Under the pieces are notes generated by a model that made no database searches, was not told where the DNA came from, and saw nothing but the letters and a program-made list of their open reading frames with translations. Of a stretch of 64,000 nt of DNA, positions 1 through 64,000 are shown one piece after another. Every line of letters begins with the position of its first letter. Position 1 is the first letter of the stretch. This DNA is from Microcoleus sp. FACHB-68 (GTDB lineage: Bacteria > Cyanobacteriota > Cyanobacteriia > Cyanobacteriales > Oscillatoriaceae): contig NZ_JACJOT010000009.1 of NCBI RefSeq assembly GCF_014695715.1, positions 124,001 to 188,000 on the forward strand. The letters run 5' to 3'. The translations under genes were made by a program, and so were the position numbers.

Positions 1-1
1 G

Positions 2-922
2 CAAGATTACTCTAATTTTGAAGTGCTTGTTGTCGATCAAACGACTAATCATGAATTAGAAACGCAACTTTTTTTAGAGCAACTGACATCTGCCGGCCAG
101 ATTCAATGGTTCCGGGTAAATTGGGCAAGTTTGCCGGCTGCGCGTAACTATGGCGTGCGTCGGGCATCTGGGGAAATTATTGTGTTTATTGATGATGATG
201 TGCGGCTGCCGGCTGGTTTTTTAGCAGCGCATGGACGAACCTATCAAAAAGCATCGATAGGGGCGGTTGCAGGACGGGTATTCGACCGGATGAAACTGAC
301 TGATTCGGGCGGTGATTTAACGATTGAATATCTTCCTCCAGAGGCGAAAGATCCGGGAATTGCTTGGTATTATCTTGACTTGGTGCATACGGTAAAACCT
401 CAGCCGGTAATCTCAGCGAGAGGCTGCAATATGTCGTTTCGCCGGCAAGTTTTTACTGAGTTTGACTTGAGTTTTGATGAGCGATTTAAGGGCAGCGCGG
501 TGCGAGAAGAATCTGATTTTTGCTTGCAATTCCGCAAAACCGGCTACGAAATTTGGTATGAACCAGAAGCGCATTTAATTCACCTAGGTGAGGAAACCGG
601 CGGTTGCCACGATATCAGCACTCGCTCTCCTCAATATCAGATTAATCTTTATCATAATCATTTTTTAATGGGGTTTAAAAATCTCACAACTTTTCAGTGC
701 TTGAAATTCTTTGCTCGTTTATTTGATTGTCAAGTTTTAGGTCATCCTCCTTGCAACAAAAGTGGTTCTTTGATTAAGACTGTGGGGCGAGCCGGTTTCT
801 ATACACTTGGTTTTTTAAAAGCGCTCGCTACAGTGGTTCAATCGGCTTGGGATGATGGGCAAATCTACAGCCGGCAAGATTCTCTATTAGTAAGTCCGTT
901 ATCAAGCAAAAAGGACAATTGA
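2..922 (+). CDS. glycosyltransferase family 2, 5' end outside window
   Basis: The reading frame is open from the first bases of the window, so the start lies upstream; an internal GTG at 23 is not a convincing start because the family's N-terminal strand (YSNFEVLVVDQ) begins before it. It is a GT-A fold glycosyltransferase that transfers a nucleotide-activated sugar to an unknown acceptor. Seen: the metal-binding acidic motif FIDDDVRLP, a GCNMSFRR segment typical of the acceptor side, and an EESDFCLQFRKTGY stretch that matches the general-base (ED/EE) region. The C-terminal 80 residues are hydrophobic in places and could associate with the membrane. Nearby genes are two GT4 glycosyltransferases on the other strand, suggesting a polysaccharide or glycan locus. 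Substrate cannot be assigned. Confidence 0.85.
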   Translation, partial: QDYSNFEVLVVDQTTNHELETQLFLEQLTSAGQIQWFRVNWASLPAARNYGVRRASGEIIVFIDDDVRLPAGFLAAHGRTYQKASIGAVAGRVFDRMKLTDSGGDLTIEYLPPEAKDPGIAWYYLDLVHTVKPQPVISARGCNMSFRRQVFTEFDLSFDERFKGSAVREESDFCLQFRKTGYEIWYEPEAHLIHLGEETGGCHDISTRSPQYQINLYHNHFLMGFKNLTTFQCLKFFARLFDCQVLGHPPCNKSGSLIKTVGRAGFYTLGFLKALATVVQSAWDDGQIYSRQDSLLVSPLSSKKDN

Positions 923-1053
923 TTGGGTTTTTCTAACCGCAAGAAATAGCAAGGATGAAAATATTTATTTCATCGTCAATGTTATTGAACTAGAAAGTGT
1001 TAAATTGTAAATTTATTACATAATTTTTGCCGGCATTTATATTCAGTTGCATT

Positions 1054-1611
1054 ATGATATTTTCAAATTTATTGCGGGGTGATCGAATTCGACTCACTGC
1101 TTTAACGTCAAAGGATCTCACTACCGTTGCCGGCTGGCATGAAGATGCTGACTTCTTACGCATGGTAGATGCACGCCCAGCTTCTCCTCAAACTGAGGAA
1201 TTGCTAACGCAATGGTTAGAAGAACGTTACAAAGCAACAGATGCTTTTGTTTTGGCAGTGCGAGGTAAAAGTAGCGAAGATTTAATTGGGGTTATTGAAT
1301 TTGAAGGAATTCTCTGGACGCATCAAGTAAGTTGGATGAGCATTGCAATTGGCAATCGCAGTAATTGGGGAAAAGGTTATGGATATGACGCAATGCAACT
1401 TGCCCTTGCTTTCGCTTTTGATGAACTAAATTTATTTCGTTTACAACTAACCGTTTTTAGCTACAACGAACGTGCAATTGCCTTGTATGAAAAGTTAGGG
1501 TTTCAACGTGAAGGTGTCTACCGGCAATTTTTACAGCGCGACGGCAAGCGCTATGATATGTATTTGTATGGACTCTTGCGCTCAGAATGGGAAAACGTCA
1601 AGAGTTACTAA
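1054..1611 (+). CDS. GNAT N-acetyltransferase, RimJ/RimL type
   Basis: A 185-residue GNAT acetyltransferase that would use acetyl-CoA to acetylate an amine, possibly a protein N-terminus. Seen: the N-terminal pattern NLLRGDRIRLTALTSKD found in RimJ/RimL-like members, the acetyl-CoA loop region NRSNWGKGYGYDAMQLALAF, and the C-terminal YNERAIALYEKLGFQREG motif. I chose ATG 1054; an in-frame TTG at 1027 would add nine residues with no family similarity. The gene converges with the GT4 gene on the minus strand and the two 3' ends overlap by 4 bp. Substrate is unknown. Confidence 0.85.
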   Translation: MIFSNLLRGDRIRLTALTSKDLTTVAGWHEDADFLRMVDARPASPQTEELLTQWLEERYKATDAFVLAVRGKSSEDLIGVIEFEGILWTHQVSWMSIAIGNRSNWGKGYGYDAMQLALAFAFDELNLFRLQLTVFSYNERAIALYEKLGFQREGVYRQFLQRDGKRYDMYLYGLLRSEWENVKSY

Positions 1612-2780
1612 TTTTTATTCGCTAAAATTTGCTTGTAAGCTTGAATCGTTTGTTGGGCAATTGTCTCCCAATTATAATATTTTAAAGCATAATTCTGAGC
1701 GTTTAATCCTCGCCGTTTGCGCTCACTTGCATCCTTTAAGGCTAATCTCAGCGTATCAGTAAGCGCCGCCACCTCACAAGAACACACCCAGCCGGCTTCT
1801 GCTTGCTGCACCTCCTCCCAAATATGCACTTGATTTGAAATAACCACCGGCGTTCCCGCAGCCATCGCTTCTGCTACTGCAATTCCAAAGTTTTCGTAAT
1901 AAGAAGGTAAAACAAAAATATCAGCTTTTTCTAACATAGTCGCTTTAAAATTTCCAGAAACAAAGCCGGTGACTGTCGTGTGTTTGGCAAGGGAGGAGTT
2001 TGCTATTTGTTTCTGAATTTTAGCCTCATATTCAGGATCTTGGGGGTTATTTCCAGCTAAAATAAAGTGAAAGTTCAATTTTTCAGCGAGGAGTTTTTCT
2101 AGAGCCGGCAAGAGTAAATCTAACCCTTTTTTTGGATCAATTCTGGACATGAAAAGCAGTAAAGGGCTGGGTAATTTTAAATTATCAAGTTGTTGACTAT
2201 TAACTGTGTTTTTGTTAAAATCAACTCCTAAAGGAATGACTAAATCCTGTGTAATTAAACCAAATCGTTCTGAAATCTTAGCTTCCTGTTGACTGGTGAA
2301 ATGAATAGCAGCAGCACCGGCTAAGTTAGGCCGCTCAAACAAAGCTGCATAAATCCGCTTTAGCTGCTTTTTCTTCTGTAGATCGGCAGGATCAAGAGTG
2401 CCTAAAGGACGAAGAATATAAGGCAAATTGTTGCTTCTGGCAACTGTTGCGGCTGCGGTACTCACCGGCGAAAATAGAGCATGAATATGTGCGAGATCGA
2501 AGGCTTTTGCGTGCCGGTTTAGCCAGCGCAGTAAGTCGAGAGAAAATTTGTAGCGCCGAAACGGAGCACAGGAAAAATAATACACCTGATAACCATTTTG
2601 TTCTACTGGCCGATTTAATGGTACATCCAGCGGTGGCTGTCCTACATCTCCGTTAGAATTAGTGGTAAGAATGGTTACTTCAATTCCTTTGTCGGCAAGT
2701 GCTGCGGAAAGTCCTAGCACCATTTGACTGGGACCACCGTAAACTAGAGAAATTGAAGGGATGATTTGCAGAATTCGCAT
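1608..2780 (-). CDS. glycosyltransferase family 4
   Basis: A 390-residue GT-B glycosyltransferase. Seen: an N-terminal MRILQIIPSISLVYGGPSQ strand-loop with the glycine-rich acceptor loop, the linker LLLFMSRIDPKKGLDLLLPA at mid-protein, and the nucleotide-sugar site VLPSYYENFGIAVAEAMAAG with the E-x7-E signature of family 4. Length fits the family. Such enzymes transfer sugars in lipopolysaccharide, exopolysaccharide or glycolipid assembly; the exact donor cannot be read. It precedes a second, divergent GT4 gene on the same strand (about 200 bp away), so both may serve one glycan pathway. Confidence 0.9.
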   Translation of the reverse strand: MRILQIIPSISLVYGGPSQMVLGLSAALADKGIEVTILTTNSNGDVGQPPLDVPLNRPVEQNGYQVYYFSCAPFRRYKFSLDLLRWLNRHAKAFDLAHIHALFSPVSTAAATVARSNNLPYILRPLGTLDPADLQKKKQLKRIYAALFERPNLAGAAAIHFTSQQEAKISERFGLITQDLVIPLGVDFNKNTVNSQQLDNLKLPSPLLLFMSRIDPKKGLDLLLPALEKLLAEKLNFHFILAGNNPQDPEYEAKIQKQIANSSLAKHTTVTGFVSGNFKATMLEKADIFVLPSYYENFGIAVAEAMAAGTPVVISNQVHIWEEVQQAEAGWVCSCEVAALTDTLRLALKDASERKRRGLNAQNYALKYYNWETIAQQTIQAYKQILANKN

Positions 2781-2980
2781 ATTTAAAGATTGTTTTTAAC
2801 CGCAGATAAACGCAGATAAACGCAGATGGGTTAAGGGTTGGTGTCAGAGATCAGTTGATAATGAGATGTTTTTGCAGTTGAGTGAGTTAAGTGGCTATTT
2901 TGCAGGGTTTAATTAGAGGGTAGGGAAATTATCTGTTTTAGGCTTAAATGTTGGAAGGGATGGGCTAATCTTTAATTTTG
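2781..2980. other. intergenic gap with short direct repeats
   Basis: A 200-bp gap between two same-strand glycosyltransferase genes. At about 2800-2826 it carries a short direct repeat with core CGCAGATAAA (two full units and a partial third). No gene was seen. Confidence 0.5.
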
Positions 2981-4147
2981 TTAAAGAAGATTTTTATAAA
3001 ATTTAAGTAATTGCTGAGCGAGAGCTTTATTAGTATAATTTTTTATAACTCGTTCATAACCCTGTTTGGCTAAGTTTCTGGCGTATTCTGGGTGTTCTAT
3101 GAGCTGTACTAGGCAATTTTTTAGCGCCTCGGCATTTCCTTCTGGAAAGACTAAACCGGCTTCTCCAATAACATGAGGGATTTCACCAGAATTGGAACCG
3201 ATAACCGGCACTTGACAAGCCATTGCCTCGATCAGCACATGACCAAATTGCTCTTTCCAACCGGCAGCCGTTAAAGTTTTAAATTTGTCAGTGGTTTCCG
3301 ACGGCAAAACTAAGACATTCATTAAATTTATATATTGGTAAACTTGGTCATGGGGAATGCTTTCCACCCAAATTAGTCGATTTTGTAGATTATTTTCTGT
3401 TGCCCATTCTATTAAATATTTCTGTAATTTTCCCCGTCCTACTAATAACCATTTCCAGGGAAGCTTTTGCAAATCCGTTAATGCTTTAGCCAGAGTCAGT
3501 AAACCTTTCTCTTCTACAAATCTGCCCACAAATCCCACCACAAAATCATTCGGCTGAATATTTAAGTTATGACGTAGTTCTGGCTGAGGTTGGCGCTGAA
3601 ACAAACTATCATCAACACCCAATTGCGGCATTACTTGCACCGCACCTTGATAGCCGCGTCCACGCAAAATTTCTGCGCCATCCTGATTGCCGGCAATTAA
3701 ACCGTGCGTGTGGCGCAAATTATAAGCCTCTAATAAAGAAATCGGCCATTTCAAGTGATAGGGCAAATTCCACCAAGTAAAAAACAAATTTTTCGCATTT
3801 AATCCCAGCAGCCGGTTGAGCGTAATTAACTGAGCATAAGCCAGCGAACGAGAACCCTGTTCCACTTGAATAATATCAGGTCGAAACCGGCGCAATAGCT
3901 GAACTAAATCAGCCCCAAAAGTCAGAAGTCCTTGGTGATTCTCACTAAAATTAGAAGCCGGCACCACTTTAAAAGACCCTTCATCAACAAATTGGGTCTC
4001 AACAGTCTGGTTTTGCACACCCCCTGGCTTCCACCGGCGCGGCACCACAACTGTTACCTCAATCCCCGGTTCCAAATTAGCTAAAACTCGCAATTTCTCG
4101 CGATTGAGGTCAACAATATAAGTATGACTAGCAACTAAAATTCTCAT
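2981..4147 (-). CDS. glycosyltransferase family 4
   Basis: A 388-residue GT-B enzyme. Seen: N-terminal MRILVASHTYIVDLNREKL, a mid-protein VVGFVGRFVEEKGLLTLAKA segment that opens the C-terminal Rossmann domain, and the donor-site stretch FGHVLIEAMACQVPVIGSNS with the conserved E-x7-E pattern. ATG at 4147 is preferred; the frame runs five codons further to a TTG at 4162. It is distinct in sequence from the neighbouring GT4 and may act on the same glycan. Substrate unknown. Confidence 0.9.
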   Translation of the reverse strand: MRILVASHTYIVDLNREKLRVLANLEPGIEVTVVVPRRWKPGGVQNQTVETQFVDEGSFKVVPASNFSENHQGLLTFGADLVQLLRRFRPDIIQVEQGSRSLAYAQLITLNRLLGLNAKNLFFTWWNLPYHLKWPISLLEAYNLRHTHGLIAGNQDGAEILRGRGYQGAVQVMPQLGVDDSLFQRQPQPELRHNLNIQPNDFVVGFVGRFVEEKGLLTLAKALTDLQKLPWKWLLVGRGKLQKYLIEWATENNLQNRLIWVESIPHDQVYQYINLMNVLVLPSETTDKFKTLTAAGWKEQFGHVLIEAMACQVPVIGSNSGEIPHVIGEAGLVFPEGNAEALKNCLVQLIEHPEYARNLAKQGYERVIKNYTNKALAQQLLKFYKNLL

Positions 4148-4173
4148 AGAATGGGATAACAATTAAACAAGGG

Positions 4174-4247
4174 ATCTCTTGCAAAAGTCGAAAATACTTC
4201 TAAACTATCTGTGATCAAAATCAAAAATTCCAATTTTTGCAAGAGAT
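4174..4247. repeat. 13-bp inverted repeat pair, MITE-like
   Basis: ATCTCTTGCAAAA at 4174-4186 is perfectly inverted as TTTTGCAAGAGAT at 4235-4247, separated by 48 bp of AT-rich sequence. It sits between the start of the upstream GT4 gene and the end of the protease gene. It could be a small non-autonomous element or a large hairpin. Confidence 0.5.
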
Positions 4248-4283
4248 ATCAAAAAATCAACAATCACGTTAAATTTCCTCATC

Positions 4284-5567
4284 TTATAAAGGCGTTAAAA
4301 CCAAACTTCCCTCATTCGGGAAGCCTAATTCATTACGCTCACCAAACCGCCAGTGTTGCTGATACCGGCTTAAAAAGTTCTGACCAATAATCCCCTCAAC
4401 ACCCAGCAAATCCAAAACCTCACTCTTAAGAATCACAGCATCAAGATTTGAAGCTTTGTGTTCTCGTAAACTGAATTGAGGCAAGGTTGTTTGTTTACCG
4501 GCTTCTGTGCCACAAAAGCCCTGTACCTCAATGTCTTTAGCATTAGCCAAATCCAAAGAAAGCTTACCCGCCAAACGATCAGAAATTACGCTTACATCAG
4601 CGCCGGTATCTAGCAGAAAAGTAAATGGCCCTTGACCGTTAATTTCAACTTCAGCCGTCATCACCCCCATTTTTCCTTTCAGGGGAACCACACCGGCAGT
4701 CGGACTAGAAGGCGGCAAAAGTTGCAGTTGAAAGCTTTTAGGATTCACCACCATATCAAAGCCACTAAGAAAATCAAGACCCAAAACCCCAGAAACATCC
4801 CCAGGAATTGCTGTTTTAGGCAGTCCCATGCCGGTGATCCCCTGAACACTCGCCTTGTCAACCGCCATCACCGGCATCTCATGTAAAGACGCATTAATAT
4901 CAGAGCAATTGTCGCCCACAACCATATAAGCCAGCATTTCCTTGGGAATGGGGGTTCCTGCCAGATTGAGTTGCTGGGCAATTTCACTATCCACAATTGA
5001 ATTCGATGCGCCGGTATCCAGCAAAAAAGTTTTCGGCTGCCCCCCGACACTCACCGAGAGGCTAAACAACTGTTGTTCAGCAACCGGCTTCAGCGCCACA
5101 GAAGCTTGTCCCTGACTCGACGGTTTCGGCAGTGTGATGCCGGTGATTTTGACCAAAGCAATCATGCGTTCGTTGGCATCAGGGCGAATGCTGCCGTCTG
5201 GCGCTAACATCACTACCTTAAACACACATTGCGAAGAAACCGCTTGCATTTGTTCAAGGGAAGGTATCTGTCCGCTAGGGACCGAAGTTTTAACACACTC
5301 AACCACTTGTTGCAAAATTTCCTCGCCGGCAGCGTTGGGGGTTGTGCTAGGGGTTGGGTTTGGTTGCTGTGCCAGCTTAGCGGGAGCGGATTTTTCACCT
5401 TTGAGCCGCTGAATTCTCAATCGTGAACTTTCGCTTGATAATCCTGAAGCGGCTGGAGGCGGCTGGCTGATGAGCGAGTTCTGCGCTAGGTTTGGCAGGG
5501 GAGTTAAGGCAATTCCCCCGCACATTGGCAGGGCGATCGCTAAGGCGGCAGTCCAAGATAGTTTCAT
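4284..5567 (-). CDS. secreted protein with two retropepsin-like aspartyl protease domains
   Basis: A 427-residue protein with an N-terminal hydrophobic signal segment (MKLSWTAALAIALPMCGGIA) followed by a low-complexity Ser/Pro/Gln region, then two tandem clan-AA aspartyl protease domains. Each has the catalytic hallmark: FLLDTGASNSIVD around residue 190 and FLLDTGADVSVISD around residue 320, each followed by a hydrophobic-Gly strand (GVLGLDFL, GIIGQNFL). Bacterial retropepsin-like proteins usually dimerise to form one active site; here two lobes are fused in one chain, so it may self-assemble like a pepsin. ATG 5567 is chosen over a GTG at 5573. The natural substrate is not known; it probably acts in the periplasm. 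Confidence 0.85.
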   Translation of the reverse strand: MKLSWTAALAIALPMCGGIALTPLPNLAQNSLISQPPPAASGLSSESSRLRIQRLKGEKSAPAKLAQQPNPTPSTTPNAAGEEILQQVVECVKTSVPSGQIPSLEQMQAVSSQCVFKVVMLAPDGSIRPDANERMIALVKITGITLPKPSSQGQASVALKPVAEQQLFSLSVSVGGQPKTFLLDTGASNSIVDSEIAQQLNLAGTPIPKEMLAYMVVGDNCSDINASLHEMPVMAVDKASVQGITGMGLPKTAIPGDVSGVLGLDFLSGFDMVVNPKSFQLQLLPPSSPTAGVVPLKGKMGVMTAEVEINGQGPFTFLLDTGADVSVISDRLAGKLSLDLANAKDIEVQGFCGTEAGKQTTLPQFSLREHKASNLDAVILKSEVLDLLGVEGIIGQNFLSRYQQHWRFGERNELGFPNEGSLVLTPL

Positions 5568-5816
5568 AATCACGGTTAAAGTGTTAGCGGTTAGTTTACT
5601 CAGAAGTCGCAGCGCTGCGCCTCAGAACCCCCCAAAAGGGGGAATTTTGTTTATCCTTCCTCCCTTTCCACCGAAAGGATTATTTGCTTGGCATCGAAAA
5701 ACGATTAGTAATATCAATAGTAATGATTGATTAACCTAGCAGGTTTAACACTTCACCGCTATCAGTGGAGAGGGAGGCAATCGAGCGCAGGTACACAATA
5801 AGGAGGCAATGGAAAA

Positions 5817-6197
5817 ATGACGTTAATTCTCATTATCGAAGATGCTTGGTTTACTCGCAGGGCGATTTGCAAAATTTTGCAAGGGTCAGGTTACGAGACG
5901 CTGGAGGCTGCGAATGGACGCGAAGGGCTGGAGATAGTGGCGAGCCGGCCAGACATCGACTGTATGCTGCTAGACCTATTAATGCCAGAAGTGGACGGTT
6001 GGGGTGTTCTCAAAGCGCTACGCGAACAGCAGTCGCAGTTGCCGGTCATTGTGCTTACGGCAGACATCCAAGAAAGCACTCGCCTGCAATGCCTAGAACT
6101 CGGTGCCTTCACAGTGATTAACAAACCTCCCAAACCGGAGGAACTGCGCCACGTTCTTCAAGCCGCTTTAAGCGCCAGCGAGGAAAGCCAGCCATGA
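5817..6197 (+). CDS. single-domain response regulator (CheY-like receiver)
   Basis: A 126-residue stand-alone receiver domain. Seen: the acidic pocket IIEDAW near the N-terminus, the phosphoacceptor strand CMLLDLLMPEVDGW with Asp at about residue 55, the Thr switch strand VIVLTAD near 80, and the conserved Lys in INKPPKPEEL near 104. No output domain. An AAGGAGG ribosome-binding site lies about 10 nt before the ATG. It overlaps the next gene by 4 bp (ATGA), so the two are translationally coupled; the neighbour is a CheC-type phosphatase that probably dephosphorylates this receiver. Confidence 0.92.
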   Translation: MTLILIIEDAWFTRRAICKILQGSGYETLEAANGREGLEIVASRPDIDCMLLDLLMPEVDGWGVLKALREQQSQLPVIVLTADIQESTRLQCLELGAFTVINKPPKPEELRHVLQAALSASEESQP

Positions 6198-6796
6198 ATT
6201 TGACAGCTAACCAAATTGATGCATTGCAGGAACTCGTTAACATTGGAGTTGGCCAAGCCGCAGGCGTTTTAAATGAGATGATCGACTCTCACATTCGCTT
6301 GCAAATTCCTTTTGTGAAAATTCTGTCGCCTATTGAGTTACAGCAGCAACTCGAAAGCCAGGTTAATGGAGAACAAATCTCTTCAGTTGGGCTTGGCTTC
6401 ACCGGCTCGTTTAGCGGCTTAGCTCAGTTAGTTTTTCCGGCAGACAGTGCCGATATGCTGGTTGCTATGCTCACTGGCGAGGAATTGGGAACCCCTGACC
6501 TTGATTCAGTGAAAATTGGTACGCTAAGTGAAGTGGGAAATATTGTGATCAATGGCGTCATGGGTTCAATTAGCAATGTGCTTGAGCAACGCCTTGACTA
6601 CTCACTTCCCAGCTACACAGAAGGAACCGTTGAACTGCTTGTGACATCTGGGAATTTGGCTCCTAAAGCGGTTGTTTTATTGGCTCAGACCCGTTTTAGC
6701 ATCGAACGACTTCATATTGAGGGAGATGTTATTCTCATTTTTAATGTGGGTTCCTTTGACGCTTTACTGGCTGCTATTGATCAGGTTGCTGGATAG
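6194..6796 (+). CDS. CheC-family CheY-phosphate phosphatase
   Basis: A 200-residue CheC-like protein. The family hydrolyses the phosphoryl group on CheY-type receivers with two active sites of the form (D/S)-x3-E-x2-N. Both are visible: ALQELVNIGVGQAAG near residue 10 and TLSEVGNIVINGVMGSI near residue 113. It overlaps the receiver gene by 4 bp and is followed within 2 bp by a diguanylate cyclase gene, making a compact three-gene signalling operon. No methyl-accepting receptors or CheA are nearby, so it may tune c-di-GMP signalling and not flagellar chemotaxis (inference). Confidence 0.88.
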   Translation: MNLTANQIDALQELVNIGVGQAAGVLNEMIDSHIRLQIPFVKILSPIELQQQLESQVNGEQISSVGLGFTGSFSGLAQLVFPADSADMLVAMLTGEELGTPDLDSVKIGTLSEVGNIVINGVMGSISNVLEQRLDYSLPSYTEGTVELLVTSGNLAPKAVVLLAQTRFSIERLHIEGDVILIFNVGSFDALLAAIDQVAG

Positions 6797-6798
6797 CA

Positions 6799-8835
6799 AT
6801 GACACACGAAATCCAACAAGTTGAAGAAAAGTTTGGCGTTCTCGATCGCGTGCCGGTGGGGGTGTGCGTGCTGCGAGAGGATTTTGTCGTTTTGTTTTGG
6901 AACAGTTGCTTGGAAGATTGGACGCAAATCCCTAAAAATCTAATTTTAGGAACAAACATTCAAGCCCATTTTCCTCGCTTGCATCACCCCAAATATGCCA
7001 CTCGTCTCAAATTAATATTTGCCGGCAGTCCTCCAGCTATCTTTTCGGCTCACATCCACAAGTATTTGATTCCTGCTTCTCTGCTAGATGGTCAGTGCCG
7101 CATTCAAGAATCAACAGTTACTGCTGTGCCGGCCCTTTCCGGAAAAGGATTTTACGCACTGCTTGTCATTCAGGATGTCACGGATCTGACTCACCGAATT
7201 CAAGATTACAGAGCCATGCGTGATCAGGCTTTAGATGAAATCAAGGAACGGCAACGAGTAGAAGAGGAATTGCGCTCAAGCCAGCATTTCGTCCAAAAAA
7301 TGGCTGATGCAATTCCTTATTTAATGTACATTTACGACCTTATTGAACAGCAGAATATGTATGCAAATCATCAAATTACTGAAATACTAGGTTACACACC
7401 TGAAGAAGTCAAAGAAATGGGACAGGCGTTATTTTTAAACTTATTGCATCCTGAGGATTTAGCTTTACTGCCGGCACACCAGCAAAAAATAATCGCAATG
7501 CAGGATGGTGAGAGCATAGAGTTAGAGTATCGGATGAAGCATCGCTCTGGGGAATGGCGCTGGCTTCGCGGTCGGGAGCTAGTCTTTAGTAGAACAGAGG
7601 AGGGGGTGCCTAAACAGGTTCTTGGAACTGCTCAAGACATTACTGAATACAAGTGGGCGGAAGAGGTCGTACGACAACAAAATGAACGAGAACGTCTGAT
7701 AAGAGTGATCGCTCAGCACATTCGCCAGTCGCTTAATCTTCAGGAAATTCTGAATACAACTGTCAGAGAAGTGAGGCAGTTTCTTCAGACTGATCGGGTA
7801 ATATTTTTACGCTTGCAACCAAATGGTAAAGGCGTAGTAATGGTGGAGTCTGTTGGGCCTAATTGGACGAGACTGCTCGGCAAAGAAATCTTCGATCCTT
7901 GTTTTGCCAAAACTTATCTTGAACTTTATAAAAATGGTCGTACCCGCTCAATCGAAAATATTTATAGTGCCGATTTATCTCAATGTTATATTGATTTTTT
8001 GAAGCCGTTTGAGGTTATTGCTGATTTAACAGTTCCGATTTTGCAAGGAGTTAAAACCCAAGAAGGAGGCGAAATGGGTTTTAGCAAAGACTTGACTCAC
8101 GAAAGCGTTCAAGATCGGGAGAAAGTTAATTTATCCCCCCCTTACCGCATCACTTCATCGCCTGAATTATGGGGTTTATTAATCGCTCATCATTGTAGCA
8201 GCTCTCGACAATGGCAGCCTTTGGAAATTGATTTACTTAAACAGTTAGCCACTCAAGTTGCGATTGCTATTCAACAAGCGGAACTTTATGAACAATTGCA
8301 GGCTGCAAATGAAGAGTTACAACGCTTAGCAACTTCAGATGGGTTGACTCAGCTTGCTAACCGCCGCCGGTTTGATGAATACTTAGATTTTGAGTGGCGG
8401 CAACTGGCACGCCAGCAAGAGCCACTGTCTTTAATTTTGTGTGATGTCGATTTTTTCAAAAGCTATAATGACACTTACGGTCATCAAGCCGGTGATGATT
8501 GTTTGCGGTTGGTAGCGGCAGCTATTCGTGATGCCGGCCAGCGGAGTGCTGATTTAGTTGCTCGCTATGGAGGAGAAGAATTTGCTTTAGTTTTACCGCA
8601 CACAGATGTTAAAGGTGCCGCTTGTGTGGCAAAGGAAGTTCGCTCGAAAGTGAATAATTTGCAAATCCCTCATAGTGGTTCTCAAGTGAGTCAGTATGTC
8701 ACCGTGAGTCTGGGTGTATCTAGCACGATTCCCCGACATGATTGCACGCCGGCAATGCTGATCGCCACGGCTGACAAAGCGCTGTATCAAGCGAAAGCGG
8801 AAGGACGTGACCGGATGTGGGTTTATCAAGCTTAA
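6799..8835 (+). CDS. PAS-GAF diguanylate cyclase (GGDEF)
   Basis: A 678-residue soluble sensor. Order: an N-terminal PAS-like domain (about 10-130), a short coiled linker, a second PAS/PAC domain (about 155-285, PAC motif WLRGRELVFSR), a GAF domain (about 300-495) and a C-terminal GGDEF domain. The cyclase signature reads RYGGEEFALVLPH with GGEEF at 591-595. The inhibitory I-site RSAD (RxxD) sits at 582-585, five residues before it, so product inhibition is expected. There is no EAL domain. Last gene of the receiver-CheC-cyclase operon; c-di-GMP output is likely controlled by the two upstream proteins. Confidence 0.93.
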   Translation: MTHEIQQVEEKFGVLDRVPVGVCVLREDFVVLFWNSCLEDWTQIPKNLILGTNIQAHFPRLHHPKYATRLKLIFAGSPPAIFSAHIHKYLIPASLLDGQCRIQESTVTAVPALSGKGFYALLVIQDVTDLTHRIQDYRAMRDQALDEIKERQRVEEELRSSQHFVQKMADAIPYLMYIYDLIEQQNMYANHQITEILGYTPEEVKEMGQALFLNLLHPEDLALLPAHQQKIIAMQDGESIELEYRMKHRSGEWRWLRGRELVFSRTEEGVPKQVLGTAQDITEYKWAEEVVRQQNERERLIRVIAQHIRQSLNLQEILNTTVREVRQFLQTDRVIFLRLQPNGKGVVMVESVGPNWTRLLGKEIFDPCFAKTYLELYKNGRTRSIENIYSADLSQCYIDFLKPFEVIADLTVPILQGVKTQEGGEMGFSKDLTHESVQDREKVNLSPPYRITSSPELWGLLIAHHCSSSRQWQPLEIDLLKQLATQVAIAIQQAELYEQLQAANEELQRLATSDGLTQLANRRRFDEYLDFEWRQLARQQEPLSLILCDVDFFKSYNDTYGHQAGDDCLRLVAAAIRDAGQRSADLVARYGGEEFALVLPHTDVKGAACVAKEVRSKVNNLQIPHSGSQVSQYVTVSLGVSSTIPRHDCTPAMLIATADKALYQAKAEGRDRMWVYQA

Positions 8836-9276
8836 CTGAAGATTTTAAGAAGATTGCCGGTAATAGAAAGCAGTTTTAGACTTCTTTAAAAAGGTTGTTT
8901 TACCTTGATCAAAAATTAGTAGATACTTTTGCCGGTAAAAAAGTAGTAGAACTCCTAACACTTTTAATAAAAATATAAATTTTTATAAACTTTTAATAAT
9001 TCTAAATTAAGTTTTGATTTTTTAAGATAGAATATTCAAACGGATACTTTAATTACTTTGTCTATTCAATAATTGTCGTAATTATCCGTCTACTAATTTT
9101 TTTTCATTGCACTTAATTTGTACTAAATAGTTCTCAAAACCTAAACCTTCAATAGCCGAAGGCCCTTCAAATATTCTCATCAATAAAATGAGCTATAAAA
9201 TTTTCCTGACTTTTCAGAGTCATTAGCTTTTATAAATAGGATTAATCCCACCTACTTCAGTAAAAACAAGCACAGA
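8836..9276. other. AT-rich intergenic region
   Basis: A 440-bp AT-rich gap between the cyclase and the histidine kinase genes. I see no coding sequence or clear hairpin terminator. It probably holds the promoter of the kinase gene. Confidence 0.5.
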
Positions 9277-12054
9277 ATGATGAGAACAATATTACCGGAC
9301 TACATAAACAATCTAGGAAAAACACCCCTTGAGAAACAGCAGATTCAAAAAGTTCGCAAACAATTCTTGCAGAAGATTGTCGGAGGCTTAGGATTGGCAA
9401 CCTGTACTTTAATAGTCATTGGAGGAGTCTGTTATCAGAGCATTACCCAACTTGTTAAAACAAATGAGTCAGTGGACAAAACGTTTTTAATTATTAAGCA
9501 ACTCGATAACGTCCTCTCTCAAATGAAAGACGCAGAAACGGGGCAACGTGGCTACATAATAACAGGAAATGAGTCATATTTAGAACCCTATATTTCTGCT
9601 ATTTCCATTGCTTCTAAAGAAGTTAAGAATCTCCGCTCCTTTAGAAGCAATCCTCTTAATCAAGAGCAAAAACTAACGCTTTTAGAGTCTTTAGTTGACA
9701 GTAAATTAGCAGAATTAAAGCAGACAATTGAGTTACGAAGAGAGCAGGGATTTGAACCGGCAAGGCGGGTTGTCGCCATGAATGAGGGAAAAAGAATAAT
9801 GGATCAAATCCGGGTAATAGTTAATGACTTAGGAAATGAACATAGACAATTATTAAATCAGCAACAACAGCAAGCAAAAACTGCGGCAAACAAAGCTATT
9901 GTTACATTTTCTGGCGGAATATTATTGAATATTGGAATACTTTTTTGGATTTACAATATTATCTATTCGCAAATTAAAGAGCGTAACCAGACAGAAGAAA
10001 CTCTCCAAAAAGAACGGGATTATACAGCCTTCATTATTCAAAAAACTCCAGCGATGATTCTGGGAATAACCCCCGATGGAGTAACAAAATTTATTAATCC
10101 TGCTGTTGAACAGATTACTGAGTATCCAGCGGAAGAATTGGTTGGGCAAAACTGGGCACAAAAATTCGCTCTAGGTAATGGTTCTCAACAAATTGAGGAT
10201 TTATTTGGGAGTTATGAGCGAGAAAACTTGCGCGACGGCGAGATGGTTTTAACAACTCGAAACGGGGATAAACGAACAATTACTTGGAAATCTTTATATC
10301 GTTTTGATGAAAATAATAACTTAATCGAAATCGTTGGGTTTGGTAACGATATTAGCTACCGAGTCCGGGCGGAAGAAATTCGTAAAGGCGCTGAACTGCT
10401 GCAACTGGTACTAGATAATATTCCCCAATCCATTCTTTGGAAAGACCGAAATTCGGTTTACTTAGGTTGCAATCAAAATTGGTGTGAAATTGTTGGAATT
10501 AGTAGCCCAGAGAAGATTGTCGGAAAGACAGACTATGATTTATGGTCTCAGGAAGTAGCAGACGAATTCACAGCGCAAGATCGCCGGGTAATGGAGCTGA
10601 ATCAACCGGAGTTGCACGATATTCAACGCAGAATACAAACCGATGGTGATGAAATATGGCTAGACATTAATCGATTGCCGATTCATGATATTGAAGGGAA
10701 AGTAATTGGCATTTTAACAACGATTGAAGACATCACCGAACGCAAACAAGCTGAAAAAACTTTGCGACAGAATATGCAAATGCTTGATTTAGCGAGTGAT
10801 GCCATCATTATTCGGAGTTTAGATGACAAGATTACTTATTGGAATCAGGGTGCTAAGCAGTTGTACGGTTGGACAAAACAAGAGGTATTGGGGCAATATA
10901 TTCACACTTTCTTGCAAACAGTTTTTCCCCAACCCCTCGAGGAAGTGTTAGCAAAATTTCTGCGTGAAGGGCAATGGGAAGGTGAATTGATTCACACCAA
11001 GCTTGACGGTACGAAAATCATCGTGGGAAGCCGCTGGACTTTGCAACGGGATGAATTGGGGCAACCTATAGCAATGCTGGAAATTAACAGTGATATTACT
11101 GAACGCAAGCAGGCACTTAATGCTTTGCGAGAATCGGAAGTGCGCGAACGAGAAAAAGCCCAACAGTTGGAGCAAACTTTACATCAATTACAAAAGACCC
11201 AATCCCAATTAATACAGACTGAAAAAATGTCTAGTTTAGGTCAATTAGTAGCTGGGGTTGCTCATGAGATTAATAATCCCGTTAATTTCATTTACGGGAA
11301 TCTTATACACGCTGATGAATATACTCAAAACTTGCTCAACTTGCTGCATCTTTACCAGCAGCACTATCCTAAACCGCCGGCTGACATCGAAGCAGAAACT
11401 GAAGCAATTGACCTTGATTTCCTCATAGAAGATTTACCTAAAATGCTGTCTTCTATGAAAGTGGGGGCTGATCGGATTCGTCAGATTGTTCTTTCCCTGC
11501 GGAATTTTTCGCGGCTGGATGAAGCCGACATGAAAGAAGTTGATATTCACGAAGGAATTGACAGCACCCTGTTAATTTTACAAAACCGGCTTAAGGCGAA
11601 ATCAGATAGTGCCGGCATTCAAGTGATTAAAAATTATGGCAATTTGCCCTTGGTAGAGTGTTATGTCGGGCAATTAAACCAGGTATTTATGAACATTCTC
11701 ACCAATGCCATTGACGCACTCGACCAAAACAGCAAGCAGGGTTCTGATAGAGGAAATCAGAACAATTGTGACACAATTACGATTCGTACTGAAAGACCAA
11801 GCCCCGATACGGTTACTGTCAGTATTTCAGATAATGGCCCTGGCATGACAGAAGACGTTAAGGCGCGTCTATTCGATCCATTCTTCACGACCAAGCCGAT
11901 TGGTCAGGGAACCGGCTTGGGGTTAGCAATTAGTTATGAAATTATAACGGAAAAACATAGAGGAATGCTGAAGTGTGAGTCAAAACCTGGCAGGGGAACA
12001 GAGTTCTTAATTGAAATTCCAGTACGGCAAGCTCAATCACTATCAGGTTCTTAA
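9277..12054 (+). CDS. CHASE3-PAS sensor histidine kinase
   Basis: A 925-residue membrane histidine kinase. Order: transmembrane helix about 31-50, periplasmic CHASE3 domain about 55-195 (signature DAETGQRGYIITG), second helix about 208-228, three PAS/PAC domains (about 245-365, 370-495, 500-615), a coiled coil, then the dimerisation domain with phosphoacceptor His663 in AGVAHEINNPVNF, and an ATP-binding domain with N-box NILTNAIDAL and G-boxes SDNGPGM and GTGLGLAISYE. Kinases with this HEINNP box are common in cyanobacteria. Start is ATG 9277 or the adjacent ATG 9280. No cognate regulator is encoded next to it; the stand-alone receiver about 3 kb upstream is one candidate (inference). Confidence 0.93.
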   Translation: MMRTILPDYINNLGKTPLEKQQIQKVRKQFLQKIVGGLGLATCTLIVIGGVCYQSITQLVKTNESVDKTFLIIKQLDNVLSQMKDAETGQRGYIITGNESYLEPYISAISIASKEVKNLRSFRSNPLNQEQKLTLLESLVDSKLAELKQTIELRREQGFEPARRVVAMNEGKRIMDQIRVIVNDLGNEHRQLLNQQQQQAKTAANKAIVTFSGGILLNIGILFWIYNIIYSQIKERNQTEETLQKERDYTAFIIQKTPAMILGITPDGVTKFINPAVEQITEYPAEELVGQNWAQKFALGNGSQQIEDLFGSYERENLRDGEMVLTTRNGDKRTITWKSLYRFDENNNLIEIVGFGNDISYRVRAEEIRKGAELLQLVLDNIPQSILWKDRNSVYLGCNQNWCEIVGISSPEKIVGKTDYDLWSQEVADEFTAQDRRVMELNQPELHDIQRRIQTDGDEIWLDINRLPIHDIEGKVIGILTTIEDITERKQAEKTLRQNMQMLDLASDAIIIRSLDDKITYWNQGAKQLYGWTKQEVLGQYIHTFLQTVFPQPLEEVLAKFLREGQWEGELIHTKLDGTKIIVGSRWTLQRDELGQPIAMLEINSDITERKQALNALRESEVREREKAQQLEQTLHQLQKTQSQLIQTEKMSSLGQLVAGVAHEINNPVNFIYGNLIHADEYTQNLLNLLHLYQQHYPKPPADIEAETEAIDLDFLIEDLPKMLSSMKVGADRIRQIVLSLRNFSRLDEADMKEVDIHEGIDSTLLILQNRLKAKSDSAGIQVIKNYGNLPLVECYVGQLNQVFMNILTNAIDALDQNSKQGSDRGNQNNCDTITIRTERPSPDTVTVSISDNGPGMTEDVKARLFDPFFTTKPIGQGTGLGLAISYEIITEKHRGMLKCESKPGRGTEFLIEIPVRQAQSLSGS

Positions 12055-12055
12055 G

Positions 12056-12781
12056 TTAATCTACACATAGCCCATCTTGCTTGGGATCTTCATAGATTTT
12101 TTCTCGTGATATTTCTGTCACTTCCCCTGTTTTAGTCACCGTATAATCCACTGCATAATGTGGGTGTGGGCCGCAACCACACACTTGATAGTCAAAGAGA
12201 TTTACTTGATACCCACTCGCTATCTTTTTGACAGAAGTATCTTTAATTTTAGGGACAAAAACTCGAAACTCTTTCGGCACAGTGATCTTGGATCTGGGAT
12301 AAGATTTGGTTAAAGCAACTGCAAAACTTAAAGCCTCTTCCGGTTTTTCCACCGGCGCGAAAAACTTTTGAAACGCTTCTTTCGTTGCAATCTCTTTAAA
12401 CTCATTGTCAGCCGTTAAGACAATATACTTGTTATACAAGGGCAGTCGGCAACCTTTCCGCGATATTCCTTCGCTTGTTGTCGAAGTATTTCTATTGATA
12501 AATGTGCATTCAGCAATTGGCAATGCGGGAGACAAACCAATCAAAGCGCCTGATGGAGGAATTATCCTTTCGCAGGAAAACTTTTCTTCTAACTTAATTT
12601 TGGAACAATTTAAATTCTCTCCTTCTTGCACACAGCCGGCTTGAATAAACCCAGAAATATCTACGGTTGCACTGCGGTCGTTTTTCGCCGTACTCTCAAG
12701 TTGAGGGATCAGCAATGAAAGGCTAACGAGAATGACTCCTAAAATAAGCCCCATCAAAAAACGAGCTTTCTTAGATTGCAT
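12056..12781 (-). CDS. membrane-anchored protein of unknown function
   Basis: A 241-residue protein with a basic N-terminus followed by a single hydrophobic segment (about 9-28), consistent with a signal anchor and an extracytoplasmic C-terminal domain. Six to eight cysteines are spread over the outer part, including VCGCGPHPHYAVDY, which would suit disulfides. I do not recognise a family. Its 3' end lies one base from the stop of the convergent kinase gene. Confidence 0.65.
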   Translation of the reverse strand: MQSKKARFLMGLILGVILVSLSLLIPQLESTAKNDRSATVDISGFIQAGCVQEGENLNCSKIKLEEKFSCERIIPPSGALIGLSPALPIAECTFINRNTSTTSEGISRKGCRLPLYNKYIVLTADNEFKEIATKEAFQKFFAPVEKPEEALSFAVALTKSYPRSKITVPKEFRVFVPKIKDTSVKKIASGYQVNLFDYQVCGCGPHPHYAVDYTVTKTGEVTEISREKIYEDPKQDGLCVD

Positions 12782-12894
12782 AATTTTGGTTAAAATTTGA
12801 AAGACAGAAGACTAAATTTTTAAGAAAGTTCTGCAACAGGTATTAACTCACCTGCAAATCTGCTGCCAAAACCGCTATAAATGTAGGGATGAAA

Positions 12895-12965
12895 GCGGGC
12901 GATGGGACTCGAACCCACGACGTTCAGCTTGGGAAGCTGACATTCTACCACTGAATTACGCCCGC
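12895..12965 (-). tRNA. tRNA-Gly (anticodon CCC)
   Basis: A 71-nt cloverleaf on the minus strand. Acceptor arms GCGGGCG and CGCCCGC pair fully. The anticodon stem TCAGC/GCTGA encloses the loop TTCCCAA, giving anticodon CCC, which reads GGG. The T arm is GTGGGTTCGAGTCCCAT. CCA is not encoded. Confidence 0.95.
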
Positions 12966-13484
12966 GTCAAGTCATTTGTTACCATTTTCACCGGCTCGAC
13001 CGGGGTAACTTCAAACTAGAAAAAGATTATATCATGATTTGCTCACCGGCATTGCTCCATTCTTGACTGGAGAGCCGGCAGAAGTTGACAGCACAAAAAT
13101 ATTGCCAAATGCGAAGCACAGAAGCAGAAGCGCAGATCATCCCACTCCCGCTAGAAAATACCCCCCTAAAACTTGAGGCTTCTCGCTTTTTATACGCCTT
13201 GAGGGGGATGAAGGAGTGGTGATTTACTAGCATTGAACCTTAAAATACGTTCATGAGAACAACAAATTGATGTTGTTGAGCCAAATGTTCTATCTGAACA
13301 TTTTCCCCCACCCAAATACTTATGGTTCAGATACGCGATTCCCAATGCACTCGAATCATCAGCCAGAACACTTGGTATCCATTTTTAACCGTGTTTCTCA
13401 CTGCTGATGCTTGACATTCAAACAAATTTCTGATTATCTTTCCCCTCTCAAACGCATTGCATTCAGCATAAGCGAGCACCCAGT
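12966..13484. other. intergenic region without a supported gene
   Basis: About 520 bp between tRNA-Gly and the HD-domain gene. A 68-codon minus-strand open frame here has no recognisable motif. A small palindrome, AACAACAAATTGATGTTGTT, lies near 13259. Confidence 0.5.
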
Positions 13485-14324
13485 ATGTTCAACGCCACTG
13501 AACTTTTGATTGACACCTTTGTAGACAAGCTTCGGGACGGCTACCGCCGCACCTACGGAGGCTACCGGCCAGATTACGAAGACATTATTGCTTGGGCTGG
13601 GGGCATGGCTTTGGAAAACATTGCCAACAGCGATGCCCTGTATCACAATGTAGAACACACAATAATGGTCGCTCTCGTCGGGCAAGAACTTTTGCGCGGC
13701 AAACACATCCGTGAGGGTGGAGTTTCTTGCGAAGACTGGCTGCACTTCATTATTTCTTTGGTTTGCCATGACATCGGTTATGTGAAAGGTGTCTGCCGGC
13801 AAGACAAGGATGGAATGTACGCCACAGGGCAAGATGGGACAATGGTTTGTCTGCCCCCCGGATCTTCAGATGCCGGCCTGACTCCTTATCATGTAGACCG
13901 GGCAAAACTGTTTATTGATGAACGATTTGGCGGTCATAAATTGATTGATTCTGAAGTGATCAAACGCAACATAGAATTGACGCGTTTCCCGGTGCCCAAA
14001 AAAGAAGATCATCAAGATACCATCAATTATCCCGGCTTAGTTCGCGCTGCCGACCTCATCGGTCAACTCAGTGATCCGCGATACCTGAAAAAAATTAGTG
14101 CCTTATTCTATGAATTTGAAGAAACCGGCACCAATAAATATTTGGGATACAATCATCCCGGACATCTGCGGCAAAACTATCCCAAATTTTACTGGAATGG
14201 CGTTCATCCTTATGTCAAAGATGCGCTGCATTATTTATCGCTGACGCAACAAGGTAAACAAGTGATTGCAAACCTCTACTCAAATGTATTTGTCGTTGAG
14301 CACGAAAAGCTCGATGATGAATAA
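13485..14324 (+). CDS. HD-domain metal-dependent phosphohydrolase
   Basis: A 279-residue HD-superfamily protein. Seen: YHNVEHTIMVALVGQ near residue 48 (first metal His), the HD pair in SLVCHDIGYVKG near residue 93, and ADLIGQLSDPRY in the C-terminal half. HD proteins hydrolyse phosphomonoesters or cyclic nucleotides using a bound metal. The substrate cannot be told from the sequence. ATG 13485 starts just before the conserved N-terminus. Confidence 0.85.
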   Translation: MFNATELLIDTFVDKLRDGYRRTYGGYRPDYEDIIAWAGGMALENIANSDALYHNVEHTIMVALVGQELLRGKHIREGGVSCEDWLHFIISLVCHDIGYVKGVCRQDKDGMYATGQDGTMVCLPPGSSDAGLTPYHVDRAKLFIDERFGGHKLIDSEVIKRNIELTRFPVPKKEDHQDTINYPGLVRAADLIGQLSDPRYLKKISALFYEFEETGTNKYLGYNHPGHLRQNYPKFYWNGVHPYVKDALHYLSLTQQGKQVIANLYSNVFVVEHEKLDDE

Positions 14325-14449
14325 ATAGCTAGTGGCAAAACGAGAAGGGAGAAGCGACAAGCAACTAACAAGTTTTTCCCTTCTCCCAATCCCCATGCTG
14401 CTAGCCAATCGTCAAACCTCTGCCCTGAACTCACCCTCACCCCAGATTG

Positions 14450-15577
14450 ATGAATCCAGTCTTTTCTCCCATTCAAAGGTTTTTGCTCACTTGGTTACTG
14501 ATCTTCTTTTCGGGTTGGGCGATGCTGAGTGCCCTTAGCTACGTGGGTGAGTTGCTCAGTATTCTCATTACCGCCGGCCTGATTGCATTTTTGCTGAACT
14601 ACGCAGTCGCGAGATTGCAGCACATTTTGCCCCGTGGAGTAGCCGCCGGCCTGGTGTATTTAGCAGCCGGTCTGGCAGTTGTGCTGATTGGATTGACCAT
14701 TGTGCCGCCGGTGTTCGCTCAAGGCCGGCAACTAGCAACCAATTTCCCTTCACTGCTAGAATCTGCCCAGCAACAGATCGACTCCTTCCAAACCTGGAGT
14801 GTTGAACACAATTTGCCCTTTGATGTGCGGATTTTGGCCCAACAGTTGCTAACACGACTGCAAGCCCAAGCCGAGGAAATCGCAGCAAGAGGTTTCGGCT
14901 TGGTTCTCGGTACAGTCAACTGGTTTTTAGACTTCATCTTGATCCTGGTGATCTCCTTTTATATGCTCGTTGATGGAGATCGGGTTTGGAACGCTTTAAC
15001 CAGTTTTTTCTCGCCCACAATTCGCCACGGATTAACTGAATCTTTACAGCGTAATCTCCAGCGGTTTGTCTCAGGGCAACTGCTACTAGGTTTGTTTATG
15101 GCAGTTACGCTGGCGGTAGCTTTCTGGCTGTTGCGAGTGCCCTTTTTCCTGCTATTTGCAGTCTTTATCGGCATCATGGAAGCCATTCCGTTTGTGGGAG
15201 CAACTTTAGGCATTGGCACCGTTAGCATTATTGTGGCCTTTATTGACTGGTGGCAAGCGCTGCAAGTCTTGGCTGTTGCAGTCGCACTCCAGCAAGTAAA
15301 GGACAATTTGATCGGCCCTCGAATTATGGGAAATCTCACCGGCTTGTCGCCGGTATTTATCTTTGCATCCCTGCTGTTAGGCGCTAGAGTGGGGGGACTC
15401 TTAGGTGTGATCTTGGCAATTCCCATGACCGGCGTGGTTAAAAGTATTGCGGAAATTGTTCTCGACCCAACCCTACCTCCTCAAACCGGCTCATTTTTCC
15501 ACAATCCCATTGATGACGACGCTCCCACAGCGCTGCTGCCAGAGGAAAAATTAGCACAACCAAACTCTAAACTCTAA
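14450..15577 (+). CDS. AI-2E family transporter (PerM/UPF0118)
   Basis: A 375-residue integral membrane protein with about seven or eight hydrophobic helices in the arrangement of the AI-2E transporter family: two early helices (about 10-75), a soluble segment about 90-150, then a C-terminal helical bundle. Family hallmarks seen are DFILILVISFYMLVDGDRVW and the Pro-rich DNLIGPRIMGNLTGLSPVF. Members export small solutes or act as Na+/H+ antiporters, so function is not fixed by family. ATG 14450 is used; TTG 14447 is an alternative. The ABC permease gene begins 14 bp after its stop. Confidence 0.88.
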   Translation: MNPVFSPIQRFLLTWLLIFFSGWAMLSALSYVGELLSILITAGLIAFLLNYAVARLQHILPRGVAAGLVYLAAGLAVVLIGLTIVPPVFAQGRQLATNFPSLLESAQQQIDSFQTWSVEHNLPFDVRILAQQLLTRLQAQAEEIAARGFGLVLGTVNWFLDFILILVISFYMLVDGDRVWNALTSFFSPTIRHGLTESLQRNLQRFVSGQLLLGLFMAVTLAVAFWLLRVPFFLLFAVFIGIMEAIPFVGATLGIGTVSIIVAFIDWWQALQVLAVAVALQQVKDNLIGPRIMGNLTGLSPVFIFASLLLGARVGGLLGVILAIPMTGVVKSIAEIVLDPTLPPQTGSFFHNPIDDDAPTALLPEEKLAQPNSKL

Positions 15578-15591
15578 CTTCTAAAATTGAT

Positions 15592-16659
15592 ATGAATTGG
15601 TGGCAAAAGCTTAAAAAAAATCCGTTAGCTCGCTTTGGGGCGCTGTTACTATTAACGTTCTACCTAGCAGCGATCGCCGCTGACTTTGTTGCGCCTTACG
15701 ACCCTTACGAATCGCAACCCGATGGCGCATTACTGCCGCCCACCCAGATTGCTTGGAATAACCCAGCGGGGCAGTTTACAGGGCCGCACGTTTATGTCAC
15801 CACCCAAGGGCCGGTGGATCTGAACACCGGCGATCGCAAACTGATCAAAAATAAGCAACAATCTTCGCCCATTCATCTGTTTGCCAAAGGCTACCCATAC
15901 CGGCTGCTTGGGGTGATCCCCTCAGACCGGCACTTGTTCGGCACCACAGGGCCGGCTAAATTTAACCTGCTAGGCACCGATGAGCAAGCCCGTGATCAAT
16001 TCAGCCGGCTGGTGCATGGCAGCCGCATTAGTCTGTTCATCGGTTTAGTTGGCATTGCCATTTCCTTTCCCCTCGGTTTATTAGTCGGGGGAATTTCTGG
16101 CTATTTCGGCGGCTGGCTTGACACCACTTTTATGCGCTTAGTGGAAGTCTTGATGACGATCCCCGGAATTTATCTATTGGTTGCCCTCGCGGCTGTGCTG
16201 CCTGCCGGTCTCACCAGCGCCCAGCGGTTTCTGTTAATTGTTGTCATCACCTCTTTCATCAGCTGGGCTGGATTGGCGCGGGTGATTCGGGGACAGGTAC
16301 TCTCGATTAAACAGCGGGAATTTGTGCAATCAGCGCGAGCAATGGGCGCGAATCCCCTCTACATCATTGTCCGTCACGTTTTGCCCCAAACAGCAACTTA
16401 TGTGATTATCTCCGCAACCCTGGCGGTTCCAGGCTTTATCGTAGCGGAAGCTGTGCTGAGTCTGATTGGCTTGGGCATTCAGCAGCCTGATCCGTCCTGG
16501 GGAAATATGCTGTCTTTGGCAACAAATGCTTCGATTTTGGTGCTACAACCCTGGCTAGTTTTGTCGCCGGCTTTATTGATTATCCTGACGATGCTGGCAT
16601 TTAATTTGCTAGGAGATGCCTTGCGCGATGCCCTCGATCCACGCAGTTTGCAACGCTAG
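15592..16659 (+). CDS. ABC transporter permease, OppC/DppC type
   Basis: A 355-residue permease of the peptide/nickel ABC importer class. It has an N-terminal helix (about 12-32) of the OppC N-terminal domain, a long extracytoplasmic segment (about 40-150), then five helices in a binding-protein-dependent transport domain. The EAA-type loop that contacts the ATPase reads VQSARAMGANPLYIIVRHV near residue 245. Partner permease, ATPase and binding protein genes are absent here, which is common in cyanobacteria where these genes are dispersed. It may be co-transcribed with the AI-2E gene (14-bp gap). Confidence 0.9.
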   Translation: MNWWQKLKKNPLARFGALLLLTFYLAAIAADFVAPYDPYESQPDGALLPPTQIAWNNPAGQFTGPHVYVTTQGPVDLNTGDRKLIKNKQQSSPIHLFAKGYPYRLLGVIPSDRHLFGTTGPAKFNLLGTDEQARDQFSRLVHGSRISLFIGLVGIAISFPLGLLVGGISGYFGGWLDTTFMRLVEVLMTIPGIYLLVALAAVLPAGLTSAQRFLLIVVITSFISWAGLARVIRGQVLSIKQREFVQSARAMGANPLYIIVRHVLPQTATYVIISATLAVPGFIVAEAVLSLIGLGIQQPDPSWGNMLSLATNASILVLQPWLVLSPALLIILTMLAFNLLGDALRDALDPRSLQR

Positions 16660-16841
16660 TAGGAATAAGCCGGCATTAGGGGATTGAAAATTATTGGTTA
16701 CTAGCCGCCAATTCCCACCCCCGCATTTAAATTGAAAACTAACTCTCTAAGTCTCTAACTCAGGACTTTATGTTGTTGGGTTGACGAAGGAAACCCAACC
16801 TACAACTACTCTCTAACTCACCCACTCAGGACTCAGCACTT

Positions 16842-17597
16842 ATGTATCACATTGGGTTTGGGCGCGAGGATTTGGGTTCTCAGATGCCGGTGATGGCGCT
16901 GCTATCTGGCGATCCGGATCGCGCCCGTTTAATCGCCCAGACTTATTTGCAGGATGTGGTGGGGTTGTCTGAGAATCGGGGATTGAATAGTTATTTGGGT
17001 AAGTTGCCCAATGGGCGAGTGGTTTTGTCTGCAACCACCGGCATGGGGGCACCCAGTTTAAGTATTGTGGTGAATGAGTTGGTGCAGGTGGGCATCCGGC
17101 AAATGATTCGGGTGGGCACTTGTGGCTCAATTCAAGCTGAGGTGCCTGCCGGATCGATTGTGATTTCTCGTGCGGCGCTGTGCCGGCAGGGGGCGGCAAA
17201 TGACATCGCGCCGGTGGAGTATCCGGCAGCCGCCGATCCGTTTCTCACGGTGGCGCTGATTCAGGCGGCGCGGGAATTAAATATTGAACACTATGCCGGC
17301 ATTACCGCTTCGGTGGATACGTTTTATGAGGGGCAAGAACGCACCGACTCGGCAAATCCCCATTTATTACGCCGGCTGCAAGGCATTACGGAAGAATATC
17401 GCCGGCTGAATATACTCAATTACGAAATGGAGTGCGGGACGCTGTTTAAAATGGCGGGAGTTTATAACTTTGCGGCTGGGTGTGTCTGTGGGGTAGTGGC
17501 GCAGCGTGCCGGTGGTGAACAGATTGTTTTAGAGTTGAAAGATAACGCAGTGGAGAATGCCATAAAGGTAGCGGTACGCGCTGCTGAGTGCTTTTAA
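16842..17597 (+). CDS. udp: uridine phosphorylase-like nucleoside phosphorylase
   Basis: A 251-residue enzyme of the PNP/UDP phosphorylase superfamily that cleaves a nucleoside with phosphate to a base and ribose-1-phosphate in pyrimidine salvage. Seen: phosphate-binding GDPDRARLI (residue 25), RVGTCGSIQ (residue 90), and the nucleoside-specificity segments VDTFYEGQERTDS and LNYEMECGTLF, which are arranged as in uridine phosphorylase. Length matches the family. Assignment to uridine over other nucleosides is inference. Confidence 0.85.
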   Translation: MYHIGFGREDLGSQMPVMALLSGDPDRARLIAQTYLQDVVGLSENRGLNSYLGKLPNGRVVLSATTGMGAPSLSIVVNELVQVGIRQMIRVGTCGSIQAEVPAGSIVISRAALCRQGAANDIAPVEYPAAADPFLTVALIQAARELNIEHYAGITASVDTFYEGQERTDSANPHLLRRLQGITEEYRRLNILNYEMECGTLFKMAGVYNFAAGCVCGVVAQRAGGEQIVLELKDNAVENAIKVAVRAAECF

Positions 17598-17651
17598 TGA
17601 TCTGCGATGATACATTCTTCTAGCCCGTGGCCAAATATAAAGCCCGAAAAC

Positions 17652-17700
17652 AAAAATCCCATGCCTGTGAGCACGGGAGGTAAATGGGTTTTGGGTTTTT
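17652..17700 (+). terminator. possible terminator after the phosphorylase gene
   Basis: CCCAT at 17658-17662 pairs with ATGGG at 17684-17688, with a weaker inner CCT/AGG pairing, and flanking AAAAA/TTTT runs extend the stem. The stem is imperfect. Confidence 0.4.
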
Positions 17701-18005
17701 CATTGTTTAAAGTATCCCAACATAAACGTTTCGAGTTGAGGTAGCCTGTGCCGGATTTTTAAATGTCACAATATCAGTACAATCACTGAAGGGGCGGCTG
17801 CAATTGCATGAATAAACTTTAAAATATGTCTATCAGTTTTCATCAGATTGCCAAGGCTATACAGTATTTACCCTATTGTGGATATTGCAATGATTTGATA
17901 ATAAATTCGTGGCTTAGGGCTGCCCACATGGCAAAGCAATCGTGTAGAAATCTCTGGTTTAATCGATTTACACGCGAATGCTTTACCCTTAAATACACAG
18001 TGCGG
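17701..18005. other. intergenic region without a supported gene
   Basis: About 300 bp between the converging phosphorylase and tsaB genes. An 80-codon plus-strand frame starting here runs into tsaB on the opposite strand and has no recognisable motif. Confidence 0.45.
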
Positions 18006-18665
18006 CTACTGAGCGGTAAAATTCTTATCCTCAACCGGATGCTGGCCATAGAAAGGAAGGGCTTCTGACCAGTTGGGGGAAAGTCCCTGTTGCCAATCAA
18101 AATAAGCGAGTGTTAGGAGGCTGCCAACGGATGCCCCTAAGCCGGCTTCGGCGTGAATTTGGTAATAGGAATTGGGCCAACCGGCTAGGGTTTGCTGCCA
18201 TTGTTCTAATGTCATTGCGCTGTCTGGCAACAACGTTGTTAATCCTGCATTTGGGGAGGGTTTATAGATGCCGGCAAATATTTGTCCCCGTTGCGCCGGC
18301 ATTTGAACGGCGAGATCCGTGTTATCGGGAATAGAAGTATTTGTAAGTTTTTGAAAGTACGCGGCTGCTGCTAAGGTGGAGATGGCAAACAGAGGAATGT
18401 CTAACTGTTGGGCGAGGGTACGGGCGGTGACAACGCCGATGCGAGTGCCGGTGAAGCTTCCGGGACCTTTGGCAACGGCAATAAAGGCTAAATCTGACCA
18501 AGTTTGAGGCTGGATAAATTCAGCGAGATACTGATGGAATTGGGTGGAGAGTTCCCGTCCTAAATCCCAAGTTTGGCTGCGAACTTCATCCGCAAAGTTG
18601 CTGATGGCTAGACCCAATTCTGGGCTAGAGGTGTGGATGGCGAGGGCGTATTTACTGGGAAACAT
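18006..18665 (-). CDS. tsaB: tRNA threonylcarbamoyladenosine biosynthesis protein TsaB
   Basis: A 219-residue ASKHA-fold protein. TsaB partners TsaD and TsaE to place the threonylcarbamoyl group on A37 of ANN-decoding tRNAs. Seen: N-terminal LAIHTSSPELGLAIS, the family signature VAKGPGSFTGTRIGVVTART near residue 65, and PLFAISTLAAAA. Length is typical. An essential housekeeping gene; no operon partner is visible. Confidence 0.92.
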   Translation of the reverse strand: MFPSKYALAIHTSSPELGLAISNFADEVRSQTWDLGRELSTQFHQYLAEFIQPQTWSDLAFIAVAKGPGSFTGTRIGVVTARTLAQQLDIPLFAISTLAAAAYFQKLTNTSIPDNTDLAVQMPAQRGQIFAGIYKPSPNAGLTTLLPDSAMTLEQWQQTLAGWPNSYYQIHAEAGLGASVGSLLTLAYFDWQQGLSPNWSEALPFYGQHPVEDKNFTAQ

Positions 18666-19091
18666 TTACCTATTGATAATCGAAAGCCCACATCCTTGAG
18701 GGGTTGCGTGCCGGCTTTTACAAGTTTAAATTTTTTAGCTTTATTCAGAATAAAACGAATTGGCAGGTATAAGTTAGAAATTTTGATTTTCTACAATTAT
18801 TCGGAATTTATTTTACAAATTGGTTGAGATTGCTAATGAGCCAACAAAATCGATTGTTTAATGGTTGGTTGCTCATTTCAGAAAATTATCTTTCTAGCTT
18901 TCTTTTCCATAAAAATAGAAGAGTGAATTGTGAAGCCGAAAGAGACTATTTTCTCTTTTTTGTTCACAGTTCACTCTTTACATTGCTATCGATAAGTTTT
19001 TACAGAGGATTTTGACGTCTGTTCGGTGAATTATATTGCTTAGAAGCTTTTCTTTAAATGATTTCGCCGCTCAGCAACGCCTCTGAAACTC
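18666..19091. other. intergenic region without a supported gene
   Basis: About 425 bp of mixed composition. Two short plus-strand open frames (up to 64 codons) overlap the region but lack convincing motifs, so I report no gene. Confidence 0.5.
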
Positions 19092-19448
19092 TTACCTGGC
19101 CGGTTGGAATTGAATGGGAAGCGCCACAGTCATTTTTTTGCGGCTTTGCTTATCATAAACGTCTGCCAGTCTGTACAGTTGTCTTGCGGCTGGTGGGTTG
19201 GAGACTTGCACTTCTTGAGTCAAAGTCGGCAGAATTTCAACAACGCGATATCTTCTATCTTCGCTTTTCCAGGTGTAGTTAATGATTGGGTTCCCCAATT
19301 CATTGCGATTGATAATAATTGGCAGTTCGCTAATGACTGGGTAATCTTCGCCGCCGACTTTAACGACTGTTTGGGAAAAAGCGGGAAACGGTAGTCCGGC
19401 AAATAGTAATGTAATCCCCGCGCCTACAAACCAACTTTTTACCTTCAT
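19092..19448 (-). CDS. small secreted protein, function unknown
   Basis: A 118-residue protein with a clear signal peptide (MKVKSWFVGAGITLLFAGLP, predicted cleavage after AFS). The mature part is polar, with ELPIIINRNELGNPIINYTW and a basic C-terminus. No family recognised. It is probably periplasmic or cell-wall associated. Confidence 0.65.
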   Translation of the reverse strand: MKVKSWFVGAGITLLFAGLPFPAFSQTVVKVGGEDYPVISELPIIINRNELGNPIINYTWKSEDRRYRVVEILPTLTQEVQVSNPPAARQLYRLADVYDKQSRKKMTVALPIQFQPAR

Positions 19449-19948
19449 GCTTTACCTTTTTTTGTCTCTAAGTTTGCACCTGCCAAACCTATCAAACTTT
19501 TTAAAATATGTCAAGCTATCTAAAAGATTACTTAAACTTTTTTTTAGAAACTTTTTTGATAAAACTTCGTCTCTTAAAAGATTTAGGCTTAACTGTAAAT
19601 TGCCTTAAGTTGCTCGCTAGAAAAAGGCCGACTTTTAACTAAAGACAAAGATTAACCCAGAGAATTTAAGGATAAATACTGATCAACCATTATATGAAGG
19701 AAGGAAGAGATTACACCTTTCTAATTTGGCGCTCACACGCTTTCAATAAAACAGCGTATGCGTTATTGATAGTAGTTTACCCCTATTGGCAACATTACCG
19801 ATAGAAATACCCAAGCAATCAGCGCGATTCGCGCAACTCCTGCTGAGCGAAGAATAGTGAGGAGCCGGCAACCACACCCACTCCTCAATATAAATTGTTT
19901 GCAACACCGGCACTCAAGCGCCACGCTTTTTTCGTGCCAGATATTCCA
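19449..19948. other. intergenic region without a supported gene
   Basis: About 500 bp between two minus-strand genes, with long T-rich runs near 19540-19600 on the plus strand. No gene or clear terminator seen. Confidence 0.5.
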
Positions 19949-22393
19949 TCAAAGCGTAGTGCCAGCAAACTCTCCCTGAAACCGAACTTTCTCAAAGTGT
20001 TGGCATTCGAGTTGTTGCCCCTGATACGAAACCTCGATATCATCCACCCAAGCTTGCTGTAGCGTAACGCCATGCAGATGCAGCCGTACAGTTGTATAGG
20101 GGAACGGGTAATCTCCGGAAGATTCCCAAGTGAGTTCTAAACTGTTTGAGGATAACACCATTTGGAAACGATCCACCCGGTATCCTCCATAGCCATCACC
20201 GGCATCGCTGTAGAGGTAATCCACAGATGTTTCTGTCTCAGGCGGGTAAAGGTGCAGAGTTAATTGCCCCTCCGCTTCCATTGGCAAAATCGTGCCGGCT
20301 TTCACCAAAACCGGAATCTGCTCTAATGGTGCTTCAAGCTCAACCATCTGCCCACCTTGAAGTTGGGCGTCATCCCAGAAATGATACCACCGCCCCTGCG
20401 GCAATCTCACCGCTCGCGAGCGTGCGCCATCGAATACAATCGGACAAATTAAGAGCGCTTCACCCAACAAGAATGCATCATCGATCCCCCAGAGTGCTTC
20501 GTCATGACTATCAGACCAGAAAAGCGGACGAACCGGCGGATAACCCTTTTTACTGGCTTCCCAAGCCAACGTGTAGAAGTAGGGAAGCAGCCGGTAGCGC
20601 AGTTCCAAGAATTGCCGAATGATACTCAGGTAAGGTTCGCCATACGTCCAAGGTGTGCGCTGTTCAACGTTATTAGAAGAGTGGGTGCGGCAAAACGTTA
20701 AAAAGCTAGACATTTGGAACCAGCGCAGGTAAAGCTCAGCGGGAGGATTTCCTTGGAAACCGCCAATATCTGGGCCACTGTAAGGAATTCCTGACAATCC
20801 TAAACCCACGACTGTTGATACAGTCAGTCGCAGCGCAGCCCAGGTACACTCAATGTCACCCGTCCAAGTCCAGGCATAGCGCTGGAGTCCCGCCCAACCG
20901 GCACGAGAAACAATAAAAGGACGCCGATCCTGGTAGCCGCGCAGGGCTTCGTAGCCGGCTTCCGCTTGCAGCAACCCATAAATATTATGAGCCTCGCGGT
21001 GATCCCCGCCTCTGCCTTCCATTAAATGCTGGGTTGGTTTGGGCAGTGAGCGATCGCCCCAAAGGATAAAGGCTGCCGGCTCGTTCATATCATGCCAAAA
21101 TCCCGCCACGCCGACATCAAGAAGGTATAAATACTGCCGGCTCCACCACTTGCGAACCACCGGATTTGTAAAGTCTGGGAAAACACACCAACCGGGCCAA
21201 ACCGGGGCCACCACAAGCTTGCCATCAGGGAGCCGGCAAAACGCTTCCAGCAATTGACCTTCTAGGAATAAGTTACTTTGCCGGCTATATTTAATCCCCG
21301 GATTCATAATCGTAATAAACCGCACCCCTTGCTCTGCGAGTTCTTGCGTAAAACCCTTGAGATTGGGAAATCGATCTGGGTCGATTGTAAAGGCACGAAA
21401 CCCAACCTGAATATCGATATCTAGGTGAATGGCACTCAGCGGCAAATTGTGACGTTTAAACGCCTCTGCTTCTTCTCTAACGACCTCTTCGGTACGGTAG
21501 CCCCAGTGAGATTGGTGATAGCCCAAAGCCCAGCGGGGAGGCAGGGGGGCGCGTCCGGTTAACTCTGTATAGCGCTCTAGCAGATGAGGAGGAGAGCCAG
21601 AACTTAGATAATAACGCAGCGATCCCCCTTCAAAATCGGCGGTGGCATTATCATCAAAGGTAAATTTTGCCTCAAAAGAATTTTCATAGAAAATGAGGTA
21701 ACTCCCTGAAGCGTGAAGTCCGATATAAACGGGAATGCAGATATACATCGGGTCTGAACCCGGCCCATACATCCCCGCCGCGTCGTAGTTCCACATCCGG
21801 TAAGAAGTTTGCACTCTGCCGTCTTTGGGATCGCGCAGATTGATCGGAAATGCGCGTTCTCCAAGTCCGTAGATGTGTTCTTCTTTTCGCAGTTGCGCTT
21901 GATGAACCCATCCGTCACCCTTCCGCTGGGGAGGCATTTCTTCCCGCAATAGTTGCCCATCGGCGTCGTAAAATTTCAGACTGCCATCAATGCTAACCGT
22001 CACTTTCAGGCCGGCTGGCTCTTGGCTTGATACACTCCAGCTATCACCGGCTTCTTCCAGTACGGTTTCTACATCTGGCCAATCTTGACGGGCGATGGCG
22101 TAGGGAACCGGCGCGATGCCGCCTAACCAGTTTACTCGGACAAAATCAGGCTTGAGAAAGCTGATTTCTAGTTCTGTTTGCTCGAAGTAAAAATGAGCGC
22201 CTCTGGCAGTTGGCTCAGCCTTGAGGAGTTTTCCGGGTTTGTCAAACGCTTCCTGTGCCGGTGGGATGGCAAACTCGCGTTCTAGCCGGTCTCGTCTGCG
22301 CGAATACAGATACGCCTTTGGGGTGTAGCTCACGTAGAAGAGCGACCCTAAAAAAAACTTGACTTTCAGTGATAGCTGCTTGAAGAGGCTCAT
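19949..22393 (-). CDS. glycoside hydrolase family 31 alpha-glucosidase
   Basis: An 814-residue GH31 enzyme that releases alpha-linked glucose (or xylose) with retention of configuration. Order: N-terminal beta-sandwich (to about 265), (beta/alpha)8 catalytic barrel (about 280-640), C-terminal beta domains. The catalytic nucleophile is Asp435 in FWHDMNEPAAF, and the barrel entry PLPPRWALGYHQSHWGYR and PYSGPDIGGFQGNPP are diagnostic. The barrel carrying the acid/base is complete. No signal peptide is obvious, so it probably acts in the cytoplasm on glycogen- or maltose-derived substrates (inference). Long monocistronic gene. Confidence 0.93.
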   Translation of the reverse strand: MSLFKQLSLKVKFFLGSLFYVSYTPKAYLYSRRRDRLEREFAIPPAQEAFDKPGKLLKAEPTARGAHFYFEQTELEISFLKPDFVRVNWLGGIAPVPYAIARQDWPDVETVLEEAGDSWSVSSQEPAGLKVTVSIDGSLKFYDADGQLLREEMPPQRKGDGWVHQAQLRKEEHIYGLGERAFPINLRDPKDGRVQTSYRMWNYDAAGMYGPGSDPMYICIPVYIGLHASGSYLIFYENSFEAKFTFDDNATADFEGGSLRYYLSSGSPPHLLERYTELTGRAPLPPRWALGYHQSHWGYRTEEVVREEAEAFKRHNLPLSAIHLDIDIQVGFRAFTIDPDRFPNLKGFTQELAEQGVRFITIMNPGIKYSRQSNLFLEGQLLEAFCRLPDGKLVVAPVWPGWCVFPDFTNPVVRKWWSRQYLYLLDVGVAGFWHDMNEPAAFILWGDRSLPKPTQHLMEGRGGDHREAHNIYGLLQAEAGYEALRGYQDRRPFIVSRAGWAGLQRYAWTWTGDIECTWAALRLTVSTVVGLGLSGIPYSGPDIGGFQGNPPAELYLRWFQMSSFLTFCRTHSSNNVEQRTPWTYGEPYLSIIRQFLELRYRLLPYFYTLAWEASKKGYPPVRPLFWSDSHDEALWGIDDAFLLGEALLICPIVFDGARSRAVRLPQGRWYHFWDDAQLQGGQMVELEAPLEQIPVLVKAGTILPMEAEGQLTLHLYPPETETSVDYLYSDAGDGYGGYRVDRFQMVLSSNSLELTWESSGDYPFPYTTVRLHLHGVTLQQAWVDDIEVSYQGQQLECQHFEKVRFQGEFAGTTL

Positions 22394-22756
22394 AAGGCTT
22401 TTGTCAGTTTGCGATCAGATGTTGTCAGCCGCCTAACAATTTCTTTAATAGTTAAACTCTTCAATTATTTGCAAGTTTCACTGCCGGCGTTATCAATCCT
22501 GGGACGGATTTACTCCAATGAATAGAAGTTTCTGATGTTCGTGACTTTTTTCCAAGTACGAATTTTATACTTCAAATGTAATTGTTACTTTTGCTACAGT
22601 TGAATTCGCTTAAGTATTGCCGGCTACAACTGATATTCACACAGAATTATTCCTTAAGTAAAAAACAAATCAACTGTAAGGATGAAGTTGTTATTTTTAA
22701 GCTGCTGTTGAATGTAGAGGATATCTAAGAATTCTTTTACTCAAAACACTACAGCC
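22394..22756. other. divergent intergenic region
   Basis: About 360 bp between the diverging glucosidase and small hypothetical genes. It should hold both promoters. I see no further gene. Confidence 0.5.
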
Positions 22757-23167
22757 ATGTTTGACCTCGGAGATTGCGTCGTCAATCTAAAAACCGACAA
22801 CTTCGGCAAAGTTATTGGATACGGCCACAAAATGAGTGACAATGTTTATACGACAACGCTTAAAGTTTTAGTGGCGCAATCTGAAACTTCTGGAAAAAGA
22901 AGATTTATATTCAGCCTGGGTGACGGGGTCGGAAATAAATTCTTCCACTGCTTCAAAATTAACCAGTTTCCAGGCAAAAAAAATATAACCGAACCAGGAG
23001 AGTGCGGGAGAGAATTTAAGGGCAGACATCTTGCCTGCCCTCGCCCGCGTATTTTTCCCACTATGCTGCCTCAGGATTCAGTTGAATCATCTCCCAAGTT
23101 GTATAGGTTCCAACTGGACTCCACAGCAAATAAGGTAAAAGTAAAGCCGCTGCCCATCCTGAAATAG
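22757..23167 (+). CDS. small hypothetical protein, probably extended by a frameshift
   Basis: An open frame of 136 codons starting MFDLGDCVVNLKTDNFGKVI. The first 73 residues look protein-like (a small beta-rich domain). After an eight-A run at 22976-22983 the frame passes straight through a strong hairpin-T-run terminator and overlaps the TspO-like gene on the opposite strand by about 107 bp. Skipping one A would give a TAA at 22986-22988, just before the terminator, making a 75-residue protein. I think the shorter product is the biological one, either because of a sequencing indel or slippage. No family recognised. Confidence 0.5.
   Translation: MFDLGDCVVNLKTDNFGKVIGYGHKMSDNVYTTTLKVLVAQSETSGKRRFIFSLGDGVGNKFFHCFKINQFPGKKNITEPGECGREFKGRHLACPRPRIFPTMLPQDSVESSPKLYRFQLDSTANKVKVKPLPILK
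23004..23056 (+). terminator. two-stem intrinsic terminator
   Basis: GCGGG at 23004-23008 pairs with CCCGC at 23044-23048, and inside it GGGCAG at 23020-23025 pairs with CTGCCC at 23035-23040. A T-run follows at 23052-23056. It lies within the extended frame of the upstream gene and next to the 3' end of the minus-strand TspO-like gene. Confidence 0.7.
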
Positions 23168-23534
23168 GCCAAGCAAGCAGTGCCAGTACAACGCCTAAAA
23201 TAACTCCAGATCCTCCTAGAATTGTGCCAATTTTCAGGCTACGAAGTCTGAGGGTCATCGGAATATAAGCGACTGTTACAATCTCCAGTAGCAGGTATAA
23301 TCCCATCAGCAGCCAAGTTTTGAGGCTGCCTGGATCTTTATCCCAAACAATCGTAGCAGAGGCGGCTCCTGCCACAAAAACTATAGTCCAAATAAATGGA
23401 ATAGCCGGCTCAAAAACTAGCCAATCAGGCCGGCGCAGGTGTACACCCCATATAGTATCTCGTGGCTTCATCAACGCAGTGCCCAAGGCAACTATGAAGG
23501 TAACACCTCCAATCACCATCCAAGGTTTTATCAT
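23061..23534 (-). CDS. TspO/MBR-like integral membrane protein
   Basis: A 157-residue protein with five hydrophobic segments, matching the five-helix TspO fold. Seen: Trp-rich loops (PDWLVFEPAIPFIWTIVF), a PISGWAAALLLPYLLW helix pair and the C-terminal WSPVGTYTTWEMIQLNP, which parallels the family's Pro-Tyr-x2-Trp...Leu-Asn end. TspO proteins bind tetrapyrroles or cholesterol-like ligands. The N-terminus lacks the strictest family signature, so the assignment is to the broad family. Confidence 0.65.
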   Translation of the reverse strand: MIKPWMVIGGVTFIVALGTALMKPRDTIWGVHLRRPDWLVFEPAIPFIWTIVFVAGAASATIVWDKDPGSLKTWLLMGLYLLLEIVTVAYIPMTLRLRSLKIGTILGGSGVILGVVLALLAWPISGWAAALLLPYLLWSPVGTYTTWEMIQLNPEAA

Positions 23535-23675
23535 CTTTTGACCCTTCAGTAAACGGCAAAGTTCTGCTGCTTTGAATTTGAAAAACAGCCCGATAAAATG
23601 ATCGTGTCAGGTTCAATCAAGACTTTAATCAGCCTTTGGGATGAAAGTGCTTTACAACCTAAGTTGAGTTCAGGC

Positions 23676-24317
23676 TTATTTGCCCAAAGATATCGAAAAA
23701 GGCCCAAATCCTACTGAAGCCGAACGAGCTGCCTCTTCTGCGATCTCTACAAGAGTTGGCAAAGCTACAAAGCGAACGCTTTCAGGTGAGCTAAATTTGA
23801 TTTCTCCGGGATCTTTGTGAATTTCAGAAGTGACAACTAACAGACGGAATGAATAAGTCTCTGTCTTCTGGAAAGGACGCAAAACAAAGTCAATTTCAGA
23901 CTTTGGTTCACCAAAGGTGAGCGGCGTAAGTTGCTCGACTTGATGATGTCTATCAGGTGATTGTGACTCTATATAGATTGCTACATCGCCTTGAGTTAAG
24001 GTAATACCAAATTTAAAGTCCTCAAAATCTTCGTCTCCTTGATTGCTGACATGGAGCTGAACGAGCTGTACTTCTTCATATTTATAATCTTTTTCACCGT
24101 CAGACAAGGTAATTTGGTTGCGGTGACTGGAAGGCCCAAGGGGGTCTTTAAAAGTAGGAAATGTATCAACTCGGCGACCGATGGGTTGTTTTTGCTTCCG
24201 AAAATTAGAAATAGCAGTTTGAATTAATACTCCAACTACAACACCGGCAAGAGCGATGCCGGCAAGCACAAGGATTACAATTGTGTCCCACCTGATATCA
24301 GAAAATTGTTCTAACAA
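23676..24317 (-). CDS. membrane-anchored protein of unknown function
   Basis: A 213-residue protein with one N-terminal helix (TIVILVLAGIALAGVVVGVL, about 12-33) and a soluble domain of alternating beta-strand character. VQLHVSNQGDEDFEDFKFGI and QLTPLTFGEPKSEIDFVL suggest an immunoglobulin-like or DUF-type beta sandwich. No family recognised. It faces either side of the membrane. Confidence 0.65.
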   Translation of the reverse strand: MLEQFSDIRWDTIVILVLAGIALAGVVVGVLIQTAISNFRKQKQPIGRRVDTFPTFKDPLGPSSHRNQITLSDGEKDYKYEEVQLVQLHVSNQGDEDFEDFKFGITLTQGDVAIYIESQSPDRHHQVEQLTPLTFGEPKSEIDFVLRPFQKTETYSFRLLVVTSEIHKDPGEIKFSSPESVRFVALPTLVEIAEEAARSASVGFGPFSISLGK

Positions 24318-24696
24318 AGTTACTCCTTTGATTAAAGTGAATTATGACTTTAGATGTATTCGCTAACACACCATATTTTTACAAAAGAACTCACCTATTT
24401 TTTTAAATGCTGAGGTTGCTTTGTAAATCAGGGTATCTGCTTCTAATTCTAATAATTTTAATTGACTTGCCACGCTCAAATTATTCGCTAAGGCATAAAT
24501 CTGGAGGCAATACAGCTCGGTTAAGGATATTGGTAAGCCCAAAAACGTTGAATCAAGTGGGCGAGAAAGTGGGAAAGCACAGGAACAGGGCAATGAGGAA
24601 ACGACATGAAGGAAGTGTATCGGCAAAAAAAGCTACTGTGGCCTTCACTTGGAAGCCGGCATTTTAAAAATTCATTAAACTTTATCAAAGACAGGG
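24318..24696. other. intergenic region without a supported gene
   Basis: About 380 bp, divergent promoters expected. Two overlapping short open frames on opposite strands have no recognisable motifs, so no gene is called. Confidence 0.45.
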
Positions 24697-25644
24697 ATGC
24701 TTATTGAGCAGCTCGCCGGCAGTTCCTACAAAAACAAGAAGTTTATGACGGTTCGCAAGGACACAATTTTTGAGCGCTTCTTAGCGCCGGTGTTTCAACT
24801 CCTGATTGATCGCGACGAACTTGATCGGTTTTATAAAAGTATCGATTGGGAAGCTGAAGCCGCTCGCTTTGTCGCCCCAGATTTCGCTTATCCCGACTAT
24901 TACAGCACCCAAAATTTCCACGGTATCCAAAACGGATATCTGAATGCCGGCGCGGCAGTTTCCTACGATCCCATCACCCAGTATGTGATGCCGCCTCATG
25001 AAACTTGGGTGCGCCAAGGTTTAATTGATGCAATTCGATGCCGGCCTCGACGGATTTTAGATTTGGGCTGCGGCACCGGCTCAACGACGCTGATGTTAAA
25101 ACAAGCGTTTCCCGAAGCCGAAGTCATTGGTCTGGATCTGTCACCCTATATGCTGGTAAGGGCTGAGTATAAAGCCAGAGAAGCTGGATTGAACATTCAG
25201 TGGCGTCATGGCAAAGCTGAAACCACCGGCTTCCCTGACGCCTCCTTTGATTTAGTTACCGCATCGTTGCTGTTCCACGAAACACCGCCGGCAGTCTCCC
25301 AAGCGATCCTCCGCGAAAGCTTTCGGCTGCTTACTCCAGGCGGCGAGATGATGGTATTAGATGGCCGTCAAAAAACTTTGCGTCAAAGCGAGTGGTTAAC
25401 TGATATTTTTGAAGAGCCTTACATCAAAGACTATGCTGCCGGTAGCCTGGATGCTTGGATCGGAGCCGCTGGATTTGAGGCTACCCGCACCGAGGATCTG
25501 TGGTGGGTGCATCAAGTGAGTGGGGGTGTTAAACCGCTTTCAGCTCAAGATGCAGCAGCCGTGAGAGCGCGAGTACGCCCGGATACAACCGGCATCTCGG
25601 ACAGTCCCGATTCAGATGGTTTGCCGGCTCCAGCCTTCAGTTAA
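24697..25644 (+). CDS. class I SAM-dependent methyltransferase
   Basis: A 315-residue methyltransferase. Seen: SAM-binding motif I ILDLGCGTGSTTLML near residue 123, acidic motif EVIGLDLSPYML, and motif III/IV region FDLVTASLLFHE. A long N-terminal helical extension (residues 1-110, SIDWEAEAARFVAPDFAYP) precedes the fold. ATG 24697 is used; ATG 24745 (MTVRKDT) is also possible and would remove 16 residues. Acceptor is unknown. Confidence 0.85.
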   Translation: MLIEQLAGSSYKNKKFMTVRKDTIFERFLAPVFQLLIDRDELDRFYKSIDWEAEAARFVAPDFAYPDYYSTQNFHGIQNGYLNAGAAVSYDPITQYVMPPHETWVRQGLIDAIRCRPRRILDLGCGTGSTTLMLKQAFPEAEVIGLDLSPYMLVRAEYKAREAGLNIQWRHGKAETTGFPDASFDLVTASLLFHETPPAVSQAILRESFRLLTPGGEMMVLDGRQKTLRQSEWLTDIFEEPYIKDYAAGSLDAWIGAAGFEATRTEDLWWVHQVSGGVKPLSAQDAAAVRARVRPDTTGISDSPDSDGLPAPAFS

Positions 25645-25727
25645 GTGGGATGTATTAAGGCTTCTTGACTGTTTGTTTCTTTTATGCTTAACCTATTTAC
25701 TTTTGCCTTCCCAAGCCCCCAGTCCAG

Positions 25728-26450
25728 ATGACTCTCAAAGCAGTTTTATTTGATTTCAACGGTGTCATTATCAACGATGAGCCAATCCACAAGCAGCTGA
25801 TTGAGCAGCTATTTATTGAGGAAAACCTGCGGCCTAAGCGAGGGGAGTTCCGGCAGTTTTGTTTGGGGCGCAGTGATCGCGCTTGTATTAACGAGTTATT
25901 CGCCTCACGCGGGCGAGTTCTGAGTGAGGGCTACTTAAATCAACTGATTGTCCGTAAGGCGCAAGCTTATCAGCAACACTTGGAAACACTGGAAACTTTG
26001 CCTATCTATCCGGGGTTGGAAGACTTTATCTTCAAATTACAAGCTGCCGGCTTGAAACTGGGGGTGGTGAGCGGGGCGCTGCGGGTAGAGATTGAAACGG
26101 TATTAAACCGCGCTCAACTCGCACAGCACTTTCCTGTAATTGTGGCGGGAGACGATATCACCACCAGCAAACCCGAACCCGATGGATATTTGCTGGCAGT
26201 GGAACGCTTGAAGCAGCAGTATCCAGAACTCGACCTGAAACCTTGGGAATGTTTGGCTATTGAAGATACGCCGGCAGGAATTCAGGCGGCTTACCATGCC
26301 ACTATGCAAGTAGTGGGAGTCGCAAATACTTATCCGTTTCATATGCTACAGCGTCAAGCAAGCTGGACGGTAGATTATCTGGCAGACTTGGAACTTGATC
26401 GGGTGCAGCATGACTATGAGCAAGCGATGATTGAACAAAAAGCGGGATAA
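25728..26450 (+). CDS. HAD-superfamily hydrolase, phosphoglucomutase/phosphatase type
   Basis: A 240-residue HAD protein with a C1-type cap. Seen: motif I VLFDFNGVIINDEPIH, motif II VVSGAL near residue 110, the motif III Lys in TTSKPEPDGY, and motif IV IEDTPAGIQAA. In motif I the second acid/base Asp of the usual DxD is Asn (DFN). The nucleophile Asp is present, but the missing acid/base could slow or change catalysis compared with beta-phosphoglucomutase. Substrate unknown. Confidence 0.85.
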   Translation: MTLKAVLFDFNGVIINDEPIHKQLIEQLFIEENLRPKRGEFRQFCLGRSDRACINELFASRGRVLSEGYLNQLIVRKAQAYQQHLETLETLPIYPGLEDFIFKLQAAGLKLGVVSGALRVEIETVLNRAQLAQHFPVIVAGDDITTSKPEPDGYLLAVERLKQQYPELDLKPWECLAIEDTPAGIQAAYHATMQVVGVANTYPFHMLQRQASWTVDYLADLELDRVQHDYEQAMIEQKAG

Positions 26451-26567
26451 GCCGGCTCGTGATTTTCAAGTTGAGATCTGAGATTTGCAATAAATTCACA
26501 CACAGTCCTCTTGGTTAGTGCTAAGATGGTTTAGGCACGAAATCAGGCGTGCCGGTTTCGCTTGTAA

Positions 26568-26640
26568 GGGGAATTAGCTCAGCTGGTAGAGCGCTGCGAT
26601 CGCACCGCAGAGGTCAGGGATTCGAGTTCCCTATTCTCCA
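26568..26640 (+). tRNA. tRNA-Ala (anticodon CGC)
   Basis: A 73-nt cloverleaf. Acceptor stem GGGGAAT/ATTCTCC contains the G3:U70 wobble pair that identifies alanine tRNAs. The anticodon stem CTGCG/CGCAG encloses loop ATCGCAC, giving anticodon CGC. The HIP1 octamer GCGATCGC lies inside the anticodon arm. No encoded CCA. It borders the CAST relic, consistent with the known preference of type V-K CASTs for tRNA genes. Confidence 0.95.
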
Positions 26641-26648
26641 TTAGTTTT

Positions 26649-26695
26649 TGTCGAATGTCACATTATTTATCCGTGTTGACACATTGTTGTCCGCG
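26649..26695. repeat. CAST right end with two TnsB-binding-type repeats
   Basis: The terminus TGTCGA at 26649 is followed by two direct repeats, TGTCACATTATTTATCCG at 26656 and TGACACATTGTTGTCCG at 26677, spaced 21 bp. This layout (TGT terminus plus repeated about 18-bp TnsB sites) fits the ends of V-K elements. It lies 8 bp after the tRNA 3' end. Confidence 0.7.
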
Positions 26696-26718
26696 ATGCT
26701 AAATTACCTAAAATTTTT

Positions 26719-26827
26719 CCTTCAACCCGCCCCTATTCGGGAGGTTTGTTGAAACGCTAGAGAATCCAACTACTTTTTTTCTTTTAGGATTTTTCACCCT
26801 GTCCCTATTCAGGAGGTTTGTTGGTAA
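26719..26827 (-). CRISPR. relic CRISPR array: two 37-nt repeats, one 35-nt spacer
   Basis: Read on the minus strand, the well-preserved repeat at 26719-26755 starts GTTTCAACAAACCTCCCG and ends GGGGCGGGTTGAAGG, the same frame as V-K CAST repeats (37 nt, GTTTCAAC start, GTTGAA end). A second, degenerate copy is at 26791-26827 and matches at 28 of 37 positions. The period is 72 bp and the spacer is 26756-26790. A short tail after the last repeat (26718 downwards) could be a former homing spacer, but I see no match to the neighbouring tRNA. No complete cas gene is present. Confidence 0.75.
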
Positions 26828-26847
26828 TATTGCCATGTGGTCAGATA

Positions 26848-27046
26848 TCACCATGCCTTATAAATGCGGTATACAAGAACGATAGCAGACATATAAAATC
26901 GACTGGGTTTACCGAGAACTAGGGGTGCTGTTTTGATATTTGCTAAACAGTTGTTTGACTAGACCCGCAAGCTACCTACCCTGCTGTCGCCAAGTTTCAA
27001 AGTCTGGATATGTGTCAACTTGTTTCAGTAGTTCGTTGCTAGTTAG
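26848..27046 (-). pseudogene. cas12k: cas12k N-terminal fragment (frameshifted)
   Basis: Translation of the minus strand gives NELLKQVDTYPDFETWRQQG in one frame, a TAG stop, then LAGLVKQLF, and in another frame SRFYMSAIVLVYRIYKAW ending at TGA 26848-26850. These match the N-terminal region of Cas12k (NELL-x-QLG-x-HPDFE-x-W and the PSRFYMSAI-x-YIYK motif). At least one nonsense codon and one frameshift are present. The remaining 500 or so residues, including the RuvC-like region, have been deleted; the fragment is fused almost directly to the CRISPR repeats. The 5' end is overwritten by the HNH gene's last codons. Confidence 0.8.
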
Positions 27047-27863
27047 TAATTTCCTTACCTATAAAAATTTCTTCTCTATGACGACGAATAAAATCAGGGT
27101 GCGGGTGAAATTTGTTAGGAAAATGTATTTGTTGCCCGCAATAACCGATAAAGTTGCGATATAAGGTTTCATCCGGTAAGAAACTTTCCAGATATGCACT
27201 AATAATAAGTCTATAATCCTCATCAAATGTAATCAGCCCCTTGTCAAACGCTGTATCTTGAGTACGAGCAAGACACAAACCATTATGAGGATTAAGCCGA
27301 TGCTCTATGTAACTACCCCAGGGTAGTATATGGCTTGCAACCAAAAGTTCGGGAATTGGATTACCAGTAATGCAGCAACGGCTGTTGTAGTTAGCTAAAA
27401 CAGTTTTACGGAAAAAATCCTGTCCTATTCGAGCTTTTACGCTCACTGTTGCTTCTGTTGAACCAGTGGGCTGACTTCTAGGTGTTGTAATCGGTATAGG
27501 GTTATTAAATTTTCGTTTGTTAGGTAGTTCATACTCTTCAGGTATTAAATTTTTAAATAGTTCTTGAAACCGTTCTTCACTTTCAACTCCAAGTTCTTCC
27601 CAATTGTTATAAAACTCTTGCCAAATTTCTCTGTCTGCTTTACTCGCATTGCGAAGACCTTGAACACCTCTGGCTTTTAATAGAGGATCAAGTGAAGCCA
27701 AATTACATAGCTTCATACTTAGGCTGCTTGGTGTTCTTCCTAACTTGTTAGCAACTTCAATAATAATTGGTGTTTTTTCATCTAGCTTTCCAAACGGAAG
27801 CTTGCAGTATAAATTCATTGCGATAATTAGTTCATCTCGTAACCAACGCTTACCTACAGCCAT
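27039..27863 (-). CDS. HNH endonuclease, probable restriction enzyme cargo
   Basis: A 274-residue protein with an intact frame. N-terminal 130 residues are helical (GRTPSSLSMKLCNLASLDPL), a segment often seen before HNH_2-type nuclease domains. The nuclease domain covers about residues 145-250: RCCITGNPIPELLVASHILP (Cys pair and first His), NPHNGLCLARTQDTAFDKG (central Asn; the usual third His position is Gln here). It follows the methyltransferase relic by 12 bp, a restriction-modification arrangement. The catalytic His-to-Gln difference occurs in other family members as far as I recall, so activity is open. Confidence 0.8.
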   Translation of the reverse strand: MAVGKRWLRDELIIAMNLYCKLPFGKLDEKTPIIIEVANKLGRTPSSLSMKLCNLASLDPLLKARGVQGLRNASKADREIWQEFYNNWEELGVESEERFQELFKNLIPEEYELPNKRKFNNPIPITTPRSQPTGSTEATVSVKARIGQDFFRKTVLANYNSRCCITGNPIPELLVASHILPWGSYIEHRLNPHNGLCLARTQDTAFDKGLITFDEDYRLIISAYLESFLPDETLYRNFIGYCGQQIHFPNKFHPHPDFIRRHREEIFIGKEITN

Positions 27864-27874
27864 TTTTTAGTACC

Positions 27875-28901
27875 TTAACTATTTAAAACTATTATCTCCG
27901 CTAAAAGAGGCAGGACAGAATTCCCAAGTAGCTCAAACATTCTCGTTATAGGTGCATCAAGTACAAAATGATCTGGGTAACTTTGCAGTCCAAGCGTTTT
28001 AATTTATCAGGTATATTTTTATATTTACCCTCTTGATACATGATGCTGAATATATACAAATTCTTATTTTTATGCGAACGACAAATATGATTCCTTACCG
28101 TATTGTTAGCTTGAATTCTCATTAGCTTTTGAGACTCGGATTGAGGAAAAAATTATAAGCTTTAGGAGATTCAATTTGGTTGGGGGCAGTGTTTTTACTC
28201 TTCAAAGGTAAACATCTAGGTTCTAATTCTGGTAAATCTCCAATTGCTTCCCCTACAGAGACGGGAAAACCTATATTCGCATCTGGAAACTCGAAAGCTA
28301 GATTCGCATCTTTACGTCTACCAACAATGAATAAGCGTTTACGAATTTGAGGAACCCTGTAATCAGAAACAGTGAGAATTTGATAGCTAAGATTATAGCC
28401 TGGATAATCACGGTTTTTTCTACTTGAGCCATTCTCTAGATCTCTTGTCAAATTAGAAAATATCCAGTGATTGAGGAGATAATTCACATTTTCAATTACA
28501 AAAAACAAAGGTTTGTAGTATTTAACAAATCTAACAAACTCTTCATATAAAAAATTGCGGGCATCACTTTCAATATGTTTGCCTAATGATTTCATTTTAC
28601 CAATGCCTACTACTGAAAATACTTGGCAGGGTGGCCCCCCTATTAAAATATCAATTTCTCCCGGCTTGAACCCCAGCTTACTAAAATCAGTAATAGATTC
28701 GATAGACTGAGCATCACACATTAGTTTACAGCTAGGGAAATTTTTATAATGAGTTCTTATTGCATGAGGATTTTTATCAATTCCCCCTAATATTTTACAG
28801 CCAGCATTCTGAAAGCCTAAGCTCATCCCACCTGCACCGCAAAAGATATCGAGTACCGTAGGTGATTTTTTATTTTTACTTTTCGACTTAAATTCAAGCA
28901 T
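27875..28901 (-). pseudogene. C5 DNA methyltransferase, frameshifted and lacking its TRD
   Basis: Motifs I (DIFCGAGGMSLGF), IV with catalytic Cys (GGPPCQVFS), VI (ENV) and VIII (QIRKRLFIVG) read in frame from ATG 28901 to a premature stop at 28122. Shifting by one base at a T6 run (plus-strand A's 28147-28152; seven would restore the frame) continues with FFPQSESQKLMRI and NNTVRNHICRSHK, then IPDKLKR. A second break near 27990 jumps directly to LQSYPDHFVLDAP and MFELLGNSVLPLLAE (motifs IX-X) ending at TAA 27875. So the target recognition domain between IPDKLK and LQSYPD is deleted and the protein cannot be active. Its loss next to an apparently intact HNH gene is notable. Confidence 0.85.
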
Positions 28902-28907
28902 TATCAA

Positions 28908-29052
28908 AAAAACTGTACTACTTTTAATAATTTTACATTAACCTGTAGTTAGTCAATTATAAATATGAAAATATATTTCAAATTCAAGATTAATCTATTT
29001 TTAAAAAATCCATTTTTAATAAATCAAAACCTTGATAAAGAACTGCTTAAAA
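28908..29052. other. AT-rich cargo spacer
   Basis: A very AT-rich 145-bp segment between the methyltransferase start and the TniQ remnant. It likely holds the methyltransferase promoter. No tnsC remnant was recognised. Confidence 0.4.
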
Positions 29053-29605
29053 CTATACAATTATATGCCAATTCGCTATTTCTCCAAACCCCATAAAACA
29101 CCGCAGACACCACCCATCAACCCACAATCCCGGAATCTTAAACCTTGCCTTACACTTCGGACACTCTGGCAGTAAAGTCAATTCGTGCTTCTCACGGCTC
29201 TGCGTCTTCTTCAACTGAATTTTGCGACAAGGCACTTCAGCATAACACGCCCCACACAGCCGAATCGGCTCATGTTTCATCCGCACCCCTTCAGCAACAC
29301 CGAGAAGTTGACTATCTACCAATAGCACATCTGCACGGGTATGATCGCATTGCCAAACGCGATTGCTATACTCCAGCGATAAATGTTTGCCATCACGAGT
29401 CTTAACCGATAGCCGCGCTCCACTCCATCCCCTACTGCTGACACTTTGGGTTTGCTTTTGCATCTCAATAATTGGCTGTAAAACTCGGTAAACCGTACGT
29501 TAACTAGGATAATCCTCCTCCCCTAATTCAGTCCCCTTGCTTGTACCGGCAGCGCCACCTACTTAGGCGTAATTCGCTTACTGCCCTTATTGCCCTATAG
29601 GTACT
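29053..29605 (-). pseudogene. fused tnsB (middle) and tniQ (C-terminal half) relic
   Basis: From 29463 the minus strand reads TnsB-like: SRGWSGARLSVKTRDGKHLS and YSNRVWQCDHTRADVLLVD (start of the DDE catalytic core with its first Asp). Upstream, TnsB continues with stops: GNKGSKRITPK, then TAG, VALPVQARG, a frameshift, LGEEDYPS, TAA, RTVYRVLQPIIE. Downstream of about residue 55 the same frame becomes TniQ: GVRMKHEPIRLCGACYAEVP, then ECPKCKARFKIPGLWVDGW and CLRCF (zinc-binding pairs; one Cys of the usual CxxH is Arg). The C-terminal part of TnsB, all of TnsC and the N-terminal part of TniQ have been deleted, leaving an in-frame fusion of 136 codons. Confidence 0.85.
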
Positions 29606-29804
29606 GCCTTTTGTTCTAAAGCAGTGATTTTGTGTCCCAGGTACGCATGACATTAGTAATATCTAGAGGTTCAGGCGGTGAGGGTGAAGTGCGTGAGATA
29701 GTTTGCACAATGATTTCTCAGTGCTATCGTCAATAATGAGGGAGGGTAAATCAAATCGGGTTGCGCTATCACCGAATTGTTTGAATTGAGGAGAATGAGG
29801 CGAG
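29606..29804. other. region upstream of the tnsB relic
   Basis: About 200 bp with no readable gene. If the CAST left end survives it should be here, but I found no convincing inverted TGTCG terminus. Confidence 0.4.
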
Positions 29805-30365
29805 ATGATCACCACTACTCAGGAAATTGCACATTTTTCAATAGAAGATTACCATCAGATGATTGCGGCAGGAATTTTGAGCGAGCGCCGCGTGGAACTA
29901 CTCGATGGGTTGATTTGGGAACTGCCGGCAGAAGGAACGGAACACACCTATTTTGAGGAAAATTTAGCCAAAAGTCTGGAACGCTTAACAGAGGGGCGGG
30001 CGTATGTCAGAGAAAACAAGCCAATCACTTTGTCAAATTCCGAACCGGAACCGGATATCGTCATCCCTAAATTACCGCGTTCACAGTATCTAGAGCATCA
30101 CCCATTTCCCACCGATATTTTATTGTTGATTGAAGTTTCCAAGTCCACGCTAGAACGCGATACTTCAGTTAAGAAAAGAATTTATGCGCGAGAGAATATA
30201 CCAGAATATTGGGTCGTTGATGTTGCCGGCAGGAAGCTGATTGTTTATCGTTCGCCAGCGTTAGAAGATTATCAGCAAAAGATAGAGTTTTCGTCGATTG
30301 AAACAATCTCCCCGTTAGCTTTTGCCGATGTTGAGATTGCGATCACGCAGATTTTTTCCATCTGA
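29805..30365 (+). CDS. Uma2 family endonuclease-like protein (DUF820)
   Basis: A 186-residue PD-(D/E)XK-fold protein of the large cyanobacterial Uma2 family. Seen: FSIEDYHQMIAAGILSERRV (N-terminal helix and VELLDG strand), the acidic EPEPDIVIPK at about 87, the ILLLIEVSKSTLERD strand with the E-x-K core, and YARENIPEYWVVDV. The genuine role of these proteins is unclear; many are near transposons. It is adjacent to the CAST relic but looks intact. Confidence 0.85.
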   Translation: MITTTQEIAHFSIEDYHQMIAAGILSERRVELLDGLIWELPAEGTEHTYFEENLAKSLERLTEGRAYVRENKPITLSNSEPEPDIVIPKLPRSQYLEHHPFPTDILLLIEVSKSTLERDTSVKKRIYARENIPEYWVVDVAGRKLIVYRSPALEDYQQKIEFSSIETISPLAFADVEIAITQIFSI

Positions 30366-30794
30366 TGGGCGATCTTTTTGGCTACTAGGAGCAATCTTGA
30401 CAGCTTGCCGGTCATCAATTGCTTTAACATGAGTGAACAATCGTTCATCTCACAGCAGCTTTTTAGGAATTCTTAGAATTGAAAGCCAAATTCTAACTCA
30501 ACAAATGGGATCGCTATCCCGTGTTAACCGGGTCATTGAGCCGCTTAATTGCCCGATTCCCAAAGCAGACTTCTTTACAAACGGTTTGAATTGTTTCCTT
30601 CACGGTGTGGCCGGTTTATATTTCAAGGAAGGATCATTAAACAGAACTCTAGTAATACTAAATCCGGTTAGGGTTGGCGACTAAAAAAATCGGTTGCGAC
30701 AGAGACACCCGCCCGAATTGCCAACTGCGTTTCGCTCCGCAAAAAAAGAGTCTGACTTAACCGGATTTGATATAAGTTCTCCCCCAACAGGGTT
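30366..30794. other. intergenic region with an inverted-repeat element
   Basis: About 430 bp. The 3' half is a small element bounded by AAATCCGGTTA at 30660-30670 and its inverse TAACCGGATTT at 30758-30768. No supported gene; an 83-codon plus-strand frame at 30433 shows no motif. Confidence 0.45.
30660..30768. repeat. MITE-like 109-bp inverted-repeat element
   Basis: An 11-bp perfect inverted repeat (AAATCCGGTTA at 30660-30670, TAACCGGATTT at 30758-30768) encloses about 87 bp. The size and ends suggest a non-autonomous miniature element. Confidence 0.45.
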
Positions 30795-30825
30795 AAAAAA
30801 AACTCCCCAGCATGGTTGTGGGGAG
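30795..30825 (-). terminator. intrinsic terminator for the peroxiredoxin gene
   Basis: On the minus strand CTCCCCA and TGGGGAG form a 7-bp stem (30803-30809 and 30819-30825) followed by a T8 run (30795-30802). It lies about 50 bp past the stop of the peroxiredoxin-glutaredoxin gene. Confidence 0.85.
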
Positions 30826-30877
30826 ATGTTCGGGGCTTCTAAAAATTGCAATTGATGGTTAAAAAGCCCTCATTCAA

Positions 30878-31618
30878 TCACCCAGCAAGACTGCGAAAAT
30901 ACGCGTCAAGAGCGTCAGATCCGCCGATTAGCTTACCATCAACAAAGACTTGCGGAACTGTAGTCGCACCGGCAACTGCCCGCAGGGAGCGATTGGTGAT
31001 TTCTGGACCCAAAACAATTTCCTCAAAATCGATGTTGTGTTCCTTCAGCGCCGCTTTCGCGCGAGCACAGAAAGGACAACCGACTTTGGTGAATAAAGAA
31101 ACCATTTGAGGTTTTGCTGCATTGGGATTAATGTAGCGCAGCATTGTCTCTGCATCAGACACTTCAAACGGATCTCCCGCGACTTCCGGTTCAATAAACA
31201 TCTTTTCGATGACACCATCCTTGACTAACATGGAATAGCGCCAAGAACGTTTACCGAAACCTAGGTCATCTTTATCAACTAGCATCCCCATTTGGGCGCT
31301 AAATTCGCCATTGCCATCGGGAAGAAACGTGATGTTTTCTGCTGCTTGAGTTTTCTTCCACTCATTCATCACAAAAGTGTCATTGACTGAGACGCAGACG
31401 ATTTCATCTACGCCATTTTCCCTAAAAACTTTTGCGAGTTCGTTATAACCCGGAACGTGCGTAGAAGAGCAAGTCGGCGTAAAAGCGCCGGGAAGGGCAA
31501 AAACAATTACGGTTTTACCCGCAAACAGCTCGTCAGTCGTGATATCAACCCATTTATCATTCTGGCGGGTCTTGAAAGTGATGCTGGGAACTCTTTCCCC
31601 TTCACGATTTTTCAGCAT
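30878..31618 (-). CDS. peroxiredoxin-5/glutaredoxin fusion
   Basis: A 246-residue hybrid. The N-terminal peroxiredoxin-5 domain (about 1-160) has the peroxidatic Cys in [11 protein letters not shown]. The C-terminal glutaredoxin domain (about 170-246) has CPFC in [17 protein letters not shown] and the [17 protein letters not shown] loop. It reduces peroxides using glutathione, with the glutaredoxin domain acting as the internal reductant. Such fusions are known in cyanobacteria and Proteobacteria. A strong terminator follows. Confidence 0.95.
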
Positions 31619-31923
31619 TCCCTATCTCCTGTTGTGCGCGGTTTCGCCGGCAGCATTTCATTGAGCAGATTGCTTTGCTGCTGCCGGTGAGTCCAATAGA
31701 AAACTTAACACACGATCCCTACCAACGTTTGTCTTCTGCCTCTCAACGACAGACTTGACAGAGGAGTGGGTGTGATTAGCCAGTGAGTGGTTAGACGCTT
31801 GAAGGGTCAGACTGCGGTCACATCATTAGTTGACACAAATCACATTTTGCGATAGCAGCGGTCACTTTACAATATCTTTAAAAAACCTAGGATGATTATT
31901 AAGAGATAGAGGAGCGCTTTAAC
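31619..31923. other. divergent intergenic region
   Basis: About 305 bp between the peroxiredoxin gene and the small ORF at 31924. It should carry both promoters. No gene seen. Confidence 0.45.
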
Positions 31924-32040
31924 ATGGCCAACAGCGAGAAGAAACTGCGTCAAAATCCCTATACCACTTATCGTGACCCCCAAACTGGCCTATGGATTGT
32001 TGTGAAACCGGATGAGGGAGCAGAGCGAAAAGTGGCTTAG
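31924..32040 (+). CDS. 38-residue small protein, unknown function
   Basis: A short ORF, MANSEKKLRQNPYTTYRDPQ at the start, ending with a basic KPDEGAERKVA. The start is preceded by a GAGG ribosome-binding site about 11 nt upstream. I recall similar short cyanobacterial proteins with NPYTTYRDPxTGxW, so it is likely real. No function known. Confidence 0.6.
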   Translation: MANSEKKLRQNPYTTYRDPQTGLWIVVKPDEGAERKVA

Positions 32041-32416
32041 GTGCCGGCTCAGCCGGATTTATCGCTTGAAGATATTAGTGCGCTCGAAGTGGGTTTCCCG
32101 CTCGCCCATGCCTGCCGGCTTCACGAGAGGGTGAAAAAGTCAAATGCCGGTTTCTATATAAAATTCCTTAAATCAATTGTTTATTTTAATCAGTTTCGTC
32201 CATTGGAAGAACCTGACAAACTCACCACTGACAAGCGATACCAGCTTATTAGACTGATAAAAAAATTTTTCATAAAAAATAAGTCCAGCCGATGTCCTCG
32301 TAATCGGCTAGGCTTGTTGGGTGATTTTAGACGCTCTCAAAAACGTTTTGTTTTGAGCAGCAAGTCAGGGAACACATTTGCTGAAACCTAGGCACAGCGG
32401 GTGCCAGGGCGGTATT
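32041..32416. other. intergenic region without a supported gene
   Basis: About 375 bp between the small ORF and psbN. A 116-codon plus-strand open frame abutting the small ORF lacks any family signal and is not called. No hairpin terminator was identified. Confidence 0.45.
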
Positions 32417-32548
32417 TTAGTCTTCGTGATCCTCAAATGGATCGGCTAAGTCCTTAGAAGGTGGGCCAAAAGCCGTGTAGATTGAAAAGCCGGTCATGGC
32501 GACCAAGATGGCGCAAATCGAAATGCTAAGAACTGTTGCGGGTTCCAT
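32417..32548 (-). CDS. psbN: PsbN, photosystem II assembly factor
   Basis: A 43-residue single-helix thylakoid protein that assists photosystem II assembly and repair. The sequence [20 protein letters not shown] and the C-terminal [16 protein letters not shown] are diagnostic. It lies opposite psbH, with about 83 bp between their starts, the conserved psbN/psbH arrangement of cyanobacteria. Confidence 0.95.
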
Positions 32549-32631
32549 CTGATAAATAAATTATGAGTGTTAATCTTATACAATTTTACAAAACGTTAAA
32601 AACTTCTGTCGAGACTCTTCATAGGTGACTT

Positions 32632-32835
32632 ATGGCACAACGGACTAGGTTGGGAGAAATCCTCAGACCCCTTAACTCCGAGTATGGTAAAGTAGCACCC
32701 GGTTGGGGCACAACGCCATTGATGGCTGTGTTTATGGGTCTATTTTTCGTATTCTTGCTGATCATTCTGCAACTCTACAACTCCTCACTGCTGATTCAGA
32801 ACGTCGATGTGGATTGGAGAAGTCTAGGCGGCTAG
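32632..32835 (+). CDS. psbH: PsbH, photosystem II 10 kDa phosphoprotein homologue
   Basis: A 67-residue single-helix subunit of photosystem II, with a short soluble N-terminus ([20 protein letters not shown]) and one membrane helix ([20 protein letters not shown]). Length and motifs fit. psbH in cyanobacteria usually lacks the N-terminal Thr phosphorylation site found in plants. Confidence 0.96.
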
Positions 32836-32954
32836 TTGATGCTGTGGCAGTGTAGCGAGAGAGCAAGTGCGCCTCCCCAGCCACTCGCCACGAAACATTA
32901 TTAACTCCACGTTTGGAAAGCCAGGAATTTATTCGTTAGGCTTGTGATATTGTT

Positions 32955-32978
32955 TCCCGGCTAGACCGGGATTTTTTT
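32955..32978 (+). terminator. intrinsic terminator of psbH
   Basis: CCCGG (32956-32960) pairs with CCGGG (32966-32970), loop CTAGA, then a T7 run. It lies 120 bp after psbH and 43 bp before tatA. Confidence 0.85.
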
Positions 32979-33020
32979 GTCGGTTTTATACTAGAGCGAG
33001 AAGTCGCAGGAGGAAGGCGC

Positions 33021-33260
33021 GTGAATATTTTTGGGATTGGCTTGCCGGAGATGGCGGTGATTATGGTACTCGCCTTGTTGGTATTTGGCCCCAAAAAATT
33101 GCCAGAAATCGGTCGCAGTATGGGTAAGGCGATTCGAGGCTTTCAGCAAGCTTCTAGTGAGTTTGAGTCAGAGTTTAAGCGGGAAGTTGAGGAAATCGAG
33201 CAAGCAACGACTGCGCCGGCTAAATCTGAGAAAATAACCGGCACATCTGAGCAAGGCTAG
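33021..33260 (+). CDS. tatA: TatA/TatE-type Sec-independent translocase subunit
   Basis: A 79-residue Tat translocase pore-forming subunit. N-terminal hydrophobic helix [20 protein letters not shown], then an amphipathic helix [15 protein letters not shown]. The Phe-Gly-Pro hinge is present. The start is GTG 33021, preceded by AGGAGG at 33008-33013. It moves folded twin-arginine proteins across the thylakoid or plasma membrane. Confidence 0.94.
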
Positions 33261-33345
33261 GGATATTGGGAAAAAATGAAGGATGAAGGATGAATTCGGC
33301 CTTTGGCCCTTTGCCTTCTTCTCAAGATTTAAAGACTGAAGTGTA

Positions 33346-33978
33346 ATGACAGAAGCAACGGCATCACCGGCTTTGGTAATTCCCCAACTGATCGTGGGTT
33401 TGGGGAATCCAGAGCCAAAATATGATCGAACGCGGCACAATATCGGCTTTGCCGCTGTTGACGCCTTAGCCAGTTCTTGGCAGATTCCCTTGGCTGAAAA
33501 TCGCAAGTTTCAGGCAGCTTTTGGGGAAGGACAAAGTTTAAAAGGCAATAAAATTCGCCTGCTCAAGCCGCTTACCTACATGAATCGCTCTGGCCAAGCG
33601 ATTCGAGCGGTGACGGATTGGTATAAGCTGCCGGCAGAGTCGGTGCTGGTGATTTATGACGATATGGATTTGCCGGTGGGCCGGCTGCGGTTGCGGCTGT
33701 CTGGGTCTGCCGGCGGTCATAATGGGATGAAGTCTACGATCTCTCATCTGGGCACCCAAAATTTCCCCCGTCTGCGAATTGGAATTGGCAAGCCGGCTGA
33801 AAATGAGGGTGATCCTGCTATTTCTCACGTTCTTGGCAAATTTTCGCCGGCTGAAACGAAGTTAATGTCAGAAGTTCTGCAACTCGTTGTGGACGCCGTG
33901 GAACTCAGTCTCAAGCAGGGTGTGGAAAAAGCAATGAATTTTTACAATAATCGTACGGTCACCAGTGATGGTGCATAA
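33346..33978 (+). CDS. pth: peptidyl-tRNA hydrolase
   Basis: A 210-residue enzyme that cleaves the ester of peptidyl-tRNA released from stalled ribosomes. Seen: LIVGLGNPEPKYDRTRHNIG with catalytic His, LKPLTYMNRSGQAI, VIYDDMDLPVGRLRLR and GGHNGMKSTISHLGT. It follows tatA by 85 bp. Confidence 0.97.
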   Translation: MTEATASPALVIPQLIVGLGNPEPKYDRTRHNIGFAAVDALASSWQIPLAENRKFQAAFGEGQSLKGNKIRLLKPLTYMNRSGQAIRAVTDWYKLPAESVLVIYDDMDLPVGRLRLRLSGSAGGHNGMKSTISHLGTQNFPRLRIGIGKPAENEGDPAISHVLGKFSPAETKLMSEVLQLVVDAVELSLKQGVEKAMNFYNNRTVTSDGA

Positions 33979-34084
33979 ATATCCGGGTAATTGCTAATCA
34001 ATAAAAGTCTGTAGATGCGGGCTTTTTTTTTCTTCACCTAAATTTCGGCTGCTTGTAAATAGCATCTATACAGACGGATTTTGT

Positions 34085-34348
34085 ATGAGTTATAACCGTC
34101 TCCCAAAAACAACGGCCCATGTTCGGGTCACTCAACAGTCTTGGCAACAAGGCACGATCGAAGGAGAAGTGATTGCCGGCTCCTATGCGTGGCAATTTCA
34201 ATGGTGTTTCAAACGTGGCCAACTTGCCATTGAGCCTTCCAGCGGACGAGCTTTAATTCAGGAACCGCTAGGACGCTTCTTGGAAAAATGGGACTACCAG
34301 TTAGAACCTGGGGGTGATTACTCGTTTACGATTCGGGCGGAGCTTTAA
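34085..34348 (+). CDS. DUF3146 family protein
   Basis: An 87-residue cyanobacterial protein of the DUF3146 family. Family-type residues seen: TAHVRVTQQSWQQGTIEGEV, WQFQWCFKRGQLAIEPSSGR and LEPGGDYSFTIRAEL. No function is known. It converges on the YqgF-like gene, the two separated by a heptamer repeat. Confidence 0.8.
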   Translation: MSYNRLPKTTAHVRVTQQSWQQGTIEGEVIAGSYAWQFQWCFKRGQLAIEPSSGRALIQEPLGRFLEKWDYQLEPGGDYSFTIRAEL

Positions 34349-34351
34349 GAG

Positions 34352-34438
34352 GGGGCATGGGGCATGGGGCATGGGGCATGGGGCATGGGGCATAGGGCAT
34401 GGGGCATGGGGCATGGGGCATAGGGCATGGGGCATAGG
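34352..34438. repeat. short tandem heptamer repeat (GGGGCAT)n
   Basis: About a dozen near-perfect copies of GGGGCAT/AGGGCAT between the convergent DUF3146 and YqgF-like genes. Cyanobacteria carry short tandemly repeated heptanucleotides (STRR), which this fits. The DNA may be length-variable. Confidence 0.85.
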
Positions 34439-34461
34439 CTTAGGGGCTGCGGCGGCTGGTT

Positions 34462-34881
34462 TTACCGGCTCTGGAGTTTTAAATATCGTTCGATTAAAAC
34501 GATGGCGACAATGTCATCCACCGGACGGGGAGGCTCTCGCATTCCTTTGGGGATCAGGCGTGACAAGCCGGCAGGGGGATACATTTCCCAGTAACGATCC
34601 CGCGCCTCTAAGCTGCTGTAGCGCTCATCTACCATCACAATTTCCACTGAGGCCGGTAGTGCCTCAATGAGTTGTTTTTTCCAAGATTTCGCGGTGGTTT
34701 GATCTCCCATGACCAATAAGCCGGTGGGATATTCTTGACACAGAGATTGGATTGTTGAGATCGCCTTCTCTGACGGCACAACTTGATGTAGAAATACCTT
34801 GCCATTTACCCCCATTACAGCAACGCCACACTTGAGGCGTCCGGGATCAAAACCTAATATTCTTTCAGGAGGATTAATCAT
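34462..34881 (-). CDS. YqgF/RuvX-like RNase H-fold nuclease
   Basis: A 139-residue protein (start MINPPERILG at 34881) with the RNase H-like signature ILGFDPGRLKCGVAVMGV, the middle acidic strand VEIVMVDERYSSLEARDRY and C-terminal PVDDIVAIVLIERYL. It belongs to the pre-16S rRNA nuclease/Holliday-junction resolvase family, in a cyanobacterial branch. The frame extends 15 codons to ATG 34926, but the extension has no family similarity. It precedes the DUF3084 gene, and the pair is a conserved neighbourhood in cyanobacteria, as I recall. Confidence 0.78.
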   Translation of the reverse strand: MINPPERILGFDPGRLKCGVAVMGVNGKVFLHQVVPSEKAISTIQSLCQEYPTGLLVMGDQTTAKSWKKQLIEALPASVEIVMVDERYSSLEARDRYWEMYPPAGLSRLIPKGMREPPRPVDDIVAIVLIERYLKLQSR

Positions 34882-35054
34882 AACTTTCCAGGGAGAGAGC
34901 CGGCGAGAACAGAAAAAAGAAGACATGAATCTTCTCTTTTACCTTCTTACTTTTACCTTAATTTTCTTCATAATTGTGAGGATATTTTTTGCTGTGCCAA
35001 GATCAACGATACGCGAAGCGCTTGGACTTCGGTCGTGTTTCAAAAAAATAGTGA

Positions 35055-36740
35055 TTAAGTACAATCTTGCCTACTTGCAGAACCAGGCCGGCACGTCTGA
35101 AACAGCACCTTTCCATCCTTAATCGCCACCAATTCCACCTTCAGAGGGCCGGCTGTGTATGTCATCTGTGACGCGATCGCTTTCACATCCACGGGTTGAT
35201 TTTGCTGCTGAAGTTCCTCAAAAAAGCGAATTAGAGTTTGAATGCTACCGTCTCCAATTTGAACCGTATCAGCCAGAATACCCACCCGACGCGCTCGAAA
35301 ACTAGAAGCAGCTAGCAGCAGCTCAATCCGCTCCCGCATCTGTTCCAATCTCATTGTTTTGGGATCAACAGAAGTTGCCGCCACCACATCTCCTGGCATA
35401 AACACAACTCGATTGCGGGCTGCATCCACAAAGACTTGCACCCGCGTTTCTCCCAATAAGTAATTAGCTGCTGAGAGAATTCTGATGACATACTCCTCAC
35501 CATCACTAATTTGAGCGATTAATTCCTCAATTTGAGCCGGCGCAATTTGAACCACCTGTTCATTAACATCATCTGTCCCAGGTTGAGCAATCTTGATAGC
35601 AGATGCGTTCGCTTGCTGCAAAAGTTTCTCCACCGCTTGAGGGCCGGCTGAGGGATCGACGATTTGGACAACAGCAGAAGTTAGCACTTGCCCGCGTCGC
35701 AGAACAATTGTCCCGACTTGCAACTGTTGAAACTCTCGTTCCAAAAGTTGCACTTCTTGTTGTAAGAAAGCCTGTTGACTTTCCAATTGCTTAAGCTGAT
35801 TTTCTTGCTGAGCTAGCAATTGATTTTTTTGCTCAATTTCTTTATTTTTTCGAGCAAGCTCTAGGTTGGTTTGCTCAATCTCTTGGTTTCTTCTGGCAAG
35901 TTCTAGGTTGGTTTGCTCAATCTCTTGGTTTCTTCTGGCAAGTTCTAGGTTGGTTTGCTCAATCTCCTGGTTTTTTCGAGCGAGTTCTTGGGTCGTTTGC
36001 TCAATTTGCTGATTCTGCTGAGCAAGCAATTGGTTCGTCTGTTCTATTTCTTGATTTTGTCGCGCAATATCTAGATTTTGCTGATCGATTACTTGGTTTT
36101 TCCGCTCAATATTTTGATTTTGTTGCTGAATCTCTTGATTTTTTTCATTAATCCTTTGATTCTGTTGAGCAATTTGAACTTTTCCTTGCTCCAACTGATC
36201 GAGCAGCGCTTGGCGTTCAGCTTGACGTTGTTTAATTTCTTCTTTCAGCGCTTCCTTCTGAGCGATTGTTTGACTCAGTTGGTTTTGAGAGTTTTTCAAT
36301 TGCTGCTCTTTCGCGGCTAGTTCGTCAGCCGCGTCATCCAGTTTTCCGAGGGCAGCTTGCAATGACCAATTTGTTGCATTTAAGCGTTGCTGAGCCGCTG
36401 ATTGCTCGGCTTGGGATTTGCTTAACTCAGCCTCTACTTTCGTTTTTTCAATATTGGCTTTTTCTAGGTCTTTACGGGTTTTTCTAATGTTTTCTTGAAT
36501 CTGATCGTATTCAAAAATACCTTTGCGTAATGGCTTGCTTGTGGCAAATAAAATTCCCAGAGTTGAGGCGGAAATGGTAACGCCGGTAACAATCGTAACT
36601 AAAGTCGCTGTTTTCTTGGGACGGAGATTGAATAGGCTCAATCGCGCCTTTCCAACTTTCGTGCCAATGCGATCACCGGCTGTTGCGAGTACCCCCCCCA
36701 ACAATAAAATTGCCACAATCAGGATGTATCCAATGGTCAT
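35055..36740 (-). CDS. DUF3084 coiled-coil membrane protein
   Basis: A 561-residue protein. Two N-terminal helices (about 3-22 and 45-65), then a 240-residue coiled coil rich in Gln/Glu/Lys containing perfect repeats of NQEIEQTNLELAR (14 residues, 42 bp at DNA level, around 35865-35990), then a C-terminal globular domain of the DUF3084 family (ANYLLGETRVQVFVDAARNR, TSVDPKTMRLEQMRERIELL). Function unknown; cyanobacteria-specific. Confidence 0.88.
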   Translation of the reverse strand: MTIGYILIVAILLLGGVLATAGDRIGTKVGKARLSLFNLRPKKTATLVTIVTGVTISASTLGILFATSKPLRKGIFEYDQIQENIRKTRKDLEKANIEKTKVEAELSKSQAEQSAAQQRLNATNWSLQAALGKLDDAADELAAKEQQLKNSQNQLSQTIAQKEALKEEIKQRQAERQALLDQLEQGKVQIAQQNQRINEKNQEIQQQNQNIERKNQVIDQQNLDIARQNQEIEQTNQLLAQQNQQIEQTTQELARKNQEIEQTNLELARRNQEIEQTNLELARRNQEIEQTNLELARKNKEIEQKNQLLAQQENQLKQLESQQAFLQQEVQLLEREFQQLQVGTIVLRRGQVLTSAVVQIVDPSAGPQAVEKLLQQANASAIKIAQPGTDDVNEQVVQIAPAQIEELIAQISDGEEYVIRILSAANYLLGETRVQVFVDAARNRVVFMPGDVVAATSVDPKTMRLEQMRERIELLLAASSFRARRVGILADTVQIGDGSIQTLIRFFEELQQQNQPVDVKAIASQMTYTAGPLKVELVAIKDGKVLFQTCRPGSASRQDCT

Positions 36741-37075
36741 CTACCTGTCGGGAAGCCCTTCAGTACAAAGCTACAGCAAACCAAGATACAGCCTAACGTT
36801 TCCGCGACACACTAGATCAGTAATTCCCGAAGGAGTTGCCAAAGGATGTTTGCTAGCAATTTTTTCCCAACCACTGAGATAGAGGCTAAGGACGAAAGTA
36901 GAGTAGCGCTATAGGGTGAAAAGTCCGAAGCAAAGGGTGAAACCAAACACCCTTTTATAGTAGCGAGGAGCGAATTGTGCCAACTGAAAATTCACTTTGT
37001 ATAGGCTACACTTGCCAGCTAACGGCTTACCCTCACGCCCCTCATTTAGTGGAACGCGAATGCCGAAGTCATGAA
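36741..37075. other. intergenic region without a supported gene
   Basis: About 335 bp between the start of the DUF3084 gene and the stop of ntcA. No gene or strong hairpin seen. Confidence 0.5.
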
Positions 37076-37753
37076 TTAGGTAAACTGCTGGCTTAAAGCG
37101 ACTGGGTTGTGGACTGTAATCTTTTTCTTGTGGATGGAGATCATTTTTTCCTGCCGCAAATCTCCCAGTAACCGGGTGACGGTGACTCGTGTTGAGCCAA
37201 TGGCTTCTGCGATGGCTTGATGAGAAAGCTTCAGGTCAATCGTAATCCCCTCGGTGCTGGGAACACCAAAATCCCGGCACAAAATCAGCAGAAAGCTGAC
37301 AAGGCGCGAACCCATATCTCGGTGCGCTAGGGTTTCAATCATCATCTCGGTTTGCAAGATCCGAGAGGAAAGTCCTCGCAACATCACCATTGACAACTCG
37401 GGATCGTCTTTGAGTGCCTTCTCGACTTGTTCAATGGGTACTGAGAGCAGTTCCACCGGCGTAAAGGCGACTGCATGGTAAAACCTATCTGAACGATGTC
37501 CCGTAATCAGGGACAGCACCCCAAACACGCTATTTTCTCGCAACAAGGCAACGGTAATTTCCTCTCCAGCCTCATAAACTCTGGAAAGCTTCACCGCGCC
37601 TTTGAGGAGAAAATAAACCCGTTCTGCGGGATCTCCGGGAAAAAAGATTGTTTTACCCCGTTCGTAGGTTTCCACCACCGGCGGAAACGCCCCACCTCCT
37701 ATTTGACGGAATACAGCGGCTAGCGGTCTATCTTGCGTCATGACCATATCCAT
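37076..37753 (-). CDS. ntcA: NtcA, global nitrogen regulator (CRP family)
   Basis: A 225-residue CRP/FNR-type activator that senses 2-oxoglutarate and controls nitrogen assimilation genes. Seen: effector domain [20 protein letters not shown], dimer helix [20 protein letters not shown] and C-terminal [23 protein letters not shown]. Length and sequence are typical of cyanobacterial NtcA. A GTA-N8-TAC box lies upstream (see separate entry), consistent with autoregulation. Confidence 0.96.
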
Positions 37754-37864
37754 TACCTTTCACCCGTGCCCTAGAGACTTTGCCCGATAACTACTCGACG
37801 AAGTAACTTATTGCGATCGTTGTCTGACTTTAGAACACATAATCCTACTCTCCGGTGTTTTTTT

Positions 37865-37878
37865 GTACAAAGCGATAC
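37865..37878. promoter_or_regulatory. probable NtcA-binding box
   Basis: GTACAAAGCGATAC matches the NtcA consensus GTA-N8-TAC exactly. It sits about 112 bp upstream of the ntcA start on the minus strand, the expected region for autoregulation. A TAGGAT candidate -10 element lies 17 bp further towards ntcA. Confidence 0.65.
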
Positions 37879-38102
37879 ATAATTTTGAAGGAGCCACGAA
37901 TGAATAGGCAATTGGGGGCAAACTGAACTAAGTAAAAATGCTCTGCTGCCGGGGTCGCTGGTTTGTGTTTAAAGCTTGACCATTATCTTAGCGAGAACCT
38001 GGGACATCTGGGGGTCTTTTCTGGTGCTAGGTAACACTAACTCAGTTATTATTGGCTCTTTGGGCTTTATGTGGCCTGCAAATTGCTCTCAGATTGATAA
38101 CT

Positions 38103-38879
38103 ATGCTAGATTTAACCGGAAAAAATGCCCTTGTCACCGGCATTGCCAACAACCGTTCAATTGCTTGGGGGATTGCTCAACAGCTACACAAAGCGGGTGC
38201 GAATCTCGGCATCACCTATTTGCCCGATGAAAAGGGGCGTATGGAGAAAAAGGTGGCCGAACTGGTGGAACCGCTCAACCCTAACCTGTTTGTCCCCTGT
38301 AATGTCCAAGATGATGCCCAAATCCAGTCTACTTTTGAGACTGTGCGCGAGAAGTGGGGCAAGTTAGATATTTTGATTCATTGTCTGGCGTTTGCCGGCA
38401 AGGATGAACTCACTGGCGACTTTAGCAAGACTTCGCGGGCCGGTTTTACCCAAGCTTTGGAAATCAGTGCCTATTCGCTGGTTCAGCTAGCTGCGGCGGC
38501 TAAACCATTAATGACAGAAGGCGGCAGTATTGTCACGCTGACTTATTTGGGCGGTGTGCGGGTGATTCCTAACTACAATGTGATGGGAATTGCGAAGGCG
38601 GCGCTGGAAATGAATGTGCGTTATCTGGCGGCTGAACTTGGCCCGCAACAGGTTCGGGTGAATGCGATTTCTGCCGGCCCGATTCGTACGCTGGCTTCTT
38701 CGGCGGTTGGCGGCATTTTGGATATGATTCACCATGTTGAAGAAATTGCGCCCCTACGTCGCACTGTGACGCAATTAGAAGTGGGAAATACGGCGGCTTT
38801 CCTATGCAGTGATTTGGCGAGTGGCATCACCGGCCAAGTTCTGTATGTGGATGCCGGTTACGCAATTATGGGGATGTAA
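38103..38879 (+). CDS. fabI: enoyl-[acyl-carrier-protein] reductase FabI
   Basis: A 258-residue short-chain dehydrogenase that reduces trans-2-enoyl-ACP in the last step of each fatty acid elongation cycle, with NADH. Seen: MLDLTGKNALVTGIANNRSI, catalytic Tyr-x6-Lys in YNVMGIAKAALEM, and SAGPIRTLASSAVGGI. I start at ATG 38103 (MLDLTG); the frame extends to 38052 but the extension lacks similarity. Followed by a strong terminator. Confidence 0.96.
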   Translation: MLDLTGKNALVTGIANNRSIAWGIAQQLHKAGANLGITYLPDEKGRMEKKVAELVEPLNPNLFVPCNVQDDAQIQSTFETVREKWGKLDILIHCLAFAGKDELTGDFSKTSRAGFTQALEISAYSLVQLAAAAKPLMTEGGSIVTLTYLGGVRVIPNYNVMGIAKAALEMNVRYLAAELGPQQVRVNAISAGPIRTLASSAVGGILDMIHHVEEIAPLRRTVTQLEVGNTAAFLCSDLASGITGQVLYVDAGYAIMGM

Positions 38880-38920
38880 TTCCCGATTGCTTGCCGGTTG
38901 AAGTCTGAAGTTATCCGAAA

Positions 38921-38942
38921 AAAGCCCGCACAGGCGGGCTTT
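38921..38942 (+). terminator. intrinsic hairpin terminator of fabI
   Basis: AAAGCCCGC (38921-38929) pairs perfectly with GCGGGCTTT (38934-38942), loop ACAG, 9-bp stem. It lies 42 bp past the fabI stop and may terminate in both directions. Confidence 0.85.
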
Positions 38943-39000
38943 ATCAAAAGATTATTTTGTTGCTTAGATTAAGATAATTTTTTTACACCTTCCTCTCACG

Positions 39001-39381
39001 TCACTCGTCAAGAGGCATTTCGCAAATATAGTTAACCAGGTTTCCCAAGTCGCTTTCTGTATCATTTTCTCCTACCAAAGTCCACCGGGGATCTGAGGTT
39101 CGCCAGCGCCGGCCATTTTTGACTCTGACGGTTCTAAATTGTCTTTCTTCGCAGTCTACTTCCATCTCTGATACAACAGGGCCGTTGTTATATTCTGTGG
39201 TTCCATAAAATTCCCTAACTTCATAGGAAGGGGCACCTGGAAAGCGGGACTGGTTGAAACTAACGCTTTCTGGATTAACACAAATTCTCCCAAAACATTC
39301 GAGTTGTTGCGCGGTAGCATTGGAGCCGGCAATGCTGACAAAACTCAGCGTCACTCCCAAAAAAATATATTTTTTCTTCAT
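39001..39381 (-). CDS. small secreted protein of unknown function
   Basis: A 126-residue protein with a signal peptide (MKKKYIFLGVTLSFVSIAGS, cleavage expected after ATA). The mature part has four cysteines (LECFGRICV, VDCEER, YICEMP), so disulfides are plausible. No family recognised. Confidence 0.65.
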   Translation of the reverse strand: MKKKYIFLGVTLSFVSIAGSNATAQQLECFGRICVNPESVSFNQSRFPGAPSYEVREFYGTTEYNNGPVVSEMEVDCEERQFRTVRVKNGRRWRTSDPRWTLVGENDTESDLGNLVNYICEMPLDE

Positions 39382-39526
39382 GTTGTTTATTTTGCCATAA
39401 GTTTTAAATTACATTATAAGGGAATTATCTATTAGTTGAGTACGCTTTTCTATGAATTTTAAACAGTTTAAACAGACTGTAAAAAGCAGGTAAAGTAAAT
39501 AAAGGAATCTTATCAGCCTAACTTCT

Positions 39527-40231
39527 ATGATTGACTTTTCCCCTTGGGATGCACTTCTGCGCCGGTATGTTGATGATCAGGGACGGGTAGACTATCTAGC
39601 TTGGAAAAATGAGCAACCTCAAACGCTTGCCGGCTGGCTGTCGAATTTAGCGCAGCCGGCTACTCAACTCGATCTTAACTTTAATGAGCAATTAGCCTTA
39701 TGGATTAATCTTTACAATGCTTTTACAATTTCCACGATTCTAGAACGATACCCGATTGATTCGATTCGGCCTAAAATTCTAGGAATGCCTAACTGGATTG
39801 CCTTTTTGTGGTTCTTTTCTCGTCCGGCTTATTCGTTTGCCGGCAATCGTTATAGCCTTGCTCAAATTGAAAATAAAATTTTACGGGATCAATTAAATGA
39901 ACCCCGAATTCATTTTAGTATTGTCTGCGCTTCTATTGGATGTCCCTTATTAAGAAATGAAGCATATTGGCCAGAACGCGTGCAAGAGCAGTTAGAAGAT
40001 GACGTGCGCCGATTTATTAATAATCCAGAAAAAGTTCGTTATGATTCTCAGGATAAGACGCTTTACTGTAGCCAAATTTTAAAGTGGTATCGCAAGGATT
40101 TTCTGAAACTTGCTCCTTCTGTTCAAGAATATATTCGCTCTTACTTGATAGAAGATTTACCGATAACTTCTGAAACGCCAATCTCTTATTTATATTATGA
40201 CTGGAATCTCAATCAACGGATGTCTTCATAG
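39527..40231 (+). CDS. DUF547 domain protein
   Basis: A 234-residue protein of the DUF547 family. Seen: FNEQLALWINLYNAFTI, the conserved RIHFSIVCASIGCPLLRNEA (Cys-containing) and EDDVRRFINNPEKV. DUF547 domains occur alone in bacteria and fused in plant proteins; function is unknown. Its 3' end overlaps the convergent glycosyltransferase by 19 bp. Confidence 0.85.
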   Translation: MIDFSPWDALLRRYVDDQGRVDYLAWKNEQPQTLAGWLSNLAQPATQLDLNFNEQLALWINLYNAFTISTILERYPIDSIRPKILGMPNWIAFLWFFSRPAYSFAGNRYSLAQIENKILRDQLNEPRIHFSIVCASIGCPLLRNEAYWPERVQEQLEDDVRRFINNPEKVRYDSQDKTLYCSQILKWYRKDFLKLAPSVQEYIRSYLIEDLPITSETPISYLYYDWNLNQRMSS

Positions 40232-40944
40232 AATTGTTTTAAATAAGTTGCAGAAGCACCAAATCCCCAGAGAAAGCCAATGTAAAGGTAGATTCTTGTT
40301 GCTTTGAGAGAACCCCATTTCGCCACGCGCCGGTCTGAAGTTTGAACGATGCGGTTTACTAAGCGAATTTTTCCTTTCTGAACAAGTTTGAGGCATAGAT
40401 CCCCATCCTCCATAATCGGAAGATTTTCATCAAAACCGGCACACTCCCAAAACTCATGTCGGCGGCAAAAGATTACTTGATCACCGAATAAGAGACGCAA
40501 TCCTTTAACAAATAGATGCGGTTTAAAAAGTAGCGGCGCGTAGTAAGTTTTGATATAATTATGTAAAGAAATTCCCCATCTCGTTGTTTGAGTGCCGGCC
40601 ATCAGCGCAATAAATCCCCCAGCAACAACTTTTTCATCCGCTAAAGTTTGCTGGATCACTGCGATTAAATCATCTGGAATCCAAGTATCTGCGTGTAAGA
40701 AACAAAGGATATCGCCGGTGGCAACTTTTGCGCCTTGATTCATTTGAATGGATCGTCCCCGCCGATCACATATTTCAACCGGCACTCCAGCAGCTTTAGC
40801 AATTTCGACTGTTTTATCTTCACTGCCACCATCCACCACAATCACTTCCCAAGCGGCAGGATCGAGTGCCTGAAGGCAACGCAAGGTGCGTCCCAGGCTG
40901 GTTGCTTCATTTAGGGTAGGAATGATGATAGAAACGCGAGACAT
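40213..40944 (-). CDS. GT2 glycosyltransferase, TIGR04283-like
   Basis: A 243-residue GT-A glycosyltransferase. Seen: VSIIIPTLNEATSLGRTL, VIVVDGGSEDKTVEIAKAAG, the DxD-type metal motif LCFLHADTWIP and IMEDGDLCLKLVQKGKIR. The sequence resembles the TIGR04283 subfamily linked to arsenosugar biosynthesis, from recall; no arsenic genes are nearby, so I keep the name generic. The C-terminal helix may be membrane-associated. Confidence 0.85.
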   Translation of the reverse strand: MSRVSIIIPTLNEATSLGRTLRCLQALDPAAWEVIVVDGGSEDKTVEIAKAAGVPVEICDRRGRSIQMNQGAKVATGDILCFLHADTWIPDDLIAVIQQTLADEKVVAGGFIALMAGTQTTRWGISLHNYIKTYYAPLLFKPHLFVKGLRLLFGDQVIFCRRHEFWECAGFDENLPIMEDGDLCLKLVQKGKIRLVNRIVQTSDRRVAKWGSLKATRIYLYIGFLWGFGASATYLKQFYEDIR

Positions 40945-40992
40945 TATAAAATGTTTTATTAATTATATTGTTTGCACAGTTATGCAAGATTT

Positions 40993-42207
40993 CTACTGGG
41001 TGGAGGATGCCTTTTCTTGAGATATCGCCGGCTCAGAATTAATTGGCTTTAACCCAAACATAAATCGCGCGAGATTAATTCGCTTGACGAATAGATCGTA
41101 CAGGATAATGGTTCCTAAAAGCGACGCTGTGCTGATTATCCAAAATTTCTCCATTATGCCGGTATTCCATTGCACGACATAAAAGCCAATTGCCACAACA
41201 ACCGTTTGATGAAGAATATAAAACGGGTAACAAGCAGCACTTGCATATTGCAGCAAACGATTGTTGAAATTTAAATAGCGTTGAGCTAAACCGAGCAGAG
41301 CAATTACCCAACACCAAGAATTAAATCCGCGAAATAGTTGATAACCGACATATTCCCATGAGTAACCCTGTTCGGGAACGGTATCAGTTCCCCATAAAAA
41401 CAAAAGCACTGTCATGCCGGCAACTGCAAGAATGACAGACACGTTTAAGTTTTTATCAATCGCTTGCTTGAATCTCGAATCGGAACAGAGGAGATAGCCA
41501 TAAATAAAATAAAGAAGATATAAACAAAAATTTGCCCAATCATCATAGAGATTTTGTAAACCGGGCCATCTGGGACGTAAAGCGCCTTCAATAATGGCCA
41601 GGGGAATTGCTAATAAAAAGATTGCTCCTGGCTTTTCTAAAAAATTGGCAATCTTTGGAATTACAGCCTGAGTTTCTTTCTTTTTCAAATGAAGGAATAG
41701 GGGCAGTGCAATTAAAGAAAAAACTAATAGATAAATTAAAAACCAAAGATGCGCCCATTCAAAATTTCCTTGGGGACGAATGCCATTAAAAAATTGAGGA
41801 TAAAACTGCAAGTAAGAGGCTTGATAGTCAGGGTTGCTTAAAAGCCGGTAATAGACTTGAGGGGGAACAATGACTAAAGTTCCAAATAAGAATGGGATGA
41901 AAAGTCGTTTCAAGCGTTCTTTAATATATTCGCTGCCGGTGCGAAACGAAAGTGCGAACCAAGTGGATGATCCCGACACTAAGAAAAAAAGCGGCATATG
42001 CCATTGGTGAACAAATGTGATAAATAACTGCATTGCCGGACTTGCTACGTCATTTTTTACATAAAATTCCCCAAGATTGCCACGATAAAAAATTGCAGCG
42101 GTATGAAAATAAATTAGAAGTAAAACTGCTAGTACCCTAAGCCAATCAAGCTCATAACGTCTTTCAGGCTTACTCGTAACTTCTGTAGTGCGATCCGCTG
42201 AGTTCAT
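40993..42207 (-). CDS. acyltransferase 3 family membrane protein
   Basis: A 404-residue protein with about ten membrane helices, of the acyltransferase 3 family (OafA/OpgC type) that moves acyl groups to sugars. Seen: YELDWLRVLAVLLLIYFHTA, a conserved His in LFITFVHQWHMPLFFLVSGS and ERLKRLFIPFLFGTLVIVPP. I start at ATG 42207 (MNSADRTTE). The frame runs further upstream to 42390, overlapping the rhodanese gene, but that part has no family similarity. Confidence 0.85.
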   Translation of the reverse strand: MNSADRTTEVTSKPERRYELDWLRVLAVLLLIYFHTAAIFYRGNLGEFYVKNDVASPAMQLFITFVHQWHMPLFFLVSGSSTWFALSFRTGSEYIKERLKRLFIPFLFGTLVIVPPQVYYRLLSNPDYQASYLQFYPQFFNGIRPQGNFEWAHLWFLIYLLVFSLIALPLFLHLKKKETQAVIPKIANFLEKPGAIFLLAIPLAIIEGALRPRWPGLQNLYDDWANFCLYLLYFIYGYLLCSDSRFKQAIDKNLNVSVILAVAGMTVLLFLWGTDTVPEQGYSWEYVGYQLFRGFNSWCWVIALLGLAQRYLNFNNRLLQYASAACYPFYILHQTVVVAIGFYVVQWNTGIMEKFWIISTASLLGTIILYDLFVKRINLARFMFGLKPINSEPAISQEKASSTQ

Positions 42208-42324
42208 GGATAGTAGTTCTCCTGATTGGCGGAAATAACAAGTCTTAATAAAGATTAGATGGGCGAAGTGAAACGGAGGGTTCGCTATCGCTTTATTCAT
42301 CGTACAAATAACGACTATCGAAGT

Positions 42325-42341
42325 CCCCCTTCTCAAGGGGG
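42325..42341 (-). terminator. possible terminator hairpin between rhodanese and acyltransferase genes
   Basis: CCCCCTT pairs with AAGGGGG around a CTC loop. It sits just after the stop of the minus-strand rhodanese gene. No long T-run follows on that strand. Confidence 0.4.
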
Positions 42342-42355
42342 ATTTAGGGAGATAT

Positions 42356-42778
42356 TCAGTAATCAATAGCAGCGCGACACCGGCATTCAACTAATTTCCC
42401 CCAAAAGGCATCGTAGGGATGTACTAATTGTGCCGGCAACCCTTCTTTAAAAATTGGCCGGTTTTCATTTGCCCATTTAAAGATGCTCCCTTCCAAATTA
42501 TAAACGTGATGAAATCCAGCTTCTTGAAGCTTTTGAACAACACCGGCACTGCGATACCCAACTGAACAATAAACAACAACCGGCTGATCAAAAGCAATTT
42601 CTTCAAATGCCGCACAATCAGGAACCTTTGGATCAATCCGCTGCGCTGCTTTTAGATGACTCACCGTATACTCCGCCTCAGTTCGAGCATCGAGTAAAAT
42701 CGGCTTTAACTGTGCAGGATCTTCTAGCCACTGCGCCAATTCTTTTGTGGAAATCCACTGGATATCGGGAAATTTCAT
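42356..42778 (-). CDS. rhodanese-like domain protein
   Basis: A 140-residue single-domain rhodanese with the active-site Cys loop VVVYCSVGYRSAGVVQKL and the CDC25-type ILLDARTEAEYTVSHLKAA entry. Rhodaneses transfer sulfur. ATG 42778 (MKFPDIQWIS) is chosen; the frame could start at 42832 or 42874 and would then add a hydrophobic N-terminus that might anchor the protein. Substrate unknown. Confidence 0.85.
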   Translation of the reverse strand: MKFPDIQWISTKELAQWLEDPAQLKPILLDARTEAEYTVSHLKAAQRIDPKVPDCAAFEEIAFDQPVVVYCSVGYRSAGVVQKLQEAGFHHVYNLEGSIFKWANENRPIFKEGLPAQLVHPYDAFWGKLVECRCRAAIDY

Positions 42779-43002
42779 TGTGATCAGGCGCTTGAGGAGT
42801 TGAAAGACAAGCGCACGTCCAACAAAAAACATTTTATAGATTATTTTGATAATTATCAGCTTAATTGTAACCATTTTCTAATGTAAATCAGATATGAGAT
42901 TTTTTTATTTCAGGAGACAGTAACCGCTAGTAAGCGTGTTTTTTGGGCAAAATTGAAAATTCGTTAAAGTAAAGAAATGTAAAGTTTCTGCATGAATGGA
43001 TC

Positions 43003-44520
43003 ATGACCACCACACCCCGCGTCAGAGCACCTGAACTTCCCCAGAATTACCCCTGGCTGAACACAGATCGCCCTCTATCCCTGCAACAGCTAAAAGGGCG
43101 AGTTGTGATTCTTGACTTTTGGACGTATTGCTGCATTAACTGCGTGCACGTGCTGCCAACGTTGAAATATTTGGAGCAAAAATACAAAGATTCCCTGACA
43201 GTCATCGGTGTTCACTCTGCCAAATTTGAAAACGAGAAGGAAGTCGAGAACATTCGTCAAGCGATTCTGCGTTATGACATCGAGCATCCGGTACTCGTTG
43301 ATAGCGGATTTAGAGTTTGGCAAAGCTATGCTGTCCGCGCTTGGCCCACTTTGATGGTGATTGATCCACAAGGTTACGTCATCGGTTACGTTGCCGGCGA
43401 AGGCAACCGAGATGCGTTAGATGAACTGATTGGCAAATTAATCCAGCAACACAAGGATGCCGGCACGATCAATTTTCAGGAACTCAGCCTCAGTTTGGAG
43501 AAGCAGCGCAAACCGTTGGTGACGCCTTTGGCTTTCCCCGGAAAGGTTCTGGCGAGTCAGGATTGCCTATTTATTGCAGATTCTGGTCATCACCGGCTCG
43601 TTATTAGCACCTTGGATGGCAAAGTTTTGCACATCATCGGCACCGGCACTCCCGGATTAACCGATGGTTCCTTCACCGAAGCACAGTTTTTTGCACCGCA
43701 AGGCATGGCGCTGGATGCGGAAAATCAAATTCTCTATGTTGCGGATACGGAAAATCATGCGCTGCGGCAAATTGACTTGCAGAATCAAACTGTTGCAACG
43801 ATTGCCGGCACTGGCGAACAAAGCCACAACATTCATCCGCACAGTGGTGCCGGTTTGCAAACTGCTTTAAATTCTCCGTGGGATTTGCAACGGGTGGAAA
43901 ATCACCTATTTATTGCAATGGCCGGCCCTCATCAAATTTGGGAAATGCAACTAGACACCGGCATGATCGGCACCTATGCCGGCACCGGCAGAGAATTTTG
44001 CATTGATGGTGATTTAACAGAATCTGCCTTTGCACAACCCAGCGGCATTACCACCGACGGGGAAGAACTTTTCGTTGCAGACAGCGAAATCAGTTCAATT
44101 CGCGCCGTTGGCTTGGGAGAAAATGCCAAAGTGCGAACCGTTTGCGGCAGCGGCGAACTCTTCGGTTTCGGCGACAAAGATGCTCAAGGCTTGGATGTGC
44201 GGTTGCAGCATTGCTTGGGGGTGGAATATGCCGGCGGTTTCCTTTGGGTGGCAGATAGTTACAACCACAAAATCAAGCGGGTTGATGCAAAGACTGGAAT
44301 TTGCCTCTCTGTTTTAGGGGATGGAGTGGCCGGCTTGCAAGATGGTGTAGGCGAGGAAACTCGCTTCAGTGAGCCTGCCGGTTTGAGTGTTCTCGGTTCC
44401 TATTTATACATTGCCGATACAAACAATCATGCGATTCGGCGCGTAGAACTGGACACACTGAGGGTGAAAACCCTTGAGTTTCCGGGGGTGTGTGCGCCAG
44501 ATGTTTGCGTGCCGGTGTAG
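43003..44520 (+). CDS. thioredoxin-like protein with NHL repeats (NHLRC2-like)
   Basis: A 505-residue protein. The N-terminal thioredoxin-fold domain (1-145) contains CCINC in ILDFWTYCCINCVHVLPTLK, a CxxC-like redox site. The C-terminal part (about 170-500) is an NHL-type beta-propeller with repeated QGMALDAENQILYVADTENH-type blades. It resembles the human NHLRC2 domain plan. The redox partner is unknown. Confidence 0.9.
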   Translation: MTTTPRVRAPELPQNYPWLNTDRPLSLQQLKGRVVILDFWTYCCINCVHVLPTLKYLEQKYKDSLTVIGVHSAKFENEKEVENIRQAILRYDIEHPVLVDSGFRVWQSYAVRAWPTLMVIDPQGYVIGYVAGEGNRDALDELIGKLIQQHKDAGTINFQELSLSLEKQRKPLVTPLAFPGKVLASQDCLFIADSGHHRLVISTLDGKVLHIIGTGTPGLTDGSFTEAQFFAPQGMALDAENQILYVADTENHALRQIDLQNQTVATIAGTGEQSHNIHPHSGAGLQTALNSPWDLQRVENHLFIAMAGPHQIWEMQLDTGMIGTYAGTGREFCIDGDLTESAFAQPSGITTDGEELFVADSEISSIRAVGLGENAKVRTVCGSGELFGFGDKDAQGLDVRLQHCLGVEYAGGFLWVADSYNHKIKRVDAKTGICLSVLGDGVAGLQDGVGEETRFSEPAGLSVLGSYLYIADTNNHAIRRVELDTLRVKTLEFPGVCAPDVCVPV

Positions 44521-45200
44521 AGTCTTAATCGCCCTTTTTTTGTTAAGTCTGCGCCGGTTTTTCTGTTAACACGCTTGCGGGAAGCCGGCTGACTGACAAA
44601 TCTAGGGCAAAAAAACGTTTAGAGCATTCAAATAGCGTCTACCTTGAGGAGGATATTGTTAATTTTTAGCCTCTATAACCCTCTAATCTCAGTTTGAAAC
44701 CTCGTCAGGTTGAGCATCTCGGCTGCTTAAAAAATTGGAATTTTTAGAATTCACTCACCTTTCAAATTGCGCGACTTTACAAAATCTTTAAATAACCTCT
44801 ACCTTGGGGTGGATATTGTTAACCCTACCCCTTTAACTAAGCTATTTTTAACCTTGATATAACGTGAATACAGCCGCTCTAACGCCCACTACTTACTTAT
44901 ACGGACACACAGAATTTTTGCAAAAAAGACGAATCTTTAAAATTTCAGTATGATTACGGATGATGATTTGGAGAAAACATAAAATAATTGTGTACATAGC
45001 TTGAGCAGTCAATCAGGTGTGTAGATAAAAAACTCGACATTATAGAGTTTTGTTGATTTCTTAAAGGGCGTAGCCCCCAAGAGTTGACCTAGATACCGGG
45101 TTACTCGTCTCCAGAGGTGCTTCTACAAACATTACAAGCAAAACGTTCAACTGCCTTTGCGCTCGTTGAATTGAGCTAAGCAACTGATGGAGAAAATGAG
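44521..45200. other. 680-bp intergenic region with direct repeats
   Basis: Two imperfect 24-bp copies of CTACCTTGAGGAGGATATTG and the next four bases lie at 44639-44662 and 44799-44822, 160 bp apart, the second with GG for GA changes. The flanks (TTCAAATAGCGT and TTTAAATAACCT) also resemble each other. No gene. Confidence 0.6.
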
Positions 45201-45668
45201 ATGGCTGCAAATGAACAAAGCGTCGTTTTTATCGATTCAGCGATTAAATACTTCCTAAGTCTTACCGCTGGATTATCACTCAAATCAAAATCTCCGATAG
45301 CAGACGCCAAAAAAGATGGGTTTGGGCGAATCAGTGAAGCATTGGAGAATTACATTCCGATTTCTATCTTGCAAAATGTTTTTCGCGGTAATCCCAAGCG
45401 TGGGCGGATAGGTGCATTTCAGCTAAATTTAGCTAATCCAGCCCACTATGCAAATCAGTTGCAGCATTGGATATCAGTCTTTTCTTGTGACTTAACCGGC
45501 ACTGCTTTTGCTGCCGGTGAGAGAAATTTAGACTACGCAATCGACGAAACTAAAGCGCCTTCGCTTTTTGCCGCAGCGCTCGCTAACGCCTGCCGTCGTG
45601 TTCTTGGGAGTGCAATCCCAGCATTATCATTGCAACCGGCTATAACCAAAAAACCGGATTTTGCATAA
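45201..45668 (+). CDS. degenerate DUF4347-like protein fragment
   Basis: A 155-residue ORF. Its opening VVFIDSAIKYFLSLTAGLS, ISEALENYIPISILQNV and FQLNLANPAHYANQLQHW parallel the DUF4347 domain, which normally starts giant cyanobacterial surface proteins. The usual catalytic-like HG and GCDVA motifs are altered (FSCDLTGTAFAAGE). It is probably a decayed N-terminal module left by a larger surface gene, and it sits upstream of three RTX-type genes. Coding potential is moderate. Confidence 0.5.
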   Translation: MAANEQSVVFIDSAIKYFLSLTAGLSLKSKSPIADAKKDGFGRISEALENYIPISILQNVFRGNPKRGRIGAFQLNLANPAHYANQLQHWISVFSCDLTGTAFAAGERNLDYAIDETKAPSLFAAALANACRRVLGSAIPALSLQPAITKKPDFA

Positions 45669-45686
45669 GGCAGAGAAATCAAACGC

Positions 45687-45812
45687 ATGGTTTATGACTT
45701 TAAAACCTTTGATGCAAACGCAACCAAATTACGAGTTGCAATCAATCGAAACCGTCAACTGGATCATGTTAACGCTCAGCAACCGCTCTTTTACTGTCTT
45801 TTAAGACCCTAG
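45687..45812 (+). CDS. 41-residue open reading frame, unknown
   Basis: A short ORF from ATG 45687 (MVYDFKTFDANATKLRVAIN), 18 bp after the DUF4347 fragment. It may be a further fragment of the same decayed gene. No motif. Confidence 0.3.
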   Translation: MVYDFKTFDANATKLRVAINRNRQLDHVNAQQPLFYCLLRP

Positions 45813-45999
45813 CGATACGGGATAACACTCCATTTTACTCGTTGAATGTTTCAACAGTGGCATCTAGAGCCGCACTCAGAGAAAATGCCACTTTGCAAGA
45901 TTTATCACCCTCAGTTAATCGCTCAGGAATTGCCTAAATCGGGCATCCTGTAAACATTTCGCTTGAGCAAATTCAGCAAATTAATTGACTCAAAAAAGT

Positions 46000-48588
46000 A
46001 TGAGCATTCTAACTGTAACCACCAATGCAGACAGTGGAGTCGGTTCACTGCGCGAAGCAATTGCCTCCGCACAAGCCGGCGATACGATTCAATTTTCATC
46101 CAGCTTAGCCAATCAAACGATTAGCCTCACAAGTCAGATAGAAATCGACAAACATTTGACAATAGATGGGGCGGGCGCAACGAATTTAACCATCAGTGGA
46201 AATAATGCCACCCGCGTTTTTTATAGCGATTGGCGTTACCTCGTTCCGGAAGGCTTCAACATCAGCCTCAAAAATCTCACCATCGCCAACGGGAAAACCA
46301 CGGATGCAGATGGCGGTGCCGGCATTCGTATGGGATATCTGGGAGACTTAACGGTAGAGAACACCACATTTAAAAACAATAGTGCAGGGAAAGGTGCCGC
46401 AATTATGGCCGGCACCAGTGGGACAACAACCGTCCTCAATAGTACATTCGATGGCAATGATGGCACATCTGGCACCACAGATGTCATGCGAGAACGCGGT
46501 GCCGGTGGCATTGCCACAGTCGGCGGTGAACTTACCGTTCAAGGCAGTCAATTTACCAATAACAAGGGAATTGTCGGGGGAGCAATTAACGTTCTCAATA
46601 CAGAATTACTGGTAGAAAACTCGACGTTTGTTAATAACGACACCACAGCCGGCGCTGCCTACCCAGCCGGACGTTATCAAAGTGGCAACGGTGGTGCAAT
46701 CTACACCGATGGAGCCAACGGTTTAAATGAACCGGGTAACATTATTATTCGCAAAAGCCGGTTTGAAGGTAACAAAGCAGCCGGTTTTGGTGGCGCATTG
46801 AATCTCAGCGCTTATCAACCGCAAAAAGTATCGGTTGAAGATTCCATCGTGCTGGGAAATGAAGTCATCAAAAACGCCAACGGTAGTTCCCTAGGCGGTG
46901 GCATCTACCATCAAGACGTAGAGCTAACGATTAACAACACAACTGTTGCCAACAACAAAGCCGTGTTTCAAGGTGGCGGATTATGGGCAAATAACGCAGG
47001 AGTTACGGTTAGCAACAGCACCTTCTCCGGCAACATCGCAGAAGATGCAGCCAAAGGTTATGGCGGTGCAATTCGGATTGGAGGCACCGACCAAGCAGCG
47101 AACATTACCAATACAACCATTGCTAATAACTCAGCCGGCTGGGTAGGAGGTGGCATATTAGCCGGCTCTACCCCAATTACGGTGAAAAACACGATTTTTA
47201 GCAATAACACGGCAACGAATCCCTGGAATATTCAATACAATACTACTCGCCAGTTAACTGATGGCGGGGGTAATATTCAATGGCCGCCTAAAGCAACGAA
47301 TCTTTCTAACGACTACAATGCAACGGCAACAATTACCCTTGCAGATCCTAAACTCGGCCCTTTGCAGGACAACGGCAATGGTCTTTTAACCCATGCCTTG
47401 CTTGAAGGCAGTGCGGCAATTGGTATAGCTGGGGGACTGAATGCCGGCGCACCCATAACACCGGCACCGACTGACACACTTGTTGGTGGTGGTGGCAGCG
47501 ATACCATAACCCCCACACCGAGTGACACACTTGTTGGTGGTGGTGGCAGCGATACCATAACCCCCACACCGAGTGACACACTTGTTGGTGGAGGTGGCAG
47601 CGATACCATAACCCCCACACCGAGTGACACACTTGTTGGTGGAGGTGGCAGCGATACCATAACACCCACACCGACTGACACACTTGTTGGTGGTGGTGGC
47701 AGCGATACCATAACCCCCACACCGACTGACACACTTGTTGGTGGTGGTGGCAGCGATACCATAACCCCCACACCGACTGACACACTTGTTGGTGGTGGTG
47801 GCAGCGATACCATTACCCCCACACCAACTGACACGCTTGTTGGTGGTGGTGGCAGCGATACCATTACCCCCACACCGACTGACACGCTTGTTGGTGGTGG
47901 TGGCAGCGATACCATTACCCCCACACCGGCAGATACCGTAGTTGGTGGTGGTGGCAGCGATACCATTACCCCCACACCGGCACCTAGCGGCAATGATGTC
48001 ATCTATGGTGAAGCCGGCAATGACACGATTGATGGAGGCGACGGCGACGATACCATCTATGGCGGTAGCGGCAATGATGTCATCTATGGAGGTGCAGGTA
48101 ACGATGTTATTTATGCCGAAGCCGGTGATGACACGATTGATGGAGGCGGCGGCAACGATACCATCTATGGCGGTGCCGGTATAAACTTTCTCAACGGTGG
48201 AGACGGCAATGATGTCATCTATGCCACTGATGATATCCTCTTACCCGGCCCTGCACCCCTGCCACCGGCTCAACAGGGCGCGAATAGTGTCACCGGCACT
48301 CCTGACAATGACATTCTGACAGGCGGTAACGCTACTGCCGCGACTGCAAGTGATAGCGTTGCAGATACTTTCCTGCTAGCGAATGCCGGCATCACATCTC
48401 AGAGATTGAGTGATTATGCGATCATGACTAACTTCAACGGCAGCCAGGATTTGATGCAGATCCAACAGTCGGGAAGTAACGCTCAAATCTTGTACGGCAA
48501 CGATTCTGCCAAAGATGAACTGATAGGAACTGTCCCAGGAGATACATCTGGGCTAACACTCACCAGTAACAACTTGGCTTCCGTTTAG
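46000..48588 (+). CDS. secreted beta-helix/RTX protein, first of three paralogs
   Basis: An 862-residue acidic protein without an N-terminal signal, typical of type I secretion substrates. Order: right-handed parallel beta-helix (about 1-470, with repeated short NNxA-type strands such as GGAIRIGGTDQAANITNTTI), a 17-residue tandem repeat (about 490-660, ten copies of GGGGSDTITPTP plus S/T DTLV), then RTX-like GGxGxD repeats (GNDVIYGEAGNDTIDGGDGD) and a hydrophobic C-terminal secretion-like end. ATG 46000 is used (TTG 45985 possible). The choice-of-anchor-Q segment (DQRG) present in paralogs 2 and 3 is replaced here by the tandem repeat. Probably exported to the cell surface; function unknown. 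Confidence 0.85.
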   Translation: MSILTVTTNADSGVGSLREAIASAQAGDTIQFSSSLANQTISLTSQIEIDKHLTIDGAGATNLTISGNNATRVFYSDWRYLVPEGFNISLKNLTIANGKTTDADGGAGIRMGYLGDLTVENTTFKNNSAGKGAAIMAGTSGTTTVLNSTFDGNDGTSGTTDVMRERGAGGIATVGGELTVQGSQFTNNKGIVGGAINVLNTELLVENSTFVNNDTTAGAAYPAGRYQSGNGGAIYTDGANGLNEPGNIIIRKSRFEGNKAAGFGGALNLSAYQPQKVSVEDSIVLGNEVIKNANGSSLGGGIYHQDVELTINNTTVANNKAVFQGGGLWANNAGVTVSNSTFSGNIAEDAAKGYGGAIRIGGTDQAANITNTTIANNSAGWVGGGILAGSTPITVKNTIFSNNTATNPWNIQYNTTRQLTDGGGNIQWPPKATNLSNDYNATATITLADPKLGPLQDNGNGLLTHALLEGSAAIGIAGGLNAGAPITPAPTDTLVGGGGSDTITPTPSDTLVGGGGSDTITPTPSDTLVGGGGSDTITPTPSDTLVGGGGSDTITPTPTDTLVGGGGSDTITPTPTDTLVGGGGSDTITPTPTDTLVGGGGSDTITPTPTDTLVGGGGSDTITPTPTDTLVGGGGSDTITPTPADTVVGGGGSDTITPTPAPSGNDVIYGEAGNDTIDGGDGDDTIYGGSGNDVIYGGAGNDVIYAEAGDDTIDGGGGNDTIYGGAGINFLNGGDGNDVIYATDDILLPGPAPLPPAQQGANSVTGTPDNDILTGGNATAATASDSVADTFLLANAGITSQRLSDYAIMTNFNGSQDLMQIQQSGSNAQILYGNDSAKDELIGTVPGDTSGLTLTSNNLASV
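47469..47984 (+). repeat. 51-bp tandem repeat, ten units
   Basis: Ten near-identical 51-bp units encode 17-residue repeats (GGGGSDTITPTP-S/T/A-DTLV). They insert between the beta-helix and RTX parts of the first paralog and are absent from the other two. DNA identity is very high, so length variation by slippage is likely. Confidence 0.9.
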
Positions 48589-48875
48589 ATTGTTATTTTT
48601 GCGGGGCGACACTTCATTTGCCCCGCCGCACCTTTCCACAGTGGCCGGCACTCAACATTTAAAAGGTCACTTTGCAAGTTTTTGACAATTGGGTTTTGGT
48701 TTTTCTTCCAATAGGTTTGTGATAGCAAGTGCAGACATCCCATGAGAGGGAACGGGAGTTTTGCTCAAGGCTATCGCCCCTATCTGGTCAATATCGCAGG
48801 GATTCTCTGAATCGGGAATTCCCTACATTTACCGAGCAAACATTCGCAACGTAACTGAATTAAAAGGATTAAATC
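48589..48875 (+). promoter_or_regulatory. leader/promoter region of the second paralog
   Basis: A 287-bp gap homologous to the 51252-51531 gap. Shared elements include GGTTTTGGTTTTTCTT, the ACGGGAGTTTTG block, and an imperfect hairpin CAGGGATTCTCTGAATCGGG (about 48797) closed by AATTCCCT, ending near GAGCAAACATTCG before the start. It probably holds a duplicated promoter and a conserved 5' leader. Confidence 0.55.
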
Positions 48876-51251
48876 ATGAGTATCATCACTGTAACCACGA
48901 ATGCAAACAGTGGAGTCGGTTCACTGCGGGCAGCAATCACTTCCGCACAAGCCGGCGACACCATTCAGTTTTCATCCAGCCTTGCCAATCAAACGATTAG
49001 CCTCACAAGTCAGATAGAAATCGACAAACATTTGACAATAGATGGAGCTGGAGCAACGAATTTAACCATTAGTGGAAATAATGCCACCCGCGTTTTTTAT
49101 AGCGATTGGCGCTATCTCGTTCCTGAAGGCTTCAATATCACCCTCAAAAATCTCACCATTGCTAACGGCAAAACCACGGATGCAGATGGCGGCGCAGGCA
49201 TCCGCATGGGATATCTGGGAACCTTAACCGTAGAAAACACCGAATTTAAAAACAATAGTGCCACCAAAGGTGCCGCAATCATGGCCGGCACCAGTGGCAA
49301 AACCACCGTCATCAACAGTAAATTTGATGCCAATAATGGCACATTCGGCACCACAGATGTCATGCGAGAACGCGGATCTGGCGGCATTGCCACAGTTGGC
49401 GGTGATCTCGTCGTCAAAGGTAGTCAATTTACCAACAACAAAGGCATTGTCGGCGGTGCAATTAACGTCCTCAATACGGGTTTGCTCGTCGAAAACTCCA
49501 GCTTTGTTAATAACGACACCACAGCCGGCGCTGCCTACCCAGCCGGACGTTATCAAAGTGGCAACGGTGGTGCAATCTATACCGATGGTGCGAATGGTTT
49601 AAATGAACCGGGCAGCATTATTATTCGCAAAAGCCGGTTTGAAGGTAACAAAGCAGCCGGTTTTGGTGGCGCATTGAATCTCAGCGCTTATCAACCGCAA
49701 ACGGTATCGGTTGAAGATTCTACAATCCTTGGCAACCAAGTCATCAAAAACTCCAACGGTAGTTCATTAGGCGGTGGCATCTACCATCAAGACGTAGATT
49801 TAACCGTTAAGAATACGACCGTTGCCAATAACAAAGCCGTGTTTCAAGGTGGCGGATTGTGGGCAAATAACGCAGGAGTTACGGTTAGTAACAGTACCTT
49901 CTCCGGCAACATTGCAGAAGATGCAGCCAAAGGTTATGGCGGTGCAATTCGCATCGGAGGCACCGACAAAGCAGCGAACATTACCAATACCACCATTGCT
50001 AATAACTCAGCCGGCTGGGTTGGAGGTGGCATATTAGCCGGCTCTAACCCGATTACGGTGAAAAACACGATTTTTAGCAATAACACGGCAACGAATCCTT
50101 GGAAGATTCAATACAACACTACTCGCCAGTTAACTGATGGTGGGGGTAATATTCAATGGCCGCCTAAAGCAACGAATCTTTCTAATGATTACAATGCAAC
50201 GGCATCTGTGACGCTGGCAGATCCCAAACTTGGGGCTTTGCAAGATAACGGCGGCGGCGTTTTAACTCATGCTTTGCTATCAGGAAGTGCGGCAATTGAT
50301 AAAGGGATAAATACCGGCGCACCTACGACCGATCAGCGCGGTGAGCTGCGTCCCAAAGATGGGGATAATAATGGCAGCGCAATCGTTGATAGTGGCGCGT
50401 TTGAGCTAGGCAGCACCACGACTGTAACGCAGAACGATACCCTCGTGGGGACTGCCGGCAACGATGTTCTCAATGGCAACGATGGCGATGACAGTTTAGA
50501 CGGTGCCGGTGGCAACGATACTCTTTACGGTGGTATCGGCGCAGATAAGCTATTCGGACAAGCCGGCACTGATGTTCTTGATGGTGGAGACGGTAACGAT
50601 CTTCTCAATGGCGGCGCTGACAGCGATACCCTTAGCGGCGGTTTGGGCGCTGACTCTCTGGTTGGTGGTGCCGGCAACGATAGCCTGCTAGGTGGCGACG
50701 GCAACGATACGCTGGATGGCGGCACCGAAAACGATAAGCTCAATGGCGGCACCGGCAACGATCTGCTTTATGGCGGAATCGGCATAGACTCGCTTGATGG
50801 GGGTTCCGGAAGCGATAAGTTATACGGTCAAGATGCCAATGATACCCTCACCGGCAGCAGTGGTAATGACAGCCTTTACGGCGGTGCCGGTAATGACATT
50901 CTCACCGGGGTTAGCGCCAGTGCGACGGTTCCTGGAAGCGGGGAAATTGATCGGCTTTGGGGTGAAGCCGGTGGAGATACATTCGTGCTAGGGAATGCCA
51001 CAAAGGTTTTTTACGATAACATCGGCACCGCTACTCAAGGCTTGAGTGATTATGCCATTCTTGCTGATTTCAACCGCACTGAAGATTTTATCCAGCTCAA
51101 AGGTAGTTCAGCAAACTATCAATTGGTTCAGTCAAGCAGTGGCACCCAAATCTTTTACGGCAGTGCTGCTACTAAGGATGAACTGATTGGAGTTATTCAA
51201 GGAGATACGACCGGATTAACAGTCAGCAGTAGCAACTTTAAGTACGTTTAA
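48876..51251 (+). CDS. secreted beta-helix/RTX protein, second paralog
   Basis: A 791-residue protein nearly identical to the first paralog over the beta-helix half. It keeps the choice-of-anchor-Q stretch (GAPTTDQRGELRPKDGDNNG), followed by about ten RTX nonapeptide repeats (GNDVLNGNDGDDSLDGAGGN and later GGSGSDKLYGQDANDT) that bind Ca2+ in this family, and a C-terminal domain with TFVLGNATKVFYDNIG and the end DTTGLTVSSSNFKYV. No signal peptide. Probably exported by a type I system not encoded here. Confidence 0.88.
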   Translation: MSIITVTTNANSGVGSLRAAITSAQAGDTIQFSSSLANQTISLTSQIEIDKHLTIDGAGATNLTISGNNATRVFYSDWRYLVPEGFNITLKNLTIANGKTTDADGGAGIRMGYLGTLTVENTEFKNNSATKGAAIMAGTSGKTTVINSKFDANNGTFGTTDVMRERGSGGIATVGGDLVVKGSQFTNNKGIVGGAINVLNTGLLVENSSFVNNDTTAGAAYPAGRYQSGNGGAIYTDGANGLNEPGSIIIRKSRFEGNKAAGFGGALNLSAYQPQTVSVEDSTILGNQVIKNSNGSSLGGGIYHQDVDLTVKNTTVANNKAVFQGGGLWANNAGVTVSNSTFSGNIAEDAAKGYGGAIRIGGTDKAANITNTTIANNSAGWVGGGILAGSNPITVKNTIFSNNTATNPWKIQYNTTRQLTDGGGNIQWPPKATNLSNDYNATASVTLADPKLGALQDNGGGVLTHALLSGSAAIDKGINTGAPTTDQRGELRPKDGDNNGSAIVDSGAFELGSTTTVTQNDTLVGTAGNDVLNGNDGDDSLDGAGGNDTLYGGIGADKLFGQAGTDVLDGGDGNDLLNGGADSDTLSGGLGADSLVGGAGNDSLLGGDGNDTLDGGTENDKLNGGTGNDLLYGGIGIDSLDGGSGSDKLYGQDANDTLTGSSGNDSLYGGAGNDILTGVSASATVPGSGEIDRLWGEAGGDTFVLGNATKVFYDNIGTATQGLSDYAILADFNRTEDFIQLKGSSANYQLVQSSSGTQIFYGSAATKDELIGVIQGDTTGLTVSSSNFKYV

Positions 51252-51531
51252 ATTGTTGTTGATGTAGGGTAACACTTCATTTACCCTGTAGCAAGTGTCG
51301 TGACCTCCCTTGACATTTAAAAAGTCACTGTGTAAGTTTTGTAGAGCTAGGTTTTGGTTTTTCTTTAAATTGGTTCGGGATAGCTATTGCAGACATCTCC
51401 TAAGAGGAAACGGGAGTTTTGTCTAATGCTATCGCTCCGATTAGGTCAATATTTCAGGGATTCTCGATTCAGAGAATCCCTGAATTTAACGAGCAAACAT
51501 TCGTACCTTAACTGAATCAAAAAGATTAACC
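51252..51531 (+). promoter_or_regulatory. leader region of the third paralog with a perfect hairpin
   Basis: An 11-bp perfect stem, CAGGGATTCTC (51455-51465) and GAGAATCCCTG (51472-51482), loop GATTCA, lies about 50 bp before the start. Weaker versions occur at the same place before paralogs 1 and 2 (CAGGAATTGCC/GGGCATCCTG near 45930). The conservation suggests a regulatory 5' UTR. Confidence 0.55.
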
Positions 51532-53646
51532 ATGAGTATCATCACTGTAACCACGAATGCAGACAGTGGAATCGGTTCACTGCGACAAGCCATTGCTTCT
51601 GCAAAGACAGGAGATACCATTCATTTTTCATCCACCCTTGCCGGAAAAGCCATTATTCTCAGTAGTCAATTAGACATCAACAAAAACCTGATCATCGATG
51701 GCACAGGGGCAGCCGGCTTAAGCATTAGTGGCAATAAAGCAACGCGCGTCTTCGAGTTAAAAACTGCGCCGGATAATACTGCTATTAATGTCACAATGCG
51801 GAATCTGATTATCGCCAATGGCAAAGCGAGTGGCGTTGATGAAGCTGGTGCCGGTGCCGGCATTAAAACGGCATCGTACACCACATTAACCGTTGAAAAT
51901 TGCCAAATTAACAGCAACGTTGCCCAGTTTGGCGGCGGAATCTTTACGGGTTGGCGGGGCAAAACAACGGTGATTAATAGCGAATTTGATGGCAATGATG
52001 GCACAGCCGGCAACCAAGAAAGAGGCGGCGGTGCGATCGCAACCAAAAGTGAAGGCAGCCTCGTTGTTAAAGACAGTGTATTTACGAACAACAAAGGCAT
52101 TAACGGCGGGGCGATTAACAGCCTATTGGGAGGGCTAACGGTTGAAAATTCAACATTTTTGAATAACAACACCACAGCCGGCAGTTCGGGAACCGTTACC
52201 AGCGGATTTGGTGGAGCAATTTATACCGATGGTGCTAGCGCCTTTACGAACGATTCTATGGGCGGAACTATTAACATTCGCAATAGCCGATTTGAAGGCA
52301 ATATAGGAGCCGGTCAAGGTGGGGCAATGTTTCTGTTTGGTTATGCCCTAGACAAAATCGTTGTTGAAGGCAGCACGATCATTAACAATCAAGTCATTAA
52401 AAACGGTACCGGCAATGCTCTCGGCGGCGGCATCCGAATTGGCAATGCAGAATACACCATCAGCAACAGCACCATTGCCAATAACTCAGCGCTGACTCAA
52501 GGTGGCGGTTTGTGGGTCGCAGAAAAATCACCCGGGAAAATTATCAACTCCACCTTTTCTGGCAATAAAGCACAGGGGACAGATGGCACCAGCGGTTTAG
52601 GCGGCGCAATGATGATTAATACCTCCAGCGCCGGCAACATTATCAACACAACCGTTGCCAATAATCATGCCGGTTTTATGGGCGGCGCATTTTGGGGCCA
52701 AAATCAATATGTCACCGTCAAAAATTCAATTTTCGATGAAAATACGGGCGGCAATATTTGGAAGATCAAACAACACGTGGGCGCTCCGTTAATTGATGGC
52801 GGCGGAAATATTCAATTTCCTCCGAAAAATCCTAATGATTCGACGGATGTTAATGTCACGAATAGTATTAAGATTGCTGATCCCAAACTCGGTTCTCTAC
52901 AAGACAATGGCGGTGGCATTCTAACGCATGGGTTGCTGAGTGGAAGTCCTGCAATTAATGCAGGTGTAAGTGTTACTGGTTTAACCATCGATCAGCGCGG
53001 AATTGCGCGTTCCGATGGCAAGTTTGATATGGGCGCATTTGAGCTGAGCAATACTTCGCCTCTAACAACAGATACCCCCATTCTTGGCACTGCAAATAAT
53101 GATGTGGTGAACGGTTACGATGGCAATGACATTATTGATGGCGTTGCCGGCAACGATAGTCTTTATGGGGGACTTGGATCTGACTTTCTCAATGGCAACT
53201 TAGGAAATGACAAATTATATGGTCAAGATAGCAATGATACCCTCATCGGTAGCGCCGGCAATGATAGTCTCTATGGTGGTATCGGTAGTGATACGCTAAT
53301 TGGCGTTAATGCCACCGGCATCACTCCCGGAGTTGGCGAAGTGGATCTGCTTCGGGGTGAAAGTGGGGCTGATACCTTTGTTTTAGGAGATCGGACAAAG
53401 GGTTATTACAAAAATGCCGGTTTAACGTCTCAGGGATTAATGGACTACGCAATTATTGCGGACTTTAATGGCAATGAGGATAAAATTCAACTCTACGGCA
53501 GTGCCAGTAACTATCAACTTCTCCAATCAAGCACCGGCACCCAAATTCTTGCCGGCAGCGGTTCTATTAAGGATGAACTCATTGGCGTGATTCAGGGAGG
53601 CGCAACAAACTTGAGTCTCACCAGTAGTTACTTTAAATACGTTTAG
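51532..53646 (+). CDS. secreted beta-helix/RTX protein, third paralog
   Basis: A 704-residue paralog with the same plan: MSIITVTTNADSGIGSLRQA start, beta-helix (about 1-460), choice-of-anchor-Q (TGLTIDQRGIARSDGKFDMG), a shorter RTX block (GNDVVNGYDGNDIIDGVAGN) and C-terminal domain TFVLGDRTKGYYKNAG ending with LSLTSSYFKYV. More diverged than the first two, so it is the older duplicate. Confidence 0.88.
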   Translation: MSIITVTTNADSGIGSLRQAIASAKTGDTIHFSSTLAGKAIILSSQLDINKNLIIDGTGAAGLSISGNKATRVFELKTAPDNTAINVTMRNLIIANGKASGVDEAGAGAGIKTASYTTLTVENCQINSNVAQFGGGIFTGWRGKTTVINSEFDGNDGTAGNQERGGGAIATKSEGSLVVKDSVFTNNKGINGGAINSLLGGLTVENSTFLNNNTTAGSSGTVTSGFGGAIYTDGASAFTNDSMGGTINIRNSRFEGNIGAGQGGAMFLFGYALDKIVVEGSTIINNQVIKNGTGNALGGGIRIGNAEYTISNSTIANNSALTQGGGLWVAEKSPGKIINSTFSGNKAQGTDGTSGLGGAMMINTSSAGNIINTTVANNHAGFMGGAFWGQNQYVTVKNSIFDENTGGNIWKIKQHVGAPLIDGGGNIQFPPKNPNDSTDVNVTNSIKIADPKLGSLQDNGGGILTHGLLSGSPAINAGVSVTGLTIDQRGIARSDGKFDMGAFELSNTSPLTTDTPILGTANNDVVNGYDGNDIIDGVAGNDSLYGGLGSDFLNGNLGNDKLYGQDSNDTLIGSAGNDSLYGGIGSDTLIGVNATGITPGVGEVDLLRGESGADTFVLGDRTKGYYKNAGLTSQGLMDYAIIADFNGNEDKIQLYGSASNYQLLQSSTGTQILAGSGSIKDELIGVIQGGATNLSLTSSYFKYV

Positions 53647-54006
53647 ATTGCCGGTTCAATTGATCAACATTCAATGAACAATTCCCCACTCAGCTTGCAG
53701 CTACGGTGTACACACAAGTCTTCTCTACTGACGTTTGAGGTTTATTAGCCCCCTAAATCCACGCCAGTTGCTCCACTTGGGGAGACCCCAAGACCGCACT
53801 GGCTCCCCAAAATTGGGGGACTTTGATATTCCGGTTCCCCCCAGAATTGGGGGGTTAGGGGGGCGAATTCCAGCCTTTTGAGGTTGATCACCAGATGTGT
53901 GTACACCGTAGCTCAGTTTGCAGTGGGGAATTTTCCCAATTCTTAAGTTATTTGTTGTTGAGGTTTCTTTAAAGGAAAAAAAATTAAAAATTTTAGAGAT
54001 GAGTAT
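53647..54006. other. intergenic region with a large inverted repeat
   Basis: About 360 bp separating the convergent RTX and channel genes. It holds the palindromic element described separately and no gene. Confidence 0.55.
53680..53932. repeat. 253-bp palindromic element with nested inverted repeats
   Basis: AATTCCCCACT (53680-53690) is inverted at 53922-53932, and inside it the 18-bp AGCTACGGTGTACACACA (53699-53716) is perfectly inverted at 53896-53913. A further G/C-rich hairpin (CCCCCCAGAATTGGGGGG) lies inside. It resembles a MITE or a large cruciform element. Confidence 0.6.
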
Positions 54007-55782
54007 TCAAGAAGAAAAAGTGCTTCTTAATCCTGATTCACGTACAGGCGGGTTGATTCGCTCAGTTTTGGTTGCAACAGAGATATCTGGTTCAAAACTT
54101 GAAGCTGCATCCGAAGCTTGAGTGCGCCATAACTGATCAAGCTTGGTTGCCGGCATGGTGAGATATAAAACATCGCCGGCGCTGAGGTATGAGTTGAGTA
54201 AATCCCAACCGTGAGTTGATTGGCAATTGCTTTCAATATATAGGGGTACAAAGTCTGCCGTCATTGCCACATCTCGAACTCGATGCCCGTAAAAAGGATG
54301 ACTGGGTGTAATCAGCGTCGCTAAAGCCACCCAAAGGCTGTCGCCCGTCATTCCATTGCCGAAAATTCTTCCGCCTAAAGCAGCAGCAGCGAAGGAAGGT
54401 GCAGCCAATTCTGTTGGGCTTAATACTGCCTCAAACTCAAAAACTTGTTCCACCATTCGAGCGAATTGAGGGTCTTGATTTCGCACCACCACTGGCAATT
54501 TGCCGGCTAAACTTTTGGCGGTGAGTGCAATCTCTAAATTCCCTGTATCGTCGCTTGTCACCGCGATCAGCGCTTCGGCGTAATCAATATTGGCTGCTTT
54601 CAGTGTGGTCGTTACACTAGCATCCCCTAGAATAACGGGAATTTTCAGGGAACGGGCGGTATTTATAAACCGGCAGTTGGGATCGCGCTCAATCACAACC
54701 ACTTCATGACCACTCATTCTAAGTTGGTCGGCAATTCGCAATCCAACGCCCCCCAAACCACAAATAATGAAGTGACTTCGCTGGGGAATTCGGGTGGCAT
54801 CCCAAACTTGTGTGAATCGAGTTCCTAATACGAAATCATTGAGAAGGGCGTAACAAATTCCAATGATGCCGGCACCGACTAACATCATCACAGCCGTAAA
54901 TAATTTGATGCTTTCTGGTGCGTGTTCTGCAACTTTTTCATTGCCACCGGCACCCGTTATCATCCCTACAGAAAAATAAAGGGCATCGATTGCCGAGGTA
55001 TTGGAATTAACGCAAATATAGGTAATTGTGGCAATTAAAATTGTGACAAGTAGGCTGAGGAGAACCGCCAAAGTTGACCGCGTGTGCTGATGAAATTGTT
55101 GCAAACTGTTAAAAAATTTAGTGACTTTTTGAATCACCGAGTTACGTGCAATCCGCACACGCGGTTGAGAGGCGACGATCAGACGATCTCCTACTTGCAA
55201 TGTTTGCCCATAACTCATTGCAGAAATTAAATCTGTGCGCCCATTCACCGGCAGATAGTAAATCAGCATCCGCGAGCGATTTTCCCACAAATGACTAAGA
55301 TGCCGGCCTAGCCAAGGGTGATTTTCATCGATATATTCTTCATGAATAGGCCATGTTTGGTTAAACAGCCGCAGTTGGCCAATCGCTTGTTTTCCCAATG
55401 CTGCAAACGCGAAAACTGGGGCGGCTAGGGTAGAAACGCTCATGGTGACGTGTTCGCCGACAGTATGATCGAGACGATCGCCCAAACTGGTATTGAATAG
55501 CCGGTTGATAATCCGAATCCGGGGATTGAGTACCCGCGACTGAACCAGAATGGCTAAATTTAAAGCATCGTCAGCGCCGGCAAGCACTAGGGTTTGCGCG
55601 TCCCGAATGCCGGCGGCTAGCAAGGTAGAAGGTTCGCGCAAATCTCCAAAAATGATATCAGCACCTTCATGGATAAGCGGGCGATCGCTGATGCCAACAA
55701 CGTCAGCGCCCTGTTGCCTCAACAAACAGAAAATTTTATAGCCGGTGCGACCAAGACCACAGACAATAATGCGAGGTTTCAT
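54007..55782 (-). CDS. RCK-pore-RCK potassium-channel-like protein
   Basis: A 591-residue protein. N-terminal NAD-binding RCK domain (IIVCGLGRTGYKIFCLL at residue 5), a central two-helix pore region (about 235-310: LLSLLVTILIATITYICVNS, then the pore loop LYFSVGMITGAGGNE, then FTAVMMLVGAGIIGICYALL), and a second RCK domain (HFIICGLGGVGLRIADQLR, about 330-550). The filter position reads TGAGG instead of the potassium-channel TVGYG, so ion selectivity is doubtful. It may be a K+ channel homologue or a sensor. Confidence 0.85.
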   Translation of the reverse strand: MKPRIIVCGLGRTGYKIFCLLRQQGADVVGISDRPLIHEGADIIFGDLREPSTLLAAGIRDAQTLVLAGADDALNLAILVQSRVLNPRIRIINRLFNTSLGDRLDHTVGEHVTMSVSTLAAPVFAFAALGKQAIGQLRLFNQTWPIHEEYIDENHPWLGRHLSHLWENRSRMLIYYLPVNGRTDLISAMSYGQTLQVGDRLIVASQPRVRIARNSVIQKVTKFFNSLQQFHQHTRSTLAVLLSLLVTILIATITYICVNSNTSAIDALYFSVGMITGAGGNEKVAEHAPESIKLFTAVMMLVGAGIIGICYALLNDFVLGTRFTQVWDATRIPQRSHFIICGLGGVGLRIADQLRMSGHEVVVIERDPNCRFINTARSLKIPVILGDASVTTTLKAANIDYAEALIAVTSDDTGNLEIALTAKSLAGKLPVVVRNQDPQFARMVEQVFEFEAVLSPTELAAPSFAAAALGGRIFGNGMTGDSLWVALATLITPSHPFYGHRVRDVAMTADFVPLYIESNCQSTHGWDLLNSYLSAGDVLYLTMPATKLDQLWRTQASDAASSFEPDISVATKTERINPPVRESGLRSTFSS

Positions 55783-55981
55783 TTTGCCAGTTTATTGACA
55801 GACAACTCAACGCTGTCCTGTTGCTGAAACCTTATTCTCAACCAGACTGCGCTGAAGAACTGTAGCTAACAACACCAGCTCATATTTAAATGTTGAGTGG
55901 GAGAATCAGTTGAGCCGGCCTGAAGCGTGTCACAATAATTAACAAACAGTTTGTCAGCAAACCATAACGAGAGTAACAATT

Positions 55982-56209
55982 ATGTGGCGAGTAATGATTC
56001 GATGTTCTGCTGAAGGTTGGCGCAACTCTGCCATTGCCTTTAAGGAAATTGCTGCTAAATATCCTGCAACCTTATTAAGTTCTAAAAAAATGCCCAGTGA
56101 TGAGCGACGCATCATGGAATACAAGCTCGAAAGTGTTAGCGATGTTGAGGAATTTGTAGAAGAATGTATGACTTTAGAAGGTTTCGATGCAATCTTTGAA
56201 TCCCTGTAG
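55982..56209 (+). CDS. small protein of unknown function
   Basis: A 75-residue ORF (MWRVMIRCSAEGWRNSAIAF) with an acidic helical C-terminus (SVSDVEEFVEECMTLEGFDA). An open frame also exists on the opposite strand, but this one has the more natural composition. No family recognised. Confidence 0.5.
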   Translation: MWRVMIRCSAEGWRNSAIAFKEIAAKYPATLLSSKKMPSDERRIMEYKLESVSDVEEFVEECMTLEGFDAIFESL

Positions 56210-56501
56210 CCGGTGAGAGGCAATAACACAGCTCTAAAATCAACGCCCTAAGAAAAAAAAGCCGAATAGAAGAGAATCGATCACCTGTCTCATGAAGTGA
56301 TCACATCGAGTTGAAGCGTACTTTAACCCAGTTGAATGATGCGCTCGCCTAAGTTGCTCGACGTGGCAATTTAGAGCAAACCAATCGAGTCCGCGATCTG
56401 GTGGTTCAGGTAAAACGTGAGATTTACAAGCTGCCGGCAGAGCAGTAAGTGGAGGTTGTGAGGCCAGACGTAACGAATTGCTAAACGTGAAAAGTAGCGA
56501 G
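56210..56501. other. intergenic region without a supported gene
   Basis: About 290 bp. No gene or strong hairpin seen. Confidence 0.4.
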
Positions 56502-59500
56502 TTAGATGCGTCCTAGCGAGATTGAGATGGCCTTCACCAATACATCTGACTCTACAGGCTTTGTAATGTGAGCTTGAAATCCGACCTGAAGTGCCTGCTG
56601 TCGATCAATTTCTGCGGCATAGGCAGTTAACGCAATAGCTGGAATCATTCCACCCTGCTGGAGTGGTCGCGACCGAATTTGCTGGAGCAGCATATAGCCG
56701 TCCATCTGAGCCATTCCAATGTCACTTACCAGCACATCGGGAATCGATTGTTCCAATGCTTGCAATGCTTCTAAGCCAGAAGCAACGGCTATCACCTTTG
56801 CCCCGTTTTGTTCTAACAGAAACGCTTGAAACTCACGGGTATCTGGCTCATCGTCTACCAGTAAAATTTGAATGCCCTCTAGCGGTAGTCCTGCATCTAT
56901 TTTGGTCTCGACAAGTTCAGATACGATCGATGCTGTCTGTTTCATCGCCGGCAATTGCACAATGAAGGTTGCGCCTTGCGCTTCACCCTGGCTCTCGGCT
57001 CGCACGGTTCCCCCATGCATTTCCACAATTTGCCGCGCGATCGCCAACCCTAATCCCAATCCTCCAAACCGGCGGGTGGTTGAACCATCCTCCTGTCGAA
57101 AATACTCAAATAAGTAAGGCAAGAACTGCGGATTAATCCCTTTACCCGTATCGATGACTCGAATTTGAGCCAGTTGATTCAGTTGCCTCAGTTCAACTGT
57201 TACCTGTCCACCAGCAGGGGTGAACTTGACCGCATTACTCAGCAAGTTCCAGACGACCTGCTGTAAACGGGCAGCATCAGCAGAAATCGGCGCAACTGTA
57301 TAGTCAAGATCGAGCTGTAGTCTAATGTGTTTCGCCTCTGCTGCCAAACGCACAGTTTCAATCGCCGCAGAAATGACAAACGTCAAACTAACGGGAGCCG
57401 CTGTTAGCGACAGCTTGCCTTGCATAATGCGGGAGATGTCAAGTAAGTCTTCAATTAGCTGTGTTTGGAGTTTCGCATTTCGTTCGATCGTTTTTAAGGC
57501 TTCGGCTTTGCGGGCTTCATCGAGTTTGCCGGTTTGCAGTAGCTGTGTCCAACCTAAGATCGGGTTCAGGGGTGATCGCAATTCATGAGACAACACGGCT
57601 AAGAATTCGTCCTTGATCCGGTTGGCGTTCTCGGCGACTTCTCGCGCAGTTTTTTCTCGCTGTAAGAGTTGTTCTCGTTCAACTTGGGCGCGTCTGAACT
57701 CTTCAATGTCCGTGCTAGTGCCAAACCACTGCACAATTTGTCCCTGTTCGTCATAAATGGCCATCGCGCGGGAGAGAAACCAACGGTAGGTATTGTCGGC
57801 TTGTTGCATCAGGCGAAATTCAGCTTGGTAGGGCGTTCCCATTGCAAGAGCGGTACTCCACAGTTGCCTTGTTGCTTCAAAGTCATCGGGGTGCATGATT
57901 TGAGTCGCATACTGAATGTCTTGAGTTTGCTCCAGTGTCAGCCCGGTGTAAGTTGTCCATTGCTGGTTCACGTATTGCGTGTTGCCTTGAGCATCGGTAA
58001 TCCAAACCTGTTGCGGCATTGCGTCCGCCAGTTGGCGAAATTGCGCTTCCTGTTGCAGAATCGTGGCTTCAGCTTGCTTGCGCTCGTGGATATCGACAGA
58101 TGCACCAAACCAGCGAATAATCTCACCCGTTTGCGGATCTCGGTAAGGCTCGGCACGCACTAGAAACCAGCGATAGGTTCCTGCCGCTGAGCGAATCCGG
58201 TGTTCGACCGAGAAAATACTGCCGGTGCGTCGCGCTTCGTTAAACGCCTCTATGGTTTGAGTACCGTCTTCCGGGTGAACAAAATTAGCAGCTACCTCTG
58301 TTGCTGTCGCCTGTTCATAAGGAACGCCCGTGTAGTTGCTCCATTGCTTGTTGAAGAATTCAGTTCGCCCCTCCGTATCTGTAATCCAAACGATTTGTGG
58401 CACGGCATCCGCCATCAGCCGAAACCGTTGCTCACTCTGACGCAAGGCGGCTTCAGCACGAGCACGTTCGATCATTGTCCAGATCCGGTTTGCCAGGTCG
58501 CGCATCAACTCAATCTCATCACTGCGCCAGTGGTAGGGTTCCTGATGATAAACGCCCAACGTAAATTTCCATTCGCCGTCTCTGATCAAAGGCACGTTAA
58601 TAAACGAACCAATGTTGAGGGCTGCAAATTGCTGTGGGTTGGCAATGCGCGTATCGGTGAAAACATCCCGAATCACAATGGGGTTTCCAGTTTTGGCGAG
58701 CTGGAAAAATTCCTCTGTCAAAAAGTCTGGCAGCCGATAAACACCCACTAAACTCGACACATTTTCCTGGTGCCAATCTTGTTGGATTGTCGCTTCGTCG
58801 GCTTGCTCATTGATTTCGACGAAGGCACATCTAGACGTTTGAAGATAACGATTCAACTGTTCGCCAACTGTCTGAAGAATTTCATCTACACCATTTGCTT
58901 CGATCAGATTCTGAGTCACCGTAGCAAGAAAGTCGGCGTTTAGCTCTGCCTGTTTGCGTTGGGTGATATCGCTTGCTGCCCCCAGCCATTCAATGATTTC
59001 CTGCTGTGCATTCAACAGTGGAATCGCCCGCGAAAACGCCCAGCCAATCGTCCCATCTAGCTGAATGACTCGGTGTTCTAACTCAAACGTACTTTTGTTA
59101 TGAATAGCAGCAAGGATTGCAGCCCTCAACTGCGGGCGATCCTCGGTCGGAATATACTGTTCGACCCATGTCCCGCTTGGGTTCTCAGTGCTGGCAAGAA
59201 AATCCTTACCATTTAGGTGACGCAACTCGCTCCAATCTGCGCTCATTTTATACACGATGCCTGAACTGGCAGTGACAAATAAGCGGAGTTGTTCTTCTGA
59301 AGATCGCAAGGCTGCTTCTGCCTGCTTACGGTCGTCTTCGATGCGCTTGCGCTCGGTAATATCTTTGAATACGATCGCTACCTTTCGGTCTTCCGGTTTT
59401 CCAGTGCGGCAGGCATAAACATCAAACCATCGTTTCAATGGCGCAGAACGATTCTCGAAGCGAATGGGTTCACCCGTTAAGGCAACTCTGCCGTAGGTTG

Positions 59501-60455
59501 CGATCCAAAAGTCTTCTAGATCTGGCACTAACTGACGCACTGTTTTACCGACGGCTTGTTGCAATCCGGTTTGCTGCTCAAATACTGGATTAATTTCTAA
59601 GAAGCGGTAATCAACTGGCGTGTTGTTCTCATCAAACAATATCTCGGCGATACAAAAACCTTCGTCGATTGACTCAAACAAGGTGCGATATTTTGCTTCC
59701 GACTCGCGCAGGGCAGCTTCAGCATAAGCACGTTCAACGGCTGCCCACGTCTGTTCTGCGGTTTCTTCAACCAGTTTGACCTCGGTTTCCGTCCACTGAC
59801 GCGGCGTGGATTGTTGAGCGGCAAGCAGGGCAACAAATTGATTGTTTTTGATCAGCGGCACATCAATGTGTGCAGCAATATCAATCTCGCGGTATCTCGT
59901 CTTTTCAGCATCCGTATATTTCGGATTATTGGGAATATCGGTTACAACTTGGGTGTCCCCAACCTGATGGTCAGCAGTTAGGTTGCGTCGGTAGTCCTCC
60001 AAGCGGTATCGTCCGCTCAACTGGGCTACACCACTGGTGTAGTTGCAATGAACAATGACCTCCTCACTAGCCGGCACCACTTCGATGTAAATGACACGAC
60101 TTGCCCCTAAAGATTCACCCAAAATGCGAGCGGCGATCACTTGTATCTCTGAAGCATCGGTGAGCGGGCGGAGGGCTTCTGCCAGTTTGACTCGGAACGC
60201 ATTGAGCTGATTTGCCGCCTGTAGGACAGCAGAGTTATCCTGTCGCTCTTGGGCGTCTGGCTGCGTCTGTCCGGGGGATTTGGTTTGATCAAGTTCAGTT
60301 AGTAAAATCTGCACTGCCGTTTTCAGGTCGTCTGACCAGGTTTCGACAGCACCCAATGGCGTTTGCGACCAATCGTGCAATCGCAGCAACGCCCCCAACT
60401 CACCGCCCCCAACAAATAACTTCTCAGCCATTGCCCTAAATTTTTCCGCCCTCAT
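56502..60455 (-). CDS. PAS/GAF hybrid histidine kinase with C-terminal receiver
   Basis: A 1317-residue soluble hybrid kinase. Order: a short N-terminal element (GGGELGALLRLHDWSQTPLG), GAF (about 70-240), PAS (about 245-370), PAS (about 385-500), GAF (about 515-660), PAS (about 675-800), PAS (about 805-930), HisKA with phospho-His957 in AVLSHELRSPLNPILGW, an ATP-binding domain (LSNAVKFTPAGGQVTVEL, GLGLGLAIARQI) and a receiver with phospho-Asp1245 in DVLVSDIGMAQMDGYML. Domain limits are approximate. Likely co-transcribed with the XRE gene upstream (12-bp gap). Signal unknown. Confidence 0.92.
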   Translation of the reverse strand: MRAEKFRAMAEKLFVGGGELGALLRLHDWSQTPLGAVETWSDDLKTAVQILLTELDQTKSPGQTQPDAQERQDNSAVLQAANQLNAFRVKLAEALRPLTDASEIQVIAARILGESLGASRVIYIEVVPASEEVIVHCNYTSGVAQLSGRYRLEDYRRNLTADHQVGDTQVVTDIPNNPKYTDAEKTRYREIDIAAHIDVPLIKNNQFVALLAAQQSTPRQWTETEVKLVEETAEQTWAAVERAYAEAALRESEAKYRTLFESIDEGFCIAEILFDENNTPVDYRFLEINPVFEQQTGLQQAVGKTVRQLVPDLEDFWIATYGRVALTGEPIRFENRSAPLKRWFDVYACRTGKPEDRKVAIVFKDITERKRIEDDRKQAEAALRSSEEQLRLFVTASSGIVYKMSADWSELRHLNGKDFLASTENPSGTWVEQYIPTEDRPQLRAAILAAIHNKSTFELEHRVIQLDGTIGWAFSRAIPLLNAQQEIIEWLGAASDITQRKQAELNADFLATVTQNLIEANGVDEILQTVGEQLNRYLQTSRCAFVEINEQADEATIQQDWHQENVSSLVGVYRLPDFLTEEFFQLAKTGNPIVIRDVFTDTRIANPQQFAALNIGSFINVPLIRDGEWKFTLGVYHQEPYHWRSDEIELMRDLANRIWTMIERARAEAALRQSEQRFRLMADAVPQIVWITDTEGRTEFFNKQWSNYTGVPYEQATATEVAANFVHPEDGTQTIEAFNEARRTGSIFSVEHRIRSAAGTYRWFLVRAEPYRDPQTGEIIRWFGASVDIHERKQAEATILQQEAQFRQLADAMPQQVWITDAQGNTQYVNQQWTTYTGLTLEQTQDIQYATQIMHPDDFEATRQLWSTALAMGTPYQAEFRLMQQADNTYRWFLSRAMAIYDEQGQIVQWFGTSTDIEEFRRAQVEREQLLQREKTAREVAENANRIKDEFLAVLSHELRSPLNPILGWTQLLQTGKLDEARKAEALKTIERNAKLQTQLIEDLLDISRIMQGKLSLTAAPVSLTFVISAAIETVRLAAEAKHIRLQLDLDYTVAPISADAARLQQVVWNLLSNAVKFTPAGGQVTVELRQLNQLAQIRVIDTGKGINPQFLPYLFEYFRQEDGSTTRRFGGLGLGLAIARQIVEMHGGTVRAESQGEAQGATFIVQLPAMKQTASIVSELVETKIDAGLPLEGIQILLVDDEPDTREFQAFLLEQNGAKVIAVASGLEALQALEQSIPDVLVSDIGMAQMDGYMLLQQIRSRPLQQGGMIPAIALTAYAAEIDRQQALQVGFQAHITKPVESDVLVKAISISLGRI

Positions 60456-60467
60456 GCGTTTAGTTCC

Positions 60468-60749
60468 TTATACAAAATACTTCCTTCGCATGGACTGGCA
60501 GCGTTCTCGTACCGTGGCATCACTTGACTCCGATAGCTGATTCAAAAGCACCTCAATTTGCTTAAGAGCTAAAGGAGAGGGAGTTGCATATCCATTTTCC
60601 CAGCGATTAATTGTTGGGAAGGATACCCCAAGGTGAACCGCAAACTTTTCCTGAGTCAGCTTCAGGGTTTGCCGGAGTTCTCGAATCAATTGACCGATGG
60701 CTGGCTGTTCAATACCGACGTATTGCTGATGAAACGCCATAGCTCGCAA
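60468..60749 (-). CDS. XRE-family HTH regulator
   Basis: A 93-residue protein with a Cro/C1-type HTH (QLIRELRQTLKLTQEKFAVH, LGVSFPTINRWENGYATPSP). The gap to the following histidine kinase gene is only 12 bp, so they form an operon; it may control the kinase gene or respond to its signal. Confidence 0.85.
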   Translation of the reverse strand: MRAMAFHQQYVGIEQPAIGQLIRELRQTLKLTQEKFAVHLGVSFPTINRWENGYATPSPLALKQIEVLLNQLSESSDATVRERCQSMRRKYFV

Positions 60750-60817
60750 ACTTTATAAAGCTCTCTATTCATAACTTTGGCTTGTTTTGGCAAAGAAGCA
60801 ATATCCCTCAAGACATA

Positions 60818-60889
60818 AGCCTAAAAGTTATCTGTAAGCATTCAAAGCCAAACGATCAGATTTTGTAGCATATTGTAGTATGCTCGATA
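60818..60889. repeat. copy A of a duplicated segment upstream of the GNAT gene
   Basis: AGCCTAAAAGTTATCTGTAAG and the next 50 bases are nearly identical to 63519-63590 (offset 2701 bp). This is the upstream end of the duplicated GNAT segment. Confidence 0.85.
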
Positions 60890-60922
60890 AAGCTTGCAGA
60901 GTTAACTGGAGTTGATGTGGGA

Positions 60923-61392
60923 ATGCAAATTGAACCATACGACCCTCGCCACCTTGATGCTGTTATTCGTCTTTCGCTTCGGGCATGGACTCCGGTCTTT
61001 GATTCGATTCAGAAGGCGATGAACGCGCTCTGTGTACCAGGCATTCTATCCCAATCATTGGCGTGTGAGCCGGCAAAAAGCTGCCCTTGGATGTGTGTGC
61101 TGCGGAAGACACGAATGTATGGGTTGCTATCAATGCCGGCTCTACTGTGGGCTTTGTCGCCGTGAAACTACACTCAGAGGACAGCATGGGTGAAATCTAC
61201 ATGGTTGCTGTCGATCCAGAGTTTCAAGGTCGCGGTATTGGTAGTGCTTTGATAGAATTCGCTCTGGCTTGGATGAATGATGTTGGGATGTCTATTGCTA
61301 TGGTTGAGACTGGAGGTGATGCCGGTCATGAAATAGCCCGTCACACCTATGAAAAGGTGGGCTTCGAGCTATTCCCTGTCGCCAGTAACTAA
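60923..61392 (+). pseudogene. GNAT acetyltransferase with two frameshifts
   Basis: The N-terminus MQIEPYDPRHLDAVIRLSLR reads in one frame, continues as VYQAFYPNHWRVSRQKAALG in a second frame (shift near 61030), then DVCAAEDTNVWVAINAGSTV in a third (shift near 61088) to IYMVAVDPEFQGRGIGSAL and the stop at 61392. The acetyl-CoA motif QGRGIGSA is intact, but the two indels break the gene unless they are sequencing errors. Restoring two bases would give about 158 residues. Confidence 0.75.
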
Positions 61393-61416
61393 AGTTTAAA
61401 AAGAAGGAGAAAGACT

Positions 61417-62751
61417 ATGAGCAAACAGAAAAACAAACCTTGGGATGAAAAATGGGAAATAGTCAAATCGATTGGGGGCGGCGGACAAGGAGATACTTTT
61501 CTTGTCAAATCTAAAGATTCTACAGTTTTGTCTCAGAGTTTTGTATTAAAAAAACTAAAAAATCAGAATGATGCTGAAAGACGCAAGAGAATGCACAGAG
61601 AGGTTGCTGCGTTAAGTACCCTCGATTGCCCCGGCATCCCGCGATTAATTGAATCAAACTCCGACCAATTTGATTCCGATGTTCCGCTTTACATGGTTGG
61701 TGAATTCATTGAAGGGAAAACACTTTCACAAATCCTAGACCCCGCTCCACGTATGGAGATTGCGGAGGCTGTTAATCTTGTTCTGAAACTTCTAGAGACT
61801 ATACAATACTGTCACAAACTTGGGATTGTACACCGAGATATCAAACCGGACAACATTATTATGCGTCGCGATAACATCGCCGATCCAGTTGTCATAGATT
61901 TTGGCATTTCATTTAATGAATCTGATGCTGACGGGACTATTTTGACAGAGCCTTGGCAGCAGCTCGGAAACAGATTTTTAGCACTTCCCGAGCTTCAGGT
62001 AAACAGCAGTATGCAGCGCGACCCCAGAGCGGATATTACACAATGCTGTGGGATTTTGTTTTTTGCGATCGTCGGCTCACCTCCGGTCACTTTGCTCGAC
62101 CATGAAGGAAGAAAGCCCCATCAAAGACCGGAAAATCAAAAAGCTTTGTTGAAAAGCCCTTCCGATTTACTGGCTAAAGTGAATAGAATTTTTGACAGAG
62201 CATTTGTAACTCACATCGACTACCGCTGGCAATCTATACCCGAGCTACAACAAGCCTTGATAGCTTGCCTTGATACAAATGAGAGCATTCATAATGCCGA
62301 ACAATATATTGCTCAAATCCAAAATAAAGTATCAACTTCATCTGATTATGCCCAACGCCAGTCTTTTAAAAAACTTGCTCAACAGCTCGTTAAGGAGCTT
62401 TTTAACGTAAGTCGAACTGTTGTCGGCGAACTTGGCGAAGGCTTTGGTACAATTCACGATGCAGATGCAATATACTTAAAAAATCGCGGTATTGCTCGGG
62501 TTACAATAGACTGGGCTAAACTAAGGTTCTCGCAAAGTCACGGCATTACCAACGAATTTTTACCCAATAATTTTTTTCCTGAGTTTACAGGATATGCAAC
62601 AGGAAACGAACTCGTTTTGTTGGCAGAGGTAAAGGGAGAGCAAATTGAACTATTAAGGACTCCTTTAAACGGCGACCCTGACTTTACTGCTTTTAGCGAA
62701 CATCTCCGGCTTTTCTATCTTGAAGGAGTGAGAAAATTAATAGGAGCTTGA
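61417..62751 (+). CDS. serine/threonine protein kinase
   Basis: A 444-residue protein. The kinase domain (about 12-290) has the glycine loop SIGGGGQGDTFLVKS, the Lys in FVLKKLK, the catalytic HRDIKPDNIIMRRD with Asp141, and the metal Asp161 in VIDFGISF. The C-terminal 150 residues (about 295-444) have no recognised domain; no membrane helix or PASTA repeat. It is soluble and preceded by AGAAGGAG. It lies between the frameshifted GNAT gene and the toxin-antitoxin pair. Confidence 0.92.
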   Translation: MSKQKNKPWDEKWEIVKSIGGGGQGDTFLVKSKDSTVLSQSFVLKKLKNQNDAERRKRMHREVAALSTLDCPGIPRLIESNSDQFDSDVPLYMVGEFIEGKTLSQILDPAPRMEIAEAVNLVLKLLETIQYCHKLGIVHRDIKPDNIIMRRDNIADPVVIDFGISFNESDADGTILTEPWQQLGNRFLALPELQVNSSMQRDPRADITQCCGILFFAIVGSPPVTLLDHEGRKPHQRPENQKALLKSPSDLLAKVNRIFDRAFVTHIDYRWQSIPELQQALIACLDTNESIHNAEQYIAQIQNKVSTSSDYAQRQSFKKLAQQLVKELFNVSRTVVGELGEGFGTIHDADAIYLKNRGIARVTIDWAKLRFSQSHGITNEFLPNNFFPEFTGYATGNELVLLAEVKGEQIELLRTPLNGDPDFTAFSEHLRLFYLEGVRKLIGA

Positions 62752-62802
62752 ACGACCAAACACTGCGAGAGCGCTCGTTCCTACAATACAATAGTGCTGA
62801 AC

Positions 62803-63144
62803 TTACGCCTCTGGTAACTCCTGTAAAATCTGTTCTACTGTTACTTTCAACGGAGGTAAATTATTCTGTACGATTGCCCAAACTAGGTTTAGCGAGACTC
62901 GGAAATATTCATGCACTACAAGATTTCTAAACGCTACAATTTGCGCCCAAGGCACGGACGAATATCGGCTAGTTAACTCGGGCGATAACGCATTTGTCGC
63001 TTCTCCAATAATTTGCAGGTGATGAACAATCCAAATTTGAATCAATTCTTTGTTATCAAATGCCTGCCTGCCTTGGCTTGCATATCGTTCAATTGCGGCT
63101 ATTGCATCTAATATATCTTGCAGCCGTTCGGCTTCTCGCCTCAT
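62803..63144 (-). CDS. hepT: HepT-like toxin (DUF86)
   Basis: A 113-residue HEPN protein. Seen: the family's RX4-6HXY catalytic pattern in FRNLVVHEYFRV and IVHHLQIIGEAT. It pairs with MntA, overlapping it by 4 bp. HepT is a ribonuclease-like toxin whose activity MntA blocks by adding AMP to the tyrosine of the HXY motif in described systems. Confidence 0.9.
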   Translation of the reverse strand: MRREAERLQDILDAIAAIERYASQGRQAFDNKELIQIWIVHHLQIIGEATNALSPELTSRYSSVPWAQIVAFRNLVVHEYFRVSLNLVWAIVQNNLPPLKVTVEQILQELPEA

Positions 63145-63449
63145 AGTGGTACAGCTTCCTGCAAAACGCGCTCGCGAATGCGTTCTTTCAACATATCCAC
63201 TGTGGCGATATCAACCTTACGATTGAGTAGTTGTTCTAAATCAAGCAATAGCCCACCTGGAAACCAAGGCGTAATTTTTTCTAAATCGTAATCCACTAAC
63301 AAATCAATATCGCTTTCTGGGGTCGCTTCGCCCCGCGCTACTGAACCGAATACGCGTACATTGTAGGCTCCGTGCTTTTGGGCAATGGCTAGAATTTGCG
63401 ATCGCTCATAATACAGTAATTCTTGAATGCCTAATCCTGTTTTGCTCAT
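63141..63449 (-). CDS. mntA: MntA-like nucleotidyltransferase antitoxin
   Basis: A 102-residue minimal nucleotidyltransferase. The GS-x10-D-x-D signature is read as FGSVARGEATPESDIDLLVD. ATG 63449 follows a GGAGG site; a TTG codon precedes it. It overlaps hepT by 4 bp, so this is a standard MntA/HepT toxin-antitoxin operon with the antitoxin first. Confidence 0.9.
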   Translation of the reverse strand: MSKTGLGIQELLYYERSQILAIAQKHGAYNVRVFGSVARGEATPESDIDLLVDYDLEKITPWFPGGLLLDLEQLLNRKVDIATVDMLKERIRERVLQEAVPL

Positions 63450-63518
63450 CAAGCCCTCCTCAACGCCTTAAGATGTTGCTTCCCACACTGGGGTCATTGC
63501 TAGTTAATCAGCGAAAGT

Positions 63519-63793
63519 AGCCTAAAAGTTATCTGTAAGCATTCAAAGCCAAGCTATCAGACTTTGTAGAGTATTGTAGTATGCTCGATATGGTTGCTGT
63601 CGATCCAGATTTTCAAGGTCGCGGCATTGGTAGTGCTTTGATAGAATTCGCTCTGGCTTGGATGAAAGATGCTGGGATGTCTATTGCGATGGTTGAGACT
63701 GGAGGTGATGCCGGTCATGCCCCAGCCCGTCACACCTATGAAAAGGTAGGCTTTGAGCTATTTCCAGTCGCCAGATACTTCAAGAAGCTTTAA
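63519..63793 (+). pseudogene. truncated second copy of the GNAT segment
   Basis: Bases 63519-63590 repeat 60818-60889. The next bases (TGGTTGCTGTCGATCCAG from 63591) match 61202 onward in copy A, so 312 bp of copy A, including the start and most of the N-terminal domain, is missing. The frame from ATG 63581 encodes only the last 70 residues (DPDFQGRGIGSALIEFALAW to the stop at 63793), so it is a non-functional remnant. It is the 3' end of a direct duplication flanking the kinase and hepT/mntA. Confidence 0.8.
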
Positions 63794-64000
63794 GTGCAGA
63801 TGTTAAGTCTCAAGGTTTACTTTGTTCTATAGCTAGTCAATCGCGATCGCCCAATCGAGTCATGTTTGGTTTCACGTTACTTACTGATTCACAAGTAAGG
63901 ACTTGACAGACTCAACTCAACCTACAGCGAGGGGCGGTCGCACTAATTTGCTTAAGGCCAGAAAACCTTACAAAAGCATTGCCTACTCGAAGCCTGAAGG
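63794..64000. other. right edge, no gene
   Basis: About 207 bp to the end of the window. It includes a HIP1 site (GCGATCGC near 63842). No coding sequence seen. Confidence 0.5.

Follow-up and report, generated by a model that had tools for sequence, protein, structure and literature searches.

Transposons that carry a type V-K CRISPR-associated system (V-K CASTs) have a published order of parts (PMC9938897), in which the CRISPR array and an anchor spacer adjoin the tRNA-side end of the element, termed the "left end" in that paper. According to the same source, the PAM lies 46-82 nt from this end with one exception, restriction-modification (RM) systems are frequent cargo, and 12 degenerate Cas12k proteins were set aside. 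V-K elements are without TnsA, and their copying is described as replicative (PMC11406308). The rate at which RNA-guided transposons land in nature, their lifespan and their death seem little measured, and we met no survey of these matters in the literature searched.

Here we describe a locus in the 6.5-Mb genome (G000) of Microcoleus sp. FACHB-68, contained in a window of 64,000 nucleotides (the whole stretch of DNA that was analyzed, G000:C9:124001-188000, whose numbering is used throughout). Beside a tRNA-Ala(CGC) gene, positions 26649-29609 very probably hold a decayed type V-K CAST that would no longer function as a transposon. Its genes and repeats are all on the minus strand, and their order from the tRNA gene is a TGTCGA end, a CRISPR repeat, a spacer, a degenerate repeat, cas12k, an HNH nuclease gene, a broken methyltransferase gene and tniQ-tnsB, as published for V-K elements (PMC9938897). 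A preliminary description, based on the letters alone, had named such a series of parts, and every one of them was found at its place and in that order by inspection of the sequence, Rfam, and comparisons with profiles and relatives; the identity of the cargo, the lack of a tnsC match and of a homing guide, and a tnsB scar shared with sister species go beyond it. The relic resembles V-K CASTs in its order of parts, its V-K-type repeat, its TGT end with TnsB-like repeats, its position after a tRNA gene that points at the element, and its RM cargo, but differs from them in lacking TnsC, most of Cas12k, the place of the tracrRNA, the anchor spacer and the tnsB-side end. Decayed V-K CASTs are a known kind, degenerate Cas12k being already in print (PMC9938897), and like the proteins set aside there the relic has the broken cas12k of a V-K element; it differs from them in that its relative age follows from a three-species scar and that its target can be named. 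New here are the tnsB scar common to three species, the sharing of the tRNA-Ala target with an element of another genus that has a matching guide, and a sequence pattern for orphan ends.

The tRNA-side end (26649..26714) was recognized by its terminal TGTCGA and its repeats, through an end pattern described below, and has the same layout as the ends in two relatives, G027 and G053. As the preliminary description had it, TGTCGA at 26649 lies 8 bp past the tRNA-Ala(CGC) gene, which ends at 26640. By eye, two TnsB-site-like repeats can be discerned at 26656-26673 and 26677-26693, and a weaker third at 26696-26714. Next to this end stand the two V-K-type CRISPR repeats that had been proposed, identified by an Rfam match and by layout: the nearer one (26719..26755, minus strand) scores 38.2 bits against Rfam CRISPR-DR15, for which the gathering score is 36, and a degenerate copy (26791..26827, minus strand, outer limits approximate) follows 72 bp on from it, with a spacer of ~35 nt in between (26756..26790, minus strand). 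The spacer has no second copy in its own genome at up to three mismatches, and its exact 24-base core is absent from the viral contigs searched. Its single 22-base plasmid match (E 0.04) was taken as chance. None of three congeners (G000 and the sister species G001 and G002) yielded a tnsB-side end, and for this reason no target-site duplication can be demonstrated.

Beyond the degenerate repeat lies the cas12k fragment (26821..27037, minus strand), seen by profile and by direct comparison, which comprises codons 34-63 and 67-105 (those up to codon 95, at 26851, are firm) and contains one stop and one frameshift. The Cas12k profile NF038191 matches 26927-27037 (E 1.7e-4) and 26821-26946 (E 8.8e-4), the sole matches in the genome at E <= 0.001, although both are weak and under the family cut-off, and the search also rings in two of 14 control genomes. 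When the two adjacent pieces were compared directly with six Cas12k proteins of relatives, with low-complexity filter and composition correction off, the joint E was 2.9e-13, against a best value of 0.37 for the backwards window; two unrelated forward stretches at ~35.5-36.6 kb, glutamine-rich by eye, reached E values of 7.6e-4 and 0.019 in this comparison. Chance resemblance is disfavored by the backwards-window control and by the reversed end pattern, which gives 2 matches as against 33. The N-terminal cas12k fragment that had been suggested is thereby confirmed for codons ~34-95, the only part of the effector that is represented. Relative to the element of G027, the stop codon of the HNH gene adjoins cas12k codon 34, and cas12k similarity stops at ~codon 95, immediately short of the degenerate repeat, so that the rest of cas12k and most of the array are gone, as presumably is, judging by position, the place of the tracrRNA.

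At the other side of the relic, a C-terminal tniQ fragment (29056..29310, minus strand, residues 82-167 of 168) is in one open frame with a tnsB fragment (29299..29609, minus strand, codons ~101-206 of 560, interrupted by stops and a frameshift), of which 29516-29609 is common to both sister species. In comparisons with relatives, TnsB codons 123-206 were placed at 29544-29299 (E 4.4e-33), codons 101-132 in another frame (E 0.009), and TniQ residues 82-167 at 29310-29056 (E 3.7e-30); TnsB and the short TniQ of V-K type are thus present as fragments, in keeping with the TnsB core with stops and the TniQ C-terminal half of the preliminary description. Relative to the element of G027, tnsB codon 206 is joined to tniQ residue 82, and neither tnsB codons 1-100 nor the tnsB-side end is left. 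Because neither Pfam nor NCBIfam assigns the tnsB-tniQ ORF to a transposase family, its identification rests on the comparison with relatives. No TnsC match was obtained in the window at E <= 1, and the expected place of tnsC is the deleted stretch between tnsB and tniQ. The protein search that the preliminary description had proposed bore out Cas12k, through weak profile matches, and TnsB and TniQ, through relatives, but neither TnsC nor any Pfam or NCBIfam transposase family. Its proposal of a decaying element whose interior collapsed by deletions is supported by the Cas12k, TnsB and TniQ matches and by the comparisons with relatives and sister species. Elsewhere in the host genome there is a second TniQ-like fragment (G000:C8:157440-157629), ~5.8 kb after a tRNA-Val(GAC) gene. 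The 15 kb around it yielded no Cas12k, TnsB or convincing repeat, and the first 460 bases past that tRNA showed no TGTCGA end.

The cargo between the TniQ and cas12k pieces, predicted in the preliminary description, consists of an open HNH endonuclease ORF of 274 aa (27039..27863, minus strand; Pfam HNH_2) and a broken DNA cytosine-5 methyltransferase gene (27878..28907, minus strand), in which 261 open codons, matching positions 2-196 of 324 in the Pfam DNA_methylase profile, are followed by a frameshift and an internal deletion. The nuclease scores 317 bits with the PADLOC HNH family and 133 bits with the type II HNH family, and its best solved relative is an HNH endonuclease, with a match limited to residues 136-244 of 275. 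The cargo fits the PADLOC HNH and type II methyltransferase models, as do type II RM modules with an HNH nuclease and a C5-methyltransferase, but differs from them in its broken methyltransferase and is thus not an intact pair. At E <= 1e-20, 21 of the 291 genomes compared, G000 included, have a relative of the HNH protein. The HNH gene, the unbroken gene remaining in the relic, may or may not still be acting, and the relic presents the testable case of an RM cargo in which the nuclease ORF has survived the methyltransferase.

It is conceivable, if rather unlikely, that the host has kept this nuclease for defence, unaccompanied by its own methyltransferase, the rest being a decayed carrier. 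Besides the open frame itself, this idea draws on three genomes of one genus (G263, G039 and G276; L094, L095 and L096), in which the HNH gene is likewise open and the adjoining methyltransferase is without its middle part through a deletion different from that of the relic; in the 15-kb neighborhood of the pair in G276, no CAST gene was apparent by eye. The HNH dN/dS between the window and these three genomes is 0.27-0.28. However, the methyltransferase part gives a dN/dS of 0.15 (window versus G276) and has few lesions, such that the open HNH frame may be luck, and in neither sister species (G001, G002) does HNH find a match at E <= 1e-20. Both genes are constrained over much of the time spanned by these comparisons; dN/dS averages over the time before the element died and is therefore no proof that the HNH gene is kept now.

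The presumed target of the V-K element is the tRNA-Ala gene itself (26568..26640, plus strand, anticodon CGC), identified by ARAGORN, Rfam and geometry, with a GTA PAM at 26586-26588 and a protospacer at 26589-26605. The end lies 60 nt from this GTN PAM, within the published range, as compared with 66 nt in G045, a genome of another genus; since GTN motifs are common, the distance counts as support and not as proof. In G045, an apparently intact V-K element with open cas12k, tnsB and tniQ frames (Cas12k open, 826.6 bits in the profile search) stands at the same tRNA-Ala(CGC), and its 17-nt guide GAGCGCTGCGATCGCAC, behind a truncated repeat, matches the adjoining tRNA gene exactly, which upholds the earlier proposal that the tRNA is the target. 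This target and its GTA PAM also occur in the tRNA-Ala of the window and in G137; there, an end likewise stands 60 nt from the PAM, accompanied neither by a guide nor, within 1.5 kb, by similarity to cas12k.

No such homing guide (a 17-nt anchor spacer) was found in the window, where the best 17-mer has 7 mismatches, in a test that recovers the exact copy in G045. An exact 13-base search likewise finds a tRNA match behind the repeat in four of five reference elements (G045, G027, G053 and G019, not G018) and none in the window. In G027 the guide is flanked by the last repeat and the third TnsB-like site, and these two neighbors are nearly adjacent in the window; from this comparison of two sequences, the guide has perhaps been lost in a small deletion. 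Two reading frames at ~32.4-32.8 kb of the window are presumably psbH and psbN, which, like the V-K element, fit a cyanobacterium. Reading downstream of tRNA-Ala in 14 relatives (mostly 15-20 kb, ~400 bases in G022), we found psbH close after the tRNA in G031 only, at 271 bases, and TniQ pieces at 3.7-4.0 kb in G038; no general empty site could be defined among the 14.

G045 also bears on the number of elements involved. It holds two tandem V-K elements after the one tRNA-Ala(CGC) (G045:C50:107388-161421), the first with cas12k at C50:108809 and tnsB at 137858, the second with cas12k at C50:140067 and tnsB at 161230, and cas12k is open in both. By analogy, the end, array and cas12k of the relic might derive from one V-K CAST and tnsB-tniQ from a second in tandem, the two having been joined by a deletion. 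We consider this improbable, because one element explains the data in fewer steps. Moreover, both halves of the relic are distant from the first G045 element and closer to one loose group, although the fragments are too short to decide: its TnsB is nearest to G027 (82%), its TniQ is about equally near to G053, the second G045 element, G027 and G041 (62-67%), and its Cas12k is nearest to G018 and G027. The G045 element with the matching guide shares tRNA, protospacer and PAM with the relic, but in addition to its open Cas12k and its guide it differs in TnsB and TniQ, which are only 50% and 41% identical to those of the relic. Three V-K protein fragments on one strand and in canonical order, together with a V-K-type repeat, speak for a V-K CAST as the origin. 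That the relic is a short non-autonomous derivative which another V-K element could still mobilize in trans, as the surviving tRNA-side end with its TnsB-like sites might allow, is highly improbable, given that the tnsB-side end was not found in three congeners, that the host has no Cas12k over the family cut-off and that its genome holds this copy only.

Further evidence on the decayed element comes from the sister species. G001 and G002 align to the window up to 26647-26648 and again over 29516-30601, at 92.4 and 93.0%, and the tnsB scar is present in all three genomes, which agree in its CAG-to-TAG stop, 1-nt frameshift and upstream break. Because the stop and the frameshift are common to the three species, tnsB was probably dead in their common ancestor, before the species split, barring later exchange between them. 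Neither sister has the tRNA-side end at tRNA-Ala; other DNA is found there instead. Between the flanks lie islands with copies of the 3' part of the tRNA (a tandem pair of islands in G001, a single one in G002), as well as ~2.1 kb of other DNA. The two G001 islands, of ~21.5 kb each, are bounded by these copies (G001:C35:120876-163931; L042-L044). The G002 island begins with a tyrosine recombinase, and by similarity those of G001 appear to be of the same kind. Since the sisters carry tRNA-bounded islands where the window has a V-K relic, two kinds of mobile DNA have used tRNA-Ala(CGC). Directly beyond the relic, within the stretch common to both sisters, is a Uma2-family gene (29805-30365, plus strand), to which candidate defence models in PADLOC are weakly similar.

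In our proposed history, an ancestor of the genus would have acquired a V-K CAST 8 bp past its tRNA-Ala(CGC) gene, in an insertion guided against that gene by a short homing RNA with the GTA PAM, the target GAGCGCTGCGATCGCAC and a distance of 60 nt, the guide being deduced from G045. Given replicative copying without TnsA, the inserted copy was probably never cut out afterwards. Decay by deletion and point mutation would then have removed the tnsB-side end, the first ~100 tnsB codons, the middle from tnsB through tnsC to tniQ, the flanks of cas12k, most of the array and the guide. Judged by sequence, with an end and genes missing and no Cas12k over the cut-off in G000, G001 or G002 by profile search, the relic should no longer move. 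Against this history stand the missing guide and tnsB-side end, the weakness of the Cas12k profile matches, and the lack of the tRNA-side end in the sisters.

To see how widespread such ends are, we used a pattern with 15 fixed bases, TTGTCGANTGNCANATTA, derived from the end in the window and from a few in relatives. It gave 9 matches in 8 genomes among 60 relatives (none when reversed) and 33 matches in 27 among 291 genomes of the order (2 when reversed). Two of the 33 had no locus, leaving 31 for examination; some look orthologous (G001/G002 and probably G127/G189). Most of these ends (22 of the 31) lie 6-45 nt past a tRNA gene that points at them, and five precede a tnsB match by 275-305 nt, with the match running to the edge of the fetched piece; one stands before a TniQ piece, and three fall in no class. 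Cas12k similarity occurs within 1.5 kb of seven of the 22 tRNA-side ends: those in G027, G053 and G233 belong to Cas12k listed as full length without stops, and the other four, window included, have fragments or stops. The remaining 15 have none within that limit, which can miss long arrays or insertions, and one of them (G241) has only ~130 bases before the contig ends. No Cas12k over the cut-off was found in 14 of the 27 genomes with a TTGTCGANTGNCANATTA end. Ends of other types escape the pattern, among them those of G045 and G018. For all end types together, 74 of the 291 genomes have Cas12k over the cut-off, some as fragments, so living V-K elements are common too.

One reading of these counts is that V-K insertions form a permanent fossil record: as they are not excised, guided strikes on tRNA genes would leave ends that outlive the machinery, and for the TTGTCGANTGNCANATTA end type orphans would outnumber tRNA-side ends with whole elements. 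Taken jointly with the view that tRNA-Ala(CGC) was struck repeatedly and independently across genera, we hold this reading to be evenly balanced between right and wrong. Our literature searches, judged by titles and abstract openings, brought up no work on orphan V-K ends. Because TTGTCGANTGNCANATTA picks out dead copies beside tRNA genes against a low background, turnover and target choice would be countable across these genomes. Among individual loci, G173 (G173:C1:5208726; L124) has a collapsed V-K element, with an N-terminal cas12k piece containing stops tens of bases from an end after tRNA-Val(TAC). Finally, both sister species carry a lone V-K end 36-39 nt after tRNA-Leu(TAG) (G002:C20:85493, L117; G001:C41:29556, L118), followed in G002 by a TniQ fragment ~3.4 kb on.
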